Shown here in pieces: positions 1 to 64,000 of a stretch of 64,000 nt of DNA. The stretch comes from Gemmatimonadota bacterium. Its GTDB lineage: Bacteria; Gemmatimonadota; Gemmatimonadetes; Gemmatimonadales; GWC2-71-9. Within the stretch, counting starts at the first letter, position 1; every line of letters begins with the position of its first letter. The DNA is taken from NCBI GenBank assembly GCA_009692185.1, contig SHZT01000014.1:1-64000 (forward strand). The letters run 5' to 3'. Both the position numbers and the translations under genes were made by a program. The notes under the pieces were generated by a model. The model saw nothing but the letters and a program-made list of their open reading frames with translations. It was not told the origin of the DNA and ran no database searches.

Positions 1-149
<149 letters not shown>

Positions 150-166
150 TCAACGAACGCGGATGT

Positions 167-226
167 CGGAACGCGGAACGGCAATCAAACCGTTCCGACT
201 TCCGGCTTCCGCGTTCCGCGTTTGTT
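167..226 (+). terminator. Hairpin after tmRNA, probable terminator or palindromic element
   Basis: Arms CGGAACGCGGAA (167-178) and TTCCGCGTTCCG (207-218) are a perfect 12-bp inverted repeat. An alternative inner pairing is GGAACGG (175-181) with CCGTTCC (190-196). A T-rich stretch CGCGTTTGTTT follows, as in an intrinsic terminator. The repetitive, word-like arms also resemble the other palindromic elements in this window, so it may be a repeat acting as terminator. Confidence 0.5.
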
Positions 227-278
227 TAGGGGTTTCCCCCTATTGCTCCCCCGGCCTCAGCGTGGCCTATTTCCCGTC

Positions 279-935
279 ATGGACGTCCTGGTCATCGAAG
301 ACGAAGCCAGCATGCGTAGGGCGTTCTCCAAGGTCCTGGAGAAGGCCGGGTACATGGTCACGGAAGTGGACAACGGGCTGGCCGCCCTCGCCGCGATCCA
401 GGAAGCGCCGTTTCGCGCCATCGTCTGCGATCTCGGCCTGCCGTTCCTCAAGGGCAAGACGTTCTACGAGAACTTGCTCACCGACTACCCCGAGGCGGCG
501 GAGCGCGTCCTGTTCGTGACGGGTCTCGCGCACGACCCCGAGACACGGAAATTCCTTGAGAAGACGGGCCGGCCGTTCCTGGCAAAACCGGTCGAACTGG
601 CCGAGTTCGTGACTGCGGTCAAGCACATCATCTTGCACAGCCGTCCCAGCCGCCGCCCCGCCGATAGATTCTTCTCCTCGGCGTCAACCAGTCGTGACAA
701 TTCAAACGGTCAAGGAGCCAGGTATGCGGATGGTAACGGTTGCTCAGGCGTTGCTGGCGTTCGGCGTGGTCGCGGCGGTCGCGGCGAATCCGGCTTCTGC
801 GCAAAAGGGAAAAGCAGCGGCGCCCATGGCCCCGGCCGGTCCGGCGGCATTGGCCGGTCGCTGGGAAGGCACGTATACCAACGACATGACCCAGAAGGGC
901 GGCCGTCTGGTCATCACCCTGACTGGAAGCGATGA
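279..935 (+). CDS. Response-regulator receiver-domain protein
   Basis: The N-terminal ~120 residues form a CheY-like receiver domain. Acidic pocket residues are E7/D8/E9, the phosphoacceptor is D51 in CDLGLP, the switch Thr is T81 and the conserved Lys is K103 in AKPV. Such domains receive a phosphate from a histidine kinase; none is visible nearby. The ATG at 279 was chosen because the domain begins directly there; an in-frame ATG at 222 adds unrelated residues. After about residue 125 the frame continues for ~95 low-complexity Gly/Arg/Ser residues and overlaps the next gene by 212 bases. This tail looks like non-coding read-through, possibly after a lost stop or a frameshift near 640-700. 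The receiver call is firm and the C-terminus is doubtful. Confidence 0.75.
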   Translation: MDVLVIEDEASMRRAFSKVLEKAGYMVTEVDNGLAALAAIQEAPFRAIVCDLGLPFLKGKTFYENLLTDYPEAAERVLFVTGLAHDPETRKFLEKTGRPFLAKPVELAEFVTAVKHIILHSRPSRRPADRFFSSASTSRDNSNGQGARYADGNGCSGVAGVRRGRGGRGESGFCAKGKSSGAHGPGRSGGIGRSLGRHVYQRHDPEGRPSGHHPDWKR

Positions 936-1251
936 ATCCGCGATGGGTGAGGTCGCGCTGACCCCCGTGGGCGCCAAGGGCTCCGTCCTGGCAGAGGGCG
1001 TTTCCGCCCCGACCGCCAAGGGCCCGGGCGGCCTGCCGGTGACACTCATGAAGACCGGCGATGACAAAGTCTCCGGCAGCGTCGACGCCGCCTACACCGA
1101 CCCCGGCTGCGACTGCACCGTGATTACCTCGGTGGATGCGACGCTCAATGGTTCCACCCTGTCCGGTTCTTTGGCCGCACGCGATTCCAAGACCGGCAAC
1201 TGGAACTTCACGTCGTTCACCGCCACGAAGGGCGCAGCCGCGCGTCGGTAA
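724..1251 (+). CDS. Small exported protein of unknown function
   Basis: 175 residues. The start at 724 is fixed by AAGGAG at 712-717, 6 bases upstream. A signal peptide spans residues ~1-26, with a hydrophobic run of Ala/Val/Leu and a likely cleavage after PASA. The mature part is Gly/Thr/Ser-rich with alternating polar and hydrophobic residues and a paired Cys (CDC motif), suggesting a small beta-rich periplasmic or surface protein. A strong hairpin terminator follows at 1276-1310, so it is probably expressed alone or with the upstream receiver gene. I do not recognise the family. Confidence 0.75.
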   Translation: MRMVTVAQALLAFGVVAAVAANPASAQKGKAAAPMAPAGPAALAGRWEGTYTNDMTQKGGRLVITLTGSDESAMGEVALTPVGAKGSVLAEGVSAPTAKGPGGLPVTLMKTGDDKVSGSVDAAYTDPGCDCTVITSVDATLNGSTLSGSLAARDSKTGNWNFTSFTATKGAAARR

Positions 1252-1275
1252 ACGGCCGACAGGACTGATGACCGA

Positions 1276-1310
1276 GACGGACGGGCCGAGCGGCCCGTCC
1301 GTCTTCGTTT
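1276..1310 (+). terminator. Intrinsic terminator after the exported protein
   Basis: GACGGACGGGCCG (1276-1288) and CGGCCCGTCCGTC (1291-1303) are a perfect 13-bp inverted repeat around AG, followed by TTCGTTT. It lies between the gene ending at 1251 and tilS. This argues that tilS starts downstream of it (1316 or 1328) and not at the in-frame ATG at 1268. Confidence 0.8.
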
Positions 1311-1315
1311 ACGGT

Positions 1316-2656
1316 ATGTTTCGGCAGATGATCAGCGACCTCCCCACCCGCCTCCGCGCTCACATCGAACGCTCTGGACTGTTCACCCGTCCGGGCGTCG
1401 CCTTGCTGGCCGTGAGCGGCGGACCGGACTCGGTGGCGTTGCTGGGCCTGATGGCCGGTCTCGCGGGAGACCTGGGCTTGACGCTGGCCGTTGGTCACGT
1501 GGACCACGGCATCTCGCCCGACAGCGCGGATGTCGCGGAATCCGTCATGGCCCAGGGCGTCCGCCACGGGATCCCAGGGCACCTCGTCACCTTGAACCTC
1601 GGGCCCGATGCATCGGAAACGACGGCCCGCCGTGAACGGTATCGGGCATTGCGTGGCATCCAGAGCAAGATCGGCGCGGCGTACCTCGTCACCGCCCACC
1701 ATGCAGATGACCAGGTCGAAACCGTCCTGTACCGGGTTCTCCGCGGCAGTGCGCCCGCCGGCCTTGCCGGGATTCTGCCGCTGGGGCCCGACGGCCTCGT
1801 GCGTCCGTTGTTGCCGTTCAGGCGGGCCGAGGTGCGCGCGTCGTTGGGTTCCCGGCCCGCGTTCGAGGATCCCGCCAACGCGAACGTCCGCCACGATCGC
1901 TCCTGGCTCCGGGTCGAACTTCTCCCGTTGTTGCGTGAGCGATTCGGCGACGTCGAAACCAGGCTCCTCGGCCTCCAGCGCTACGCCGCGCAGGAACGGA
2001 GCGCGTGGGCCGGCGTTCTGCGCTCTCTCCCGGGTCTCGATTTTCGCGCCGAAGGCGGAGCGACCAGCGTGGCCTGCGCTTTCGTGCAGACATGTGATAA
2101 ATTGTTGTCAGTGGCGCTCTTGCGGGCCTTGGCCCGGGAGGCGGGTGTCGTCGTTGGTCCGAACCGGGCGGCCCGCCTTGCGGGATTCGTGGCCGGTGGG
2201 AAAAGCGGCTCACGGATGGAGCTGGGGCAGGGAGCACTCGCCGAGCTGGCGTTCGGCCGGCTCCGCATCGTGAAACTCGCGCCGGGCATCTATCCTGCGG
2301 CCAGGTGGGGCGACGGCGACGCCGGTCGCGCGGAGTGGGATGGCTGGGAAATTGCGTGGCGCCGCGAGGCAGCCGGGGAGAGTACGCGACGTGGATTCAG
2401 CGCGTGGGTGCTGGTGTCGTCCGGTGAGGTTCGTGCGCCCGAACGGGGCGACCGGATTCTTCCCCTCGGCGGGGTGGGGCATCGGCCGGTGCGGCGTGTG
2501 CTGATGGAGGCCCAGGTATCACGGCTCGATCGTGCCGGGTACCCGGTGATCGTGCGGGACGGCCGGCTGCTGTGGCTGCCGGGCGTGTGCCGGTCGAGCG
2601 TGGACGTTCCCGTGCGGGGCGCCGAGGCGCTGAGGGTTGATGTCCGCGCGCGTTGA
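1316..2656 (+). CDS. tilS: tRNA(Ile)-lysidine synthase
   Basis: TilS attaches lysine to the wobble C34 of the CAU-anticodon tRNA-Ile using ATP, changing both its charging identity and its codon reading to AUA. The PP-loop ATP motif SGGPDS is at residues 34-39, and the family hallmarks GHVDHG and TAHHADDQ follow. At ~446 residues it has room for the N-terminal nucleotide-binding domain plus the C-terminal tRNA-binding domain. The start is placed after the hairpin at 1276-1303; ATG 1328 is equally possible, and neither has a strong ribosome-binding site. It overlaps hpt by 17 bases. The order tilS-hpt-ftsH is a widely conserved neighbourhood. Confidence 0.93.
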   Translation: MFRQMISDLPTRLRAHIERSGLFTRPGVALLAVSGGPDSVALLGLMAGLAGDLGLTLAVGHVDHGISPDSADVAESVMAQGVRHGIPGHLVTLNLGPDASETTARRERYRALRGIQSKIGAAYLVTAHHADDQVETVLYRVLRGSAPAGLAGILPLGPDGLVRPLLPFRRAEVRASLGSRPAFEDPANANVRHDRSWLRVELLPLLRERFGDVETRLLGLQRYAAQERSAWAGVLRSLPGLDFRAEGGATSVACAFVQTCDKLLSVALLRALAREAGVVVGPNRAARLAGFVAGGKSGSRMELGQGALAELAFGRLRIVKLAPGIYPAARWGDGDAGRAEWDGWEIAWRREAAGESTRRGFSAWVLVSSGEVRAPERGDRILPLGGVGHRPVRRVLMEAQVSRLDRAGYPVIVRDGRLLWLPGVCRSSVDVPVRGAEALRVDVRAR

Positions 2657-3200
2657 GCCGGTGGTCCCGGGTTCGGTGGACCGCGTGAGCGGCGTCGCCA
2701 TTTCGGCGGAGCAGATTGCCGCGCGGGTGAAGGAGTTGGGACAGGAAATCGCCGATCACTATCCCACGGGCGATCTCCTCGTGCTCGGCTTGCTGAAGGG
2801 AAGCTTCATCTTCTTGGGCGACCTGGTGCGGAACATTCCGCGCCCGATGCAGGTTGATTTCCTGGTGGCGTCCTCCTACGGCAGTGGCACCACCACGTCA
2901 GGCGAGGTCCGCTTGGTGTACGATCCGGAAACGCATCTCGAGGGTAGACACATTCTGCTGGTGGAAGACATCGTGGATTCGGGCAACACGCTGAACCGCC
3001 TGGTGCGCGTACTGCGCCAGCGGAAGCCGCGGAGCCTCGACATCTGCGCCCTGCTCCACAAGCGGATTGCCAAGGGGTTGGAGCTGGAGGCGCGCTTCGT
3101 GGGTTTCGACGCGCCGCCGCTGTTCCTGGTGGGGTATGGACTCGACCACGCCGAGAACTACCGGCACCTCCCGTATATCGCGAGTCTCAAGGAGTTGTGA
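2640..3200 (+). CDS. hpt: Hypoxanthine phosphoribosyltransferase
   Basis: Salvages hypoxanthine and/or guanine to IMP/GMP with PRPP. The PRPP-binding signature VEDIVDSGNT lies near residues 108-117, and the flexible-loop region ASSYGSGT is upstream of it. Length (186 aa) is normal for the bacterial enzyme. The start is ATG 2640, preceded by GAGGG and overlapping the end of tilS, which implies translational coupling. ftsH follows after 6 bases. Substrate preference cannot be read from sequence alone. Confidence 0.93.
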   Translation: MSARVEPVVPGSVDRVSGVAISAEQIAARVKELGQEIADHYPTGDLLVLGLLKGSFIFLGDLVRNIPRPMQVDFLVASSYGSGTTTSGEVRLVYDPETHLEGRHILLVEDIVDSGNTLNRLVRVLRQRKPRSLDICALLHKRIAKGLELEARFVGFDAPPLFLVGYGLDHAENYRHLPYIASLKEL

Positions 3201-3206
3201 GCGAAC

Positions 3207-5198
3207 ATGGCTGATCGTCCAACACCGCCGAACCGCAAGCTGAACTGGGCCACCATGAGCCGGAATGTCGTGTTCTGGGTGCTCATCGTGCTGGTGCCGA
3301 TCGCGTTTTACAACATGGTCGGGGCGGGGCGGGAGACGTATATCGAGATCCCCTACTCCACGTTCAGCACCGAGGTCGATCGCGGGAACGTCGAGAAGGC
3401 GGAGCTGACCAGCGGGAAGTTCGTGCAGGGCGCGTTCCGGACTCCGGTCCCCTCCGAGGGGCGCAAGGTAGACCGTTTCCGGGTCATCCTCCCGGTGCAG
3501 GATTCCGAGCTGCTGATCCAGCGGCTCGAGCAGAAAGGCGTGCAGATCGACGCGAAGGAACCACGGCCCTCGTTCGGCACCGTGTTCCTCCAGCTCCTGC
3601 CGTGGGTCATTCTCATCGGCCTTTGGGTTGTCTTTTTCCGACAGGTACAGCAGGGCGGGAACCGGGCGTTCGCGTTCGGGAAGTCCAAGGCCAAGCTGCT
3701 CACCGGCGACACACCCAAGGTGACCTTTGGCGACGTGGCCGGGTGTGACGAGGCCAAGGTCGAACTGCAGGAAATCATCGAGTTCCTCAAGGACCCGCAG
3801 AAATTCCAGCGGCTGGGTGGCCGGTTGCCCAAGGGCGTCCTGCTCGTGGGCCCGCCCGGAACCGGCAAGACCCTGCTGGCCCGCGCGGTCGCGGGTGAAG
3901 CGGGGCGGCCGTTCTTCTCCATGTCCGGCTCTGATTTCGTGGAAATGTTTGTCGGCGTCGGCGCGTCCCGCGTGCGCGACCTCTTCGAACAGGGCAAGGC
4001 GCACGCGCCGTGCATCATTTTCATCGACGAGATCGACGCCGTCGGCCGGCACCGCGGTGCGGGCCTGGGCGGCGGCCATGACGAGCGGGAGCAGACCCTG
4101 AACCAGCTCCTCGTCGAAATGGACGGCTTCGAGTCGAACGAGGGCGTCATCCTCATCGCGGCCACCAACCGGCCTGACGTGCTGGACCCGGCGTTGCTGC
4201 GTCCCGGCCGGTTCGACCGGCAGGTCGTCGTGGACATGCCGGACGTGCGCGGCCGCGAGATGATTCTCCGGGTGCACGCGCGAAAAATCCCGCTGACCGA
4301 CGACGTGCGGCTTGACACGATCGCCAAGTCCACGCCCGGACTCGCCGGTGCGGACCTCGCCAACATCGTGAATGAGGCCGCCCTGCTCGCGGCGCGGCGC
4401 GGCAAGTCGCGGGTGGACATGTCCGACTTCGAGGATGCGAAGGACAAGGTCATGCTCGGTGTCGAGCGCCGGAGCCTGGTCCTGACGGACGAGGAGCGGA
4501 AGATCACGGCCTACCATGAGGCTGGGCACGCACTGGTGAGCGCGCGTCTCCCCGGCCTGGATCCGATCCACAAGGTATCGATCGTGCCCCGGGGGCGTTC
4601 GCTCGGGCTTACGTTCTCGTTGCCGGAAGTGGACCGGCACAACTACACCAAGGAATACATCCACGCGCGGCTGGCCATGTCGTACGGGGGCCGGGTGGCC
4701 GAACAGCTGATCTTCGGTCCGGAGAAAGTCACGACCGGCGCGGCGCAGGACATTTTGCAGGCCACCGAGATGGCGCGCCGCATGGTGACGCAGTTCGGCA
4801 TGAGCGACGCGGTCGGTCCCGTCGCGGTGGGCGACCGGGAGCAGCAGGTTTTCCTCGGCCGGGACTTCTCGCAGCGACGGGAGATCTCGGATAAGACCGC
4901 CGAGACCGTGGATGCGGAAGTGAAGCGGATCCTGGACGAGGCCTATCGCCGCGCCCGTGAGGTGCTCGAGGGGAACATGGAGTTTCTCCACAAAATGGCG
5001 ACGGCCCTCCTCGAGCGAGAGACGCTGGATCGTGAGGACGTGGAACTGCTGGTCAGTGGCCTCCCGCTCCCGCCGCGTCCGCTGCCCGCGGCCGTCCTGC
5101 CCCCACCCGGCCCGGAGAAGCCCGCCCCGGAAAAGGCCCGTGCGCCCGAACGCGGTCCGCTGCTTGGTGCGCCGCCCGCCGAACCCGCCGGGGCGTGA
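3207..5198 (+). CDS. ftsH: ATP-dependent zinc metalloprotease FtsH
   Basis: Membrane-anchored AAA+ protease that degrades misfolded and regulatory membrane proteins as a hexamer. Two transmembrane segments (about residues 20-40 and 125-147) flank a periplasmic domain. Walker A is GPPGTGKT (215-222), Walker B is IIFIDEID, the second region of homology carries RPGRFDR, and the zinc site is HEAGH (437-441). AAGGAG lies upstream of the start at 3207. The last ~40 residues are Pro/Ala-rich and likely disordered. The stop at 5196-5198 overlaps the GTG start of folP (GTGA). Length (663 aa) is typical. Confidence 0.97.
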
Positions 5199-6112
5199 GC
5201 GCCTCACCCCCTATCCCCGCACCCCTTTCCCCCTCTCCGCTGGCGGAGAGGGGGAATTCGTATGCGGGTGACGCCTGGCTCACGGCACGGGGTGCCATTT
5301 CCCTCGCGCGGCCGGTGGTGGTCGGTATCCTCAACGTCACCCCGGATTCGTTCAGCGACGGCGGGCAGTTCCTCGACCCGCAGGCGGCGCTGAAGCATGC
5401 CGCCGCGCTGATCGAGGAAGGCGCGGACCTTCTCGATGTCGGCGCGGAGTCCACGCGGCCCGGACGCCCGGAGCCGGTGTTCGCCAGCGAAGAATGGCGC
5501 CGGCTCGAGCCGGTGCTGACCGGGCTCGTCAAGAGATTCCCGTCCGTTCCGGTGAGCGTGGACACGGTCAAGTCCGACGTCGCGCGGCGGGCCCTGGACG
5601 CGGGTGCGTGGATCATCAACGACGTCTCCGGATTGCGGCTGGACCCCGAAATTGCCGCGGTGTGTGCCGCCCAAGGTGCCGGCCTGGTCCTGATGCATTC
5701 GCGCGGCACGGTGAGCGACATGGCGACCTACGACCACGCGAGCTACGACGACGTGATGGCGAACGTGACGCGCGAGATGGCGGAGGCTGTCCGCGTCGCG
5801 GAAGGGCGGGGTGTCGCGCGGAATCGCATCGTTGTTGACCCCGGCCTCGGATTCGCCAAACGGCCGGAGCACAACGTCGAGGTGCTGCGTCGCCTCGATA
5901 CCATCGGCGCCCTCGGATTGCCCATCATGGTGGGCCCGTCCCGGAAGCGGTTTCTCGGCCAGATCACCGGCCGCGACATCGGCGATCGCGACAGCGCCAC
6001 GGCGGCCGCGTGCGTGGCGGCCTGGTTCGGGGGCGCGCGTCTCTTCCGGGTGCACGCCGTGCGGGTGGTGCGGGACGCGCTCCAGGTGGCCCACGCGGTG
6101 CGGCCGGCCTGA
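5195..6112 (+). CDS. folP: Dihydropteroate synthase
   Basis: Condenses p-aminobenzoate with dihydropterin pyrophosphate in folate synthesis; the family is the target of sulfonamides. Signatures are GILNVTPDSFSDGG, DVGAESTRPG and the C-terminal SRKRFLG. The only plausible start is GTG 5195, overlapping the ftsH stop; no other standard start precedes the conserved core. The N-terminal extension (residues ~5-22, Pro/Ser-rich, PLSPSPLAERG) is encoded by a palindromic element at 5227-5256, so a repeat has become part of the coding sequence. The stop overlaps the cdaA start (TGATG). The enzyme call is firm; the true N-terminus is uncertain. Confidence 0.93.
   Translation: MSASPPIPAPLSPSPLAERGNSYAGDAWLTARGAISLARPVVVGILNVTPDSFSDGGQFLDPQAALKHAAALIEEGADLLDVGAESTRPGRPEPVFASEEWRRLEPVLTGLVKRFPSVPVSVDTVKSDVARRALDAGAWIINDVSGLRLDPEIAAVCAAQGAGLVLMHSRGTVSDMATYDHASYDDVMANVTREMAEAVRVAEGRGVARNRIVVDPGLGFAKRPEHNVEVLRRLDTIGALGLPIMVGPSRKRFLGQITGRDIGDRDSATAAACVAAWFGGARLFRVHAVRVVRDALQVAHAVRPA
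5227..5256. repeat. Palindromic element read in frame within folP
   Basis: TTCCCCCTCTCCGC (5227-5240) and its exact complement GCGGAGAGGGGGAA (5243-5256) form a 14-bp stem around TG. It is preceded by a run CCCTATCCCCGCACCCC. A related sequence with the same CCCTCTCC/GGAGAGG core lies at 46842-46873. It sits between the last codon of ftsH and the conserved core of folP and encodes part of the folP N-terminal extension. Confidence 0.75.
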
Positions 6113-6912
6113 TGCAGCTCGATCACTTCGGGTTCCTGGTGCCCGGCTGGCGCGACATTCTCCAGATCCTGATCGTCGCGGCCGTGGTCTACCGTCTCCT
6201 GCTGTTCCTGGCGGGGACCCGCGCCCTGGAGATCCTGCTGGGGTTGATCGTCCTGACGGCGGCGTACTTCGCGGCGCTGGTGCTCAAGTTCAACATGATC
6301 GCCACACTGCTGGGCGTGGTGTTCACGTACGGCACGTTCGCGGTCATCGTCGTATTCCAGCCCGAGCTAAGGCATGCGCTGGCGCGGCTGGGCCGTTCAC
6401 GCGCGGTGAACCTGTTCGCGTCGTCGAGCACATTCGAGGTGGCCGACGAGGTGGCCGAGGCCGTGGAGCGGCTCGCGCGGACGGGCACCGGGGCGATCAT
6501 CGCGGTCGAACGGGACGTGGCACTCAATGACTTCGTGGAGTCCGGTACCGAAATGATCGCGGCCGTGTCCGCCGACTTGATCACGACCATCTTCACGCCC
6601 TACTCGCCGCTCCACGATGGCGCCGTGCTGATTCGCGGCGACCAGATCGTGGCGGCCGGGTGCGTGCTTCCGCTTACCCAGTTCCCCGTCGCGGACAAGT
6701 CGCTCGGCACGCGGCACCGCGCCGCGCTCGGTCTTTCGGAAGAGACCGATGCCATAGTCGTCGTGGTGTCCGAGGAAACCTCGAGTATCTCGGTGGCCAT
6801 TCGCGGCAAGCTCCAGCGCGGTCTCTCTGCGGCGGAGTTGCGCGACGTCCTCGCTGGCCGCCGACCGGCGATCGCCCTCGCGCAGGCGGCGGGGGGATCG
6901 CCCGCCACCTGA
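6112..6912 (+). CDS. cdaA: Diadenylate cyclase CdaA (c-di-AMP synthase)
   Basis: Makes the second messenger c-di-AMP from two ATP at the membrane. Three hydrophobic segments lie in the first ~80 residues, followed by the DAC domain with the catalytic DGA motif (169-171) and RHR (201-203). ATG 6112 overlaps the folP stop by one base, implying coupling; family length is ~270, matching the 266 aa here. In Firmicutes cdaA usually sits with ybbR and glmM, which are absent here; the folP neighbour is known in some other phyla. c-di-AMP commonly controls potassium uptake and wall homeostasis. Confidence 0.95.
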   Translation: MQLDHFGFLVPGWRDILQILIVAAVVYRLLLFLAGTRALEILLGLIVLTAAYFAALVLKFNMIATLLGVVFTYGTFAVIVVFQPELRHALARLGRSRAVNLFASSSTFEVADEVAEAVERLARTGTGAIIAVERDVALNDFVESGTEMIAAVSADLITTIFTPYSPLHDGAVLIRGDQIVAAGCVLPLTQFPVADKSLGTRHRAALGLSEETDAIVVVVSEETSSISVAIRGKLQRGLSAAELRDVLAGRRPAIALAQAAGGSPAT

Positions 6913-6928
6913 CCCTTACATTCCGGCC

Positions 6929-9295
6929 ATGACGAATACTCCAGTCCAGTCACGCACCGTCGCGCTTGCCGCGCTCGGCGTCTTCGCGGTCGTCCTCGGC
7001 GGGTACGTCTGGACGCTCGCGCCCACGGTCACGTTCTGGGACGCGGGGGAGTTCATCGCGGCGTCGAAGATCCTCGGCATCCCGCACCCGCCGGGGACGC
7101 CGCTCTTCCTGCTCCTGGCGCACGTGTGGGGCGCCATCGTGCCGGCGGGGGAATTCGCCCACCGCACCAACCTGATGGCCGCCATCTTCAGCGCCGCGGG
7201 CGCGGCCCTGTTCTTCGTGCTGGTCACGCATGCCCTGGACGAGAAGGATGCCGTCCTTCGCTACGGCGGGGCGGCGGCGGCCAGCGTGCTCTCGGCGTTC
7301 GTGTTCACCGTGTGGCAGAATTCGAACGAAACCGAGGTCTACATGGTGGCCACCTTCAGCATCGCGCTGATCTGCTGGCTGGCCTACCTGTGGCGTGCGG
7401 CCCGGGGCACCGGGCGGGCCGCGCACCTGCTCCTGCTCATCGTGTTCGTCGCCGCCCTGTCGCTCGGCGCCCACCTGCTCACCCTCCTCGTGGGCCCCGC
7501 GCTGATCGGCTTCATGTTCTACGTCCTCCGCACGTCGCCGCTCCCTGAGGAACGGGACCGCCGGGTGGAATGGGCGCAGTGGGCCGTGGTCATGGGCGTC
7601 TGGGCGCTCCTGATCGGCACGGGGCTCGGGAGCACCGGCTTGCTGATCGTCGGCGGCGTGCTCTTCGTCGGCGCCACCGCGTACGCGTTTGCAGCCGGCT
7701 CGGCCGGATTCGCCGTCGCGGTCCTGGCGGTCGCGGCTGTGGGCGCCTCGACCTACCTGTTCCTCTACGTGCGCGCCGGGCTCCATCCGTACATCAACGA
7801 GGCCGACCCCTCCACGTGGGAGGCGCTCAAGGCGGTGATTCGCCGGGAGCAGTACCCGGCCCGGTCACCGTTCGACAACCCGATGTTCTACTCGGGGCCC
7901 GACAACCCGGGGCGCACCTTCCAGCTCATCTGGTGGCAGGTCGTGAACTACCTCCAGTACTTCGACTGGCAGTGGGCCAACGGGCTCGCGCCGACCAAGC
8001 CGGTGTTCGCACCGGTGCGGCTCCCGTTCACGCTGGCGTTTTCTGCGCTGGGCATCTACGGGGCGAACGAGCTTCGGCGCCGGGACCGCGGAGTCTTCTG
8101 GCTTCTCTTCCTGTTGTTTCTCACCACGGGCCCGGTCCTGCTCGGGTACATGAACTTCAAGCCCGGGTTCTCCCTGGCATACGATCTCTGGCCGGGCGGG
8201 GAAAACCACGAGGTGCGGGAGCGGGACTACTTCTTCACCGTCTCGTACCAGATGTGGGGCCTGTTCGCGGGCCTGGGGCTCGCGGGCATCTACCGCGCGC
8301 TGCGTGACCAGTTCAAGGACTGGCGGCCGGCGTCAGCGGTATTCGTCGTGGCGGCGATTCCGTTCGCCCTGAACTTCAGGGCGGCGAGCCGCGCGCACGG
8401 GCCTGACGCGCAGCTTGCCCGCGACTTCGCCTACGACCTGCTCCAGTCGGTGGAGCCGTACGGCCTGCTGTTCACCAACGGGGACAACGACACGTTCCCC
8501 TTGTGGTACCTCCAGGAAGCGGAAGGTGTCCGGCAGGACGTCCAGGTAGTGAACCTGTCGCTGGTTTCCACGGACTGGTTCATTCGCCAGCTGCGCGATA
8601 ACCGGGTGCGCCGGTTCGACGCCCGGCAGGCACCGTGGATGGCGCACCTCGCGCCATCCGCGCCGCCGCCGCCGCCCCACAGCCTGACGGACGCGCAGAT
8701 CGCGCAGGTCGTGCCGCAGCTCCTGTCGGACGACTATGTCTTCCGGCAGGGGAAGGTCGAGGTGGTCTTCAAGGCGGGGACGGCGCTGTACCAGGCCCAG
8801 ATCATGACCTTGCGCCTGATCCAGGAGAACCTGGGCCGGCGGCCCATCTATTTTTCCATAACAGCTGGAAGTAGCGCCTGGGCGGGGCTCAACAAGTACC
8901 TGACCCAGGACGCGCTCGTCCTGCGGCTGAACCCCGATGTGCCGAGGGACTCTAACCGGCTGGAGACGGGGCTCTTCAACGCCATGGTAGATGTCCCGCG
9001 GACCGATTCGCTGGCCTGGCACGTGTACCGCTACGCCCGTCTGTTCGACGTGGACTCGCTGGACCTGGACCCGACCGCGCAGAACATCGCCAGCAACCTG
9101 AGCATTCCGTTCCTGACGCTGGGCAACGCCTGGGCGCTGAAGGCGGACCGCGTGCGGAGCGTGGAGAACTTCCGGCGGGCCTATCACCTTTCGCCAAGCC
9201 CCGATCTGCTGCGGGTGACGGAATCTCTCGCCACGATCACGGAGGCGCCGGCGCTGCCCCCCGATACCGCGAAGCGGCGCGCGCCGCAGCGGTAG
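6929..9295 (+). CDS. DUF2723 integral membrane protein, glycosyltransferase-like
   Basis: 788 residues. The N-terminal half has about 10 hydrophobic segments. The N-terminal signature FWDAGEFIA followed by IPHPPGTPL is characteristic of DUF2723, which resembles dolichyl-phosphate-mannose protein O-mannosyltransferases (GT-C fold). The Asp in WDAGEF is in the position of the catalytic Asp of that fold. The C-terminal ~300 residues are soluble, include NGDNDTFPLWYLQE, and end in a TPR-like helical region. The likely role is transfer of a lipid-linked sugar to an exported substrate at the outer face of the inner membrane; substrate unknown. It starts 16 bases after cdaA and is probably co-transcribed. 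Confidence 0.85.
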   Translation: MTNTPVQSRTVALAALGVFAVVLGGYVWTLAPTVTFWDAGEFIAASKILGIPHPPGTPLFLLLAHVWGAIVPAGEFAHRTNLMAAIFSAAGAALFFVLVTHALDEKDAVLRYGGAAAASVLSAFVFTVWQNSNETEVYMVATFSIALICWLAYLWRAARGTGRAAHLLLLIVFVAALSLGAHLLTLLVGPALIGFMFYVLRTSPLPEERDRRVEWAQWAVVMGVWALLIGTGLGSTGLLIVGGVLFVGATAYAFAAGSAGFAVAVLAVAAVGASTYLFLYVRAGLHPYINEADPSTWEALKAVIRREQYPARSPFDNPMFYSGPDNPGRTFQLIWWQVVNYLQYFDWQWANGLAPTKPVFAPVRLPFTLAFSALGIYGANELRRRDRGVFWLLFLLFLTTGPVLLGYMNFKPGFSLAYDLWPGGENHEVRERDYFFTVSYQMWGLFAGLGLAGIYRALRDQFKDWRPASAVFVVAAIPFALNFRAASRAHGPDAQLARDFAYDLLQSVEPYGLLFTNGDNDTFPLWYLQEAEGVRQDVQVVNLSLVSTDWFIRQLRDNRVRRFDARQAPWMAHLAPSAPPPPPHSLTDAQIAQVVPQLLSDDYVFRQGKVEVVFKAGTALYQAQIMTLRLIQENLGRRPIYFSITAGSSAWAGLNKYLTQDALVLRLNPDVPRDSNRLETGLFNAMVDVPRTDSLAWHVYRYARLFDVDSLDLDPTAQNIASNLSIPFLTLGNAWALKADRVRSVENFRRAYHLSPSPDLLRVTESLATITEAPALPPDTAKRRAPQR

Positions 9296-9297
9296 CG

Positions 9298-9624
9298 CTA
9301 CTCCAGGTCCAGCGCGATGCGCAGCGCCCGCGCCAGGGCGCGCACCTTCGAGGCCGGCAGGCTCCCCACGTAGTTCGTAAGGCGTGACTTCTCGATCAGG
9401 ACCAGCTGGTCGCAATTGATGCAGGAGTCGTGCTTGAGCCCGACGTCCGGGCCTACCGGGACCTGGGTGTCGAGCCCGTCGTAGGTGGTATTGATGGGGG
9501 CGCACACCACATTCGCCGCCCTGGAATCCAGCAGCGTCTGCCGGCTGACGGCCACATAGCACCGTGATTTCCGGGGATCGCCTCGGGCAGGTGGGGCGAG
9601 CCGGAAGATCTCCCCCCGCTTCAT
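9298..9624 (-). CDS. MazF/PemK-type endoribonuclease toxin
   Basis: 108 residues with the MazF fold signatures: N-terminal MKRGEIFRL, then a conserved R in KSRCYVAVSR, APINTT-type strand, and C-terminal SRLTNYVGSL. MazF toxins cleave mRNA at short sequence motifs. The gene overlaps the upstream antitoxin gene by 4 bases (ATGA), the classical type II arrangement with antitoxin first. It is transcribed toward the end of the DUF2723 gene with 2 bases between their stop codons. The two Cys residues (CINC) are not usual catalytic residues of the family. Confidence 0.85.
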   Translation of the reverse strand: MKRGEIFRLAPPARGDPRKSRCYVAVSRQTLLDSRAANVVCAPINTTYDGLDTQVPVGPDVGLKHDSCINCDQLVLIEKSRLTNYVGSLPASKVRALARALRIALDLE

Positions 9625-9929
9625 GCGCGCTCGACGGGCACCTGGTCCCGCTTGGCCTCACGGGCCTCCGCGTTGAGTCGCGCCGCGTTGGCGTTGAGGA
9701 TGGCGAGCTCGCGGGCGTGGCGCTGGCGTCGGACCAGGTACCGCAGGTATCGCCGCAGGGCGCGCTCGATCAGCGCCGAGCGTTGCGCCGTGCCGGCCAC
9801 CGCGTCCGCCGCGGCGAGCAGCGTACTCGAAACGCTCACCGACGCCTTCGATTTCTTGCTGGGCTGACGGAGCAGGGCATCGAGCACGTTGGGGCTTGGT
9901 TCCCGCACTCGTCGTGGCGTATTGTTCAT
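9621..9929 (-). CDS. Antitoxin partner of the MazF-type toxin
   Basis: 102 residues from ATG 9929, chosen because it lies directly after the operator and promoter; an in-frame ATG at 9965 would place the operator within the gene. The middle segment SKASVSVSSTLLAAADAV followed by RSALIERALRRYLRYL resembles a ribbon-helix-helix DNA-binding unit, and the Arg-rich C-terminus would wrap the toxin. It overlaps the toxin gene start. RHH antitoxins repress their own promoter, consistent with the palindrome just upstream. Confidence 0.78.
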   Translation of the reverse strand: MNNTPRRVREPSPNVLDALLRQPSKKSKASVSVSSTLLAAADAVAGTAQRSALIERALRRYLRYLVRRQRHARELAILNANAARLNAEAREAKRDQVPVERA

Positions 9930-9957
9930 ACTACCAACTATACTACCTCCGGTAGTA
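9930..9957 (-). promoter_or_regulatory. Operator and promoter of the MazF-type module
   Basis: TACTAC-CTCCG-GTAGTA (9941-9957) is a perfect inverted repeat, and another half site TGGTAGTAT (minus strand) touches the antitoxin ATG. On the minus strand the two GGTAGTAT words are spaced about 14 bases apart, with TATAGT between them as a possible -10. The layout fits autorepression by a ribbon-helix-helix antitoxin. Confidence 0.6.
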
Positions 9958-10236
9958 GCCAACAAGGTCCCCGGTCGTCGGTCACGACGGCCGGATGACT
10001 CGCGCGACGGGCGCCAGGGAATCGAACGTCACGCTCTGGAAACCGCAGGATTTGCATGTCGCCGGGGAAACGCACATGTTTTATGGTGGTCCGAACCAAC
10101 CCAAGCGGCTTTCCTAACCTCGCCGACGGTCAGGCGCGCGTCGCTCACGTCCCTCCGTTTCCGAGTGCTCCGGACACCGGACACCGTACGGATGAGCCGC
10201 CCTCGTTCCACTTGAGGGCCCGACGTGGGGGTTGCC
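9958..10236. other. Intergenic region without recognisable gene
   Basis: About 280 bases between the operator of the MazF-type module and the chimeric TonB/TPR gene. No open frame here shows a recognisable domain. The only structure noticed is a short tandem CCGGACA CCGGACA near 10170-10185. A tRNA-like word near 10009-10029 was examined and rejected. Confidence 0.5.
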
Positions 10237-11049
10237 ATGAACCATGACTCAGTAGGCAACACCGACTGCTCCACCTGTAGTGTTCGAATCGGGAAGCCTT
10301 GGCCGGGGCTCTCCGCCGTTTGCGCAGCACTCCTCCTTTCGATAGCCGCCTCCGCACCGGCCCAGGATCGCACCACTTCGGGAGGGGTCGCCGCGCCCGG
10401 CTCGCTCCTCGCCAGTGCGGCCGGGGCCCGCGCTGCCGGCAGCATTTCGGGCACGGTGGTGGAGGCCGCCACGCAGAGTCCGGTGTTCGGCGCGCTCGTG
10501 GGGTTCGGTATCGCCGGAGCGCACGTCAGCACGGACGCCAACGGCCGGGTCACGGTGGCCGATCTCCCCGGGGAAGTGGTCGCAATTCAGGTCCGTGCGC
10601 TCGGCTACCGGCCGGTGATTGACACGGTTCAGGTCGGCGACCGGAACATCCGCATCCGACTCACCCAGGTTGCGGTGTCCCTCGATGCGATCGTCGTGAC
10701 CGGCACGGCGGGTGCCACCGAGATGCGCGCCGTCGGGAACGCCGTGAGCAAGATCACGGTGGCCGACGTGCTCCAGAGCGCGCCGGTCATCGACGTCCAC
10801 TACCGGCGGTTTGTCAGCCAACCGTATCATGGCGAGGATTTTTATGATTTCAGCGCTTTGCTGTACGCCGCGAGCCTCACCCCCACCCATCGTCGGCTGG
10901 GCGAATTGTACGAAGCGCGGGGCGAGCGGGAGAAGGCCTTGGAGCATTTTGGGAAGTTCGTCGAGCTGTGGAAGAACGCGGATCCCGAGTTACAACCGGT
11001 GGTGCGGGACGTGCGGGCGCGGATCGCGCGCCTGACGGCGGAGCGCTAG
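10237..11049 (+). CDS. Chimeric remnant: TonB-receptor N-terminus fused to a TPR tail
   Basis: 270 residues from ATG 10237, preceded by a GGGGG run. After a signal peptide (~residues 25-45, ending APAQ) comes a carboxypeptidase-regulatory-like beta domain (GSISGTVVEA, then DLPGEVVAIQVRALGYRP) and the start of a TonB plug (LDAIVVTGTA, then ISKITVADVLQSAP-like). This is the N-terminal ~20% of a SusC/RagA-type outer-membrane receptor. Around residue 190 the sequence switches to a helical TPR-like tail (RRLGELYEARGEREKALEHF, then ADPELQPVVRDVRARI) like the ends of unrelated TPR proteins. There is no barrel, so it cannot be a transporter. It probably arose by deletion joining two genes; the frame is open but function is doubtful. 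Confidence 0.7.
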   Translation: MNHDSVGNTDCSTCSVRIGKPWPGLSAVCAALLLSIAASAPAQDRTTSGGVAAPGSLLASAAGARAAGSISGTVVEAATQSPVFGALVGFGIAGAHVSTDANGRVTVADLPGEVVAIQVRALGYRPVIDTVQVGDRNIRIRLTQVAVSLDAIVVTGTAGATEMRAVGNAVSKITVADVLQSAPVIDVHYRRFVSQPYHGEDFYDFSALLYAASLTPTHRRLGELYEARGEREKALEHFGKFVELWKNADPELQPVVRDVRARIARLTAER

Positions 11050-11128
11050 CCGAGGCTACGGCTTGGTGCCGCTTGATGCGTTTAAGGCGGTCCTCGCCGA
11101 CCGCTACCGTCGCGCGTTAACCGCGCGT

Positions 11129-11527
11129 TCACCCGGATCTCGCGCGCAAGAAGGTGGACGGAAGGAGGATGCGAACGCCTCCGACCGTCCGGCCGTACAA
11201 CGAGCCGAAGTGGGTCACATCTCCCGTCAGTAAGTGGCTGCACGCCGCCTCAATCGCGGCGCCCAGGATCGGGCGGTCCTTTTCCGGAAGCGCCACGTCC
11301 TGCGGCAAGGGGGCATAGGCGAGGTGTTCCACGATCTCCAGCGTCGTGGTCGACTTTACCAGGCGGTCCCGCTGGTCGGGTCGCTCGAGGTTGAGTCGAG
11401 CCTCTTCCAAGGCGTAACGCGACGTGACCAATTGCGTGTCGGGCAACCGCCAGAGGCGCAGCAGGCCCGCGTCGGCACGGTAGGCTGCGGAAAAGAGGAT
11501 GTTGGCGTCGAGAAAGACGCGATCCAC
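11129..11527 (-). CDS. PIN-domain ribonuclease toxin
   Basis: 132 residues starting MDRVFLDANILFSAAY, the first acidic strand of a PIN domain (D7). Later acidic positions include E in YALEEARLNL and D in LLTGDVTHFG. PIN toxins are Mg-dependent RNases that cleave tRNA or rRNA. The gene lies 3 bases downstream of an AbrB-type antitoxin gene on the same strand, forming a type II pair. It is closer to PIN families predicted beside AbrB-like antitoxins than to the VapC copy at 11938. Confidence 0.82.
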   Translation of the reverse strand: MDRVFLDANILFSAAYRADAGLLRLWRLPDTQLVTSRYALEEARLNLERPDQRDRLVKSTTTLEIVEHLAYAPLPQDVALPEKDRPILGAAIEAACSHLLTGDVTHFGSLYGRTVGGVRILLPSTFLRARSG

Positions 11528-11530
11528 GTC

Positions 11531-11872
11531 CTATTTCCGGCCCGGCCTGCGATGCGGGATATGGGTGGGATCGAGGCCGAGCGAGCGGACCTCCGCGACC
11601 GCGCGGCGGTAGTCCGCGGTGTCGGTGGCGTTTGAAAGGAGGAACTCTGCGCGTCGTGAGATGCTGTACCGCTCGACCGGGAGCGCGACGGCTGGGCGGA
11701 GCAGAATACCGTCCTCGCGCTGCTCGGCGATCAGTAGCACGCCTTCTTCGATACCATAGCGGCGACGGAGGGCGGCCGGCATTACCAGAGTGCCGCGCTT
11801 GCCCACCGTGATCCTTCCGGGTGCCGCTGCCGGCGGCGCTGGCGGTGGCTCCCGCACGAGTCGTTTCTTCAT
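11531..11872 (-). CDS. AbrB/SpoVT-type antitoxin
   Basis: 113 residues. The core TVGKRGTLVMPAALRRRYGI is a SpoVT/AbrB swapped-hairpin DNA-binding motif, followed by EGVLLIAEQREDGILLRP. The N-terminus is Pro/Ala-rich. It precedes the PIN toxin gene by 3 bases. The start at 11872 lies 7 bases after a well-formed -10, so the transcript would be nearly leaderless. The C-terminal ~50 residues would neutralise the PIN toxin, an inference from arrangement. Confidence 0.85.
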   Translation of the reverse strand: MKKRLVREPPPAPPAAAPGRITVGKRGTLVMPAALRRRYGIEEGVLLIAEQREDGILLRPAVALPVERYSISRRAEFLLSNATDTADYRRAVAEVRSLGLDPTHIPHRRPGRK

Positions 11873-11879
11873 GATTAAC

Positions 11880-11909
11880 AGAGTAGCTGATTATCAGATA
11901 TTCTGTCAA
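11880..11909 (-). promoter_or_regulatory. Promoter and operator of the AbrB/PIN module
   Basis: On the minus strand TTGACA (11909-11904) and TACTCT (11885-11880) are separated by 18 bases. A near palindrome CTGATTATCAG (11887-11897) lies in the spacer and could be the autoregulatory operator. This is an AT-rich island in otherwise GC-rich DNA. Confidence 0.6.
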
Positions 11910-11937
11910 CGCGCCACTCGGTCCCGCGACATCTCTT

Positions 11938-12372
11938 TTACGGTAGCGCCTCCGGCAGCACGACGAACCCCTCCTGACGCGCCGCCTCGGCCAGGCGCGC
12001 GTCGAGTGTGACCAGTTCGCGCCGGCGAGGCTGATCCTCCACCCATACCAGCGCGGCGGCCAGCTGCAGCGCGTCCGCTGCGCGCAGCGGATGAATCCGA
12101 ACCAACCGTTCGGCCCGAGTCCGGAGTTCGACCGTCGGGGCAACCACCACCGCCGCGGCCATGATGTCCCCGAGCCGATCGAGCGCGGTTTCCCGGATCT
12201 GCTCGGCGATGGTCTTGTCTCGCACGCGTCGCGCGAGACCCGACGCGCATTCCACCGGCGTGGCCCACCAGACCACCAATGGATCGGGGCCGCGCGCCAG
12301 CTCCCGCAAGCGCCCGGTCGGCGTCTCCCGCAGGCAGAGGGGAACCAGCGCGGAGGAGTCCCAGAACCTCAT
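11938..12372 (-). CDS. VapC-type PIN toxin
   Basis: 144 residues. It begins MRFWDSSALVPLCL, the first PIN strand with D5, has E in TPVECASGLAR, and ends with the paired acidic motif HPLRAADALQLAAAL and TLDARLAEAA. All four acidic positions expected of an active PIN RNase appear present. It overlaps the upstream Phd-type antitoxin by 4 bases on the same strand. This is the third toxin-antitoxin pair within 3.4 kb, all on the minus strand. Confidence 0.88.
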   Translation of the reverse strand: MRFWDSSALVPLCLRETPTGRLRELARGPDPLVVWWATPVECASGLARRVRDKTIAEQIRETALDRLGDIMAAAVVVAPTVELRTRAERLVRIHPLRAADALQLAAALVWVEDQPRRRELVTLDARLAEAARQEGFVVLPEALP

Positions 12373-12662
12373 CGGCCGGATTCTCGCTCTTCGAGAACGG
12401 CCTTCAGGACGGAGTCGCCGGGATCCTTGGGCAAAGGGAGGTCCCAGAAGTTCCTCGGGAGCCGGCCGCGGCCGATCGCGAGCAGGCCGCGGCGCTCAAG
12501 CAGCCTCAGCCGCTCGGGCTCGGGTTGGTCAGCCGACGGAACCGGCACCAACTTGGCCACCGGCCGCCCCCGTTCCGTGACGAGCAGCTCCTCCCCCGCC
12601 TTGACGCGGGCCAGGTACTTGCTCAGCGACGCCTTGAGTTCGGATACCCGTGCAGATTTCAT
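12369..12662 (-). CDS. Phd/YefM-type antitoxin
   Basis: 97 residues. The N-terminal MKSARVSELKASLSKYLARV followed by VTERGRPVAKLVPV is the Phd/YefM fold. The C-terminal half (RLPRNFWDLPLP region) is the toxin-neutralising segment. It is the first gene of the pair, overlapping vapC by 4 bases. A palindrome ACCTTAAGGT at 12666-12675 lies directly upstream of the start codon and is a likely autoregulatory site. Confidence 0.87.
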   Translation of the reverse strand: MKSARVSELKASLSKYLARVKAGEELLVTERGRPVAKLVPVPSADQPEPERLRLLERRGLLAIGRGRLPRNFWDLPLPKDPGDSVLKAVLEERESGR

Positions 12663-12665
12663 ATG

Positions 12666-12684
12666 ACCTTAAGGTGAAGTATAT
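12666..12684 (-). promoter_or_regulatory. Palindromic operator and AT-rich promoter of the Phd/VapC module
   Basis: ACCTTAAGGT (12666-12675) is a perfect 10-base palindrome 3 bases upstream of the antitoxin ATG. Adjacent AT-rich DNA (AAGTATATATG on the + strand, 12677-12687) can provide a -10 on either strand. No clear -35 is seen. Confidence 0.5.
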
Positions 12685-12792
12685 ATGACCAAGATAGTCC
12701 TGAACGGAGACTTTTGCCACGCGTCCAAAGACATCCGGCCCATCTCCGGTTCCACTACTCCCAATTCTCCTGCGCTGGTACGTTCCACCGCT

Positions 12793-13485
12793 ATGGACAC
12801 GGCCGCCCTGGCGGAAAACCTGGCGAGGGTACGCGACGACATCGCCGGTGTGCAAGTCAAACAGGGGCTTTCGCACCTGGTGCGCATCATCGCCGTTACC
12901 AAGGGACACGGCGCTGAGGTGGTGAAGGAAGCGGTACACGCCGGGCTCACCGACGTGGGAGAGAACCGGGTGCAGGAGGCCGTGGCCAAGCAGGCGGAGT
13001 TGGTGGGGTTGCCGGTCCACTGGCACCTGATCGGCCACCTGCAGACCAACAAGGCGAAGCTGGTGCCGGGCGCCTTTACGATGGTGCACTCGGTGGACTC
13101 ACTACGGCTCGCCGAAGCGCTCGCCGGCGCAGCGCACACGGCGCACGGGGAACGGTTGTCGGTCCTGCTCCAGGTGAATGTGGCGGGCGAATCGCAGAAG
13201 AGCGGCTGTTCGCCGGAAGAGGCGCCCGCGCTGGTCGAGCGGATTTCCGCCCTGCCGGACCTGTCACTCGAAGGGCTCATGACGATGGCGCCATTCACCG
13301 ACGACGCACGGGTTCAGCGGCCGGTGTTCGAAAAGCTGCGCCGCTTGCGAGACAAACTGGCAACACCCGCACGCCCGTTGTCCGAGCTGTCGATGGGCAT
13401 GTCGGGCGACTACCGGGCCGCGGTGGCCGAAGGGAGTACGATGGTACGATTGGGAACGGTCTTGTTCGGCGAGCGCGCCGCGTGA
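12793..13485 (+). CDS. YggS/PROSC family PLP-binding protein
   Basis: Pyridoxal-phosphate homeostasis protein with a single alanine-racemase-like TIM barrel and no racemase activity. Hallmarks are IIAVTKGH with the PLP-lysine, [24 protein letters not shown], and C-terminal LSMGMSGDY plus [13 protein letters not shown] 12793 was chosen because the family begins about there; the in-frame ATG at 12685 would add 36 unrelated residues and start within the promoter region of the Phd gene. It overlaps the downstream nucleoside phosphorylase by 4 bases (GTGA). Confidence 0.92.
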
Positions 13486-14315
13486 CGAAGTCTGCGGGCA
13501 TGTCCGCCGCCGTCGCGCGCGCGGTGGACGCTATCCGGAGGGAGCACGCCGCCGCTCCGGATGTCGCGATCATCCTGGGGACGGGCCTCGGCGGGCTGGC
13601 GAAGGAGATCTCCGTCGCCGCGTCCATCGGTTACGAGAAGATCCCCGGGTTTCCGCTGTCCACGGTGGAGAGCCATGCCGGTCGGCTGCTGCTGGGCACG
13701 CTGAGCGGCAAGAACGTCGTCGCGATGCAGGGGCGCTTCCACCTGTACGAGGGGTACTCGCCCCAGCAGGTCACGTTCCCGGTGCGGGTCATGCGCGCGC
13801 TGGGGGCGAAGACGCTTTTCGTGTCGAACGCCTGCGGTGGCATGCATCCGCTCTGGGCGCCAGGGGACCTCATGCTCATTTCCGACCACATCAACTTGCT
13901 GGGCGCAAACCCGCTGGTTGGGGCGAATGACGAACAAATGGGCCCGCGATTCCCCGATATGTCCGCCGCGTACGACCCCGGCCTCCGTGACCTCGCGCGC
14001 GAAACGGCTCGCGAGCAGAAGATCGTCCTTCGCGAAGGTGTCTACGTCGCGGTCACCGGGCCCAACCTGGAGACCGCGGCTGAATACCGCATGCTCCGCG
14101 CGATCGGCGCCGACGTGGTGGGCATGTCCACCGTTCCCGAGGTGATCGTGGCGGTGCACGGCGGCATGCGCGTGCTCGGCGTGTCCATCATCACCGATGC
14201 CTGCCTTCCGGACGCCCTCGAGCCGGCCGATATCACGAAGATCATCGCGACCGCGGAGAAGGCGGAGCCGAACCTGACTCGCCTCATGCGGGGCGTGCTG
14301 GAGCGTCTGCGCTGA
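13482..14315 (+). CDS. Purine nucleoside phosphorylase (trimeric class)
   Basis: Cleaves purine nucleosides with phosphate to the free base and ribose- or deoxyribose-1-phosphate. Signatures of the trimeric family are [37 protein letters not shown], and [13 protein letters not shown] followed by [11 protein letters not shown] 13482 overlaps the YggS stop; ATG 13500 is an alternative start. The product links to phosphopentomutase (deoB, 51808) and cytidine deaminase (cdd, 52968) elsewhere in the window, the same salvage route. It abuts ileS. Confidence 0.93.
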
Positions 14316-17300
14316 TGGCCTACGAGCCGCTGGGGAACCTCACGCCTGACGCGCTGGAGCGGGAACTCCTGGCGCGGTGGAAGGACGAGAAACTCTTCCA
14401 GCAGACGCTCGCCGCGACCCGGAACGGCACGCCCTTCGTGTTCTACGAGGGCCCGCCCACGGCCAACGGCAAGCCGGGTGTCCATCACGTGTTCGCCCGG
14501 ACTATCAAGGACCTCATCTGCCGGTTTCACGCGATGCAGGGCGAGTCCGTCACGCGGATCGCCGGGTGGGACACCCACGGCCTCGCGGTCGAAATCGAGG
14601 TGGAGAAAGCCCTGGGGCTTTCGGGCAAGCCGGACATAGAGAAGTTCGGCGTCGAGGAGTTCAACCGCCGGTGCCGCGACAGCGTGTTCCAGTACAAGAA
14701 GGACTGGGAATCGCTTTCCGACCGGATCGCCTACTGGCTCGACTACGACCATCCATACGTCACCTACAGCAACGAGTACATCGAGTCGGTCTGGTGGCTG
14801 CTGGCCCAGCTCCACAAGAAGGGGTTGCTCTTCGAGGGCCCGAAGGTCTTGCCGTACTGCATTCGCTGCGGGACCGCGCTGTCGTCCCATGAGTTGGCGC
14901 AGGGTTATGACACCCATAAGAGTCCCTCGATCTATGCGCTGTTCAGGTTAGCGGATGGGCCGATGAGCGGATGGGCGGATGAAGCGGGTCCATCTGCTCA
15001 ACCGCCCATCCGCGCATCCGCCCGTCACCTGCTGGCCTGGACCACGACGCCGTGGACGCTCCCGTCCAACGTCGCGATCGCGGTGAATCCTGACTTCACG
15101 TATGTGGAGTTGGATGTTGACGGCACGCGGTTGATTGTCGAGCAGGGCATTGCCGAGCGGAAGTCCATTCACGGCGCGACGCACGGAAAGCCGCTGGCCA
15201 GTTTCCCGAAGCTCGGCGAGTTCAGCGGGCGTGAGCTGGTCGGCTGGCGCTACCACCAGCTGATCGACGCGGTGCCCGTAACCGGCGACGCGTTCCGCGT
15301 GGTCGCCGGCGATTTCGTGACCAAGGAAGACGGCACGGGACTGGTGCACATGGCGCCGGCGTTTGGCGCCGACGACTACGCCACGGTCAAGCGCGAGGGG
15401 CTGGCATTCTTCAACGTGGTGGACCCGTCGGGGCGGTTCGCCGGGACAACGTGGGCCGAGATCAATGGCAAGACCGTCTTCGAGGCAACCCCGGTCATTG
15501 CGGAGCGCCTGGAGAAGGAAGGAAAGGTCTTCGGGCGCTATGAGCCCGAGGGTCACGAGCATTCGTATCCGTTCTGCTGGCGCTGCGACTCGCCGCTCAT
15601 CTACTACGCCAAGCTCTCCTGGTTCGTCCGGACCACCGCGTTCAAGGACCGGATGATCGAGTTCAACCGCGGGGTGCATTGGCACCCGCCGGAAATGGGC
15701 ACCGGCCGGTTCGGCGAGTGGCTCGAGAACAACGTGGACTGGGCGCTGTCCCGCGACCGGTACTGGGGGACCCCGCTGCCCATCTGGGTGTGTGGCACGG
15801 ACACCGCGCACAAGGCGGTGATGGGGTCTTACGCGGACCTCGAGGCGAGACTCAAGCGCGGCGGGCAGGGCCTGCCGAAGGATTTCGATCCGCACAAGCC
15901 GTTCATCGACCGGCTCACCTTCCCCTGTGACCAGTGCAGCGGGACGATGAAGCGAGTGCCCGAAGTGATTGACGCGTGGTTCGATTCGGGCGCGATGCCC
16001 TGCGCGCAGTGGCACTATCCCTTCGAGCACGAGAAGGAATTCAAGGCCCATTTCCCGGCCGACTACATCTGCGAGGGCATCGACCAGACGCGCGGATGGT
16101 TCTACTCCCTGATCGCCATCGCCACGGGCGTGTTCGACCAGACAGCCTATCGCAACGTCATCGTCAACGGGCACCTGCTCGATCCCGACGGCCGCAAGAT
16201 GTCCAAGCGGCTCGGCAATTTGGTGAACCCGTGGGAAATGATCGAACGTTTTGGAGCGGACGCCGTTCGGGTGTTCCTCCTGGCCTCGGGCCAGGTGGGC
16301 CTGCAGAAGCGCTTCGACCCCAACGCGATCCGCGAAGTCGCGCTCGGGTTTCTCACCCGGCTCCGGAACACCTACGGGTTCTTCGCCTTGTACGCCGAGG
16401 ACTGGAGACCGGCGAAGGCCACGCCGGTGGCGCGGCGGCCGGCGGTGGATCGCTGGCTGGTGTCACGCCTGGACGGGCTCACGCAGGCGGTGCGGGACGC
16501 GTGGTCCGGCTACGATGTCACGGCCGGAACCCGTGCGATCATCGAGTTCTGCGACGACGACTTGTCCAACTGGTATGTCCGCGTGAACCGCGCGCGGTTC
16601 TGGGCCCCGAACGCCGCCGCCGACCCGCTCGCGCTCGAGACCCTTCACGAGGCGCTGGCGACGGTCGCGCGGCTGGTGGCGCCCGCAGCGCCGTTCCTGT
16701 CGGACGCCCTTCACCGGCGGCTCGCGCAGACGCCGGTGCACCTCGCGGGGTTTCCGGACTCCGGGGGTCGTCGGGATACCGGACTCGAGTCCGCCATGTC
16801 GGCCGTGCGGGTGCTCGCGTCCCTGGCCAGGGCTGCCCGGGAAGACGCCGGCATCCGGGTTCGCCAGCCGCTCTCACGGCTCAAGGTCGCGCTGCCCCGA
16901 TCGGTGAGTCCCGAGGTGTTTCGCGAACTGCTCGATCTCCTCCAGATCGAAGTCAATGTGAAGGACATCGAGGTGGCGCATGCTGAAACAGACATCGTGC
17001 GCCTGAAAGGGAAACCGAACTTCCGGACGCTCGGTAAGGTCTATGGGAAGGACACGCCGCGGGCCGCGGCGGCGGTCGCCGGGTTGGGCGTGTCAGAGCT
17101 GTCCGCCCTGGAACGTGGAGAATCCGTTCGGATCAGCAGCCCGGACGGCGAATACGACTACCGGCCGGAAGACGTCGTGGTCGAGCGGGAGGTGGCCGCC
17201 GGGCTGTCGGGCTGGCTGGTGAAGAGCGAGGGCCAGTACGTCGTGGCGCTGGACCCGGCGCTCACACCGGACCTCGCGCGGGAAGGCATCGCGCGGGAGG

Positions 17301-17683
17301 TGGTGAACCGCGTGCAGCGAATGCGCAAGGAAGCGGGCTACGAGTACTCGGATCGCATCGAATTGAGCGTCAGCGGCGCCCCGGAAATAGTCGAAGCCGT
17401 TCGCGCGGAGAAATCGCTTATTTTCGGGGAGACGCTGGCGCGGTACCTGGTGGAGCACGCCGAGCTCGCTGACCCGGACATCAAGGAGTCGGTGGACATA
17501 GACGGCCGGGGTGCCGTGATTGCGCTGAAGCGATGGGTGGAGAAGGACGAGAAGAAGAAGACGGTGGTGGGTCAGGCGATGGTGAAGAAGAAGACGGCGC
17601 CGGTGAGAAAAACGAAGGTAAAGAAGGCCGTCGTGAAGAAGAAGGCCGCGAAAAAGGCGAAACCACGCAGGAAAGGGAAATGA
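14315..17683 (+). CDS. ileS: Isoleucyl-tRNA synthetase, type 2 (eukaryote-like)
   Basis: 1122 residues, class I synthetase. The HIGH-type motif is the variant HHVF (57-60) after PPTANGKPG, and KMSKR is at 628-632. This form belongs to the eukaryote-like IleRS group also known from Bacteroidetes; several members are naturally mupirocin tolerant (family knowledge, not tested here). Two oddities appear. Residues ~211-236 derive from a palindromic repeat (14949-15030) lying just before the editing-domain motif WTTTPWTLPSN. The last ~45 residues are almost pure Lys/Ala/Arg/Val, a basic tail that may bind RNA. The stop overlaps the traR start (ATGA). Confidence 0.96.
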   Translation: MAYEPLGNLTPDALERELLARWKDEKLFQQTLAATRNGTPFVFYEGPPTANGKPGVHHVFARTIKDLICRFHAMQGESVTRIAGWDTHGLAVEIEVEKALGLSGKPDIEKFGVEEFNRRCRDSVFQYKKDWESLSDRIAYWLDYDHPYVTYSNEYIESVWWLLAQLHKKGLLFEGPKVLPYCIRCGTALSSHELAQGYDTHKSPSIYALFRLADGPMSGWADEAGPSAQPPIRASARHLLAWTTTPWTLPSNVAIAVNPDFTYVELDVDGTRLIVEQGIAERKSIHGATHGKPLASFPKLGEFSGRELVGWRYHQLIDAVPVTGDAFRVVAGDFVTKEDGTGLVHMAPAFGADDYATVKREGLAFFNVVDPSGRFAGTTWAEINGKTVFEATPVIAERLEKEGKVFGRYEPEGHEHSYPFCWRCDSPLIYYAKLSWFVRTTAFKDRMIEFNRGVHWHPPEMGTGRFGEWLENNVDWALSRDRYWGTPLPIWVCGTDTAHKAVMGSYADLEARLKRGGQGLPKDFDPHKPFIDRLTFPCDQCSGTMKRVPEVIDAWFDSGAMPCAQWHYPFEHEKEFKAHFPADYICEGIDQTRGWFYSLIAIATGVFDQTAYRNVIVNGHLLDPDGRKMSKRLGNLVNPWEMIERFGADAVRVFLLASGQVGLQKRFDPNAIREVALGFLTRLRNTYGFFALYAEDWRPAKATPVARRPAVDRWLVSRLDGLTQAVRDAWSGYDVTAGTRAIIEFCDDDLSNWYVRVNRARFWAPNAAADPLALETLHEALATVARLVAPAAPFLSDALHRRLAQTPVHLAGFPDSGGRRDTGLESAMSAVRVLASLARAAREDAGIRVRQPLSRLKVALPRSVSPEVFRELLDLLQIEVNVKDIEVAHAETDIVRLKGKPNFRTLGKVYGKDTPRAAAAVAGLGVSELSALERGESVRISSPDGEYDYRPEDVVVEREVAAGLSGWLVKSEGQYVVALDPALTPDLAREGIAREVVNRVQRMRKEAGYEYSDRIELSVSGAPEIVEAVRAEKSLIFGETLARYLVEHAELADPDIKESVDIDGRGAVIALKRWVEKDEKKKTVVGQAMVKKKTAPVRKTKVKKAVVKKKAAKKAKPRRKGK
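14949..15030. repeat. Palindromic insert within ileS coding sequence
   Basis: Words GCGGATGGGC, GAGCGGATGGGCGGATGA and the opposite-oriented ACCGCCCATCC, GCGCATCCGCCC form a ~25-bp imperfect inverted repeat. It stays in frame and encodes ~25 residues rich in Gly, Ala, Pro and Ser between a conserved FRLAD segment and the editing-domain start. It looks like an element inserted in frame into an essential gene. Confidence 0.65.
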
Positions 17684-18063
17684 ACAAAAAGCAATTGGCG
17701 CATTTCGAGAAGCGGCTCCTGGAAGAGCGCAAGCGGGTCCAGAAGGAACTCAGCGGGTACAACGAGTCCTTCAGCGCAACCCTGCAGGGCTCCGATGGGG
17801 ACCTGTCGTCCTATTCCTTTCATATGGCGGACCAGGGCACCGACGCGATGGAACGGGAAAAGCAGTTTCTGTTCGCCTCGCAGGAGGGCCGTTATTTCTG
17901 GCACGTGAACGAGGCGCTGCGCCGCCTGTACGAGACGCCCGAGAAGTACGGGAAATGCATGGAGTGCGGCGAAGAAATCGGGTTCGAGCGGCTCGACGCC
18001 CTGCCGCACGCGCGGCTCTGCATCACGTGCAAGGCCAAGGAAGAAGATGGCAAACGGCGCTAG
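17680..18063 (+). CDS. TraR/DksA-family zinc-finger protein
   Basis: 127 residues. An N-terminal coiled coil (residues ~1-35 and 55-90, with the tip around DLSSYSFHMADQ) is followed by an intact C4 zinc finger: C93-x2-C96 and C114-x2-C117. The family binds the secondary channel of RNA polymerase (DksA) or resembles it. The typical DksA tip acidic pair is not obvious, so regulatory activity is uncertain. It starts within the ileS stop (ATGA) and overlaps lspA by 17 bases, implying a coupled ileS-traR-lspA unit. Confidence 0.9.
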   Translation: MNKKQLAHFEKRLLEERKRVQKELSGYNESFSATLQGSDGDLSSYSFHMADQGTDAMEREKQFLFASQEGRYFWHVNEALRRLYETPEKYGKCMECGEEIGFERLDALPHARLCITCKAKEEDGKRR

Positions 18064-18574
18064 CCGGAAGCTGTTCTGGGGCATCGCGGCCGCCGTGGTG
18101 CTGGCGGACTTCGTCACCAAGCTGATCGCGGTGGCGACCCTGAGCCGTTTGCCGGTCCGGGTCATCGGCGACTTTGTGACGTTCCAGCTGGTGTACAACC
18201 CCGGCGCGGCGTTCGGCATCCACGTGGGAGCCTACTCGCGCTGGGTGTTCATGGCGCTCGCCCTCCTGGCGCTCGTGGTGCTGGGCAGCATGGTGCGCGA
18301 GACGACGGCGATGCAGTGGGTGCGGCTCACCGCCCTGGGCGCCGTGTGCGGCGGCGCGGTGGGGAACCTCATCGACCGGTTCCGCAGCGCCCGGGGCGTG
18401 GTGGACTTCATCGACGTGGGAGTGGGCAACATGCGGTGGCCCACCTTCAACGTGGCCGACATGGCCGTCACCTGTGGCGCCGTCGTCCTGGCGGTGGTGT
18501 TGTGGACGGAAGGGCGCGACAGCGATGAGCGTGCCCATGACCCGGCGGCCGCTCCGGTGTCGTCGTCCTCCTGA
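18047..18574 (+). CDS. lspA: Lipoprotein signal peptidase (signal peptidase II)
   Basis: Cleaves the signal peptide of lipid-modified prolipoproteins in the inner membrane. Four transmembrane segments are seen, with the catalytic Asp pair D110 (NLIDRF) and D138 (FNVADMA) and the conserved VYNPGAAFG at ~49-57. It overlaps the TraR-type gene by 17 bases. The product serves the lipoproteins encoded in this window (48460 region, 53607, 63617). The C-terminal ~20 residues are hydrophilic and variable. Confidence 0.95.
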   Translation: MANGASRKLFWGIAAAVVLADFVTKLIAVATLSRLPVRVIGDFVTFQLVYNPGAAFGIHVGAYSRWVFMALALLALVVLGSMVRETTAMQWVRLTALGAVCGGAVGNLIDRFRSARGVVDFIDVGVGNMRWPTFNVADMAVTCGAVVLAVVLWTEGRDSDERAHDPAAAPVSSSS

Positions 18575-18577
18575 CGC

Positions 18578-18605
18578 CGCTCGCGCTGAGCGAGCACCGC
18601 GAGCG
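18578..18605. repeat. Short inverted repeat between lspA and rluD
   Basis: CGCTCGCG (18578-18585) and CGCGAGCG (18598-18605) are exact complements, with an inner GCTCG/CGAGC pair, followed by AAGGGTCTCTCC. It fills most of the 62-base gap and may be another dispersed palindrome. Confidence 0.45.
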
Positions 18606-18636
18606 AAGGGTCTCTCCGCCCCTTCTGTTCCAGGTC

Positions 18637-19602
18637 GTGGCGCCGTTGACCGAGCGCCTGGACCGATTCCTCGCCGAACAACTGTCGCTGTCCCGTACCC
18701 AGGCCGCCCGGCTCCTGGGCGTCGGGGCCGTTCACGTCAACGACCAGCCCGCCCGCGCTTCGCGCACGCTGGTGCGCGGCGACCTCGTGCGCATCGATTT
18801 TCCGGCGGAAGAGCCGCGCCGCGAGGTGACGCCGCTGGAGCTGCCGCTCGTCGTCGTATTCGAGGACGAACATCTCCTGGTGATCGACAAGCCGGCCGGC
18901 CTGGTGGTGCACCCGGCCCCGGGGCATTGGGACGACACGCTGGTCAATGCGCTCGCCGCGCGGGGCACGACGCTCTCCGCCGGAGTTCGCCCCGGCATCG
19001 TGCACCGGCTGGACCGCGACACCTCGGGCCTGCTCATCGTCGCGAAGACCGATGTTGCGCACCGGAAGCTGGCGCACGCGCTGGCGGCGCGCCGCATCGA
19101 GCGCACCTACGCCGCGCTCGCGTGGGGCCACCTCGATCGCCCACGCGAGGTGGACGCCCCGATCGCAAGGAACGCGAAGGACCGGAAGCGCATGGGCGTC
19201 GTCGCCGGCGGCCGCGCGGCGCTGACCCGGCTCCACCCGATAGCGCGTTACGGCGCGTGCGACCTCTTGCGGGTGACGCTCGGGACCGGGCGCACCCACC
19301 AGATTCGCGTGCACCTCGCGCACATCGGGCATCCCGTGGTGGGGGACGTGGTGTACGGTGGCGGCGGCGCGCGCCGCGTGTCGGGCCCCGAGCGCGGGGC
19401 CGCCGAGGGCCTCGACCGCGTGACGCCACGCCAGGCGCTGCACGCCGCACGCCTTGCCTTCGCCCATCCGGAGTCCCGCGAATGGCTGACATTCGTGTCG
19501 GATTGGCCGCCCGATCTCCGGCCGGCGCTCGCAGCCGCGGCCGCCGATGAAAGTCTGCTTGCTCGCCCCAATGTGCTGGAGTATCTTGGCTTCCTGAAAT
19601 GA
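18637..19602 (+). CDS. RluA/RluD-family 23S rRNA pseudouridine synthase
   Basis: 321 residues. An N-terminal S4 RNA-binding domain (RLDRFLAEQLSLSRTQAARLL) is followed by the RluA catalytic domain with HRLDRDTSGLL; the catalytic Asp is D126. The later motif GRTHQIRVHLAHIGHP is also conserved. The S4 domain plus length favours RluD, which modifies helix 69 of 23S rRNA, but RluC cannot be excluded. It starts at GTG 18637; lspA-rluD adjacency is common in bacteria. Confidence 0.9.
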   Translation: MAPLTERLDRFLAEQLSLSRTQAARLLGVGAVHVNDQPARASRTLVRGDLVRIDFPAEEPRREVTPLELPLVVVFEDEHLLVIDKPAGLVVHPAPGHWDDTLVNALAARGTTLSAGVRPGIVHRLDRDTSGLLIVAKTDVAHRKLAHALAARRIERTYAALAWGHLDRPREVDAPIARNAKDRKRMGVVAGGRAALTRLHPIARYGACDLLRVTLGTGRTHQIRVHLAHIGHPVVGDVVYGGGGARRVSGPERGAAEGLDRVTPRQALHAARLAFAHPESREWLTFVSDWPPDLRPALAAAAADESLLARPNVLEYLGFLK

Positions 19603-19695
19603 CTTGGCTCCTGTCAGGGAGCCTCCTGGAACGACAGCCCCACCGCACAACGCCTCATCATTTCCGGGATCTCCGCGCGCCCTTGGAGGGCTCCC

Positions 19696-20058
19696 GTGCA
19701 GCACACGGTTCTGGTGTGTGACGATGCGGCATTCATGCGCGCGATGCTCAGCGACATTCTCACGCAGGCCGGTCTCGACGTGGTCGGTGAGGCCCAGTCG
19801 GGGCTCGAGGCCGTGCAGAAGTTCCGTGACCTCCGGCCGGACCTTGTCACGATGGACCTCCTGATGCCTGACATGGGCGGCATTGACGCGGTGCGGGAGA
19901 TCGTGGCGTTCGATCCCAAGGCGCGGGTCCTGATGTGCAGCGCCATGGGACAGCAATCGCTGGTACTCGAGGCGCTCCAGGCCGGGGCGCGGGACTTCAT
20001 CGTGAAGCCGTTCCAGCCCTCGCGCGTGCTCGAAGCGGTGGAGCGGGTCCTCGGCTAG
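19696..20058 (+). CDS. CheY-like single-domain response regulator
   Basis: 120 residues, a complete receiver domain: D9/D10, phosphoacceptor D54 in TMDLLMPDM, switch S82 in MCSAMG and K104 in VKPF. It starts at GTG 19696 with GGAGG 6 bases upstream. The sequence is closest in style to chemotaxis or CheB-type receivers (DDAAFMRAML, then GGIDAVREI). No kinase or output gene lies nearby, and the downstream gene is decayed, so its partner is unknown. Confidence 0.9.
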   Translation: MQHTVLVCDDAAFMRAMLSDILTQAGLDVVGEAQSGLEAVQKFRDLRPDLVTMDLLMPDMGGIDAVREIVAFDPKARVLMCSAMGQQSLVLEALQAGARDFIVKPFQPSRVLEAVERVLG

Positions 20059-20060
20059 CC

Positions 20061-20503
20061 GTGATCGCGCCCGCCGCATCCCTCTCCGAAGAGGACCTCC
20101 GCGTCCTCAAGTCGCTCGCCCGCCGGATCAATCCCTCCGACACGGGTGCGCTCAACAACCTCGGCGTTCTCTATGTCCACAAGGGCCTCGTCGATGACGC
20201 CATGCCCTGGGGGAAACCGGAAACGTCAACCGCGCGCTGCGGGACGCATACGCCATCAACGAGTCGGTATTCGAAGACATGTGGCGGCGTGACCTCAGGC
20301 GCCGTTATGGCTGGCTCACGCTGGCCGCCGCGCTGGGCCTGTTCTGGATCTTCCTTGCCGGTGGATTGGCCGCATCAACCGTGTGGCGAAGGCGGAGGAA
20401 TCGGGTGCGCCGTCTGGCGCTGGATGAGGGGTGGCCGGAGCCGCCCCCCGATGAGGAAAACGTCACGGAAACCCCGCCTTTCAGTGACGGTCCAAGTGCT
20501 TGA
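20061..20503 (+). pseudogene. Joined remnant of a TPR gene and a membrane-protein C-terminus
   Basis: Frame 1 from GTG 20061 reads a TPR-like start (SLSEEDLRVLKSLARRINPS, then ALNNLGVLYVHKGLVDDAM). It becomes nonsense after about 20205. A second frame then takes over (RALRDAYAINESVFEDMWRR) and continues as a transmembrane segment and basic tail to 20503. The ends look like two different genes joined out of frame by a deletion near 20205-20215. Neither part is likely functional, although the second could be translated from ATG 20279 (74 residues, one membrane segment). Confidence 0.6.
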
Positions 20504-20536
20504 CGCATATGGTGGTTGGCAGTAGCCTTACGCCCT

Positions 20537-20722
20537 ATGTCTGACAAGACCGACTCCCCAGCGAAGCTCAAGTTCGGTCGCACCAACGTCGCGTTGCTGG
20601 GCGCCGCGATCTTGTCGCTTGCCGCCGGGTACCTGTTGCTCTGGAACGGCGATACCACGCTCGCCCCGGTTCTCCTGGTGACCGGGTACTGCGTGCTCTT
20701 TCCGCTGGGACTCGCGTTGTAG
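20537..20722 (+). CDS. Small two-helix membrane protein, DUF3098-like
   Basis: 61 residues from ATG 20537. After a short polar head (KFGRTN) come two hydrophobic segments (~residues 17-36 and 42-60) separated by NGDTT. Length and the pattern FGRxN...AP.LLV.GY resemble DUF3098 proteins of Bacteroidetes, an assignment from memory of the pattern. It lies 14 bases before tRNA-Val. Function unknown. Confidence 0.6.
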   Translation: MSDKTDSPAKLKFGRTNVALLGAAILSLAAGYLLLWNGDTTLAPVLLVTGYCVLFPLGLAL

Positions 20723-20736
20723 CTTGCAGGACGGGC

Positions 20737-20811
20737 GGGCGAATAGCTCAGCTGGTTCAGAGCGCCTGCCTTACACGCAGGATGTCGGGGGTTCGAATCC
20801 CTCTTCGCCCA
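20737..20811 (+). tRNA. tRNA-Val (anticodon TAC)
   Basis: Acceptor arms GGGCGAA (20737-20743) and TTCGCCC (20804-20810) pair perfectly, with discriminator A20811. The anticodon stem CCTGC/GCAGG encloses loop CTTACAC, giving anticodon UAC (codon GUA). The T arm contains GTTCGAATCC. CCA is not encoded. Confidence 0.96.
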
Positions 20812-20873
20812 TCGGTGGAACGCGGGAACCCGGCACGTCGGTCAGGGTCACACGGTATAGAGGCCGCCACTTC

Positions 20874-22790
20874 ATGGAACGTTTGAGCCGGAGGAATCGC
20901 GCAGTGCGTCACACATCGACACGGCATCGTTCGCTTCTGGTATTCACGCTTGCCGCCGCGCCGTTCCTGGTGCCGTCGGCCGCGCAGGGCCAGCTGGCGA
21001 TGCAGCCCGCCAACGTCTCCATCCTGGTGCTGCCGCCGGTACCCGCGGTCGTGGGGGACTCGGGGTACGCGGTCGAAGTCGGGGACGCCGTGCGCAAGCG
21101 GATCGACGCCAAGCTGCGCCTCAAGCTCCGCGTCATTTCGAAGGACAAAATGGCGGAGGCACTCGGCAACTCGGGGTTCGCCGCCAACGCGATCCTGGAT
21201 GAAAACGGGGCCCAGCAGCTCGCGCGCTTCATGAACGTCGACGCCTACATGACCGGGCAGCTCGAGCGCAACGCGAACGTGCCGACCCTGAAGGTGCGTC
21301 TGGTCGAGGGTCGGCGCTCGGGACTGGGCGGCATGGTGACGGTGACGGGAGTGGCGGGCAAGGACCTGACCGATTTCGCGTCCCAGGTCGCCGACTCCAT
21401 CGATATGCAGGTCAAGGCGGCCGAACAGACCCGGGAATGCCTCGACCGCCGCGACAAGAAGGATTACGGGAGCGCGGAGGAACGCGCCGCGCGCGCGTTC
21501 AAGCTGGCGCCCAATCATCCAGGCGCGTCGCTTTGCCTCGCGGCCATCCTGGAGCTCAAGAAGGCATCTGTCGACAGCCAGATCGCGGTGTACAAGCGCG
21601 CCGCCGTAGGGGACCCGCTCTTGAACCGTGTCTGGGACGGGCTCGCCCGCCTGTACCAGCAGAAGGGTGACTCCGTCGGCTGGGCGTCCGCGCTCCAGGA
21701 GAACCTGAAGAGCAACCCGACCGACATGCGGATGCGGTTCGCCGCGGTCGACCTGCTCTACAGAACGAAACAGTTCGTGCGGTCCGTGGAGCTGCTGGAC
21801 GAGGGCCTCGAGCGGAGCCCGGGTGACAACACGGCCATCCAGCTCAAGGCGCGTAGCTGCTTTGACGGTCAGCTCTGGGGCTGCGCCGTTACCGCCTTGG
21901 GCGAGCGGTTCGACATGGACACCACGGCGCAGAACGATTCGCTGTACATCCTCAAGATCATGGTCGCCGCGCAGGCGGTAAACGATTCGGCCACGGTGGC
22001 AGCCGCACCGGCCTCCGCCCGCGCGTATTACCGCGCGTCGGCGGACAACGTGGCCATGGAAAAGTGGACCGGCGTCGCTGTGAAGAAGTTCCCGAACTCG
22101 GTGTCGTTCTGGCGCCGCCGCGCGGCCGGGCTCAAGAACAACGGGAAGAACGACGAAGCGATCGCCGCATTCCACCGGGTGGCCCAGCTCGACCCGAACG
22201 ATTTTGCCAGCCGCATCCAGATCGCGCAGAACCTGTCCGACAAGGCGTCAGCGGTGTTCGACAGCCTGGGCCGCGTGACGGACGACCTGACGGCCAAGAA
22301 GGACACCGTCCGGCTCAAGCAGATGCGGCCCTCGCTCGAACCCGTGGCGGCTGCCGCGTGGGCTCAGGCGGACAGCGTGCTTTCGGATGCGATCCGGCTG
22401 GCCTCCTCGGAGACCCGCGTGAACATCGGCGCGCTCATCTTCCAGCCCGCCACCAAGCTTGCCGGCAAGCAGAACGCGCCGAACCTGTCGATCGCCATGC
22501 TCGAGAAGGCGCTGCCGTTGGTGGCCAGTAACGATCAGCTGGTGAAGCAGGCCAATTTCTTCTTGGGCCTGTCGTATCTCTACAAGATCCAGACGCTGGA
22601 TTTCCCGGCGATCACGAAGAACAAGGACTGCGCGGCCATGAATGAGCTGGAGGTGATGGCGAGCCGGGGCAAGGCCGCGATCCTGGCGGGGGCGAGCGTA
22701 CAGCCCGCGACCGCCAACCAGCTCTCGGGCATCTTCGATGGCATTGCCAAGACTCCGCCACAGGCGAAGAAGGCGTGGGCCTGCAAATAG
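20874..22790 (+). CDS. Exported TPR-repeat protein
   Basis: 638 residues from ATG 20874; in-frame codons upstream run through the tRNA and are not used. A signal peptide is at ~residues 20-42, ending AAQGQ. The first mature domain (~45-160) has an alternating beta/alpha pattern like a nucleotide-free GNA1162/CsgG-type domain, with ISILVLPP-like and DAYMTGQL segments. The rest is helical repeats with TPR spacing (YQQKGDSVGWASALQENLKS, then KNDEAIAAFHRVAQLDPND). It probably acts in the periplasm as an assembly or scaffolding factor. No family name can be given with confidence. Confidence 0.8.
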   Translation: MERLSRRNRAVRHTSTRHRSLLVFTLAAAPFLVPSAAQGQLAMQPANVSILVLPPVPAVVGDSGYAVEVGDAVRKRIDAKLRLKLRVISKDKMAEALGNSGFAANAILDENGAQQLARFMNVDAYMTGQLERNANVPTLKVRLVEGRRSGLGGMVTVTGVAGKDLTDFASQVADSIDMQVKAAEQTRECLDRRDKKDYGSAEERAARAFKLAPNHPGASLCLAAILELKKASVDSQIAVYKRAAVGDPLLNRVWDGLARLYQQKGDSVGWASALQENLKSNPTDMRMRFAAVDLLYRTKQFVRSVELLDEGLERSPGDNTAIQLKARSCFDGQLWGCAVTALGERFDMDTTAQNDSLYILKIMVAAQAVNDSATVAAAPASARAYYRASADNVAMEKWTGVAVKKFPNSVSFWRRRAAGLKNNGKNDEAIAAFHRVAQLDPNDFASRIQIAQNLSDKASAVFDSLGRVTDDLTAKKDTVRLKQMRPSLEPVAAAAWAQADSVLSDAIRLASSETRVNIGALIFQPATKLAGKQNAPNLSIAMLEKALPLVASNDQLVKQANFFLGLSYLYKIQTLDFPAITKNKDCAAMNELEVMASRGKAAILAGASVQPATANQLSGIFDGIAKTPPQAKKAWACK

Positions 22791-22843
22791 ACCAACACGG
22801 TTGAACCGTTGGGCTTGCGGCCCTATTGTTCACGCTTGGTTTG

Positions 22844-22918
22844 GGGGCTGTAGCTCAGCTTGGTTAGAGCGCCGCACTGTCACTGCGGAGGTCGCGGGTT
22901 CGAGCCCCGTCAGCCCCG
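22844..22918 (+). tRNA. tRNA-Asp (anticodon GTC)
   Basis: Acceptor GGGGCTG (22844-22850) pairs with CAGCCCC (22911-22917), discriminator G22918. The anticodon stem CCGCA/TGCGG encloses CTGTCAC, giving anticodon GUC. The T arm has GGTTCGAGCC. CCA is not encoded. It stands directly before the division cluster, where mraZ is often found in other bacteria. Confidence 0.96.
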
Positions 22919-23008
22919 TTGAAACGGCGTCTTGAGGGGATAGGGGAATCAGAGGGGATAGTCGGACCTCCGGGTCCTGCTGTCCCCTCGCTCGTTTCGG
23001 CCACGTCG

Positions 23009-23923
23009 ATGTCACCCGCGTACCACACCCCGGTCCTCGCCGGCGAGGTCGCCCGCCTGGCGACCGGACTCGCCCGCATCGTGGACGGCACCGCCGGCGG
23101 CGGTGGCCACACGATTCTTTTCGTGGACGCCGGGGCCCAGGTGTTGGCGATCGATCGCGACCCCGACGCCATCACCGCGGCGCGGGCGCGCATCACGAGC
23201 GACCGGGTCCGTTTTTTCGAGGCCGCGTTCGGGTCGGATGACGCGCTTCGGGCCGTCGCCGCATTCCGGCCCCAGTTGGTCCTGCTCGACCTCGGCGTGT
23301 CGTCGCACCAGATCGACCAGGATGCTCGCGGGTTTTCGTTTCGCCGGGGCGCTCCGCTGGACATGCGCATGACCCTGGGCGACGGGCAGACCGCGGCGGA
23401 CCTGCTGAACGAGGCGCCTGAGCCGGAGCTCGCCGACCTGTTCCACGACTACGCCGACGAGCCGCGCTCCCGCCGGCTCGCGGGAGAGATCACGCGCCGG
23501 CGCGCCCACGCGCCGTTCGCCACCAGCGATGATCTCGTCAACGCCATCCGCGCCGTCCTCGGGCCTCGCGCCGGTCCACCCGATTTTGCCCGCCTGTTCC
23601 AGGCTGTCCGCATGGCCGTCAACGATGAGCCGGGCGAGCTGGGCCGGGCGTTGCCCGCGCTCCGCGACGCGCTGGAGCCGGGCGGCGCGCTCGCCGTGAT
23701 CACGTATCACTCCGGGGAAGACCGCGTCGTGAAGCAGGCGTTCCGGGAATGGGCCCGCTCCTGCATCTGTCCGCGCGAACAACCGGTCTGCACGTGCCGG
23801 GGCCGGCCCCTCGGCGAGGCCCACCCCCGCCGCGGGATTGTCCCGCCGGACGACGAGATTGCCGCGAACCCGCGCGCCAGGAGCGCGCGGGTTCGCGTCT
23901 TCCGGACCGCCGATGGCCGCTAG
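23009..23923 (+). CDS. rsmH: 16S rRNA (cytosine-1402-N4)-methyltransferase
   Basis: First gene of the dcw cluster. It uses S-adenosylmethionine to methylate C1402 of 16S rRNA. Signatures are YHTPVLAGEV at the N-terminus, DGTAGGGGHT (AdoMet loop), LLDLGVSSHQ and ITYHSGEDRVVKQ. ATG 23009 starts exactly at the family N-terminus; an in-frame ATG at 22919 would run from the end of the tRNA through a repeat-like stretch. It overlaps ftsL by 11 bases. No mraZ lies upstream. Confidence 0.95.
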   Translation: MSPAYHTPVLAGEVARLATGLARIVDGTAGGGGHTILFVDAGAQVLAIDRDPDAITAARARITSDRVRFFEAAFGSDDALRAVAAFRPQLVLLDLGVSSHQIDQDARGFSFRRGAPLDMRMTLGDGQTAADLLNEAPEPELADLFHDYADEPRSRRLAGEITRRRAHAPFATSDDLVNAIRAVLGPRAGPPDFARLFQAVRMAVNDEPGELGRALPALRDALEPGGALAVITYHSGEDRVVKQAFREWARSCICPREQPVCTCRGRPLGEAHPRRGIVPPDDEIAANPRARSARVRVFRTADGR

Positions 23924-24200
23924 GGGCCGGCACTGGCTGGCCGTGTGGCTCGTGTTCGCCCTGGGCGTGCTGGCGTGGGTCGTGGCGCGCCAGACCGCGG
24001 CGCACGTGCTGGCGACGAAGCTGAATGAGGTGCGGACGGAACGCTCCGTGCTCGAGGGGCGCCGGGCCGAGCTCCTTCGGCGGATCCGGGCTGCCGGGAG
24101 CCGGGCGGTGCTGACGCCGCGCGCGCGCGCCCTTGGCCTCCGCTTGCCTGCGGACACCGACATCATCATTCTGCAGGTTCCCACCCCGGAGAGGCCCTAG
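23913..24200 (+). CDS. ftsL: FtsL-like cell-division protein
   Basis: 95 residues: a short cytoplasmic head, one transmembrane helix (~residues 7-28), a coiled-coil segment (~30-58, TKLNEVRTERSVLEGRRAEL), and a C-terminal LTPRARALGLRLP motif typical of FtsL/FtsB proteins. FtsL joins the FtsQLB complex that activates septal peptidoglycan synthesis. The call rests on size, topology and its position between rsmH and ftsI. The rsmH overlap suggests coupled translation. Confidence 0.82.
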   Translation: MAARGRHWLAVWLVFALGVLAWVVARQTAAHVLATKLNEVRTERSVLEGRRAELLRRIRAAGSRAVLTPRARALGLRLPADTDIIILQVPTPERP

Positions 24201-24201
24201 C

Positions 24202-26214
24202 GTGGCACGACCCGCCGTCCGCCTGGGCGTCATTCAGATGGCGTTTGCCCTCGGGTTCCTCGCGGTGCTCGCCCGCGCGGCACAGGTCCAGCTGGTGCGC
24301 GGCGCGCGCTACGCGGCGCAGGCGGAAGCCCAGCGTACCGAGCGGGTGACCCTGCCCGCTCGCCGGGGCGCGATCTATGACCGGCGGGGCGTTCCCCTGG
24401 CGACCTCCGAAGAGAGTTTCCACGTCGGCGTGGCGCCCAACGAGCTCAAGAACCCGCCGAACGACGCGCGGCAAATCGCCGCCCGGCTGGGCCTCTCGGC
24501 CCGGGACGTCGAACGCGCCCTGCGGCGGAAGTACGCATATTTCCACGGTCCGTTCTCCGCCTCCCGCGTCGAGCCCCTGCGCGCGATCAAGGGCGTTCAC
24601 CTGGACAACGAGTTCGTGCGGTTCTACCCCGACCCGCACATGGCCCGGCCCGTGCTCGGGCGGCCCGCCAGCGAAGGCCGCCCGGCGGACGGGATCGAGC
24701 GGGTGCTCGACACCCTGCTGGAAGGCCGCTCGGGCAGCGCCGTGGTCCTCCGCGACGGGCAGGGAAGGCGATTCGAGTCGCCGTCCCGCCTCGACGCGTT
24801 CCCGGTCGCGGGCAACGACGTGTACCTGACCATCGACGCGGACCTCCAGGACATCGTCGAGCGCGCCCTGGCCGACGCGATGGAGCACTACTCGGCCGCG
24901 GGCGGCGACGTCGTGGTGCTGGACCCCCGAACCGGCGAGGTCCTCGCGCTCGCGTCGCGCGCGGCAGACGGTACCATGTCGTCGTCGGCTTTTACGTCAC
25001 CGTTCGAGCCCGGGTCTACCGCCAAGCTCTTCGCCGTCGCGGCGCTCCTCACGCACGGACTGGTGGAGCCGGGCGATTCCGTCTGGGGCGAGCACGGGAA
25101 ATTCCGCATGGGCCCGCGCACCATCACGGACGATCACGTCGAGGGTTGGATGACCCTCGATGACGTCATCGCGCAGTCGAGCAACATCGGGATCGCCAAG
25201 TTTTCCAGCCGGCTGTCCCGGGAACAGCAGTTCGACATGCTGCGACGGTTCGGCGTCGGCGCCTCGACGGGGGTCGAGTTCCCGGCGGAGTCCCGCGGGC
25301 TCCTGGAACGGCCCGACCGCTGGAGCGGCGTGACGGGCGCAAGCCTGGCCATGGGCTACGAAATGGCTGTGACTCCCCTCCAGCTGGCCACGGCATACGC
25401 GAGCATCGCGAATGACGGCGTCATGCTCCGCCCGACGCTGGTGCGTGAAGTGCGCTCGCCTAACGGAACGGTCCTGTACACCGCCGTTGCCGAGCCGGTG
25501 CGGCGCGTCGTCAGCACGGAAGTGGCCGGGCGCCTTCGCGAAATGTTGCGGCGCGTGGTATACGAGGGCGGAACGGGCTCCACCGCCGCCCTCACCAGCT
25601 ACGAAGTCGCGGGCAAGACGGGCACGGCGCGGCGGGCGGGTTCGACGGGCTATGTGGCGGGACAGTACAGTGCGAGCTTCGCGTCGTTCTTCCCCGCGGA
25701 ACATCCCCAACTGGTCATGGTGATCAAGCTGGATGACCCCAAGGGCGCCTACGCGCGCCTCACCGCGGCACCGGTGACGCGATCGGTGCTGGAACAACTG
25801 CTTGCCGCACAGTCCGGCTCGCTCGATCGGGGAAGCCTTCCCGGAAACGCTTCCGCGCCGGGCCCGGACCCGCTCCTCGACGCGGGCTCGGTGCCCTTCG
25901 TCGTCTCGTGGCCCCCCGCTCCTCCGGACACCGCAGTCGTGCAGCGCGCCGTGCCCGACGTGCGGGGACTTACCCTGCGGGCGGCGGCCCAGCGCCTTCA
26001 CCAGACCGGCCTGCAGGTGAAGGTGCAGGGATGGGGCCAGGTGCAGGGCTCTGATCCCCGCGCCGGCTCCCTGGTCAACCCGGGATCGAGCGTCATGATC
26101 ACCGCGACAGACGTCGTTCCAGCTGCCCGCCCCGTACCTGCCCGCAGCGCGCCCACCCGTGCCGTTCCCCGCAAGCCCGCCCTGGCCCGCCCCATGGGCC
26201 GGCGCGCGCGATGA
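24202..26214 (+). CDS. ftsI: Penicillin-binding protein, FtsI-type transpeptidase with PASTA domain
   Basis: Septal peptidoglycan transpeptidase. An N-terminal transmembrane helix (~12-32) is followed by a dimerisation domain starting RRGAIYDRRG. Catalytic motifs are S272-TAK, S326-SN and K472-TG. A single PASTA domain lies near the C-terminus (VPDVRGLTLRAAAQRLHQ). GTG 24202 follows the ftsL stop by one base. At ~670 residues it is longer than E. coli FtsI because of the PASTA unit and a Pro/Arg-rich tail, a form common outside Proteobacteria. Confidence 0.94.
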   Translation: MARPAVRLGVIQMAFALGFLAVLARAAQVQLVRGARYAAQAEAQRTERVTLPARRGAIYDRRGVPLATSEESFHVGVAPNELKNPPNDARQIAARLGLSARDVERALRRKYAYFHGPFSASRVEPLRAIKGVHLDNEFVRFYPDPHMARPVLGRPASEGRPADGIERVLDTLLEGRSGSAVVLRDGQGRRFESPSRLDAFPVAGNDVYLTIDADLQDIVERALADAMEHYSAAGGDVVVLDPRTGEVLALASRAADGTMSSSAFTSPFEPGSTAKLFAVAALLTHGLVEPGDSVWGEHGKFRMGPRTITDDHVEGWMTLDDVIAQSSNIGIAKFSSRLSREQQFDMLRRFGVGASTGVEFPAESRGLLERPDRWSGVTGASLAMGYEMAVTPLQLATAYASIANDGVMLRPTLVREVRSPNGTVLYTAVAEPVRRVVSTEVAGRLREMLRRVVYEGGTGSTAALTSYEVAGKTGTARRAGSTGYVAGQYSASFASFFPAEHPQLVMVIKLDDPKGAYARLTAAPVTRSVLEQLLAAQSGSLDRGSLPGNASAPGPDPLLDAGSVPFVVSWPPAPPDTAVVQRAVPDVRGLTLRAAAQRLHQTGLQVKVQGWGQVQGSDPRAGSLVNPGSSVMITATDVVPAARPVPARSAPTRAVPRKPALARPMGRRAR

Positions 26215-27674
26215 AGCTTTCCTCGATCGTCGGCGCAATGGAGCGTCGCGGCCTGCTCGTCAGCAAACCGGCCGCGTTGCCGGACATTACCGGCATAACC
26301 GAAGACTCGCGCCGCGTCATGCCGGGCATGCTCTTCTGCGCCATCGAAGGGAGCGTGCAGGATGGGCACGGGCACTTGGCCGACGCGCTCGCCCGTGGCG
26401 CGGCCGCGGCGCTGGTTACCCGCCCGGCCGACCTGTCGATCCCGCAGGTGGTCGTGAACGACAGCCGGCGGGCCGTGGCCATCGCCGCGGCGGAGTGGTA
26501 TGGGAACCCGGCCGCCGAAATGACCGTGGTCGGCGTGACCGGCACGAGCGGCAAGTCCACCACCGTCGCCCTGATTCGCCACGTGCTCAATGAACGCGAC
26601 GACGTGGCGGCGATCGGCACGCTCGGCGCATTCGATGGGCGAGGCGCCGAGCTTCCCGAGGGTAGCGGGTTGACCACACCGAGCCCCGTGGAAATCCAGG
26701 CGACGCTGGCCGAACTCAAGCGCCGAGGTACGCACGCTGTTGCGCTCGAGGCCTCCTCCCACGCGCTGGATCAACGCCGCCTCGCGGGTATCGGGTTTTC
26801 TGCCGGAGTCTTCACCAACCTGAGCCACGAGCACCTCGACTATCACGCCGACCTCTCATCCTATCTCGGAGCCAAGCTCCGGCTCGCCGAGTTGATCGTG
26901 GACGGCGGCGTCACGGTGGTAAACGGGGACGACCGCGCGTGGCGGGCGCTTGCGCCCGCCGCATGGCTGCGGCGGGTCGAATACGGAGAATCCGCCGAGG
27001 CGCAGGTCCGGGTCTCGGATATCCAGCTCAGCGCGAACGGCAGCACGTTCCGCATCTCCGCCGGCGGCGAATCGGTTCCCGTCGCGTTGCCGCTGATCGG
27101 GGAGTTCAACGTGAGCAACGCGCTGGCTGCCGCGGCGACCGCGATCGGCCTCGGCCGGAAGCTCCGGGGCATCGCGGCCCGCCTGGGGAGCGCGCCGCAG
27201 GTCCCGGGCCGCATGGAACGGATCGTGGGCGAGCCGTTCACGGTCATCCGGGACTATTCGCACAAGCCCGACGCCCTCCAGCGCGCGCTCAAGGCCGTCC
27301 AGCCACTCACCGCCGGCCGGGTCATCGTGGTGTTCGGCGCCGGCGGCGACCGGGACCGGACCAAGCGTCCCGTCATGGGGAAGATCGCGGCGAAGGGCGC
27401 CGACGTGGCCATCGTCACGTCGGACAACCCGCGCACGGAGGACCCCGAGCGAATCATCGACGAGATCGAGGAGGGCATGGACGGTATAGCGCATGTGCGG
27501 CTGGTGGACCGCCGCGAGGCGATTCACCGGGCCCTCGCCATGGCGCGCCCGGGCGACTGCGTGATGCTGGCGGGCAAAGGCCACGAGACCTACCAGGTAA
27601 TAGGCACGGAGAAGGTTCCATTCGACGAACGGGCCATCGTCCTCGAGGCCCTGGACCGGATGCGGGCGGCGTGA
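26211..27674 (+). CDS. murE: UDP-MurNAc-tripeptide synthetase
   Basis: Adds the third amino acid to UDP-MurNAc-L-Ala-D-Glu. P-loop TGTSGKSTT, then HEHLDYH in the central domain. The substrate signature DNPR (405-408, in SDNPRTEDP) is that of meso-diaminopimelate enzymes. A DAP-type peptidoglycan is therefore expected. It overlaps ftsI and murF by 4 bases each. Confidence 0.96.
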   Translation: MKLSSIVGAMERRGLLVSKPAALPDITGITEDSRRVMPGMLFCAIEGSVQDGHGHLADALARGAAAALVTRPADLSIPQVVVNDSRRAVAIAAAEWYGNPAAEMTVVGVTGTSGKSTTVALIRHVLNERDDVAAIGTLGAFDGRGAELPEGSGLTTPSPVEIQATLAELKRRGTHAVALEASSHALDQRRLAGIGFSAGVFTNLSHEHLDYHADLSSYLGAKLRLAELIVDGGVTVVNGDDRAWRALAPAAWLRRVEYGESAEAQVRVSDIQLSANGSTFRISAGGESVPVALPLIGEFNVSNALAAAATAIGLGRKLRGIAARLGSAPQVPGRMERIVGEPFTVIRDYSHKPDALQRALKAVQPLTAGRVIVVFGAGGDRDRTKRPVMGKIAAKGADVAIVTSDNPRTEDPERIIDEIEEGMDGIAHVRLVDRREAIHRALAMARPGDCVMLAGKGHETYQVIGTEKVPFDERAIVLEALDRMRAA

Positions 27675-29023
27675 TCACCTGGACCGCCGCGCGGGTTCTC
27701 CGCGCATTGGGCCAGGACGCCGTGGAGGGGGCGGGCCTCGAGTTCTCCTCGATCAGCACCGACACGCGAACCCTCGCGCCGGGCGCGTTGTTCGTTGCGC
27801 TCGCGGGAGACCGGTTCGACGCGCACGCCTTCCTCGCCCAGGCCGCAAAGGCCGGGGCCCGGGGCGCCATCGTGCGCCGGGGCACCGAGCCGGTCACCGG
27901 CCTGGCCCTGTTCGAGGTGCCGGACACACTTGAAGCCCTCGGCCAGCTGGCCCGCGCGCGGCGCGACGAGATCACCGGGCCGGTCGTTGCGATCACGGGC
28001 ACCAACGGGAAGACGTCCACCAAGGAGCTGATCGCGGCCGCCCTGGGCACCCGCTACCGGGTGCATGCGACCAGCGGGAACCTCAACAATCTGGTGGGCG
28101 TCCCGCTCACGATCCTCGGCGCGCCGGACGACGCCGAAGCGCTGGTCATCGAGGCAGGCGCAAGCGTCCCCGGGGAGATCGCCCGCCTTCGCGCGATCAT
28201 CGAGCCCACCGTGGGCGTGATTACCAACGTGGCGGCGGGGCATCTTGAGGGGTTCGGCACGATTGACGGCGTGCTGGCGGAAAAAACCGCGCTGGTGACG
28301 GACGTCCCGCTGGCCATCGTGGGGATCGAGCCGCCCGCGCTCGCGCCGGCCGCCGGCAAGGCCGCGCGGCGGGTGATCACCGTGGGGCTCAGGGCCGGCG
28401 CCGACGTGCGCCCGGACCGCTGGACGCTGGACCCCGGGGGCCGGGCCACGATCGTCTTCCGGAACCAGGAGATTCAGTTGCCCCTGGTGGGCGCGCACCA
28501 GGCGACGAACGCCGTCTTCGCGCTCGCCCTTGCGGCGGAACTCCGGCTCGAGCTGCCCGCGGTGGCCAAGGCATTGGGCGAGGTCACGTTGCCGCCCGGC
28601 CGGGGTGAGGTCTTGCACTCGGGACGGGTCACGGTCATCAATGATGCCTACAATGCGAACCCCGGGTCCCTTGCCGCCGCGCTCGATGCGGTCCACGCGA
28701 TGCGCGCCGGGCGGCGGCTGGTCATCGTGGTGGGGAGCATGCTGGAACTGGGCGCCGAGTCGCGCCAGTGGCACGAACGCATGGCCAAGGCCATCCTCGA
28801 CGTTGACCCCGCCCTGGTCGGGGCGGTCGGTGACTTCGTCCCCGCGCTCCAGGCGAGGGGCACCGAACTGGGCGACCGACTGGTCGTGGCGGACACGCCG
28901 GAGGCCCTGGGCAAGAAGCTCGCGAGCCGGCTGGGCGCGGGCGGTGAAGAATTGATTCTCCTCAAGGCGTCGCGGGGCGTGGCTCTCGAGCGCGCTCTTC
29001 CCCATCTCCTCAACCGTTCCTGA
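27671..29023 (+). CDS. murF: UDP-MurNAc-pentapeptide synthetase
   Basis: Ligates D-Ala-D-Ala to the UDP-MurNAc-tripeptide. The ATP site is ITGTNGKTSTKEL; the central domain contains GHLEGFGTIDGV, and NDAYNANPGS is the C-terminal family signature. GTG 27671 overlaps the murE stop (GTGA). Length 450 is standard. mraY follows 6 bases after the stop. ddl, which supplies the dipeptide, is not in this cluster. Confidence 0.96.
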   Translation: MITWTAARVLRALGQDAVEGAGLEFSSISTDTRTLAPGALFVALAGDRFDAHAFLAQAAKAGARGAIVRRGTEPVTGLALFEVPDTLEALGQLARARRDEITGPVVAITGTNGKTSTKELIAAALGTRYRVHATSGNLNNLVGVPLTILGAPDDAEALVIEAGASVPGEIARLRAIIEPTVGVITNVAAGHLEGFGTIDGVLAEKTALVTDVPLAIVGIEPPALAPAAGKAARRVITVGLRAGADVRPDRWTLDPGGRATIVFRNQEIQLPLVGAHQATNAVFALALAAELRLELPAVAKALGEVTLPPGRGEVLHSGRVTVINDAYNANPGSLAAALDAVHAMRAGRRLVIVVGSMLELGAESRQWHERMAKAILDVDPALVGAVGDFVPALQARGTELGDRLVVADTPEALGKKLASRLGAGGEELILLKASRGVALERALPHLLNRS

Positions 29024-29029
29024 GACGCC

Positions 29030-30154
29030 GTGCTCTATGACTGGCTGACGCCGCTGGCGGTCGACTACGGGGTGTTCAATCTCTTCACGTACATCACGTT
29101 CCGCGTGGCGGGCGCCACCGTGACCGCCATGTTCATCGCGTTCTGGATCGGGCCGGCCGTGATCCGGTACCTGCGGCGCTACAACGTGGGGCAGGTGATC
29201 CGCTCCGACGGGCCGACGTCGCACCAGGCTAAAGAGGGAACGCCTACGATGGGCGGCGTGATCATCTTGATCAGCACGATCGTGCCGACGCTGCTCTGGG
29301 CACGGTTCGACAACCAGCGCTACGTCCTCATCGCGCTGGTGGCGACCCTGTGGATGGGCGCCATCGGGTTCATCGACGACTATCTCAAGTTCATCGAGAA
29401 GAAGCCGCGCGGACTCGTCGCGCGGTACAAGCTGATCGGTCAGGTGACGTTCGGCCTGGCGCTGGGGATCTACCTCGTGCTCCACCCCCTCGCGACCAAT
29501 CTTCCGACGACCGCTATCACGCTCCCGTTCTTCAAGTACGCGATGATCGTCCTGCCGCCGGTCATTTACGTCGCGTTCGTGGCCTTCGTGACGACCGCAT
29601 TCGGGAACGCGGTGAACCTCACCGACGGCCTGGACGGGCTGGCGACCGGGCTCACGATCATTGCCGCCGGGGCCTTCACCATATTCGCCTATCTCTTCGG
29701 CCGCGTGGATGCGGCGCAGTACCTGCTGGTCCCGTATCTGCGCGGGGCGGGGGAGCTCTCGGTGTTCTGCGCGGCGCTCATGGGCGCGGGGGTGGGGTTC
29801 CTCTGGTTCAACGCCCACCCGGCGCAGGTGTTCATGGGGGACACGGGCAGCATTGCCATCGGCGGCGCGTTGGGCACCGTGGCCATCATGCTCAAGTCGG
29901 AGTTCCTGCTGGTGATCGTCGGCGGCGTGTTCGTCGCGGAAACCGCTTCGGTCCTCATTCAGACGGTCGTGTTCCGGTGGTACCGGCGGACCCGCGGCCG
30001 CGAGTACGCCGAGCAGCATCGCGTGTTCCGGATGGCGCCGCTGCATCATCATTTCGAGAAGATCGGCTGGGCGGAAACCCGGGTCGTCACCCGGTTCTGG
30101 ATTGTCGGATTCCTCTGCGCGCTGGCCGCACTCGCGACGCTCAAGATCCGGTGA
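29030..30154 (+). CDS. mraY: Phospho-MurNAc-pentapeptide translocase
   Basis: Integral membrane enzyme that transfers phospho-MurNAc-pentapeptide to undecaprenyl phosphate, giving lipid I. About ten hydrophobic segments are seen. Family motifs include GTPTMGG, FIDDYLK, NLTDGLDGLA, and MGDTGS, which supply catalytic and Mg-binding Asp residues. HHHFE near the C-terminus is the usual ending signature. GTG start at 29030; it overlaps murD by 4 bases. Confidence 0.96.
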   Translation: MLYDWLTPLAVDYGVFNLFTYITFRVAGATVTAMFIAFWIGPAVIRYLRRYNVGQVIRSDGPTSHQAKEGTPTMGGVIILISTIVPTLLWARFDNQRYVLIALVATLWMGAIGFIDDYLKFIEKKPRGLVARYKLIGQVTFGLALGIYLVLHPLATNLPTTAITLPFFKYAMIVLPPVIYVAFVAFVTTAFGNAVNLTDGLDGLATGLTIIAAGAFTIFAYLFGRVDAAQYLLVPYLRGAGELSVFCAALMGAGVGFLWFNAHPAQVFMGDTGSIAIGGALGTVAIMLKSEFLLVIVGGVFVAETASVLIQTVVFRWYRRTRGREYAEQHRVFRMAPLHHHFEKIGWAETRVVTRFWIVGFLCALAALATLKIR

Positions 30155-31497
30155 TTCCGGACGCCTGGCGCTCCGGCGAAGTGGCGGTCATCGGCCTCGC
30201 GAGGAGCGGCGCCGCCGTCACGGCGTGGCTCCGGCGGAACGGGATCGCGGTGTACGCGTCCGACGCCGCGGATTCTCGCGAGCTGACACAGACTGCGACG
30301 GCGCTTCGAGCGGCGGGGGCCGCGGTCGAGCTTGGCCGTCATGACCTGGACCGGATCCGCCGCTCGGCGGCGGTGGTCGTGTCTCCCGGCGTCCCGCCCG
30401 ACGCGGCGCCGATCTCGGCGGCCCGGGCCGCCGGCCGCGACATCATCGCCGAAATCGACGTGGCGGCTCGCGCCCTTTCCGGCACACGGGTCATTGCCAT
30501 CACGGGAACCAACGGCAAGACCACCACGACCGCCCTCATTGCCCACGTGCTCAAGGGCGCCGGCGTTCGCGCCGAGGCGGGCGGCAACATCGGGCGGCCG
30601 TTCATTGAGTTGGTCGAGATCTCGCCGCCGCTCGCCTGGGCGGTTGTCGAGGTCTCGTCGTTTCAACTCCACGACGCGCCGAGCCTTGCTCCCGCCGTCG
30701 GCGTGCTGACCAACCTGTCGCCGAATCACCTGGACCGGTACCCGTCCGTGGACGAGTACTACGGCGACAAGCGCCTGCTTTTCCGCAACGCGACACCGGA
30801 CTCGCTCTGGATACTGAACGGTGACGACCCCGCCGCGTTGAACCTCGCGAACGGCGTGCCGGGCACCCAGCGCCGGTTTCGGTCGCAGGGCACCGCCGAT
30901 GCGTACTACGACCGCGCCAACGCCAGGCTCATGCTCGAAGGGGCCCCGCTGATGGAACGGCGCGCCCTGCCGCTCCTCGGGGACCACAACGTGGAGAATG
31001 CGCTTGCCGCGGCGCTGGCCTCCCGCGCCGCGGGGGCGGCGCCGGCGGCGATTGCCATGGGGCTTGCCTCGTTTCGCGCGTTGCCCCACCGGCTCGAGCC
31101 GGTGCGCGACGCCGGTGGCATCCTCTGGGTCAATGATTCCAAGGCCACGAGCGTGGCCGCGACCCTCGTAGGCATGCGCGCGATGGACCGCCCGTTCATC
31201 TGGCTCGCGGGCGGCAGGCACAAGGGCGAGCCCTACACGGCGCTCCACCCGTTCCTGAAGCGTGCGCGGCGGGCCATCCTGTTCGGAGAGGCTGCTCCCA
31301 TTATCTCCAGTGACATAGACGGGCGCGTGGCCGTGGAGACTGTCGCGTCGCTCGAGTCCGCGGTTGAACGCGCGCGGGCGCTCGCCCAGCCGGGTGACGC
31401 CGTGCTATTGTCGCCGGCCTGTTCGTCGTACGACCAGTTCAACAACTACGAGGAGCGGGGCGACCTGTTCCGGCGCCTGGTGGGAGCGCCCACGTGA
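30151..31497 (+). CDS. murD: UDP-MurNAc-L-Ala:D-Glu ligase
   Basis: Adds D-glutamate to UDP-MurNAc-L-Ala. N-terminal UDP-binding start VAVIGLARSG, ATP loop ITGTNGKTTTT, SPNHLDRYPS, then NDSKATS in the C-terminal domain. GTG 30151 overlaps the mraY stop and its own stop overlaps ftsW (GTGA). 448 residues, as expected. Confidence 0.96.
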   Translation: MIPDAWRSGEVAVIGLARSGAAVTAWLRRNGIAVYASDAADSRELTQTATALRAAGAAVELGRHDLDRIRRSAAVVVSPGVPPDAAPISAARAAGRDIIAEIDVAARALSGTRVIAITGTNGKTTTTALIAHVLKGAGVRAEAGGNIGRPFIELVEISPPLAWAVVEVSSFQLHDAPSLAPAVGVLTNLSPNHLDRYPSVDEYYGDKRLLFRNATPDSLWILNGDDPAALNLANGVPGTQRRFRSQGTADAYYDRANARLMLEGAPLMERRALPLLGDHNVENALAAALASRAAGAAPAAIAMGLASFRALPHRLEPVRDAGGILWVNDSKATSVAATLVGMRAMDRPFIWLAGGRHKGEPYTALHPFLKRARRAILFGEAAPIISSDIDGRVAVETVASLESAVERARALAQPGDAVLLSPACSSYDQFNNYEERGDLFRRLVGAPT

Positions 31498-32642
31498 GCG
31501 GCCCGGCGCCCGGCGAGCCGGCGCTGTGGGAGGCCCGCCTCGTGGGGGTGGTGGCGGCGGCGCTCTCGGTGTTCGGGATCGCGGCGGTGTACGGCGCCTC
31601 GTCCATCGCCGCGGTGCAAGCGGGGCACTCGGGCTACACCTTTGCCCTGAGGCAGCTGGGCGGCGTGATCGTCGGCCTTATCCTGCTCATCGTCGTGGCC
31701 CGGGTGGACTACCACATCTGGCAGCGCTTCGCCTGGCCCCTGCTGGGTATCTCGGTCCTGCTGGTGCTCATCCCCGTGCTTCCGGGCATGGGCGGCCTCG
31801 CGCCGCAGATCAATGGTTCCCGCCGCTGGATCAACCTCGGGTTTGCCACGATTCAGCCGTCTGAAATCGCCAAGTTCACGGTGGTGGTGTGGACGGCGAT
31901 GCTCGCGACCAAGAAGGGCGACACGATCCGGGAGTTCAAGCGCGGCGTGCTGCCGTTCCTGGTCGCGCTGGCGCCGCTGGCGCTGCTGATCCTCATCGAA
32001 CCGGACTTTTCGACCGCCGCGCTGCTGTTCCTCCTGGCCGGCATCGTGCTGTTCACGGCCGGCGCCCGCATCGGGCACTTTCTCCTGCTCGGCATCATCG
32101 CGGTGCCGCTCGGGTGGCGGGAAATGGTGAGCGCGCAGTATCGGCTCGCGCGCGTGCTCACGTTCCTTTCGCCCGGGGCGGACCTGTCCGAGGCCAACTG
32201 GCAGATCACCCAGTCCATGATCGGCATCGGTGCGGGTGGGCTGTTCGGCGTCGGCTTTGGGCAGGGCCTGCAGAAGCTAGGCTACCTGCCGTATGCCTAT
32301 TCGGACTTCCTCTTCAGCACCATCGGCGAGGAGTGGGGTTTCATCGGCACGGCGACCATCATCCTGCTGTTCGCGATGTACGTGGGTATCGGGTTTCGTA
32401 TCGCGCGCACCGCGCCGGACAAGTTCGGCATGCTGCTCGCCACCGGGCTCACGGCGCTGATTGGCGTGACCGCCTTCATTCACATTGCTGTCACGCTCGC
32501 CATTGTGCCGACCACCGGCCTCACGCTCCCGTTCATGTCCTACGGGCGCTCCAGCCTCCTCATTTCGCTCCTGGCCACCGGTGTCATCATCAACATCGGC
32601 GCGCAACGGGCGGGCGGGCGGGCAAGGGAAGGGGACCGGTGA
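31494..32642 (+). CDS. ftsW: SEDS-family septal glycosyltransferase FtsW
   Basis: Polymerises lipid II at the septum together with the FtsI-type protein encoded at 24202. About ten transmembrane segments; motifs include NGSRRWINLG, the SEDS Asp in IEPDFST, and PFMSYGRSSLL near the C-terminus. GTG start at 31494. The adjacency murD-ftsW-murG fixes the FtsW rather than RodA assignment. The end overlaps the murG start. Confidence 0.94.
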   Translation: MSGPAPGEPALWEARLVGVVAAALSVFGIAAVYGASSIAAVQAGHSGYTFALRQLGGVIVGLILLIVVARVDYHIWQRFAWPLLGISVLLVLIPVLPGMGGLAPQINGSRRWINLGFATIQPSEIAKFTVVVWTAMLATKKGDTIREFKRGVLPFLVALAPLALLILIEPDFSTAALLFLLAGIVLFTAGARIGHFLLLGIIAVPLGWREMVSAQYRLARVLTFLSPGADLSEANWQITQSMIGIGAGGLFGVGFGQGLQKLGYLPYAYSDFLFSTIGEEWGFIGTATIILLFAMYVGIGFRIARTAPDKFGMLLATGLTALIGVTAFIHIAVTLAIVPTTGLTLPFMSYGRSSLLISLLATGVIINIGAQRAGGRAREGDR

Positions 32643-33730
32643 AGGTCCTCATCGCGGGCGGCGGCACCGGGGGCCATCTCATGCCCGGCTTCGCGCTCGC
32701 CGCCGCGCTCAAGGCCGCGCGACCCGACATCGAGCCGGTCATGGTCGGTGCCCGGCGGGGAGTGGACGCCACGCTCCTCCCAACGCGTCCCTGGCGACAC
32801 TACCTGCTCTCGATGGAGCCGGTGTACCGCGGGGCCTGGTGGCGGAATGTCCGCTGGCCGCTCATTGCCTGGAAACTCAGGCGCGAGTGCCGCGACGTGC
32901 TGGACCGCGAGCAGCCGGCGCTCGTGGTCGGGACCGGCGGGTATGTCTCGGGGCCGATCCTGTTTGCAGCGCACCGGAGCGGAATCCCCGTGGCGATCCA
33001 GGAACAGAACGCCTACCCCGGTTTCGCGACCCGGCTCCTGGCGCGCATCGCGCAGCAGGTCCACTTGGGGTTCCCCGAGGCCGAGCGGCATTTGAAACCC
33101 GCACGGGGCGCTGCCGTGTTCGCGCTGGGAAACCCGATCGTGCCGCCGCCGACCGACCCTGGTTTCCGGGCACGGGCGCGCGCTTCACTCGGGATACCCG
33201 CCGACGCCCGGGTCCTGCTCGTGACGGGCGGCAGCCAGGGCGCGCGGGCCATCAACGACGCTGTTGCGGGCGCGTTCGCTGAACGCTTGCTGGAAGATGT
33301 GTACTTGCTCTGGAGCACCGGGGCAGGGACGTATGATGACTTCCGCCGGCTCGATGCACCGCCTCGGCGCCAGGTCCGGGCGTTCTGGGATCCGATCGCG
33401 GATGCCTATGCCTTGGCCGACATCGTGGTGGCTCGCGCCGGGGCCATGACAACGGCGGAAATCTGTGCCTATGGGCTGCCGAGCATTCTCGTGCCGCTCC
33501 CTACGGCGGCGGCCGGCCACCAAACGCAGAACGCCGAGGCGCTGGAGAAAGCGGGTGTCGCGATCCATCTGCCCGAGTCCGCGCTCAACCCCGAGGCGCT
33601 GGCGCGCGAAGTTCGCGGCATGCTCGACCAGCCGGCCCGGCGAGCGACCATGGCGGAGGCTGCTGCAGGGCGTGGCCGGCCGGATGCGGCGCAGAAGATT
33701 GTAGAGGAGCTGCTGAAGCTGGCGAAGTAG
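32639..33730 (+). CDS. murG: UDP-GlcNAc:lipid I GlcNAc transferase
   Basis: Converts lipid I to lipid II at the inner face of the membrane. GT-B fold with N-terminal GGGTGGHLMPG, TGGYVSGP, EQNAYPG and C-terminal GGSQGARAIN, then RAGAMTTAEI. GTG 32639 overlaps the ftsW stop. It is the last gene before the toxin-antitoxin insertion: the stop at 33730 directly abuts the stop of the PIN toxin gene at 33731 on the opposite strand. Confidence 0.95.
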   Translation: MKVLIAGGGTGGHLMPGFALAAALKAARPDIEPVMVGARRGVDATLLPTRPWRHYLLSMEPVYRGAWWRNVRWPLIAWKLRRECRDVLDREQPALVVGTGGYVSGPILFAAHRSGIPVAIQEQNAYPGFATRLLARIAQQVHLGFPEAERHLKPARGAAVFALGNPIVPPPTDPGFRARARASLGIPADARVLLVTGGSQGARAINDAVAGAFAERLLEDVYLLWSTGAGTYDDFRRLDAPPRRQVRAFWDPIADAYALADIVVARAGAMTTAEICAYGLPSILVPLPTAAAGHQTQNAEALEKAGVAIHLPESALNPEALAREVRGMLDQPARRATMAEAAAGRGRPDAAQKIVEELLKLAK

Positions 33731-34162
33731 CTAGGCGGGCGGTGGCGTGGCGAGCTGCTCGAGAAACACTTCTGGCGTTACGATCCGCACCCGGTCGAAT
33801 TCGTACATCGCGAGAAACCCCGGCTCATCCGTCACGACGAACGTGGCCAACCCTTCCCGGGCGGCGGCCAGGTACTTGTCGTCCCCCGGGTTCTTGGCGA
33901 CGCCGGGGGGCAAGCGGTCGTCCACGATGTGCGTGAGGGCCAGCACGTCCTCGAACCAGAGATCCGGCGACAGGTTCCCCCGCACCCGCTTCCGCAGCTT
34001 GGGATAGGTCAGCACCTGCATCACTTCTTCCACGATTGCCGGCGTGATCACCACTTCAAAAGACGCGTCACGAAGGAACCGCGCCAGGAGTTGCCCGGAC
34101 GGTCCCTGCGGCTGCAGCACCGCGCTCGCGAACACGTTGGGATCGAAGACGGCGCGCAGCAC
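33731..34162 (-). CDS. PIN-domain ribonuclease toxin inside the cell-wall cluster
   Basis: 143 residues with MLRAVFDPNVFASAVL as first PIN strand (D7), E residues in TPAIVEEVMQVLTYPKL, and the GDDKYLAAAR and FVVTDEPGFLAM acidic motifs. It fits the family annotated as putative toxin component, PIN family. It is transcribed against murG and murC, ends exactly at the murG stop, and is preceded by its Phd-type antitoxin with 3 bases between. All acidic catalytic positions seem intact, so an active RNase is likely. Confidence 0.88.
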   Translation of the reverse strand: MLRAVFDPNVFASAVLQPQGPSGQLLARFLRDASFEVVITPAIVEEVMQVLTYPKLRKRVRGNLSPDLWFEDVLALTHIVDDRLPPGVAKNPGDDKYLAAAREGLATFVVTDEPGFLAMYEFDRVRIVTPEVFLEQLATPPPA

Positions 34163-34165
34163 GGG

Positions 34166-34462
34166 CTACTTGAGCTGGCGGAGGGGCTTCTTGGCGGTCT
34201 GCTGGCGAGCGACGTGTTGCGCTTCGAGCGCGATATCCGTCGCCTCGTCCTGGGTGAGGGGCGTGTCCTTCTGCGCCTCGAGGAAATCCAGCGCGTGCCG
34301 GCGGGCGAACGAGCGCATCTGCTCCAACCGCTCCACCGGGACCAGGGCAGCAAGAGGCTGGCCCTTCCGCTCGATGATGAACTCATCGTGGCGCAGGGCG
34401 ACCCGGTTCAGCAGGTCTCCGATCCTCTGCCGGACATGGGCAGTGGAAATGATCTCTGGCAT
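34166..34462 (-). CDS. Phd/YefM-type antitoxin inside the cell-wall cluster
   Basis: 98 residues from ATG 34462: PEIISTAHVRQRIGDLLNRV, then FIIERKGQPLAALVPVERLE, the Phd/YefM fold. The C-terminal half is basic and Gln/Ala-rich, without the usual acidic character. ATG 34462 is chosen because the in-frame upstream ATG (34510) would translate across the perfect palindrome at 34473-34493. It forms a pair with the PIN toxin gene. Confidence 0.87.
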   Translation of the reverse strand: MPEIISTAHVRQRIGDLLNRVALRHDEFIIERKGQPLAALVPVERLEQMRSFARRHALDFLEAQKDTPLTQDEATDIALEAQHVARQQTAKKPLRQLK

Positions 34463-34472
34463 CTTTGGCCTA

Positions 34473-34493
34473 TAGCAACTATAATAGTTGCTA
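34473..34493 (-). promoter_or_regulatory. Operator palindrome of the inserted toxin-antitoxin pair
   Basis: TAGCAACTA (34473-34481) and TAGTTGCTA (34485-34493) are a perfect 9-bp inverted repeat around TAA, 10 bases upstream of the antitoxin ATG. TATAAT-like words in it (CTATAAT on +) could serve as -10. Autorepression by the Phd-type protein is expected. Confidence 0.65.
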
Positions 34494-34568
34494 GTGATGT
34501 AGCAACGCAAGCATTTGGGTCAGTTGCTGGGGTTACTACACCCCTGGAAGTGACCTAAGCGCAAGGGC

Positions 34569-34597
34569 TTTCGTGACTTCTAAGTGAGGCATATATT
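34569..34597 (+). promoter_or_regulatory. Possible promoter for murC and downstream genes
   Basis: TATATT at 34592-34597 lies 14 bases upstream of the murC start, with TTTCGT 17 bases further upstream as a weak -35. Because the toxin-antitoxin pair on the other strand separates murC from murG, a local promoter is needed unless read-through occurs. Confidence 0.35.
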
Positions 34598-34611
34598 TCC
34601 TGTCCAGCCAA

Positions 34612-35985
34612 ATGTTGTTCGCTCCCGAAGACCAAAGGCCAGTGCATTTCATGGGAATCGCCGGTGCCGGCATGAGCGCTTTGGCGCTCATTGCCCGCCG
34701 TCGTGGGGTCCAGGTTTCGGGCTGTGATACCGATATCCGGGGTGCGGCAGACGTGATCAATGCGGGAGCACGGGTCGTCGAAGGTCATGATCCGGCCCAT
34801 GTGGCCGGCGCCCGGGCCGTCGTCTTTACCGCGGCCGTGCGACCCGAGCATCCCGAGCTGGTGGCAGCGCGCGCACGCGGCGTTCCCGTCGTGCCCCGAG
34901 CGGAGGCGTTGAATGCCGTCTGTCGAGGGACCGTCGTGGCGGTCGCCGGCACCCACGGAAAGACCACGACGACGGTAATGACGACGGAAGCACTGACGGC
35001 CGCCGGACGACACCCTACGGGAATCGCTGGCGGCCGTGTCGCAAGCTGGGGCGGCAATGCCCGCCTGGATGGCGACGACCTGTTCGTGGTCGAGGCGGAT
35101 GAGTACGCCAAGTCGTTCCTCGCCCTCACGCCCACGGTTGCGGTCATCACCAACGTCGAGGCCGATCATCTGGAGTGCTACGGGTCGCTCGGCGCGCTGG
35201 AAGACGCGTTCGTCGAGTTCGCCGGCCGCGCTAGGCGCGCGTTGGTCAGCGCGGATGACCCGGGCGCGCTCCGCGTTGCGGCCCGGCTTTCGGTTCCGGT
35301 ATGGCGGGTTGGTTTGTCACCAGACGCCGACGTCACGATCCGTGATGTTCGGCGTGGTCCATTGGGCACGTCGGCACGCGTCGGCTTCCCTGGCAGCCGG
35401 ACGGTTGAGTTGAAACTACGCGTGCCCGGCGTGCACAACATCACCAACGCGGCCGCCGCGCTCGCCGCGGTTGTCGCGTTGGATGCCGATCCCGAAGCCG
35501 CTGCAGCCGCGCTCGCCAGTTTCGGCGGCGTCGGCCGGCGCTTCGAGCAGCTGGGCGCCGCCAAAGGCGTCACCGTGGTAGACGACTACGCCCACCATCC
35601 GTCGGAAGTGCGCGCGACCATCGCCGCGGCGCGGGAACGGTTTCCCGGCCGGCGGCTCGTCGCCGCGTTTCAGCCGCACCTCTACTCCCGCACGCAATCG
35701 CTCGGCGAGGACTTGGGGCGCGCGCTGGCCGGGGCCGACCTGGCAGTGATCACCGAGGTTTACGCCGCGCGGGAGCAGCCCATCGCCGGCGTGTCGGGCG
35801 TCAACGTGGCGAAGGCCGCCGAGCAGGCGGGCGTCCGGGTCGAGTGGGTACCCGACCGCCGGACGCTTCCCTCCCGGCTTGCCGCGCTGGTAGCCGATGG
35901 CGACGTCGTGCTCACACTGGGCGCAGGGGACATCACCGAAGTCGGCCCCGACCTGCTTCGCCGGTTGACCGGCGCCGCGGCATGA
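34612..35985 (+). CDS. murC: UDP-MurNAc:L-Ala ligase
   Basis: First Mur ligase step. N-terminal HFMGIAGAGMSALA, ATP loop VAGTHGKTTTT, VEADEYAKSFL, and VVDDYAHHPSEVRAT in the C-terminal domain. 457 residues. It follows the antitoxin promoter by ~120 bases and overlaps ftsQ by 4 bases (ATGA). murB and ddl, often next to murC, are missing here. Confidence 0.96.
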   Translation: MLFAPEDQRPVHFMGIAGAGMSALALIARRRGVQVSGCDTDIRGAADVINAGARVVEGHDPAHVAGARAVVFTAAVRPEHPELVAARARGVPVVPRAEALNAVCRGTVVAVAGTHGKTTTTVMTTEALTAAGRHPTGIAGGRVASWGGNARLDGDDLFVVEADEYAKSFLALTPTVAVITNVEADHLECYGSLGALEDAFVEFAGRARRALVSADDPGALRVAARLSVPVWRVGLSPDADVTIRDVRRGPLGTSARVGFPGSRTVELKLRVPGVHNITNAAAALAAVVALDADPEAAAAALASFGGVGRRFEQLGAAKGVTVVDDYAHHPSEVRATIAAARERFPGRRLVAAFQPHLYSRTQSLGEDLGRALAGADLAVITEVYAAREQPIAGVSGVNVAKAAEQAGVRVEWVPDRRTLPSRLAALVADGDVVLTLGAGDITEVGPDLLRRLTGAAA

Positions 35986-36677
35986 CCGCTCGCTCGAGGA
36001 TCATGCTGGCGGGAGCGGGCGCCGTTTTGGCCCTGGCCACCATCGTGTGGGGTGGGCCGGTCCTGCTTCGCCACGCGGCGTTCTTCCGCGTGCGGCAAGT
36101 CGAGTTGATCGGCGTCAAGTACCTGCCTCCCAGCGCGGTTCTCGCGGGGCTGGGCTTGTCGCCAACGGCGAACGTATTCGACAACGTCGGGGCGCTCGAG
36201 CGCCGGACGGAAGGCGTTGCGGGCGTGGTGAGCGCCCGGGTCGAGCGGCGTTTGCCGGGCACGTTGCGCGTGACCCTGGTCGAGCAGGTGCCGGTGGCGT
36301 TTACCCCGGGGCCCAATCGGCTCGTGGCGATGGACGGAGACGGCCGCTCCCTTCCGTACGATCCGGCGGCGTCGGGACTGGACCTGCCGATCGTTGCGCG
36401 GGCGGACTCGCTGCTCTTTCGCACGCTGGCCGTCGTGCGGTCCACCGACTCCACCCTGTTTCGCGACGTGGATGGCGCGCGGCGGGTCTCGCCGGGCAGC
36501 ACCCAGCTGGTCCTGGAGATGACCGGCCGGCGTCTCCTGCTCGATGGCGTTCCCGCGCCGGAGGACGTGCGCGCGGTGAGCGCGGTGCGCCGGCATCTCG
36601 CGCAGACGGGCCGGCCGTATCGCGAGCTGGATGCGCGTTACGAGGGCTGGGTGGTCGTGCGACGGAGCGTCATGTGA
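35982..36677 (+). CDS. ftsQ: Cell-division protein FtsQ
   Basis: 231 residues. One transmembrane helix (~residues 6-25) precedes a POTRA domain beginning FRVRQVELIGVKYLPPSAV, then the beta domain with RRLPGTLRVTLVEQVPVAF, characteristic of FtsQ/DivIB. It bridges early and late division proteins. The start overlaps murC and the end overlaps ftsA (ATGTGA). The sequence is fairly divergent, so the call leans partly on position. Confidence 0.9.
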   Translation: MTARSRIMLAGAGAVLALATIVWGGPVLLRHAAFFRVRQVELIGVKYLPPSAVLAGLGLSPTANVFDNVGALERRTEGVAGVVSARVERRLPGTLRVTLVEQVPVAFTPGPNRLVAMDGDGRSLPYDPAASGLDLPIVARADSLLFRTLAVVRSTDSTLFRDVDGARRVSPGSTQLVLEMTGRRLLLDGVPAPEDVRAVSAVRRHLAQTGRPYRELDARYEGWVVVRRSVM

Positions 36678-37903
36678 AGCCGCAGGGGCTGGTCGCCGGC
36701 CTGGATCTGGGCACCACCAAGACGTGCGCGGTCATCGCCGAGGCGAGGGGCGATCACCGCCTCCCCAGCATACGGGTGCTCGGCGTGGGCACGGCCAAGG
36801 GGAGCGGAGTCCGGCGCGGCTTGGTGCGGGACCTCGAAGAAACGACCCGCTCGATTACGCAAGCGCTCAGCGATGCGGAGCGCATGGCCGGCGTGAAGGT
36901 CCCGCTCCTCTACTGCGGGATCGCCGGCGAGCACGTGGCGGCACGGAGTTCGGTGGGGCTGGGCGCGATTACCGGCCAGGAAATCTCGAAGGACGACCTG
37001 AAGCGGGTAGATGACTCGGCGCGGGCGGTAAATCTGGGAACCGACCAGGAACTGCTCCACGACATTCCCCAGGAATACAAGGTTGACAGCCAGGGCGGGA
37101 TCAGCGATCCGCTGGGCATGACGGGTCTCCGGCTCGAGGTGGACATGTACCTCGTCTCGGTGCAGAGCACGGCGATCCAGAACCTGCGGAAGTCGGTGGA
37201 GCGGGCCGGGTACCGGGTGGCGGAAGTGGTACTCGAATCGCTGGCCGCGTCGCTCGCCGTGCTCGCGGAAGAGGAAAAAGAGCTGGGGTGCGTACTGGTG
37301 GAAATGGGCGGGGGCTCGACCAACGTCGCCGTCTTCCGCGATGGGAAGATCCGGTTCCTGTGGTCCTGCCCGTTCGCCAGCGGCCGGGTGACCAGCGACA
37401 TCGTGCAGGGACTCCAGGTGACCCAGGCCGACGCGGAGCGCCTGAAGGAGAAGTACGGCGTGGCGTACGAGCCCCTGGTGAACCCCCAGGAAGAACTGGA
37501 GTTGCCGTCCACGCCGGGGCAGGGCGCGCGGACGGTCAAGCGCGAAATGCTGGCCCACATCATTCACCAGCGGGTGGACGAGATCTTTCACCTGGTCAGC
37601 CAGCAAATCGAAGGCGCCGGGTTCGCGGGACGCTTGCCGGCCGGTGTGGTCTTGACCGGCGGTGGCGCGCACATGCAGGGCGTGGTGGACCTGGCACGCG
37701 AGGTGTTCGCGATGCCGGCCCGGGTGGGAGAGCCCACCCGCGGAATCAGCGGGTTGGTCGACAGTGTACAGGCGCCGCGCTACGCGGTGCCGGTGGGGTT
37801 GGCGTTATACGGCGCCCGACTGCGCGTCGGCAGCGGGGCCGAATGGGATGGCATGGATCGACTGTTGGCGCCGGTCAAGCGGTGGCTACAGGACTTCTTT
37901 TAA
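36674..37903 (+). CDS. ftsA: Cell-division protein FtsA
   Basis: Actin-like ATPase tethering FtsZ to the membrane. ATP motifs GLDLGTTKTCAVI and VEMGGGSTNVAVF, then VVLTGGGAHMQGV. The C-terminus PVKRWLQDFF is an amphipathic membrane-targeting helix. GTG 36674 overlaps the ftsQ stop. 409 residues. ftsZ follows after 17 bases with AAGGAG near the ftsA stop. Confidence 0.96.
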   Translation: MKPQGLVAGLDLGTTKTCAVIAEARGDHRLPSIRVLGVGTAKGSGVRRGLVRDLEETTRSITQALSDAERMAGVKVPLLYCGIAGEHVAARSSVGLGAITGQEISKDDLKRVDDSARAVNLGTDQELLHDIPQEYKVDSQGGISDPLGMTGLRLEVDMYLVSVQSTAIQNLRKSVERAGYRVAEVVLESLAASLAVLAEEEKELGCVLVEMGGGSTNVAVFRDGKIRFLWSCPFASGRVTSDIVQGLQVTQADAERLKEKYGVAYEPLVNPQEELELPSTPGQGARTVKREMLAHIIHQRVDEIFHLVSQQIEGAGFAGRLPAGVVLTGGGAHMQGVVDLAREVFAMPARVGEPTRGISGLVDSVQAPRYAVPVGLALYGARLRVGSGAEWDGMDRLLAPVKRWLQDFF

Positions 37904-37920
37904 GGAGCTTGGGGAATCCT

Positions 37921-39096
37921 ATGGTCTTCGAACTGGAAGAGACGGTCTTGCAGAACGCCCGGATGAAAGTCGCGGGAGTTGGCGGCGGCGGCGGCAACGC
38001 CGTCAACCGCATGATCGAGGAGCATCTCACCGGCGTCGAGTTCATCTCGGTCAACACCGATGCCCAGGCCCTGCTCAGCAACAAGGCGGACCTCAAGGTG
38101 CAGATCGGGAAGAAACTCACCCGCGGCCTCGGCGCCGGCGCGCGTCCCGAGATCGGCCGGCAGGCCATCGAGGAAAACCGCGACGATGTCCAGCGGGTGC
38201 TCGAGGGCGCCGACCTGGTGTTCATCACCTGCGGCATGGGTGGCGGTACCGGGACCGGCGCGGCGCCGCTCATCGCGCAGGTGGCCCGTGACGTCGGCGC
38301 CCTGACCGTCGGCATCGTGACCAAGCCCTTCCTGTTCGAGGGCCGGAAACGGATGCGCCAGGCGGAAATCGGCATCGCCGAAATGAGAAAACACGTGGAC
38401 ACCATGATCGTTGTGTCCAACGAGCGGTTGCTCGCCGTGGTGGGCAAGAACGTGCCGTTCCAGCACGCGCTCAAGAAGGCCGACGAAGTCCTCCTCCACG
38501 CGACCCAGGGCATTTCGACGCTGATCAGCGTCACCGGCCTGGTGAATGTCGACTTCGCCGACGTGCGGACCGTCATGCAGAACGGCGGGTCGGCGCTGAT
38601 GGGCACCGGGATCGGCCGGGGTGAGGACCGCGCGATCGCCGCCGCGCAGCAGGCCATCTCATCGCCCCTGCTCGACAACGTCTCGATCAACGGTTCCACC
38701 GGCGTGCTGGTGAACATCACGGGTGGCGAGGACCTCACGCTCGGCGAGGTCAACCACGTCTCCGAGATCATCCACGAGGCGGCGGGCGACCAGGCCGAGA
38801 TCATCTTCGGGGCCGTGCACGACCCGGCGATGCAAGGGGAAATCCGGGTGACGGTCATCGCCACGGGTTTCGACAAGACCCAGGCGGGGCAAGAGGGGCC
38901 GTTCGCCCGGGCCGGAACGCCGGGCGTATTGTCGTTCCCGACCGCGGCAAAGCCCCCGGCGCGTTCGTCCGGGTCCGTGGCCCAGCCGGGTAACTCCGCG
39001 CAGCCCCGGCGTCCGTCCCAGCCCCAGGCGCAACCGGGCGGACCGGAAGTCTCCGAGATGGAGATCCCGACGTTCATCCGGAGGCAAATGGATTGA
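37921..39096 (+). CDS. ftsZ: Cell-division GTPase FtsZ
   Basis: Tubulin homologue forming the division ring. The GTP signature GGGTGTG is at 107-113 and NxDxQAL-type NTDAQALLS near residue 43. The core ends near residue 315, followed by a Pro/Gln/Ser-rich linker and a C-terminal peptide EIPTFIRRQMD that fits the FtsA-binding consensus. 391 residues. The stop overlaps the next ATG (TGATG). Confidence 0.98.
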   Translation: MVFELEETVLQNARMKVAGVGGGGGNAVNRMIEEHLTGVEFISVNTDAQALLSNKADLKVQIGKKLTRGLGAGARPEIGRQAIEENRDDVQRVLEGADLVFITCGMGGGTGTGAAPLIAQVARDVGALTVGIVTKPFLFEGRKRMRQAEIGIAEMRKHVDTMIVVSNERLLAVVGKNVPFQHALKKADEVLLHATQGISTLISVTGLVNVDFADVRTVMQNGGSALMGTGIGRGEDRAIAAAQQAISSPLLDNVSINGSTGVLVNITGGEDLTLGEVNHVSEIIHEAAGDQAEIIFGAVHDPAMQGEIRVTVIATGFDKTQAGQEGPFARAGTPGVLSFPTAAKPPARSSGSVAQPGNSAQPRRPSQPQAQPGGPEVSEMEIPTFIRRQMD

Positions 39097-40373
39097 TGCG
39101 CCGCCGCGCATTGGCGCTGGCGGTCGGCGGAACGGCGCTCGGGTCGGCGGTGTGGGGCGGAGCCGCGTGGTCCTCCCGCCTGCCGCTTGCTCCGCCCATC
39201 GTCGTGGAAGCCGCGTTCGACACACGGCTCGACACGCTGCGCCGCGACGAGCCCGTCGCCGCGATCTTCATCCGGCGCGGGGTGCCGCGGGCCGACGTTC
39301 AGCGAGTGCTGAACGCGGCGCCGCAGCTCGACCCCAGGCGCGTCCGAGCCGGCCGCGTCTTTGATTTCCGCTACCCCCTGGGCGCCTCCCAGCCAGATCG
39401 CGTGGCCACCCGCCTGGATGATGAGCGTTTCCTTCGCGTGGTACGCGGCACGGACGGCGCGTGGCGCGGCGACATCGAGCGGGTGGGCTGGCAGGCGGTG
39501 CAGCACAGCGTTGTTGGTACCATCGGGTCCTCCTTGTACGACGCCCTCCATCGCATGCTGCCGGACACCGTCCTGCCCCCCGGAGAAGTGGATCGCTTCA
39601 TCGCGGACCTGGCCGACGACGTGTTCGGTTCCGAGATCGACTTCAGCCGGGACGTGCTGGCCGGGGACGGATACGGCCTCGTGTTCGAGCGTCTCACCTC
39701 GTCAATGGGAGACGTACGCTACGGCCGGCTGCTCGCCGCGCGCATCGACACCCGCGGCACGGATAACCGCGCGTACGTGGTCACCGGCGAGGGCGGCCGC
39801 AACCGGTATTACGACGAGCGCGGCATTTCCCTGCGCCGCGCGTTCAAGAAGAGCCCGGTGGCCTACCTGCGCATTTCGTCCCGTTTCTCGGCGAAGCGGT
39901 ACCACCCCGTGCTGGGCACCTGGCGCGCGCATCGCGGTACGGACTTCTCGGCTCGGAGCGGCACGGAAATCACCGCCACGGGCGGGGGCGTTGTACGGAT
40001 GGCCGGGCGAAATGGCGGGTACGGGTTGATGGTGGCGATCCGCCATCCCGGGAAGGAAGTCGTCGAAACCCGCTACGCGCACATGAGCCGGCTGGGGAAG
40101 GGAATCCGTACGGGGACCCGGGTCGAGCAGGGTCGGGTGATCGGGTACGTCGGGGCGTCCGGCCTCGCCAACGGGCCGCACGTCCACTACGAATTCATCA
40201 AGAAGGGCCGCCAGATCAACCCGCAGGCCGCGGACCTGGGTGACGGCACGCCGCTGCCCGACGAGCAGCGCGGGGAATACGTGGCGCTCCGGAACCGGTT
40301 GGCGCCCCTCCTGGCCCCGCCCGTGCCGCGGCAGGTCGCGGCCGGCTCGAACGCGCGAGCCGTTCCGCACTAG
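39096..40373 (+). CDS. M23-family metallopeptidase (LytM/murein hydrolase)
   Basis: 425 residues. A basic N-terminus and hydrophobic signal/anchor (~residues 3-22) precede a ~230-residue helical and beta region (RVQHSVVGTIGSSLYDAL-like, as in OapA/opacity-type N-domains). The C-terminal M23 domain has HRGTD and HVHYEF zinc motifs intact. It likely cleaves peptidoglycan cross-links at the septum, consistent with following ftsZ by one-base overlap. It could also be an EnvC/NlpD-like factor, but the intact zinc ligands favour an active enzyme. Confidence 0.9.
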   Translation: MRRRALALAVGGTALGSAVWGGAAWSSRLPLAPPIVVEAAFDTRLDTLRRDEPVAAIFIRRGVPRADVQRVLNAAPQLDPRRVRAGRVFDFRYPLGASQPDRVATRLDDERFLRVVRGTDGAWRGDIERVGWQAVQHSVVGTIGSSLYDALHRMLPDTVLPPGEVDRFIADLADDVFGSEIDFSRDVLAGDGYGLVFERLTSSMGDVRYGRLLAARIDTRGTDNRAYVVTGEGGRNRYYDERGISLRRAFKKSPVAYLRISSRFSAKRYHPVLGTWRAHRGTDFSARSGTEITATGGGVVRMAGRNGGYGLMVAIRHPGKEVVETRYAHMSRLGKGIRTGTRVEQGRVIGYVGASGLANGPHVHYEFIKKGRQINPQAADLGDGTPLPDEQRGEYVALRNRLAPLLAPPVPRQVAAGSNARAVPH

Positions 40374-40391
40374 ATTCCGCTTCAACAATCC

Positions 40392-41111
40392 GTGCAGATC
40401 TATCCCGCGATCGACATCAAGCGCGGCCAGGTGGTCCGTGTCATGGAACAGGGCGGCGCCGAGACGGTGTACGCCGATGATCCCGTGGCCCAGGCCGAAA
40501 CATTCCTTGCGGCCGGCGCCACGTGGCTACACGTGGTGGACCTCGATCGCGCGTACCGGACAGGCGGGGACAACACGCCGCTGGTCGGCAATATCGTCGC
40601 GACCGCCCGGGCGGCCGGGGCATCGGTGCAGGTGGGCGGGTTGCTCGCAACAGTGGATGACGTGAGCCGGATCCTGGAAACCGCGGCAGCCCGCGCCATC
40701 GTGGCGACGGCCGCCGCGGTTGACGAGGCGGAGCTTGAGCGGATCGTGCGCTCCGCCGGCGCGGCCCGGCTGGGGTTGGCGATTGACCTGCGTGGGGGCA
40801 AACCGGTATTGCGGGGCTCGACCGGCACCGTCCCCGGCGGCGCCGCGGAGATCGCGCGCCGGGCACTGGCGCGTGGAGTCGAGCACCTGGTGTGTCGCGA
40901 TCTCGACCGCGACGGCGTGCTCGGCGGCTTCGCGCTGGACGACGCGGAGGCGGTCGCGCGATTCGGCGGGCGGGTCATCGTCGCGGGCGGCGGGGCGTCG
41001 CTCGCGGATCTCGAGGCGGCGCGGGGGCGGGGGATGAGCGGCGCGATCATCGGGCGCGCGCTCTACGAACAGCGGTTCACACTGGGGGAGGCTATAGCGT
41101 GCTCTGGGTAG
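40392..41111 (+). CDS. HisA-like TIM-barrel protein, divergent
   Basis: 239 residues aligning along the whole length of HisA (ProFAR isomerase of histidine synthesis). It keeps catalytic Asp positions D8 (PAIDIK) and D132 (AIDLRGG), plus CRDLDRDG. The phosphate-binding loops are altered: the usual GGGxR is VGGLLAT (81-87) and the usual VVGSTA is IVATAAA. No other his gene is near; it sits between an M23 peptidase and a vWA-like protein. Either an orphan hisA with degenerate loops or a repurposed paralogue. GTG start at 40392. Confidence 0.75.
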   Translation: MQIYPAIDIKRGQVVRVMEQGGAETVYADDPVAQAETFLAAGATWLHVVDLDRAYRTGGDNTPLVGNIVATARAAGASVQVGGLLATVDDVSRILETAAARAIVATAAAVDEAELERIVRSAGAARLGLAIDLRGGKPVLRGSTGTVPGGAAEIARRALARGVEHLVCRDLDRDGVLGGFALDDAEAVARFGGRVIVAGGGASLADLEAARGRGMSGAIIGRALYEQRFTLGEAIACSG

Positions 41112-42928
41112 TTGTGGGCGGAGTCCTGTCAGCGGCCATCGGCGGCGTGGTGTACCTCTGGGCCGAGCGGATGGGGACCGTCGGGGCGGGGCTGGCCGCC
41201 CTTCGCGCCACCGCGCTCACGGTGCTCGTATTGCTGCTGGTCAATCCCGCCCGCATCGACCGGGTGCGCGGCGGACCACCGACCGTATTGCTCGACGCGT
41301 CCCTCTCCATGGGAACTACGGGCGGCCACTGGCGTGAGGCCAGGGATACCGCCCTCGCGCTGGCCGGCACGCCGGCACGCGTCCTGCGTTTCGGTTCCGC
41401 CCTCGCCTCGTTTGACACGATGCCTCCGGAAGATGGCACGACCCAGTTGTCGGAAGCCCTGCGGGCCGCCGCGGCGCGGTCGGGACCCGTCGTGGTCGTG
41501 AGCGACGGCGGCGTGGACGATGCCGGCGTGCTGTCTCCGGTTCTCACGCAGGGCGTCACCGTCGTCGTGCTGCCACGCGACCCCGTGCCGGATGCCGCGC
41601 TCCTGGACGTGGCGATCGAGGGCCGGATCCAGCGGGGCGACTCGGTTCCGGGGACGTTCCTGGTGTCGACTGTGGGTCCGCTCACCCGGGCGACGGGCCG
41701 TTTCGAAGTCTTCACCGGCCAGCGCCGGTTGCTGGTGAACGAAATCACGCTGCCGCCATCGCCGGGCATGGCCCGCCGCACATTTCTTCTGCCCGCCGGC
41801 CTGCTGGGTGCCGGGGTGCACGTCCTCACATTCCGGCTGACGACATCCGGAGACGGCGAACCTGGGGATGATGTCCGACAGCGGGTCGTGTCCGTCACGG
41901 ACCAGCCGCACGTCGTCGTGCTGGTGAATCCACCGGACTGGGAAGGCCGGTTCCTGGCCTCGACCCTGGCGGAGGTGGCGCACACGACGGTGCGCGGGTT
42001 CGCTCGCGTGCGGCCCGATCGCTGGGTGGACATGCGGACGCTCGCGCCGGTCTCCGCCATGGAGATTCGCGCCACCGTCCGTACCGCGGGCCTGGTCGTG
42101 GCGCGCGGCGACGTGGTGCCTGAGCTGGCCGGCTTCCATGGGCCGCTGTGGCGCTGGCCCGCGGGCACCGAGGCGGCGACGCAGAGCATGCCGGGCGACT
42201 GGTACGTGACGCCCGAGACGCCATCATCGCCGGTGGGTGGCCGGTTTGCGTCGGTCGCGTGGGATTCCGTTGCGCCGGTCGAGGACCTGGTGCCCGTCGT
42301 GGTGGCCCCGGGCGACTGGGTCGGACTCTCGGCGAGGCTCGGACGGCGGGGCGCCGACCGGGCGCTGCTGGTGGGGCGCGATACTGGCGGGCTCCGGTCG
42401 CTGACCACGACCGGGGATGGTTTTTGGCGCTGGGATCTCAAGGGCGGAGCGGCCCGGGAGGCGTACCGGGCGTTCGTCGCGGGCGGGGTGGACTGGCTCC
42501 TCGGCGCGGACGCCATTCGGCGGATCAGCGCGCTCACGGCGAGCCCGACGGTTCCGCGGGGCCAGCCGCTGGCGTTTCGCTGGACGCGGACCCCCGTACC
42601 CGACTCGCTGGTCGTGCGTCTCTCGGGGCCCGACTCGAGTTTCGGCAGTGTCCTGCGTTTCGACGCCCAGGGCGTGGCGCGCCTGTTTGCGCCGCCCGGC
42701 ACGTATCGCTGGTCCGCTCCCGGCGTCGCCGGCGCGGTGGGGTTGTCGGTGGTCGAGTCCTACTCGGACGAGTTCCGCCCGCGGCCCGTGACGCTTCACC
42801 CGGTCGTGCGCGCGGATGCGTTCAGTATCGTCGAGCTTCGCCCGCGCGAGCGGTGGTGGCTCTTCGTGATCGTCGTGCTTGCGCTGCTGGGAGAATGGGC
42901 ATGGCGACTGCGCCGGGGCCTGCCCTAG
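41099..42928 (+). CDS. Membrane-anchored vWA-like protein
   Basis: 609 residues. Two N-terminal transmembrane helices (~1-20 and 27-46) precede a von Willebrand A-like domain beginning TVLLDASLSMG, a MIDAS-type DxSxS variant, and VVVVSDGGVDD. A large beta-rich region follows, and a C-terminal transmembrane helix (~590-605) with a short basic tail. The topology resembles BatA/BatB-like or uncharacterised vWA proteins of Bacteroidetes and Gemmatimonadota. GTG 41099 overlaps the HisA-like gene by 13 bases; ftsY overlaps its end by 28 bases. Function unknown, probably envelope-related. Confidence 0.75.
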   Translation: MLWVVVGGVLSAAIGGVVYLWAERMGTVGAGLAALRATALTVLVLLLVNPARIDRVRGGPPTVLLDASLSMGTTGGHWREARDTALALAGTPARVLRFGSALASFDTMPPEDGTTQLSEALRAAAARSGPVVVVSDGGVDDAGVLSPVLTQGVTVVVLPRDPVPDAALLDVAIEGRIQRGDSVPGTFLVSTVGPLTRATGRFEVFTGQRRLLVNEITLPPSPGMARRTFLLPAGLLGAGVHVLTFRLTTSGDGEPGDDVRQRVVSVTDQPHVVVLVNPPDWEGRFLASTLAEVAHTTVRGFARVRPDRWVDMRTLAPVSAMEIRATVRTAGLVVARGDVVPELAGFHGPLWRWPAGTEAATQSMPGDWYVTPETPSSPVGGRFASVAWDSVAPVEDLVPVVVAPGDWVGLSARLGRRGADRALLVGRDTGGLRSLTTTGDGFWRWDLKGGAAREAYRAFVAGGVDWLLGADAIRRISALTASPTVPRGQPLAFRWTRTPVPDSLVVRLSGPDSSFGSVLRFDAQGVARLFAPPGTYRWSAPGVAGAVGLSVVESYSDEFRPRPVTLHPVVRADAFSIVELRPRERWWLFVIVVLALLGEWAWRLRRGLP

Positions 42929-43824
42929 ACGTGGGAGGCGGTCTGTGGGCGCGGATCAAGTCTGTCGCGCTGACCGATGTGGCGGTGCTGGTGCGCGGGC
43001 TGGACCGGAACGCGTTGGATGGTGTCGAGCGGGTCCTCGCGGAGGCGGATCTCGGTGCCGCCGCTGTCTCGATTGCCCGCGACCTGGAAGCGAGACAGCG
43101 CCGCGGTGAACTCAGGCGCGAAGACGAGGTGCGGAGCTGGCTCCGGGAACAGCTTCTCGCCGGACTCGGCGGCGGGGACCCGGGTGTGCTCAACCTGGGA
43201 CCGGGTGATGGCCCTGGCGTCATTCTGCTCGCGGGCGTGAACGGGGCCGGGAAGACGACCGTGGCGGCGCGACTGGCGTACCGCCTGAAGCAACGGGGCC
43301 GATCGGTCCTGCTCGCCGCGGCGGATACCTACCGCGCGGCCGCCGGGGAGCAGCTCTTGGTGTGGGCCGAGCGCCTCGGCATTCCGTGCGTCTCGGGAGC
43401 GCCGGGAGGCGATCCGGCCGCGGTGGCGTTCGACGCCATCGAAGCGGCTACCAACCGGAACATGGATGCGGTGATCGTGGATACCGCTGGTCGCCTGCAT
43501 ACGCAGAGCGCCCTCATGGACGAACTCAAGAAACTCCTGCGTGTTACCACGCGACGCCGGCCGGGCGCCCCGCACGAGACCCTGTTGGTGCTCGACGGAA
43601 CCGTCGGCCAGAACGCTATGCAACAGGGACGCATGTTCGGGGAGGCCCTGCCGCTCACCGGTCTCGTGATCACCAAGCTCGACGGCACGGCCAAGGGCGG
43701 CGCCGTGCTGGCGATGTCGCGTGAACTGGGTGTGCCCGTCCGGTTCATTGGCATCGGCGAGGGCCTCGAGGATCTCGAGGCCTTCAACGCGGCCAGTTTC
43801 GTAGACCGGCTCCTGTCGGACTAG
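42901..43824 (+). CDS. ftsY: Signal recognition particle receptor FtsY
   Basis: 307 residues comprising only the NG GTPase core; the acidic A domain of E. coli FtsY is absent. The P-loop is GVNGAGKTT (112-120), then DTYRAAA, VDTAGR, and TKLDGTAKGG. It targets ribosome-nascent chains to the membrane together with Ffh. ATG 42901 is preferred because GGGAG lies 7-8 bases upstream; ATG 42895 is the alternative. Confidence 0.95.
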   Translation: MATAPGPALDVGGGLWARIKSVALTDVAVLVRGLDRNALDGVERVLAEADLGAAAVSIARDLEARQRRGELRREDEVRSWLREQLLAGLGGGDPGVLNLGPGDGPGVILLAGVNGAGKTTVAARLAYRLKQRGRSVLLAAADTYRAAAGEQLLVWAERLGIPCVSGAPGGDPAAVAFDAIEAATNRNMDAVIVDTAGRLHTQSALMDELKKLLRVTTRRRPGAPHETLLVLDGTVGQNAMQQGRMFGEALPLTGLVITKLDGTAKGGAVLAMSRELGVPVRFIGIGEGLEDLEAFNAASFVDRLLSD

Positions 43825-43826
43825 GC

Positions 43827-45914
43827 GTGGCTCTTAGGCTCGATACCCCGGTGCAGTTCCTCAAGGGGGTCGGGCCACGCCGTGCCGAGGCGCTCGCCCG
43901 GCTCGACGTGCGCACGGTCGAAGATCTCTGCTATCACATTCCCCACCGCTATCTCGACGCCACGTCCGTCACGCCGAGCACGAAAGCCAGGGTCGGGACG
44001 GAGGTGACGGTCGTCGGCCGGGTGGTGTCCACTGGTGTTCTGTCGACCCGCCGTCGGCTACGGGTGTTCCGCGCGATTCTCAAGGACGCGTCCGGGGTCA
44101 TCGAGTGCGCCTGGCCGGGGCAGGCATTCCTGGAGCGCACGATTCGCGCGGGACAGCTCCTGCTGGTGACGGGGCCGGTCAAGTTCTATCACGGCCGCCA
44201 GCTCGTGCCGCGAGAGCAGATCGTGCTGGCGGATGCTGATGAACAGGACGGGCAAGATGGGCAGGACGGACCGGTCGAGCGGGGCGTTGTCCTGCCGATC
44301 TACCCTGCGACGGATGGCTTGTCGCACCGGCAGATCCGCCGCATGTTCGCCGATCACCTGGACGCCATGCTGCCGGCGGTGGATGACATTTTGCCGGTCG
44401 CGCTCCGCCGTCAGTTCAAGCTCCTGCCGCTCCGCGATGCCTTCCTGGCCCTCCACCGCCCGCCTTCGCCCGATGTGGCCGAGGAGGGGCGGCGCCGCCT
44501 CGCATTCGACGAGCTGCTGGATGTCCAATTGATCGTGGCCCGCGCACGGCACCTGGCCAAGGGCGCCCGCAAGGGGCCGCGGTTCGAGAACCAGAAACGA
44601 CTGACCACCCAGCTCAAGGCCGCGCTGCCGTTCGAGCTGACGAATGGTCAGAAGCGGGCCATTCGCGACGTGTTCGCCGACATGGTTGGACCGGAACGCC
44701 TGCACCGCCTGCTCATGGGCGACGTGGGGACCGGAAAGACCGTCGTGGCCCTGTTCGCCATGCTCCTCGCCGCGGAAAACGGTTATCAGGCCGTGTTCAT
44801 GGCTCCCACGGAACTCCTCGCGGAGCAACATGCGAGGACCATCGGCGAGCTCCTGGCGCCGCTGGGCATGGAGCCGGCGCTGCTCGTCGGCCGGTTGCGT
44901 GACGCGGAGAAGGCCGCATTGCGGCGGCAAATTGCGGAGGGTGAGGCGCCGGTCGTCATCGGCACCCACGCGCTGATCGAGGACACCACGGGGTTCAAGC
45001 GGCTCGGGCTGGTGGTGATTGACGAGCAGCATCGGTTCGGGGTGGAGCAGCGGGCGGCGCTCATCGGCAAGGGCGAGGCTCCTGACGTTCTTCTGCTGTC
45101 GGCGACGCCGATTCCCCGGACGTTGGCGCTCACCCTCTACGGCGACCTGGACATTTCAGCCCTCCGCGAAAGGCCGAAAGGCCGCGCGCCGGTGAAGACC
45201 GGCGTACGGACCGCGTCGGCGCGGAACGCCGTGTACGACTTCATTCGCGCCGAGTGCGCGCGGGGTCACCAGGCCTACATCGTGTACCCGGTGATCGCCG
45301 AGTCGGAACGGGTGGACCTGCGGGCGGCGACCACCATGGCCAAGACGCTCGGGGACGCGATGGCCCCGCTCGAGGTGGGCCTCGTGCACGGCCAGATGAA
45401 AGCCGAGACCCGGGACCTCGTCATGCGCCGCTTCCGCGATGGCGAGATCAACATCCTGGTGGCGACCACGGTGATCGAGGTGGGCATAGACGTGGCCAAT
45501 GCGACGGTCATGGTGATCGAGCACCCGGAGAGATTCGGACTCGCCCAGCTTCACCAGCTGCGCGGCCGCGTCGGCCGGGGGGAAGGGGAGAGTCACTGCA
45601 TCCTCCTCTGCGAGTTGGCCGCTGTTCCGGACCGGTTACGACGGTTTGCCCGCACGACCGACGGGTTCAAGATCGCCGAGCTTGACCTCCAGGAGCGTGG
45701 CATGGGGGAATTGGCCGGGTCCCGGCAGTCGGGCGGCCTTGCGCTCAGATTCACGAACCTCGAGCGCGATGGCGACTTGGTGATCGGCGCAAGGCGCGCC
45801 GCTCGCGCGGTCATCGAGCAGGATCCGAACCTGACCAAACGCCAGCACGAGCCCCTCCGGCGGCGGATCGGGCGGCGGTACCAGCGAGGGATCGAGCTAT
45901 TCAGGATTGGCTAG
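43827..45914 (+). CDS. recG: ATP-dependent DNA helicase RecG
   Basis: Remodels stalled replication forks and branched DNA. An N-terminal wedge/OB domain is followed by helicase motifs: I GDVGTGKT (298-305), II DEQH, III SATPIPRT, and QLRGRVGR in the second domain. 695 residues, typical. Near residues 136-146 a tandem QDGQDGQDG is encoded by word-like DNA (about 44240-44265, GGACGGGCAAGATGGGCAGG), a likely repeat insert in the OB region. GTG start at 43827, two bases after the ftsY stop. Confidence 0.96.
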   Translation: MALRLDTPVQFLKGVGPRRAEALARLDVRTVEDLCYHIPHRYLDATSVTPSTKARVGTEVTVVGRVVSTGVLSTRRRLRVFRAILKDASGVIECAWPGQAFLERTIRAGQLLLVTGPVKFYHGRQLVPREQIVLADADEQDGQDGQDGPVERGVVLPIYPATDGLSHRQIRRMFADHLDAMLPAVDDILPVALRRQFKLLPLRDAFLALHRPPSPDVAEEGRRRLAFDELLDVQLIVARARHLAKGARKGPRFENQKRLTTQLKAALPFELTNGQKRAIRDVFADMVGPERLHRLLMGDVGTGKTVVALFAMLLAAENGYQAVFMAPTELLAEQHARTIGELLAPLGMEPALLVGRLRDAEKAALRRQIAEGEAPVVIGTHALIEDTTGFKRLGLVVIDEQHRFGVEQRAALIGKGEAPDVLLLSATPIPRTLALTLYGDLDISALRERPKGRAPVKTGVRTASARNAVYDFIRAECARGHQAYIVYPVIAESERVDLRAATTMAKTLGDAMAPLEVGLVHGQMKAETRDLVMRRFRDGEINILVATTVIEVGIDVANATVMVIEHPERFGLAQLHQLRGRVGRGEGESHCILLCELAAVPDRLRRFARTTDGFKIAELDLQERGMGELAGSRQSGGLALRFTNLERDGDLVIGARRAARAVIEQDPNLTKRQHEPLRRRIGRRYQRGIELFRIG

Positions 45915-45997
45915 GTCGTCGTCGCGGGATGCGATAGGCGTTGCGGAACACCATGCGCGGGTTGACCTTGCGACTGGCACGGCCTGACCGCGGGGCG

Positions 45998-46013
45998 CGG
46001 CACGACTCTTGTA
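45998..46013 (+). promoter_or_regulatory. Possible sigma-54 promoter of the pilin gene
   Basis: CGGCACGACTCTTGTA resembles the -24/-12 consensus TGGCACG-N4-TTGCA: the GG and CACG match and the spacing is right, but the -12 GC is GT. It lies 57-72 bases before the pilin start. Type IV pilin genes are often RpoN-dependent. Imperfect match, so tentative. Confidence 0.35.
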
Positions 46014-46069
46014 CATGTCATTGCTTCCGGGGTGCAGGGCTTTGCGAATCGGGCGCATTGGGAGGCGAC

Positions 46070-46447
46070 GTGGCTGGTCGGAAGGGCTTCACGCTCATCG
46101 AACTGCTGATCGTCGTGGTCATCATTGGAATCCTGGCCGCCATCGGGATTCCCAAGTTCGCCAGTTCAAAGGAAAAGGCGATCCTGGCGTCGATGAAGGC
46201 AGACCTGCGCAACCTGATCACGGCAGAGGAAGGGTACTTCCACGACTATCAGGCGTTCACGGCGAGTCTCCCCGTGAGCATCTACACCGTATCGGCCGGC
46301 GTCACGGGACCCACCATAACCGTCAGCGGGCCATCGGACTACGCGGGTTGGCTTGGCCACACCAGCACGACCAAGACCTGCGCCATATTCATCGGCACCA
46401 CCAGTCTTGCGCCGGCCACGAAGGAAGGCGAGCCCAAGTGCACGTGA
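46070..46447 (+). CDS. Type IV pilin / pseudopilin
   Basis: 125 residues from GTG 46070 with GGAGG 4 bases upstream. Short leader ending RKG, then the class III signal GFTLIELLIVVVIIGILAAIG with F+1 and E+5. The mature part is ~115 residues with two C-terminal Cys (about 60 bases before the stop and the penultimate residue) forming a probable disulfide loop. The in-frame ATG at 45941 would give an implausible long leader. It could be the major pilin or a pseudopilin; comEC at 57347 suggests a DNA-uptake link, unproven. Confidence 0.9.
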   Translation: MAGRKGFTLIELLIVVVIIGILAAIGIPKFASSKEKAILASMKADLRNLITAEEGYFHDYQAFTASLPVSIYTVSAGVTGPTITVSGPSDYAGWLGHTSTTKTCAIFIGTTSLAPATKEGEPKCT

Positions 46448-46466
46448 GTTGAACAAGGGGTTTTCG

Positions 46467-46500
46467 GAACGGCGGGCCGAGTGGCCCGCCGTTCTTGCGT
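46467..46500 (+). terminator. Intrinsic terminator after the pilin gene
   Basis: GAACGGCGGGCC (46467-46478) and GGCCCGCCGTTC (46483-46494) form a perfect 12-bp stem with loop GAGT, followed by TTGCGTTCT. It lies between the pilin stop and the end of the convergent phhB gene. No T-run exists in the other direction, so it seems to serve the + strand. Confidence 0.75.
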
Positions 46501-46501
46501 T

Positions 46502-46837
46502 CTAGAGGGCCGAGTCAGCCTTTGCGCCGAGAATGAAATCGCTCTCGGAGAGGCCGTTGATCGAGTGGGTCCAGATGGTGAGCCGGACCTTTCCCCAACC
46601 GAGCATGATATCCGGGTGGTGGCCCTGTTCTTCCGCGATGGCGCCGACCCGGTTGGTGAAGGCCAGGGCATCCACAAAGTTGGGGAACGTGTATTCCTTT
46701 TCCAGGTGGTGCCCCTCGATTGTCCGCCAACCTCCGCCCAGCTCGCCCAACAGGCGCTCCAGTTCTTTTCCGGCAACCGGTGAAGTCCCTTTCTTGCATG
46801 GCACGCACTTCTTGCTGGCTAGTCCGCCGGCTGGCAT
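46502..46837 (-). CDS. phhB: Pterin-4a-carbinolamine dehydratase
   Basis: 111 residues. The motif GHHPDIMLGWGKVRLTIWTH contains the HHP and W-H residues of the PCD active site that dehydrates 4a-hydroxytetrahydropterin. An N-terminal Cys pair (KCVPC) is an addition in many bacterial members. No aromatic hydroxylase gene is visible; in such bacteria PCD can also act in pterin/molybdopterin metabolism. It is convergent with the pilin gene. Confidence 0.92.
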   Translation of the reverse strand: MPAGGLASKKCVPCKKGTSPVAGKELERLLGELGGGWRTIEGHHLEKEYTFPNFVDALAFTNRVGAIAEEQGHHPDIMLGWGKVRLTIWTHSINGLSESDFILGAKADSAL

Positions 46838-46841
46838 ACCC

Positions 46842-46873
46842 TCACCCCTGTCCCCTCTCCCTGACGGGAGAGG
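46842..46873. repeat. Palindromic element with CCTCTCCC/GGGAGAGG core
   Basis: CCTCTCCC (46854-46861) and GGGAGAGG (46866-46873) enclose TGAC, preceded by CCTCACCCCTGTCC. It resembles the folP-internal element at 5227-5256 in order and core words. It lies between phhB and the exported protein at 46916, both on the minus strand, and could act as a terminator or processing site. Confidence 0.6.
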
Positions 46874-46915
46874 ACTGTTGACGTGTCACTCGCGACGCTC
46901 GCCTGCGGCCGACGA

Positions 46916-47383
46916 TCAAAACCGCACGGTGAATCCCACCCGGCGCGGCGTCGCGTAGACACTGAATGGCGTGAACGGAATGTTGCGCGGACCGTCGTCC
47001 CGGTGAATCAGGTCGACCAGGAACATGGCGCCCGTGGCGACCAGGGCGAGTTCGCCGCCGATGATCCAGTTCCGCGCGCCGCTGTTCGCGCTGAGGTACG
47101 ACTCGTAGGCAGCCTGCGCGGGCGGAAAAAGATACCGGCCGGTAACCGAGCGGGGGCAGGGGTCCACGGTGGCGCAGGCCGCGCCAATGGAGTCGTGCCA
47201 GCGATCGGCATCGCGAGACAGCAGGGACCCGCGGGCAAGCATCGCGGCAGTGGCGCCGAGGAGCGGCCATTTGACGACGTGGGCGGTTTGCACCGGCCAC
47301 GGGCGCGCGGCGGGACGCGTTTGCGCGATCAACGGGCTGGAGACGGCGGTCAGCAGGAGCGCGGCGGTCAGTTTCATCGCCAT
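46916..47383 (-). CDS. Small exported or membrane protein of unknown function
   Basis: 155 residues. A signal peptide (~1-20, cleavage likely after LIAQ) is followed by a Pro/Arg-rich patch, a hydrophobic stretch (LLGATAAMLA), two Cys (CATVDPC), and a second hydrophobic segment (ELALVATGAMFLVDLIH). The C-terminus GFTVRF ends in an aromatic residue, as in small outer-membrane proteins. It overlaps the upstream beta-propeller gene by 10 bases, so the two are likely co-transcribed. Family unknown. Confidence 0.75.
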   Translation of the reverse strand: MAMKLTAALLLTAVSSPLIAQTRPAARPWPVQTAHVVKWPLLGATAAMLARGSLLSRDADRWHDSIGAACATVDPCPRSVTGRYLFPPAQAAYESYLSANSGARNWIIGGELALVATGAMFLVDLIHRDDGPRNIPFTPFSVYATPRRVGFTVRF

Positions 47384-48460
47384 GCCTGAATCCTACCCCG
47401 GCCATCCACGAAGACAAGCAACCCGTGATCCACAATCAGCGGCTGGTCCACGGGCCCGTCCACGCGTGTCTTCCAGAGGGTTTCGCGGGACGGGGGCGCG
47501 AGGCGCAGGATCTCGCCGCTGATACTAACAACGAGGACTCCGTCGGCGATCGGCGCGGGCGCGGCCAGTACCGGGATACCCAGTGGCATGCTCGCCGCCG
47601 CGGCCGGGGAGGCGAGGGGAATCGTCCAGAGCGTGCCGTTCGATGTTACCGCCACCACCGTGTCGCGCGCGATCACGGGGCTCGAGGACACCGGTTCACC
47701 GGTCGCCACGCGCCACACCAGGGCCAGGGAGCGGGCGTCGTACGCCACGACGGCCCCATCGGGTGATCCGTAGATCAGCAAGTCGCCGGTGACGGCCGGA
47801 GGGTTCAGGGCCACGCCCCGAGCCGGGGCGACGGCGGCCAGCGTGCCATCAGCCAGGTTGAGCGCGAACAGGGAGTCGTCGGTGGCGACGACAGCACGGT
47901 CTCCGACGACGACGGGCCCGGAGCGGAGTACGTGTTCCAGGTCCCGTCGCCACGTCACCGTGCCCCGCGCGCCTTCCAGCGAGCGGACCTGGCCGGCGGT
48001 GGTCGCGACCAGCAGCCGGCCGTTGGCGGCGGCGATGGGACCGACGAGCGGCCCGCTCTGGCGATCCCACACCGTGCGGCCGGTGGGGAGGTCAAACGCG
48101 TAGGTATGGCCGTCCGCGCTGGCGCAGTAAAGGCGGTCGTCGCGGACGAGTGGCCCCGCGATGCCCGGTCCGTCCAGGCGGCTCGTCCAGATCTTCGCGC
48201 CCGATGCGCGGGACACGACGACCAGGAAGCCATCGGTTGTCACGACCGCTATCACGCTGTCACCCACTGCGGGCGGCCCCGCGCCCTGCGGGAGCGGTCC
48301 ACGCGAGCGCGGGTTCAGCAACGAGCGTCTCCTCCGCCGATGGCGCGAGTCCCGGAACGCGGAGGTGCATCATCCACGCGCGAGGTTCGCGCGCGGGTCC
48401 ACGTTCGGTCGGAACGGCGCACGCAATCGCGTTGACACTCAAGAAGGCGAGGGCTAGCAT
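47374..48460 (-). pseudogene. BamB-like PQQ-type beta-propeller lipoprotein, frameshifted
   Basis: From ATG 48460 one frame reads a lipoprotein signal (MLALAFLSVNAIAC) and continues to PALAWTAPAGRG. The main frame (open down to 47374) then takes over at PPAVGDSVIAVVTTDG and runs through ~300 residues of WD/PQQ-like blades (GAKIWTSRLDG, GRTVWDRQSG, GTVTWRRDLE, ALVWRVATG). Removing one base from the GGGG run (complement of 48277-48280) joins both into one protein of normal design. Either a real +1 frameshift or a homopolymer sequencing error. The main frame alone would start near 48321 without signal or first strand. BamB-type proteins assist outer-membrane protein assembly; this one may be a distant relative. 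Confidence 0.75.
48432..48460 (+). promoter_or_regulatory. Promoter of asnS inside the divergent gene
   Basis: TTGACA (48432-48437), 17-base spacer, TAGCAT (48455-48460), then asnS ATG at 48470. The -35 is perfect and the -10 near consensus; with 9 bases from -10 to ATG the transcript would be leaderless or nearly so. The whole element lies within the signal-peptide codons of the divergent lipoprotein gene, whose ATG complement is the final CAT of the -10. Confidence 0.7.
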
Positions 48461-48469
48461 TCGCGCCCC

Positions 48470-49771
48470 ATGCAGGACCATACGCGCATTCGGGACCTTC
48501 CCGCGCTCGTCGGCCAGACGGCGACGATCCGGGGTTGGGTCATGACGACGCGCTCTTCCGGGAAAATCGGGTTCGTGGTGCTTCGGGATGGAACCGGCTA
48601 CCTCCAGGTGGTTGCTTCCAAGGCCGATCTGCCGGAGCCCGCCTGGGAAGCCGTGCGATCCCTGACGCAGGAGACCTCGGTCTCGGTGACAGGGACGGTG
48701 CGCGCCGATGCCAGGTCTCCGGGCGGCGTCGAACTCTCGATGGCCAGCATCGAGGTGATTGGGCCTTCCGTTGATTTCCCCATTACGCCCAAGGAACACG
48801 GCACCACCTACCTGTTTGAACATCGCCACCTGTGGCTCCGGAGCCGGCGGCAGGTCGCCATCATGCGGATCCGCCACGAGGTGGAGCAGGGGATTCGAGA
48901 TTTCTTCTACACCAATGGCTTCGCCTGCGTTGACTCGCCTATCTTGACCGCCGCGATCGGTGAATCGGCGGGTGGTGGGTTGTTCGAAACCGAGTACTTC
49001 GACCTCGGCAAGGCGTATCTCGCGCAGACCGGCCAGCTGTACGTCGAGGCCGCCGCCGCCGCGCTAGGCAAAGTCTACTGCTTCGGCCCCACATTTCGTG
49101 CCGAGAAGTCCAAGACGCGCCGTCACCTCGCCGAATTCTGGATGGTCGAGCCGGAAGTGGCCTGGTACGACTCGAACGACAATATGCGGCTCCAGGAGTC
49201 GTTCGTGGCGTACCTGGTGGAGCGGTGTCTCGAGCGCCGGCAGGAAGAACTCAAGGAGCTGGAGCGGGACACCAAGCCGCTCGAGAACGTCCGGCCGCCG
49301 TTCCCCCGCATTTCCTACACGGACGCCATCGCCAAGCTCCAGTCATTGGGGAACCCAATTCAATGGGGGCAGGACCTGGGCGGCGACGAAGAGACCATCC
49401 TCGCCTCACAGTTCGACCGGCCAGTCTTTGTCTTCAATTATCCGCGCGAAGTCAAAGCGTTCTATATGAAACGGAATCCGGCCGACCCGCGGACCGTGCT
49501 CAACAACGACTGCCTGGCGCCCGAAGGTTTCGGCGAGATCATCGGCGGGAGCCAGCGCGAGGACGACTACGACCTGTTAAAGCAAAGAATAGAAGAAGAG
49601 AAACTCCCGCTCGACTCCTACGGCTGGTACCTGGACCTGCGGAAGTACGGGACATTCGTGCACTCGGGATTCGGGCTGGGGCTGGAGCGGACAGTGGGCT
49701 GGATCTGCGGCACACCGCACGTGCGCGAGGCGATCGCGTTCCCGAGGCAGATGCACCGGCTCCGGCCGTAA
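48470..49771 (+). CDS. asnS: Asparaginyl-tRNA synthetase
   Basis: 433 residues, class IIb synthetase. An N-terminal OB anticodon-binding domain (VGQTATIRGWVMTTRSSGKI) is followed by the class II core with FGPTFRAEKSKTRRHLAEFWMVEPE split motif 2, GGSQREDDYDLL and motif 3 GFGLGLERTVGWI. The specificity call (AsnRS rather than AspRS) rests on overall similarity and on absence of the AspRS GAD insert. The start is 9 bases after a strong promoter; no Shine-Dalgarno is seen, consistent with leaderless translation. Confidence 0.93.
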   Translation: MQDHTRIRDLPALVGQTATIRGWVMTTRSSGKIGFVVLRDGTGYLQVVASKADLPEPAWEAVRSLTQETSVSVTGTVRADARSPGGVELSMASIEVIGPSVDFPITPKEHGTTYLFEHRHLWLRSRRQVAIMRIRHEVEQGIRDFFYTNGFACVDSPILTAAIGESAGGGLFETEYFDLGKAYLAQTGQLYVEAAAAALGKVYCFGPTFRAEKSKTRRHLAEFWMVEPEVAWYDSNDNMRLQESFVAYLVERCLERRQEELKELERDTKPLENVRPPFPRISYTDAIAKLQSLGNPIQWGQDLGGDEETILASQFDRPVFVFNYPREVKAFYMKRNPADPRTVLNNDCLAPEGFGEIIGGSQREDDYDLLKQRIEEEKLPLDSYGWYLDLRKYGTFVHSGFGLGLERTVGWICGTPHVREAIAFPRQMHRLRP

Positions 49772-49774
49772 GAC

Positions 49775-49824
49775 GTGAGACGCAGGAAGTAAGAAGGGGG
49801 GCCTTCTCACTTCTTACGTCTCAC
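49775..49824. repeat. Inverted repeat between asnS and mazG
   Basis: Arms GTGAGACGCAGGAAGTAAGA... (49775-49797) and its imperfect complement (49802-49824) match at 20 of 23 positions around GGGG. The right arm supplies the last codons or stop region of mazG (49821). Word-like make-up (TAAGA, GTGAGACG) resembles other boundary elements. It may serve as a bidirectional terminator of the convergent pair. Confidence 0.6.
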
Positions 49825-50669
49825 TTCTTACTTTCTTTCGCCTCGTCCCACAGCTTGTCGAGCACCTCAAGACCTGCCGTTCCCATATCGATGGACCGCT
49901 CCGCCGCCAGCGCCTCGACTTTCCGAAACCGCTCCACGAACCGCCCGTTGGCTTTTTCCAGCGCGGCGCGCGGATCCACGCCGGCCTTTCGCGCCACGTT
50001 GACGACCGAGAACAGCAGGTCGCCGATTTCGGCGGCGACGCGAGCCGCATCCCGCTTCTCCGTCAGTTCCGCTTCCAGCTCGCCGATTTCCTCGTGGAGC
50101 TTGGCGAGCGGTCCTTTCAGGTCCGGCCAGTCGAAACCGACACCCGCCGCCCGTTCCTGGAGGCGATACGCCATGATGAGGACCGGGAGGGAAGGCGGGA
50201 GGCCGTCGAGCACGCCGGGGCGGTCGGCGCCGCGCTCCGCGCGCTTGAGCTTCTCCCAGGTCGCGGGGTTGTGGCCGGACTCCGTGCTGACCCCGGGCGT
50301 AAGCCCGGGGTTCGGGTCCCCGGGATCCCCGGGCTTACGCCCGGGGTTAGTGGAGTCGGCCTTTTCCGGAAACAGATGCGGGTGTCGCCTCCACATCTTG
50401 TTTTCGATCGCCCGCGTCACATCCTCTGCACCGAACTGTCCGGCTTCCTCGCCCAGAACGATCTGAAACGCGAGGTGCAGCACCAGGTCGCCAAGTTCGT
50501 CCTTGATCTTTTTTGGATCGCCGGCGGACAGGGCCTGGTCCAGCTCGAGGACTTCTTCGACCAGGTAGGACCGCAAGGTTTCGCGGGTTTGCGCGGCGTC
50601 CCAGGCGCATCGTTTGCGGAGGTCTCTCACGAGTTCCACGATGCGTCCAACTGCCGATGGCGCTTGCAT
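49821..50669 (-). CDS. mazG: MazG nucleoside triphosphate pyrophosphohydrolase
   Basis: 282 residues from ATG 50669, chosen because the in-frame ATG at 50717 overlaps the alr start. Two MazG domains: EEVLELDQAL, then KDELGDLVLH (E..E..D metal motif) in the first and HEEIGELEAEL, then AEIGDLLFSVVN in the second. Hydrolyses NTPs to NMP and PPi and can lower ppGpp. Residues ~108-128 (Pro/Gly repeats PGRKPGDPGDPNPGLTPG) are encoded by the palindromic repeat at 50290-50347 in the linker between domains. It shares a 41-base divergent region with alr. Confidence 0.93.
   Translation of the reverse strand: MQAPSAVGRIVELVRDLRKRCAWDAAQTRETLRSYLVEEVLELDQALSAGDPKKIKDELGDLVLHLAFQIVLGEEAGQFGAEDVTRAIENKMWRRHPHLFPEKADSTNPGRKPGDPGDPNPGLTPGVSTESGHNPATWEKLKRAERGADRPGVLDGLPPSLPVLIMAYRLQERAAGVGFDWPDLKGPLAKLHEEIGELEAELTEKRDAARVAAEIGDLLFSVVNVARKAGVDPRAALEKANGRFVERFRKVEALAAERSIDMGTAGLEVLDKLWDEAKESKK
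50290..50347. repeat. Large palindromic element inside mazG
   Basis: ACCCCGGGCGTAAGCCCGG... (50290-50310) and its exact complement (50327-50347) form a perfect 21-bp stem around a 16-base loop that contains a second CCCGGG palindrome. It is read in frame as a Pro/Gly-rich linker in MazG. The size and perfection suggest a recent insertion of a dispersed palindromic (REP-like) element. Confidence 0.8.
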
Positions 50670-50692
50670 TTGCCCATTCACGCCGGTACAAT
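50664..50692 (+). promoter_or_regulatory. Promoter of alr
   Basis: TTGCAT (50664-50669), 17-base spacer, TACAAT (50687-50692), 18 bases before the alr ATG. The -35 overlaps the mazG start codon on the opposite strand, so the two genes share this control region. Confidence 0.65.
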
Positions 50693-50710
50693 ACCGAACC
50701 CTTCGTGACC

Positions 50711-51808
50711 ATGTCAACGCAGACGAGGCCGAGTCAGGCGTGGATGCGGGTAGACCTCGCCAGCCTCGTCGCCAATGCCGTGGTCGTTCAAGCGGCCGGC
50801 CGAGGCGCCCGGCTTCTTCCCTTGCTCAAGGCAGACGCTTACGGGCTCGGCGCGGTGGAAGTCGCGCGGGCGCTGGAAGCGAGCGTTGATCCCTGGGGGT
50901 TTGGGGTCGCACGGATCGATGAAGGGGCGGCGCTTCGGGCGGCCGGGATCCGGCGGCCCGTTCTTGTTTTCACGCCTGCGCGAATCGCGGAACAGGACGC
51001 CTTTCGCGCGCACGACCTGCGCGCGGCGCTGGACGATCCGGCCGTGATTGCGGCGTGGACGTTGCCGTATCACCTGGACGTGGACACCGGCATGAGCCGC
51101 TCGGGCGTGCGGTGGGATGATCCGCGGCTCGCGCGCTGCCGAACGGCGAAGCTCGAGGGGGCATTCACGCATTTCCACTCGGCGGAGGACAACCCCGCGT
51201 CGGTGGAAGAGCAGTGGGGACGGTTTGAGGCGGCCCTGGGGGTGCTGGGTGATCGGCCGAAGCTGGTGCACGCCGCGAATTCCGCGGGCGTCTGGCGGCT
51301 CCAGCAGTCGATGGACCTGATCCGGCCCGGGATTTTCCTGTACGGGACGGCACCGGGGCCGGGCACGCCGAAGCCCAAACAGGTTGCGAGCCTGCACGCG
51401 CGCGTGGTGAGTGTGCGGCGGGTGTGCGCGGGTGAGGGCGTGAGTTACGGCGTCGAGTGGCGGGCGCCGCAGGACACGACGATCGCGACGGTCGGGCTGG
51501 GATACGCCGATGGCGTGCCTCGCGCGACGCAGGGCAAGCTTTCGGTCCTCATCGGCGGAAGGCGTTACCCCGTGGTGGGGCGGATCACGATGGACATGGT
51601 GATGGTGGATGCGGGCCCGGATGGCTCGGTGCGGCCAGGTGACGTGGCCACGTTCATCGGGCGGGACGGCACGGAAGAGATCACCTGGGACGACGTGGCC
51701 GGGTGGGCCGGAACGAACGTGTACGAGATCATGTGCCGGGTGAATCCGCGGGTGGAGCGGGTGTATGTGGGATGGGGCGATGGTGGAAGAAGCGATGGTG
51801 GGGTTTGA
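50711..51808 (+). CDS. alr: Alanine racemase
   Basis: Interconverts L- and D-alanine for peptidoglycan. The PLP-binding lysine is K40 in LLKADAYGLGA. The catalytic Tyr lies in GVSYGVEW, and GRITMDMVMVD and VGLGYADGVPR are conserved. 365 residues. ATG 50711 follows the promoter at 50664-50692. It overlaps deoB by one base (TGATG), forming an alr-deoB-cdd-EutN run; D-Ala supply is thus genetically coupled to nucleoside salvage. Confidence 0.95.
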   Translation: MSTQTRPSQAWMRVDLASLVANAVVVQAAGRGARLLPLLKADAYGLGAVEVARALEASVDPWGFGVARIDEGAALRAAGIRRPVLVFTPARIAEQDAFRAHDLRAALDDPAVIAAWTLPYHLDVDTGMSRSGVRWDDPRLARCRTAKLEGAFTHFHSAEDNPASVEEQWGRFEAALGVLGDRPKLVHAANSAGVWRLQQSMDLIRPGIFLYGTAPGPGTPKPKQVASLHARVVSVRRVCAGEGVSYGVEWRAPQDTTIATVGLGYADGVPRATQGKLSVLIGGRRYPVVGRITMDMVMVDAGPDGSVRPGDVATFIGRDGTEEITWDDVAGWAGTNVYEIMCRVNPRVERVYVGWGDGGRSDGGV

Positions 51809-52971
51809 TGGGTAAGGGTCGGGTCGCCCTGATCGTGCTGGATGGTATCGGGATTGGCGAGGCGCCGGATACTGCGGCTTACGGCGATGCGGGGAGCGAC
51901 ACGCTGGGGAACGTGGCCCGGGCGGTTGGAGGGCTCAACCTCCCGTATCTCGAGTCGCTGGGGTTTGGCTGCTGTCGCCCCATCAAGGGCATGGCGTGCG
52001 GGAAGGCACTGGGCGCGCACGGAGTTGCCCTGCCGAGCTCCAAGGGCAAGGACAGCACCACCGGGCACTGGGAAATGTGCGAGGTCGTGCTCGAGCGACC
52101 GTTTCCAACGTACCCCAAGGGGTTTCCGGCGTCGGTGGTCGAAGAGTTCTCGCGCCGGACGGGGCGGGCGGTTCTGGGGAACAAGGCGGCATCGGGGACG
52201 GCAATCATAGACGAATTCGGGGCGCGGCACGTGGAAACCGGCGCCTGGATCGTCTATACCTCGGCCGACAGCGTGTTCCAGGTTGCCGCGCACGAGGCGA
52301 CGGTGCCGCTCAAGGACCTGTATGCCGCCTGCGAGGATGCGCGGGCGATGCTGGTCGGGGAGCATGCCGTATCCCGGGTCATCGCCCGGCCGTTTTTGGG
52401 CACACCGGGGCACTTTACGCGCACGGCCAACCGTCGCGACTTTTCGGTCGCGCCGGTCCGGCCAACGCTCCTGGACCGCCTGGCCGAGGCCGGGGTGCCC
52501 CGGGTCGGGGTGGGGAAGGTGGACGACCTGTTTGCGGGCCGGGGCATTACCAGCCGGCACACGCGGACCAACGCGGACGCCTACCGGATGATCGTGGAGG
52601 AACTGGGCCGGATGGACGGGGGGTTCCTGTTCGTGAACGTGATCGAGTTCGACCAGGCCTGGGGGCACCGAAACGACGTTCCGGGGTTTCATCAGGGGCT
52701 GAAAGAGCTGGATCGGGACCTGCCGGCCTTGGTTGGGGCCCTCCGGGGCGACGATTTGATGATCCTGACGGCCGATCACGGCAACGATCCGACCACGCCG
52801 TCCACCGATCATTCGCGTGAAGCGGTACCGATCGTGGTGGTGGGCCCGAGGGTAAAACCGGTGAATTTGGGGACGCGGGCGTCGTTTGCCGACATCGGGG
52901 CCACGACAGCCGAGTACTTTGGGTTGAGCCCGGCGCTCGGGAAATCGTTCCTCCGGGAGATACTGGCGTGA
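51808..52971 (+). CDS. deoB: Phosphopentomutase
   Basis: Converts (deoxy)ribose-1-phosphate to the 5-phosphate, the step after purine nucleoside phosphorylase. Alkaline-phosphatase-like metal sites: DGIGIGEAPD at the N-terminus, the phospho-Thr region STTGHWEM, ADHGND and STDHSREAVP at the C-terminus. 387 residues. The in-frame ATG at 51703 would begin inside alr and was not used. It overlaps cdd by 4 bases. Confidence 0.95.
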   Translation: MGKGRVALIVLDGIGIGEAPDTAAYGDAGSDTLGNVARAVGGLNLPYLESLGFGCCRPIKGMACGKALGAHGVALPSSKGKDSTTGHWEMCEVVLERPFPTYPKGFPASVVEEFSRRTGRAVLGNKAASGTAIIDEFGARHVETGAWIVYTSADSVFQVAAHEATVPLKDLYAACEDARAMLVGEHAVSRVIARPFLGTPGHFTRTANRRDFSVAPVRPTLLDRLAEAGVPRVGVGKVDDLFAGRGITSRHTRTNADAYRMIVEELGRMDGGFLFVNVIEFDQAWGHRNDVPGFHQGLKELDRDLPALVGALRGDDLMILTADHGNDPTTPSTDHSREAVPIVVVGPRVKPVNLGTRASFADIGATTAEYFGLSPALGKSFLREILA

Positions 52972-53354
52972 CCGACCCCCTGATTGACGCGGCACGGGCA
53001 GCGCAGAAGAAGGCCTACGCGCCGTACTCCAAGTTCCTGGTGGGGGCCGCGCTCGAGGCGGATGATGGCCGGGTGTTCACCGGGTGTAATGTTGAGAACG
53101 CATCGTACGGGCTCACGACCTGCGCGGAGCGGGTAGCGATCGGCACGGCGGTTGCCGCGGGGGCCCGGAAGGTTCGCCGGGTCGTCGTGGTGACGGACGC
53201 ATCGCCGCCGTCGGCGCCCTGTGGCGCGTGCCGGCAGGTGCTGGCGGAGTTTGGGCGGGACATGATCGTCGAGGCAGTTGGTCCCGGCGGGTCGCGCCGG
53301 TGGAAACTCGCGGAGTTGTTGCCGGATTCCTTCGGCCCGGAGGATCTCACGTAA
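52968..53354 (+). CDS. cdd: Cytidine deaminase
   Basis: Zinc enzyme deaminating cytidine and deoxycytidine. C52-A-E54 supplies one Zn ligand and the catalytic Glu; PCGAC gives C85 and C88. The 128-residue length matches the small tetrameric class. GTG 52968 overlaps the deoB stop, and its own stop (53352-53354) overlaps the next start by one base (TAATG). Confidence 0.95.
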
Positions 53355-53641
53355 TGCGGATGGGCAAAGTGATCGGCACGGTCGTCGCGACGCGGAAGGA
53401 TCCGTCGCTCGAAGGGGTGAAGCTGTTGGTGGTGGAAAACCTGTCGCTCGATCAGAAACCCGAGGGCGGGTATGTGGTGGCGGTGGATGCCGTGGGCGCC
53501 GGCTCGAAGGAAGTGGTGTTGTACGCGAGTGGGTCGTCCGCCAGGCAAACCGCGGTAACGAAGGACCGCCCGGTGGACGCGGTCATCATGGCGATTCTCG
53601 ATTCCTATGAGGCGCATGGCAAGACGGTTCGGCTGGCCTAG
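53354..53641 (+). CDS. EutN/CcmL-family microcompartment vertex protein (BMC-P)
   Basis: 95 residues that read as a full EutN/CcmL pentamer subunit: [19 protein letters not shown], then [30 protein letters not shown] and [12 protein letters not shown]. Such proteins cap the vertices of bacterial microcompartment shells. No BMC-H or BMC-T shell protein lies in the window. It is the fourth gene of the alr-deoB-cdd unit. Microcompartments of the sugar-phosphate type process deoxyribose-5-phosphate, the DeoB product, so the link is suggestive; an orphan vertex protein with another role is equally possible. Confidence 0.9.
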
Positions 53642-54824
53642 CAGTTCGGCACTAGTGTTTCTCCTGGCGCTTGGGTGCGTCGGGGACACGGTCACGGCCC
53701 CGTCGGTGTGTCCGGCGTACTGCGCCAACAACGGGCTCCAGCCCCGGGACACCGTGCTTCAGGGCGTGGTCCATGGCGACAGCAGCTACCGCGGCTACCA
53801 GGTTGCGTCGACCGCCGGCGAGATGCAGGTCGCCGGCCCGGGCGGGGTGACCCAGTCGCGGGCCTTCCTGCGTTTCTACCCGTTCCGGACGCGGTACACG
53901 ATCTTCGCGGGCGACACGACCACCGTTCCCGTAGCCGTCATCGATTCGCTGCGCTTCAGTTTCAACCTGCGCAAGCGGACTGCGGGCACGGTGAAGCTCG
54001 CCGTGTACCGCCTGCCACGCACGACCGACACGGTGGCCACCTACGACAGCCTGACGCCGTACTTCCAGGATTCGCTGCAAGTGATCGAGCTGACTGTCGC
54101 ACCGGACACGGGGTTGCTGCAGTTCTCCGTTCCGGCGGCGTCACTTCCCACCCTGGTATCTGACAGCTTCCAGATCGCCATCGGTCTTGCCATCACGACG
54201 CCCGGCGCGAGTGTGAACATCGGGACGAATGAAGTCGGGCTGGGCGGGTTCGTGGAGCGGTTTATCCGGGTGGACTCGGCCGGGGTCCGCATCGCCCGGA
54301 ACACCGAGAACCGGCTGGCGGAGATCGACACGTACGTGTTCCAGGCGCTCGCCGCTCCGCCCGCTGGCGTGCTGACCATTGGCGGGGCACCCTCCGCCCG
54401 GGCACTCATGCGGCTCGACCTGCCGCTCTCCATTTTCAATTCCACGACGGTCGTGCGCGCCACGCTGTTGCTGATTCCCGCCGGGCCGGCGCTGTCGGCC
54501 GCGGGGGACACGACCCGCGTGGTCGCCCATGCGCTGGCGACTGATATCGGTGCCAAGTCACCGGTGTCGCAGGCGGCGCAGGATGGAGACATCCGCTCCG
54601 GCGCGTTCGTCCCACCAGGCAGCACGGACACTATTCGGGTGGACATCACCGCCCTGGTGCGTGCGTGGCGCGCCGATGCCACCCGCCCCCACACGATGGT
54701 CCTGCGCACAACGCCAGAGGGCGGGACGCTGTCGGAGGTCCGGTTCTGGTCGTCGGCCGACCCCACCCGAAAGCCGCGCATCCACGTGACCTATGTCCGT
54801 CCGTTCCTGTACGGGGTGAACTGA
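53607..54824 (+). CDS. Large lipoprotein with carbohydrate-binding-like (DNRLRE-type) repeats
   Basis: 405 residues. A lipoprotein signal ends LLALGC (Cys at ~24), then Thr/Ser/Asp-rich beta-sandwich regions. Two similar halves occur, each with [10 protein letters not shown] / [10 protein letters not shown] and a D-T-x-x-V-D-I pattern, reminiscent of DNRLRE or TIGR-type beta domains. Overlap with the EutN-like gene is 35 bases from ATG 53607 (26 from ATG 53616), so it may be translated with it. It is followed by an outer-membrane protein overlapping by one base. Likely an exported, surface-anchored protein; family uncertain. Confidence 0.7.
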
Positions 54825-55957
54825 TGCGCCGCGCCGCGATCCTCTCAGGTCTGGCCATCATCCTCGCCGTCCCGCTGGCCGCGCAGAACTCCGGGTACGG
54901 CGTGCTGGGCATCGGGTTCCCCACGCGTCCGACCACCATCCAAGCGCGGGCGCTGGGTGATGGGCCCGCGACCATCGACCCGCAGAGCGGGGTGAATCCC
55001 GCGGCGCTCGGCCTGCTCAGCACGCTCTCGGTATCCGCCAGCGCGTCGCAGGAGTACCGCACGCTTACCATGAGTGGCGTCCAGACCGACGGCCTCCGGC
55101 AGGCACGCTTCCCGTACGCGGTGATGGCGGGGCGGTTCGGCCGCTCGCGTCTCTCGTACAGCGTGGGGTACCACGCCTTCGCGGAACGCACGTTCGACCT
55201 CAGTACGGTGGACACACTCGTTCTCCGGGGCGTCCCGGTGATCCTGACCGACCAGAACGGGTCGGCCGGCGCCGTGGTGGACAGCCGCGCGGCGGTCGCG
55301 TGGTCGGTGAACCCGAAGCTGTCCTTCGGCCTGGGCACGCATTTCATTGGCGGATCCGCGCGGCTGACGGCGCGCCGCACGTTCTCGGATTCCAGCTACC
55401 GGTCGTACGTCGAGGCGAACGACGCCACCTTCTCGGCGTTCGGTGTGTCGGGAGGCGCCCTGATCGTCCCGACCGCCAAGATGCGTATCGGCGTGTCCGC
55501 GCGGGTGAACACCAAGCTCCAGCGGTCGGTCCTCGGTATCCGCGGGTCTGACTTGGCGCTCCCGGCCTCGCTCCACGCCGGCGTCGATGCGCGTCCCGTG
55601 GCCGGCGTGCGTCTCGCCGCCGGTGTGGGCTGGCGGTCGTGGTCCTCCGCGGCCGGTGACGTCGCCGCAGGCACGCGGGCATTCGATACGTTCGAGGCCG
55701 GTGGCGGGATCGAGCTCGGGGGCGCGCCGCGCACCCAGCCGAGGTTCCCGATTCGCCTCGGCATTCGGTACGCGACCCTGCCGTTCAGCCCGACCGGCGA
55801 TCAGCCGCATGAGGTCAACCTCTCGGGCGGCACGCGAGTGCGCTTCGCGCAGAACCGGGTGACGTTCGACCTGGGCGTCGAGCGCACCGTGCGGAACGGG
55901 GGCCTCGTGAATGAGACCGCGTGGCAGTTGAACCTGGGGTTCGAGATCACGCCCTGA
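54824..55957 (+). CDS. Outer-membrane beta-barrel protein
   Basis: 377 residues. A signal peptide (~1-22, ending PLAAQ) is followed by alternating amphipathic strands typical of a barrel (SVSASASQEYRTL, RLSYSVGYHAF, AAVAWSVNPKLSFGLGTHF) and the C-terminal strand ending LGFEITP. The pattern RALGDGP...NPAALG near residues 40-60 resembles PorV/FadL-like proteins. It overlaps the lipoprotein gene by one base, suggesting a functional pair at the outer membrane. Substrate unknown. Confidence 0.75.
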   Translation: MRRAAILSGLAIILAVPLAAQNSGYGVLGIGFPTRPTTIQARALGDGPATIDPQSGVNPAALGLLSTLSVSASASQEYRTLTMSGVQTDGLRQARFPYAVMAGRFGRSRLSYSVGYHAFAERTFDLSTVDTLVLRGVPVILTDQNGSAGAVVDSRAAVAWSVNPKLSFGLGTHFIGGSARLTARRTFSDSSYRSYVEANDATFSAFGVSGGALIVPTAKMRIGVSARVNTKLQRSVLGIRGSDLALPASLHAGVDARPVAGVRLAAGVGWRSWSSAAGDVAAGTRAFDTFEAGGGIELGGAPRTQPRFPIRLGIRYATLPFSPTGDQPHEVNLSGGTRVRFAQNRVTFDLGVERTVRNGGLVNETAWQLNLGFEITP

Positions 55958-55982
55958 AGTGCGTGATTGGCCTGACCGGATG

Positions 55983-56014
55983 ACGGCACAACGGCACAAC
56001 GGCATGACGGCATG
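55983..56014 (+). repeat. Tandem 8-base repeat containing the miaB start codon
   Basis: Four consecutive 8-mers: ACGGCACA, ACGGCACA, ACGGCATG, ACGGCATG. The ATG in the last unit (56012-56014) is the start of miaB, and the third unit offers another ATG in a different frame (8 is not a multiple of 3). No Shine-Dalgarno is apparent because the repeat occupies the leader. Copy number could affect initiation. Confidence 0.7.
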
Positions 56015-57331
56015 AGTACCCGTACGGTCTACCTTGAGACATACGGCTGCCAGATGAACGCGGCCGACAGCGACCTCATCGTCGGGCTCTTTGCCCGCGA
56101 GGGGTACGTCCGCACGGATGACGCGGCTGGCGCGGATGTCATGCTGATCAACACGTGCGCCGTGCGCGATCACGCCGAACAGCGGGTCATCGGCCGGCTG
56201 GGTGAGCTCAAGCGGCACAAGCGCCCCGGTGACGTGGTGGGCGTGGTGGGGTGCATGGCACAGCGTCTCGGGCCGACGCTGCTGGAACAGGCTCCGCATG
56301 TGGACGTGGTGGTGGGGCCCGACGGGTACCGGTCGTTGCCCGCGCTGGTGGCGGGGGCGCGCGACGGCCAACGAACGGCCGACGTCGAGTTCCGGTCGTG
56401 GGAGCACTACGAAGACGTCGAGCCAGCGACCGAGGGCGCGTCGGCGTTCGTCACCGTCCAGCGCGGTTGCAATTATCGGTGCACCTTCTGCGTTGTTCCG
56501 ATGACGCGCGGATCCGAGCGGAGCCGTAACCTGGCCGACGTGGTGGGAGAGGTGCGGCGCCTCGCGGCCCGTGGAGTCACCGAGGTCACGCTCCTCGGCC
56601 AGACGGTCAACAGCTACAACGACGGCGCCGCAGATTTCGCCGATCTGCTCCGCGCGGTCGGTGCGGTTCCGGGCATTCGCCGCATGCGGTTTACCAGTCC
56701 CCATCCCAACGATTTCAGCGACCGGGTCATCGCGGCGATGGCGCAGGTGCCGGCGATGTGCGAGCACGTGCATTTGCCTATGCAGAGCGGCTCATCCCGC
56801 ACGCTCAAGCGCATGCTCCGCCGGTACACCCGGGAGGGCTACCTCGAGTGCGTGGGGCGCCTGCGGCAGGCGGTGCCGGGAATCGCGCTCACCACGGACA
56901 TCATCGTGGGCTTCCCGGGTGAGACAGAACAGGACTTCGCGGACACGGTCAGCCTGGTCGAGGACGTGGGTTTCGACGACGCCTACACGTTCCGGTATTC
57001 GCCGCGCGACGGAACTCCCGCGACGCGATTGACCGATGCAGTGCCGGACGACGTCGCGGGGGAGCGGCTCGAACGCATCATCGCGCGGGCCCGCCAGCTG
57101 GCCCGAGCGAAGAACCTTGGTCTCGTTGGCTCGACGCACGAGGTGCTGGTGGAGGGACGGGCCAAGCGCGGCGGCCTCCAGGCGCGGACACGCACAAACA
57201 AGATCGTCCTGGTTGAGGGCAATGAGGACTTGGTCGGTAACTACATGGATGTCCGGCTCACCGGGACGACCGGATCGACGTTCTCCGGTGTTCCGACGCG
57301 GAGCGGATTGGAGCTCTCAGTGGTGGGGTAA
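56012..57331 (+). CDS. miaB: tRNA-2-methylthio-N6-isopentenyladenosine synthase MiaB
   Basis: Radical-SAM methylthiotransferase modifying A37 of tRNAs that read UNN codons. N-terminal UPF0004 domain with three Cys (C13 in ETYGCQMN, INTCAVR, VVGCMAQ) for the auxiliary cluster; radical-SAM CxxxCxxC at C153/C157/C160; C-terminal TRAM domain (VLVEGRAKRGG onward). 439 residues. The start codon lies in a tandem 8-base repeat. comEC follows after 15 bases. Confidence 0.95.
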   Translation: MSTRTVYLETYGCQMNAADSDLIVGLFAREGYVRTDDAAGADVMLINTCAVRDHAEQRVIGRLGELKRHKRPGDVVGVVGCMAQRLGPTLLEQAPHVDVVVGPDGYRSLPALVAGARDGQRTADVEFRSWEHYEDVEPATEGASAFVTVQRGCNYRCTFCVVPMTRGSERSRNLADVVGEVRRLAARGVTEVTLLGQTVNSYNDGAADFADLLRAVGAVPGIRRMRFTSPHPNDFSDRVIAAMAQVPAMCEHVHLPMQSGSSRTLKRMLRRYTREGYLECVGRLRQAVPGIALTTDIIVGFPGETEQDFADTVSLVEDVGFDDAYTFRYSPRDGTPATRLTDAVPDDVAGERLERIIARARQLARAKNLGLVGSTHEVLVEGRAKRGGLQARTRTNKIVLVEGNEDLVGNYMDVRLTGTTGSTFSGVPTRSGLELSVVG

Positions 57332-57346
57332 GGCGGCCGTGACGCC

Positions 57347-59551
57347 GTGACGGCGCCACCAGTCATTCGACTCACGATCGCATACGGGGCCGGCCTTTGG
57401 GTCGGCCTCGTTTTTTTGGTACCCAGCGTCGGAATGGTACTTGCGTTGGGCCTGGGGCTCCTCGCGGCGGCGACGCGCGGGCGAGTCCCGGCGCTCGCAG
57501 CGGTGGCCATCGGTCTCGCGACGAGTGCCACGGTGCAAGCGCGGGACCAGCGGGGGTGCGCCGCGCACTGGAGGGCGGGCCCGCACGCGGCCATCCTCCG
57601 GATCCACGACCGCCCGGGCGCGCGTGGCACCACCACGGCGACGGTGCTGTTCGCCCGGGAAGGGTGCGATGGAATCATCCGCATTCGCCTGGCGAACCCT
57701 GTGCCTGGAGGCAGCCGGGTCGTAGCGACCGGTGTGAGTCGCGAGCCGGTCGTCTTTCAAATCACCCGCGTGCGGGTTCTGGGGGGTGGCCGAAGGTGGA
57801 CGTATGTGGTGCGTGACGCCGTGGCCCGGCGGATCGATGCGCTCTATGGCCCGCGGGCGCCGCTCGTCAGCGCGCTGATCCTCAACGACACCGACGACCT
57901 GGACCCGACACTCCGAAAGCAGTTCGCGGCGGCTGGTGTCGCGCACCTCTTGTCCATTTCCGGCCTGCACGTGGGGATCATGGCGGGCTGGGCGGTCATG
58001 CTGCTGAGGCTCGTCCTGCGGCGGCGGACCGCCATGCTTGCCGGGGCGGGGATCGCGTGGGCCTATGTCCTGCTGATCGGCTCGCCGGCGCCGGCCGTTC
58101 GCGCGGCCGCGTTCGTTTCGATTGCCGCGGCCGCTCGCGTGTTTCAGCGGCATCCGTCGCCCGGCGTGATCCTCACGGTGGCGGCGCTCGTCGTGCTGGC
58201 GGTTGATCCCGGCGCGGCGACCTCGGTGGGGGCGTGGCTCTTGGTCGCGGCGCTTTGGGGCTCGGACGCCGGGAGCCGTGCCGTTCCGGAAAAGTGGCGC
58301 AAGAGTCCGGGCGTGCTGATCACGGCCGCGTCGGTTGGCGCGACGATTGCGACGGCGCCGATCACCGCGCTCACGTTCGGCGCGGTGGCGCCGGTCGGCA
58401 TCGTGGCCAACCTGGTCGCCGTTCCACTCGGCGCGCTTGCGGTTCCCGCCGCGTTCGCGAGCCTGGCGGCCGGCTGGATGGCCACCGGCGCCGGGTTGGT
58501 TCTCGCGGGCACCGAACGGACAGCCGCGATTGCTGCCGCCATTCCCGGCGGGCACTTGAGCGGTGAGCCGGGCATCGCCTTCGCGCTTCCGTGGTGCGCT
58601 GTCCTGGCCGTGGCGCTTTGGGTGCGACACCGGTCTCCAACCTGGGTGGTGGCTCGCCGCCGATTGGTCGTGAGTCTCGCGGTGGGAGGCTGGGCGGCCG
58701 CGGTCCTGCCGTCGATTCCAATGAATGAGGGGCGCGGCCTGCTCGAGATCGACGTGCTGGATGTGGGGCAGGGTGACGCGATCGCGATCCGGAGTCCGGA
58801 AGGTCACTGGGCCCTGATTGACGCGGGCCCACGAACGCCGATGAGCGACGCCGGGCGGAGCGTCGTCCTGCCGTTCTTCCGGCGCCGAGGCGTGGAGCAC
58901 TTGAGCGCTCTTATCGCGAGTCACGGCGATGCGGATCACCTGGGCGGCGTACCGGTTGTCGAACGGGCCCTGAACCCCGGACTCGTGCTCGAGCCAGGCC
59001 AGCCCGTCCCCACGGCGCTCTACCTGGAGCACCTCGCCCTGATAGACTCGGCCGGGCTGACATGGCGGGCCGCGCGGGCTGGTGACACGCTGGTCCTGGG
59101 GTCGGTTCAGCTTGCGGTCATTCACCCGACCGAAGCGTGGGTCGCGACCCACGAATCGACCAATGAGAACGCGGTCGTGCTGTGGCTTCGGTATGGCGAG
59201 TTCGATGCGTTGTTCACCGGTGACATCGGGTTCCCGGCCGAATCGGCGCTGGCCGGCCGCATCGGGCCGGTCGAGGTCCTCAAGGTGGGCCACCACGGCT
59301 CGGCGGGGAGCAGTGGCGGACCGTGGCTCGACCGGCTCCGGCCTCGCGTGGCGGTGATCAGCGTGGGCAAGGAGAACCGGTATGGCCACCCGTCGCCCGC
59401 GGCGCTTGGACGGCTCCGGGAGCGCGGAATCGAGGTCCGGCGCACCGACGAGGGCGGGACGGTGACCATTCGGAGCGACGGACGCTATTTTTGGGTTACG
59501 CGGCCGCCCACCTCTCTTCCGGAGCGTTTGCATTGCCTGATCACGAGCTAG
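57347..59551 (+). CDS. comEC: ComEC/Rec2 DNA-uptake channel protein
   Basis: 734 residues. An N-terminal DUF4131-like region is followed by the ComEC competence domain (SGLHVGIMAG, hydrophobic helices) and a C-terminal metallo-beta-lactamase domain (DVLDVGQGDA, SHGDADHLGG, KVGHHGSAGSS). It transports single-stranded DNA across the inner membrane during natural transformation. Starts at GTG 57347 in the second copy of a tandem CCGTGACG (57337-57352). A pilin is encoded at 46070. Competence is suggested but other com genes are not in the window. Confidence 0.92.
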   Translation: MTAPPVIRLTIAYGAGLWVGLVFLVPSVGMVLALGLGLLAAATRGRVPALAAVAIGLATSATVQARDQRGCAAHWRAGPHAAILRIHDRPGARGTTTATVLFAREGCDGIIRIRLANPVPGGSRVVATGVSREPVVFQITRVRVLGGGRRWTYVVRDAVARRIDALYGPRAPLVSALILNDTDDLDPTLRKQFAAAGVAHLLSISGLHVGIMAGWAVMLLRLVLRRRTAMLAGAGIAWAYVLLIGSPAPAVRAAAFVSIAAAARVFQRHPSPGVILTVAALVVLAVDPGAATSVGAWLLVAALWGSDAGSRAVPEKWRKSPGVLITAASVGATIATAPITALTFGAVAPVGIVANLVAVPLGALAVPAAFASLAAGWMATGAGLVLAGTERTAAIAAAIPGGHLSGEPGIAFALPWCAVLAVALWVRHRSPTWVVARRRLVVSLAVGGWAAAVLPSIPMNEGRGLLEIDVLDVGQGDAIAIRSPEGHWALIDAGPRTPMSDAGRSVVLPFFRRRGVEHLSALIASHGDADHLGGVPVVERALNPGLVLEPGQPVPTALYLEHLALIDSAGLTWRAARAGDTLVLGSVQLAVIHPTEAWVATHESTNENAVVLWLRYGEFDALFTGDIGFPAESALAGRIGPVEVLKVGHHGSAGSSGGPWLDRLRPRVAVISVGKENRYGHPSPAALGRLRERGIEVRRTDEGGTVTIRSDGRYFWVTRPPTSLPERLHCLITS

Positions 59552-60537
59552 TTACCATCGAGCGGTTCATCCTCCGGCAGGAGAAACTGCACGGCGGAGC
59601 CACCGGCGAGCTATCCGACCTTCTCTACGACATTGCCCTCGCCGCGAAGGTGATCGCGCGGCAGGTGCGCGCGGCCGGTCTGATTGACGTGCTGGGCGCG
59701 GCGGGCAACCGCAACGTGCAGGGCGAGGACCAGCAAAAACTCGACGTCATTGCCAACGACGCGTTCAAGGACACAGTGGGGAATGGTGGCCGGGTGGTCG
59801 TCATGGTGTCGGAGGAGGACGACGGCCCGGTGCAGGCGACCAACGCCGAGCCCGGGAAATACGTCCTGCTCTACGATCCGCTGGATGGCTCGTCCAACAT
59901 CGACGTGAACGTCTCCATCGGCACGATTTTCTCGATTCACCGGAGAGTGTCCAGCAAGGGGCCCGGCACCATGGAGGACTGTCTCCAGGCGGGCCGGAAA
60001 CAGGTGGCAGCCGGTTACGTGCTGTACGGACCCAGCACCATGCTTGTGTACACGGCCGGTCACGGCGTCCACGCGTTCACGCTGGATCCCAACATCGGCG
60101 AATTCCTGTTGACGCGCGAAGACCTCCGGATTCCCGCGCGAGGCAAGTATTACAGCATCAACGAGAGCTACTGGACGAGCTGGGTGGATGGCGGGTATCG
60201 CAAGGTCGTGGACGCATTCAAGGGCGTGACGGGCAAGGGCGAGGAGCGGAACGCGCGCTACATCGGGTCGCTGGTTGCGGACTTCCACCGGAACATGCTG
60301 ACGGGTGGTGTGTTCATGTACCCCGCCGAGGCCAAGGCACCGAAGGGCAAGCTGCGGCTGTTGTACGAGTCGGCGCCGCTGGCGTTCGTGGCCGAGCAGG
60401 CGGGCGGCGCGGCGACCGACGGATCCAAGCCGATTCTCGACATTGTGCCCAGGAGTCTGCATGAGCGGAGTCCGCTCGTGATTGGGTCGAAGGATGACGT
60501 CGAATTCATTACGCGAACACTTGCATCAGGTCACTGA
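59533..60537 (+). CDS. fbp: Fructose-1,6-bisphosphatase class I
   Basis: 334 residues from TTG 59533, overlapping the end of comEC by 19 bases; no ATG or GTG start suits the family N-terminus. Family motifs: NVQGEDQQKLDV, SEEDDGPVQ, DPLDGSSNIDVNVSIGTIFS, YGPSTMLVYT and RYIGSLVADFHRN. Dephosphorylates fructose-1,6-bisphosphate in gluconeogenesis. The acidic Asp/Glu metal residues are intact. The N-terminus is somewhat uncertain. Confidence 0.93.
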   Translation: MPDHELVTIERFILRQEKLHGGATGELSDLLYDIALAAKVIARQVRAAGLIDVLGAAGNRNVQGEDQQKLDVIANDAFKDTVGNGGRVVVMVSEEDDGPVQATNAEPGKYVLLYDPLDGSSNIDVNVSIGTIFSIHRRVSSKGPGTMEDCLQAGRKQVAAGYVLYGPSTMLVYTAGHGVHAFTLDPNIGEFLLTREDLRIPARGKYYSINESYWTSWVDGGYRKVVDAFKGVTGKGEERNARYIGSLVADFHRNMLTGGVFMYPAEAKAPKGKLRLLYESAPLAFVAEQAGGAATDGSKPILDIVPRSLHERSPLVIGSKDDVEFITRTLASGH

Positions 60538-60554
60538 TCGGCCGGTGGGGTGAC

Positions 60555-62120
60555 ATGACCGACGAGCGCCTTACTCCCTCCGGCATCCCGGTCGACCCGG
60601 TGTATGGGCCCGCTTCTTCCGGTCCCGAACCCGAACCTCCCGGCCAGTTCCCCTACACCCGCGGCATCTACGCGAGCATGTACCGCGGGCGGCTATGGAC
60701 CATGCGCCAGTACGCGGGGTTCGGGACGGCGACGGAGACCAACCGCCGGTTCCGCGATCTGCTGGCTGCCGGACAGACCGGCCTCTCCGTGGCGTTCGAC
60801 CTTCCGACGCAGATGGGCTACGACTCGGACGCCGTGGTGGCCGAGGGGGAAGTCGGGCGGGCGGGGGTCGCGATTGATTCGGTGGAGGACCTGGCGGAGC
60901 TGTTCCGCGAGATTCCGCTGGACCAGGTCTCTACGTCCATGACGATCAACGCGACGGCTGCGATCCTGCTCGCGATGTACGTGGTCGTGGCGGAGGAGCG
61001 GGGCGTGCCGGCCGGCAAGCTGCGTGGCACAGTGCAGAACGACATCCTCAAGGAGTACGTCGCGCGGGGAACGTATATCTACCCGCCGGAAGCGTCGCTG
61101 CGGCTGGTGACGGATGTGTTCCGCTACGTCGTGGTCGAGGGGATGCCGTTCAACCCGATTTCGATCAGCGGCTATCACATGCGGGAGGCGGGAGCCACGG
61201 CGGTGCAGGAGGTGGCGTTCACGTTCGCGAACGCGATCGAGTACCTGGACTGCGCGAAGCGGGCGGGTCTCGACACCGACGCCATTGCGCCCCGTGTCTC
61301 GTTCTTCTTCGCCGCCCACAACGACCTGTTCCAGGAAGCGGCCAAGTTCCGCGCGGCGCGCCGGCTCTGGGCCCGGCTCGTGCGCGAGCGCTACCAGGGG
61401 AGCGGCGCGAGTTGTCTTCTCCGGTTTCACACCCAGACGGGCGGCTCGACGCTCACGGCCCAGCAGCCGCTCAACAACATCGTGCGGGTCGCGGTCCAGG
61501 CCATGGCTGCTGTCCTCGGCGGCACGCAATCGCTGCACACCAACTCGTACGACGAAGCGCTGGCGCTGCCGACGTCCGACTCCGCGCGGCTCGCGCTCCG
61601 GACCCAGCAGATCCTGGCGTACGAGTCGGGTGTGCCGCAGACGGTGGATCCCTTGGGTGGGTCCTATTACGTGGAGCACCTCACCGCCACGATCGAGCGG
61701 GATGCCCGCGCGTTGATGGGTGAAGTGGAGCGGCGGGGCGGGGCGGCCAAGGCGATCGAGGGCGGGTTCTTCCAGGACGCGATCCACCGGTCGGCGTATG
61801 CTGCCCAACAGGCCACGGAGAGTGGGGACGTGGTCGTGGTGGGCGTTAACAAGTTCGAGAACGACGAGGGGCCGCCGGCGATTCACGCGCCGGACTACTC
61901 AGGGCTGGCGGTGGCCCAGCGAAAGCGGGTCGAGGCGGTGCGATCGAAGCGGGACGCCAAGGCGTGGGCCGCGGCGCTGGATGCGCTGGCCGCCGCCGCT
62001 CGCGGTGCGGAGCCCTTGATGCCGAAGATTGTTGTGGCCGTCCGGGCCCGGGCTACCGTGGGCGAGATCAGCGACGCGTTGCGGGCCGTGTGGGGGGTGC
62101 ACCGGCCGGGCGCGGGCTAA
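60555..62120 (+). CDS. Methylmalonyl-CoA mutase, large (substrate-binding) subunit
   Basis: 521 residues covering only the TIM-barrel catalytic part: YTRGIYASMYRGRLWTMRQY, GLSVAFDLPTQMGYDSD, SISGYHMREAGAT, and HTQTGGSTLTAQQP. The B12-binding domain (DxHxxG) is absent; in two-subunit systems it is a separate small protein, not seen here. It interconverts methylmalonyl-CoA and succinyl-CoA. Ethylmalonyl- or isobutyryl-CoA mutases are alternatives. It follows fbp by 17 bases. Confidence 0.9.
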   Translation: MTDERLTPSGIPVDPVYGPASSGPEPEPPGQFPYTRGIYASMYRGRLWTMRQYAGFGTATETNRRFRDLLAAGQTGLSVAFDLPTQMGYDSDAVVAEGEVGRAGVAIDSVEDLAELFREIPLDQVSTSMTINATAAILLAMYVVVAEERGVPAGKLRGTVQNDILKEYVARGTYIYPPEASLRLVTDVFRYVVVEGMPFNPISISGYHMREAGATAVQEVAFTFANAIEYLDCAKRAGLDTDAIAPRVSFFFAAHNDLFQEAAKFRAARRLWARLVRERYQGSGASCLLRFHTQTGGSTLTAQQPLNNIVRVAVQAMAAVLGGTQSLHTNSYDEALALPTSDSARLALRTQQILAYESGVPQTVDPLGGSYYVEHLTATIERDARALMGEVERRGGAAKAIEGGFFQDAIHRSAYAAQQATESGDVVVVGVNKFENDEGPPAIHAPDYSGLAVAQRKRVEAVRSKRDAKAWAAALDALAAAARGAEPLMPKIVVAVRARATVGEISDALRAVWGVHRPGAG

Positions 62121-62161
62121 GAGCCCGCGCTCGGCGCGACGCTGAAGCGTGCCTTGGGCGC

Positions 62162-62308
62162 TTATTTCTTCGAGTCGTCCCCTCCCGCCCAGGTGATGAA
62201 CAGCCATTTGCCGCCACTGTTGGACCGATGCGGATCGTGCCGCGTCAAGGCGGTGCGGAGGATCTGCCCGATCAGACCGCTTCTGAAGACGCCGATCCGC
62301 AGGATCTA
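62162..62308 (-). other. Short coding-like scrap on the minus strand
   Basis: A 47-codon minus-strand frame from just after a TAG at 62309 to TAA (62164-62162) reads ILRIGVFRSGLIGQ..., then SGGKWLFITWAGGDDSKK. The Trp/Gly/Asp-rich end and stop look like the last segment of a protein rather than random sequence. No start codon (other than TTG inside it) is present and the opposite strand differs in composition. Probably the tail of a deleted gene. Confidence 0.3.
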
Positions 62309-62323
62309 GTGATTACAAGAATC

Positions 62324-62593
62324 ATGGATGAGGACAGGACTATAGACGCCCTACAGCGAATCGGCATCAATACGGTCGAGCCCACGTACAAAGACGGGAT
62401 CGTGTGGCGGATTCCACGAGCCCTTAGTCGCGAGGAGATCCGCTCACGCTTGGCGCAGCTACCGCATGTTTTCGGAGCCGTCCACCTTTACTTCCACGCG
62501 GAGGCTCTGGAAACAGCGAAAGCGAATAGATGTCTCGAGTTCACGTTGCTACCATCCCCAGCGCCTGGATCCCTGCCAGCCCAAGGAGCGTGA
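62324..62593 (+). CDS. Small hypothetical protein
   Basis: 89 residues from ATG 62324 (alternatives GTG 62309 or ATG 62228). It reads MDEDRTIDALQRIGINTVEP, then VWRIPRALSREEIRSRLAQL and HLYFHAEALETAKANRC, a mixed alpha/beta composition with plausible amphipathic helices. DNA is less GC-rich than its neighbours, suggesting acquired sequence. The last ~15 residues run into repeat-like DNA close to the transposon end. No family recognised; may be a truncated gene. Confidence 0.45.
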   Translation: MDEDRTIDALQRIGINTVEPTYKDGIVWRIPRALSREEIRSRLAQLPHVFGAVHLYFHAEALETAKANRCLEFTLLPSPAPGSLPAQGA

Positions 62594-62625
62594 ACCATCC
62601 TTTTCGCTGCGCTTGAGCGGTCGGG

Positions 62626-63262
62626 AACATAGGTAACAGAAGTGTCCGGCAACATGGGTGACACTATCCAGGTCACTCCCGGATGCTGTAGTCGCGTTCA
62701 TCCAGCGTCGCAATGAGCACGGTGGTGAAGTACAGGTACCACACCCCGTCGTCGACCTCATCGAGCCCCACCAGCTCCCCGGTGAGCGCGTTCGCGAGAT
62801 AGAGCACGCGGGTGCCGAAGCGGAACGTCCCGCCCGTCGTGATCTTCTTGACGAGGTAGTGGCCTGGGTACTCCGGCTCCGGCAGCGGCTCCGGGTACGG
62901 GCGCGGGGAGGGCTGATAGCGCGACGCCGGCGTCTCCATCCCCAGTGACTCGTGCGGCCGCTCGTCGTTGTATTCTGCCCGGAACGCGTTGAAGGCGCGC
63001 TGCTGCGCTCCCAGCGTGGCCCGCGCCGGGCGGATGGCGCGCCGCTTGAGCGTGCGATGCATCCGCTCGTGCGCGCCATTCTCGCTCGGCGTCGCCAGCG
63101 TGATGCGCTGGTGCTGAATCCCGAGCCGCATCCACCACACGTTGAGGCGGGAGAGCCCGTGGATGCTCGTCGTCGCGAAGGGCACCCCGTTGTCCGTGCG
63201 GAGCGCGCGCGGGAGCCCGTACTCGCGGAACGCCCACTCGAAGATCGGCCACGCCACTCGCC
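62626..63262 (-). mobile_element. IS481-type insertion sequence, truncated
   Basis: The left side carries two direct copies of AACATrGGTrACA (62626-62638 and 62651-62663), 25 bases apart, a pattern typical of IS481-family ends (minus strand TGTTACCTATGTT). The transposase follows to 63257 but lacks its N-terminal half, and no matching opposite end is seen before 63262. The element is therefore a broken 3' fragment. Confidence 0.65.
62673..63257 (-). pseudogene. IS481-family transposase, C-terminal fragment
   Basis: 194 codons of the rve/DDE integrase core: LRTDNGVPFA (second catalytic Asp) and TPSENGAHERMHRTLK (catalytic Glu), then FNAFRAEYNDERPHESLG, and a C-terminal beta domain. The N-terminal HTH and first catalytic Asp are missing; the frame opens at GTG 63257 directly at the junction with foreign sequence. 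Not capable of transposition. Confidence 0.85.
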
Positions 63263-63538
63263 ATGGGGTTGTTCGCGATCGCGCCGCAGGGCGGTACAGG
63301 GACGCTCAACCGCGACTTCTCCGCCGTGCTCTCCGATGGCCGCGTCTATTGCTACGACGCGTTCAAGTCCGTAAAATCCGCGGGAGGAATAGGGTTGGGC
63401 TCCGCGCACGGAATCGTGCTGCTCAGCCTTCCGACCAGTACGACCTTGAAGATCGAGAAGCAGGGAACCGACGGGACCCGCTGCGGTGCCGCGACAGCAT
63501 ACGCGTTCACCGTCAACGCCACCACCTTCGAGCGATAG
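63263..63538 (+). CDS. Hypothetical protein fragment at transposon junction
   Basis: 91 residues beginning exactly where the transposase fragment ends. Gly/Ser/Thr-rich with strands LNRDFSAVLSDGRVYCYDAF, then GIGLGSAHGIVLLSL and AYAFTVNATTF. Two Cys. It could be the C-terminal part of a larger beta-rich exported protein cut by the element, using the first available ATG. No family recognised. Confidence 0.4.
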   Translation: MGLFAIAPQGGTGTLNRDFSAVLSDGRVYCYDAFKSVKSAGGIGLGSAHGIVLLSLPTSTTLKIEKQGTDGTRCGAATAYAFTVNATTFER

Positions 63539-63616
63539 GGTCGGCAGGGACGGCCCTTCCCTTCTACTCTCAACCCGGAGCCGCGATTGACTGAAACTGA
63601 AGGCGAGAGGGGACGT

Positions 63617-64000
63617 TTGACAGCCACGAGGGTCCGGTCCACGGCGGTGGGAGTCCTCCTCTCCGCGCTGATCGCCGCGTCGTGTGGGTCCGACGATGGC
63701 GCCGCGTCCGAACCACTTGGCAGTCAGGCGGCACCGACCCTCGTGTCTGGGCCGGCGCCGCGAGTCGTTCCCATGGGCACCACATGGACCTTTGCCGTCG
63801 TCGCCGCGGGGTCGCGCCTCGGCTACCAATGGCGAAAAAACGGGCAGGCCATTTCCGGCGCGACGGCGGCATCCTACGTCTTTTCTCCGGCATTCTTTTC
63901 GGACGGCGGCAGCGTGGACGTGGTGGTGAGCAACAGTGGCGGATCGGTGACCAGTGCGGCGGTGGACGTAAAGGTGGTGACCGCCCAGGGCCCCTGGACG
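63617..64000 (+). CDS. Ig-like domain lipoprotein, start of gene
   Basis: Open frame from TTG 63617 (GAGGGG just upstream) to the window end, 128 codons. A lipoprotein signal ends LIAASC. Then a Ser/Pro linker and an immunoglobulin-like domain: VPMGTTWTFAVVAAGS, GYQWRKNGQAISGAT (the Y-x-W of Ig folds), VVVSNSGGSVTSAAV. Repeated Ig-like domains of this type are common in large surface proteins of environmental bacteria. The gene continues beyond the window. Start codon uncertain because no ATG is available. Confidence 0.65.
   Translation, partial: MTATRVRSTAVGVLLSALIAASCGSDDGAASEPLGSQAAPTLVSGPAPRVVPMGTTWTFAVVAAGSRLGYQWRKNGQAISGATAASYVFSPAFFSDGGSVDVVVSNSGGSVTSAAVDVKVVTAQGPWT

Follow-up and report, generated by a model that had tools for sequence, protein, structure and literature searches.

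A palindrome within mazG of a Gemmatimonadota bacterium is very probably a tolerated REPIN-like element

The long palindrome within the mazG gene of this Gemmatimonadota genome is very probably a REPIN-like element. A RAYT-type HUH transposase that works on single-stranded DNA would have spread it, and it would be tolerated in the linker between the two domains of the encoded enzyme. More specifically, the element would be a non-autonomous mobile repeat made up of two tagged hairpins, CTRA-CCCCGGGC-GNNA-GCCCGGGG, arranged as an inverted pair, and its insertion into the interdomain linker would have taken place within the host lineage. The insert was presumably tolerated because its in-frame read-through yields a flexible Pro/Gly stretch.

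The palindrome was examined by a sequence check and an inverted-repeat scan of the window, the whole stretch of 64,000 nucleotides analysed here. Both bore out the original prediction of exact 21-bp arms at 50290-50347 inside mazG. The arms at 50290-50310 (ACCCCGGGCGTAAGCCCGGGG) and 50327-50347 (CCCCGGGCTTACGCCCGGGGT) are exact reverse complements, separated by 16 nt, and no perfect inverted repeat in the window with a gap of up to 60 nt is longer. The second-longest under the same gap limit is a 15-bp hairpin at 23863-23897. When mismatches are allowed, the arms reach 27 nt with 93% complementarity and span 50287-50350. Furthermore, each 21-bp arm folds on its own into an 8-bp stem with a 4-nt loop, laid out as CCCCGGGC-GTAA-GCCCGGGG, and conserved 4-mers occupy the outer ends of the element, CTGA on the left and TTAG on the right (CTAA on the minus strand). 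The overall order is CTRA-hairpin, 16 nt, inverted hairpin-TYAG, with the following features:

49821 to 50717, minus strand: mazG, nucleoside triphosphate pyrophosphohydrolase; frame of 298 aa, or 282 aa from the ATG at 50669
50287 to 50350, unstranded: complete REPIN-like element (CTGA, hairpin 1, 16-nt spacer, hairpin 2, TTAG)
50287 to 50290, plus strand: foot CTGA, 5' of hairpin 1; CTGA or CTAA in 76 of 88 oriented Gemmatimonadota units
50291 to 50310, plus strand: hairpin unit 1, CCCCGGGC-GTAA-GCCCGGGG
50311 to 50326, unstranded: spacer of 16 nt, its sequence varying among copies
50327 to 50346, minus strand: hairpin unit 2, equal to unit 1 inverted; plus strand reads CCCCGGGC-TTAC-GCCCGGGG
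50347 to 50350, minus strand: foot of hairpin unit 2; TTAG on plus, CTAA on minus

The very stable RNA hairpin that had been predicted is reflected in the computed fold of the minus-strand RNA (101 nt), with a folding energy of -74.5 kcal/mol and z = -8.4 relative to shuffles. An Rfam search matched no family, and promoter and terminator readings returned nothing, including no terminator-like site. A separate palindrome at 49768-49831 (30-nt arms, 87% complementary) lies across the convergent 3' ends of an asparaginyl-tRNA synthetase-like gene and mazG.

The identity of MazG is supported by Pfam (2.1e-27) and by NCBIfam NF007113 (1.3e-73, above the cut-off). Within it, the palindrome reads in frame as the Pro/Gly-rich stretch NPGRKPGDPGDPNPGLTPGV, residues 108-127 counted from the ATG at 50669. 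In the predicted structure, residues 108-135 have pLDDT values below 50 between two confident helical halves, and this model identifies them as a disordered linker joining the two halves. Translation and predicted structure agree with the earlier assignment of the palindrome to the interdomain linker. The alignment of MazG with relatives, which the original prediction had proposed as a check, revealed a gap. The insert is missing from all 28 relatives compared, whose linkers measure 10-28 residues vs 40 in the host, and E. coli MazG likewise lacks it. None of the linkers of the 28 other mazG genes contains a comparable palindrome, and the nearest relative compared is too distant to fix the exact insertion boundary or target site.

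A genome-wide search for the arm, also proposed at the outset, showed that it is multi-copy. With the residues absent from relatives and the arm dispersed in the genome, the notion of an inserted element was upheld; the linker DNA is not conserved in a non-palindromic form, and the arm is not confined to a single site. In the host genome (2.63 Mb, 99.94% complete, 30 contigs), the exact 20-mer core occurs six times, vs zero for a backward-read control, and 13 exact-stem units at eight places are found when any loop is allowed. Five of these eight places lie within protein genes or at a gene end: the copies in mazG, mtnA, gpmI and asnB are in frame, and the leuA copy forms part of the C-terminal tail. 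The hairpin copies translate as PGRKPG, PGLTPG or PGVSPG. Relative to solved structures, the gpmI copy adds approximately 17 residues and the mtnA copy approximately 5, while the asnB alignment breaks near the insert and is less clear than the other two. Judged by GC periodicity, intragenic copies in frame make up 9 of 51 sites, a rough lower bound from a method that misjudges known cases, among them mazG itself. Some copies lie outside genes.

To describe the family more broadly, we scanned one genome per species (84,980 species) for two stems of this type 5-35 nt apart, leaving loop and foot unconstrained. Of the 67 stretches obtained, 40 come from records with Gemmatimonadetes or Gemmatimonadota in the title. 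In these 40, selected by stem only, 88 of the 91 units have, in one orientation, a loop of the form GNNA (GCAA 47, GCGA 22, GCCA 8, GAAA 4, GACA 2, GGCA 2, GGAA 2, GTAA 1). Of the 88 oriented units, 76 have CTGA or CTAA as the foot, and a foot stands on the loop-predicted side in 81 cases and on the opposite side in one. Paired hairpins face tag-outward in 29 cases and tag-inward in 10. The resulting consensus unit is CTRA-CCCCGGGC-GNNA-GCCCGGGG, in which CTRA may act as the guide foot, by analogy with GTAG in known REPs. Most loops fit the RNA GNRA rule and 12 of 88 (GNCA) violate it; cGNNAg is a stable DNA tetraloop. As a lead, the GNCA loops and the stability of the DNA tetraloop would point to recognition of the hairpin as single-stranded DNA. 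Among 288 genomes of the order, 35 contain the tagged hairpin, all within the host's family and with up to 41 tagged units per relative genome; the backward control gave zero everywhere. In Kapaibacteria bins (L081, L090, L096, L098, L107, L119), a similar GC-rich palindrome forms direct tandem arrays with loop CAAG/CTTG, a period of about 53 bp and spacers of about 33 nt.

The Y1_Tnp genes of relatives often have hairpins on their flanks. At five of them (L148, L151, L152, L158, L160), the flanking hairpins belong to the CCCCGGGC-GNNA type, have CTGA feet in most cases, and are inverted relative to each other. The five encoded cognate proteins, about 135 aa long, align with the motifs DHVH and Y---Q and score above the cut-off for IS200 (NF033573) and below that for REP transposase (NF047646). 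A profile (A1) built from these five proteins, whose source genomes had been chosen because hairpins were present, identified a close Y1 relative (E<1e-45) in 11 of the 288 genomes of the order, with one close match per genome. All 11 genes adjoin at least one hairpin of this broad type; the stem or foot is altered in some cases, and seven genes have the exact stem on both sides. Within the family (102 genomes), tagged hairpins are present in 10 of 11 genomes with the transposase vs 25 of 91 without, and they are more numerous where the transposase is present (Mann-Whitney p = 9e-7, Fisher p = 7e-5, both ignoring shared ancestry). In a phylogenetic tree, the transposases group by hairpin type: the five cognate proteins cluster with the long-branched L067 (support 99/95), and transposases with other hairpin types fall outside this group. 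These associations suggest that the Y1 transposase moves the hairpins as single-stranded DNA.

In the 99.94% complete host genome, a search for the cognate transposase found only L066 and L067. The former belongs to another Y1 clade with other flanking hairpins, and in the latter the first HUH histidine and also the tyrosine are apparently missing. The host lineage may formerly have had a cognate transposase that was since lost. The L067 frame (1378-1854), degenerate and Y1 transposase-like, neighbours pyruvate-dehydrogenase-type genes. The second Y1 clade (L066 at 1384-1878 with its flanks; L153, L156, L162) is flanked by hairpins whose foot resembles GCCGAG, and the host's family thus contains several types of foot.

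The missing cognate transposase in the host, the low number of only 13 units and the CTRA rather than GTAG foot all count against a REPIN reading. The CTRA foot, the GNNA loop and a Y1 transposase that is IS200-like yet single-copy could mark a distinct Gemmatimonadota REP lineage, standing midway from insertion sequences to classical REPtrons, whose hairpins settle repeatedly in linkers (mazG, ctaA) and are kept by selection on nucleic-acid structure. We consider this broader proposal unlikely.

It is also unlikely that the palindrome is a MITE from an ordinary IS200/IS605 insertion sequence, built of its end hairpins, and not a REPIN with a single-copy resident transposase. The end hairpins of IS608 lie on the same strand, unlike the mutually inverted hairpins that flank the Gemmatimonadota genes. 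Furthermore, each genome has one close transposase match for multiple hairpins, and near-identical parent copies were not seen, although draft bins could conceal collapsed copies. The profile cut-offs do favour an IS200 origin, as do the DHVH and Y---Q motifs, which match the published subclass 1.1 (PMC6006769).

The ctaA gene (heme A synthase) provides insight into how long such hairpins persist. In four relatives, a REPIN occupies one loop of ctaA. The orthologues were gathered by protein similarity and hence without selection for perfect stems, although a carrier supplied the query; L103 and L114 were assigned to ctaA by DNA alignment and protein search. In pairwise comparisons of carriers, the units are identical at 23-24 of 24 and 25-26 of 26 positions and the spacers at 7-15 of 19, with flanks at 64-84%. 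The carriers do not group together in the ctaA tree, and other orthologues have different palindromes or none at the same loop. This persistence of unchanged hairpins exceeds the expectation for a purely neutral relic; hairpins can stay intact for a long time through selection, conversion or repeated insertion. To take perfection as a sign of recent arrival or of selection, as originally predicted, oversimplifies in view of hairpins that are 96-100% identical between relatives. Both arms are copies of a single self-complementary unit and match for that reason; their perfection is thus a property of the family rather than a clock. Across Gemmatimonadota species, the ctaA loop (L231-L260) harbours different palindromic repeats and is a possible insertion hotspot. 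In-situ compensatory evolution of the stem at ctaA was set aside, as the alternative stem CCCCGCCC-TNAC-GGGCGGGG is a dispersed low-copy repeat of the genomes concerned.

The same observations bear on whether the mazG hairpin is kept for a function, with mRNA or DNA structure between the domains slowing translation or setting mRNA stability. This would fit the very stable RNA fold, the conservation of orthologous ctaA units above their flanks, the different palindromes that species carry at a single ctaA loop, and the majority of loops matching the GNRA type. However, the 28 other mazG linkers do without such a palindrome, the GNCA loops run contrary to the RNA rule, and some copies lie outside genes. 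The main alternative ctaA palindrome being a dispersed repeat, repeated insertion or replacement can explain the variety at that loop. Overall, we regard a functional hairpin as improbable; nothing points to a function of the mazG copy, which probably has none of its own.

A local origin by replication error (template switch or fold-back copying) outside any mobile family, as the perfect arms and the outer imperfect palindrome GGCCGACTCC / GGAGTCCGGCC flanking the element might suggest, is scarcely credible and already contradicted by dispersed copies. The 20-mer core recurs at other sites and in other species under the same foot and loop rule, and complementarity of the outer flanks is no general feature of the copies, its level being reached in 65 of 500 shuffles. 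The same shuffles gave no support to flank complementarity as a hairpin-target rule.

The preferred reading, a tolerated REPIN-like element, places the mazG palindrome closest to the REP/REPIN and RAYT (TnpAREP) systems of E. coli, Pseudomonas and Stenotrophomonas. Shared features are the short GC-rich hairpin, the 4-nt foot 5' of the stem, the inverted pairs and the dispersed and intragenic copies. A single-copy Y1 gene flanked by the repeat, as in those systems, was seen in 11 related genomes and not in the host. In contrast, the foot is CTGA/CTAA (CTRA) and not GTAG/GTGG, the loop is GNNA, the transposase resembles the IS200 model more than that of REP transposases, and the phylum is Gemmatimonadota. 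Copy numbers also differ, with usually more than 100 per genome for REP/REPINs, compared with 13 units in the host and at most 41 tagged units in relatives. REPs as a rule carry GT[AG]G feet, and class 3 Y1 genes have hairpins with CnGA feet (PMC6006769). The class 3 TnpA-Y1 genes of Planctomycetes and Acidobacteria resemble the present system in that non-GTAG hairpins flank the gene and repeat in the genome (PMC6006769), and the CTGA at most hairpins beside cognate Y1 genes fits the CnGA foot. Their proteins, however, have NHVH rather than DHVH, Y----Q rather than Y---Q, and a median length of 178 aa rather than about 135 aa. Rickettsia palindromic elements are likewise palindromic repeats in frame within unrelated protein genes; they differ in sequence and phylum, and those of R. 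conorii end in CGTC (PMC3733652), while the mazG element ends in CTGA and TTAG.

REP dimers inside genes that encode 20-30 aa have been described (PMC3733652), and intragenic REPs as such are already known. The novelty lies in the CTRA foot, the IS200-like partner and the phylum; a literature search, thin on subscription journals, found no publication on REPINs in Gemmatimonadota. The ctaA linker can serve as a natural experiment to distinguish mere tolerance of hairpins within coding sequences from their maintenance. The family also makes a compact test case, in which transposases sort by their adjacent hairpin and variants of foot, stem and loop form a natural series. As a whole, a striking sequence is explained as a mobile repeat, and a system known largely from Proteobacteria gains a further phylum and another foot sequence.
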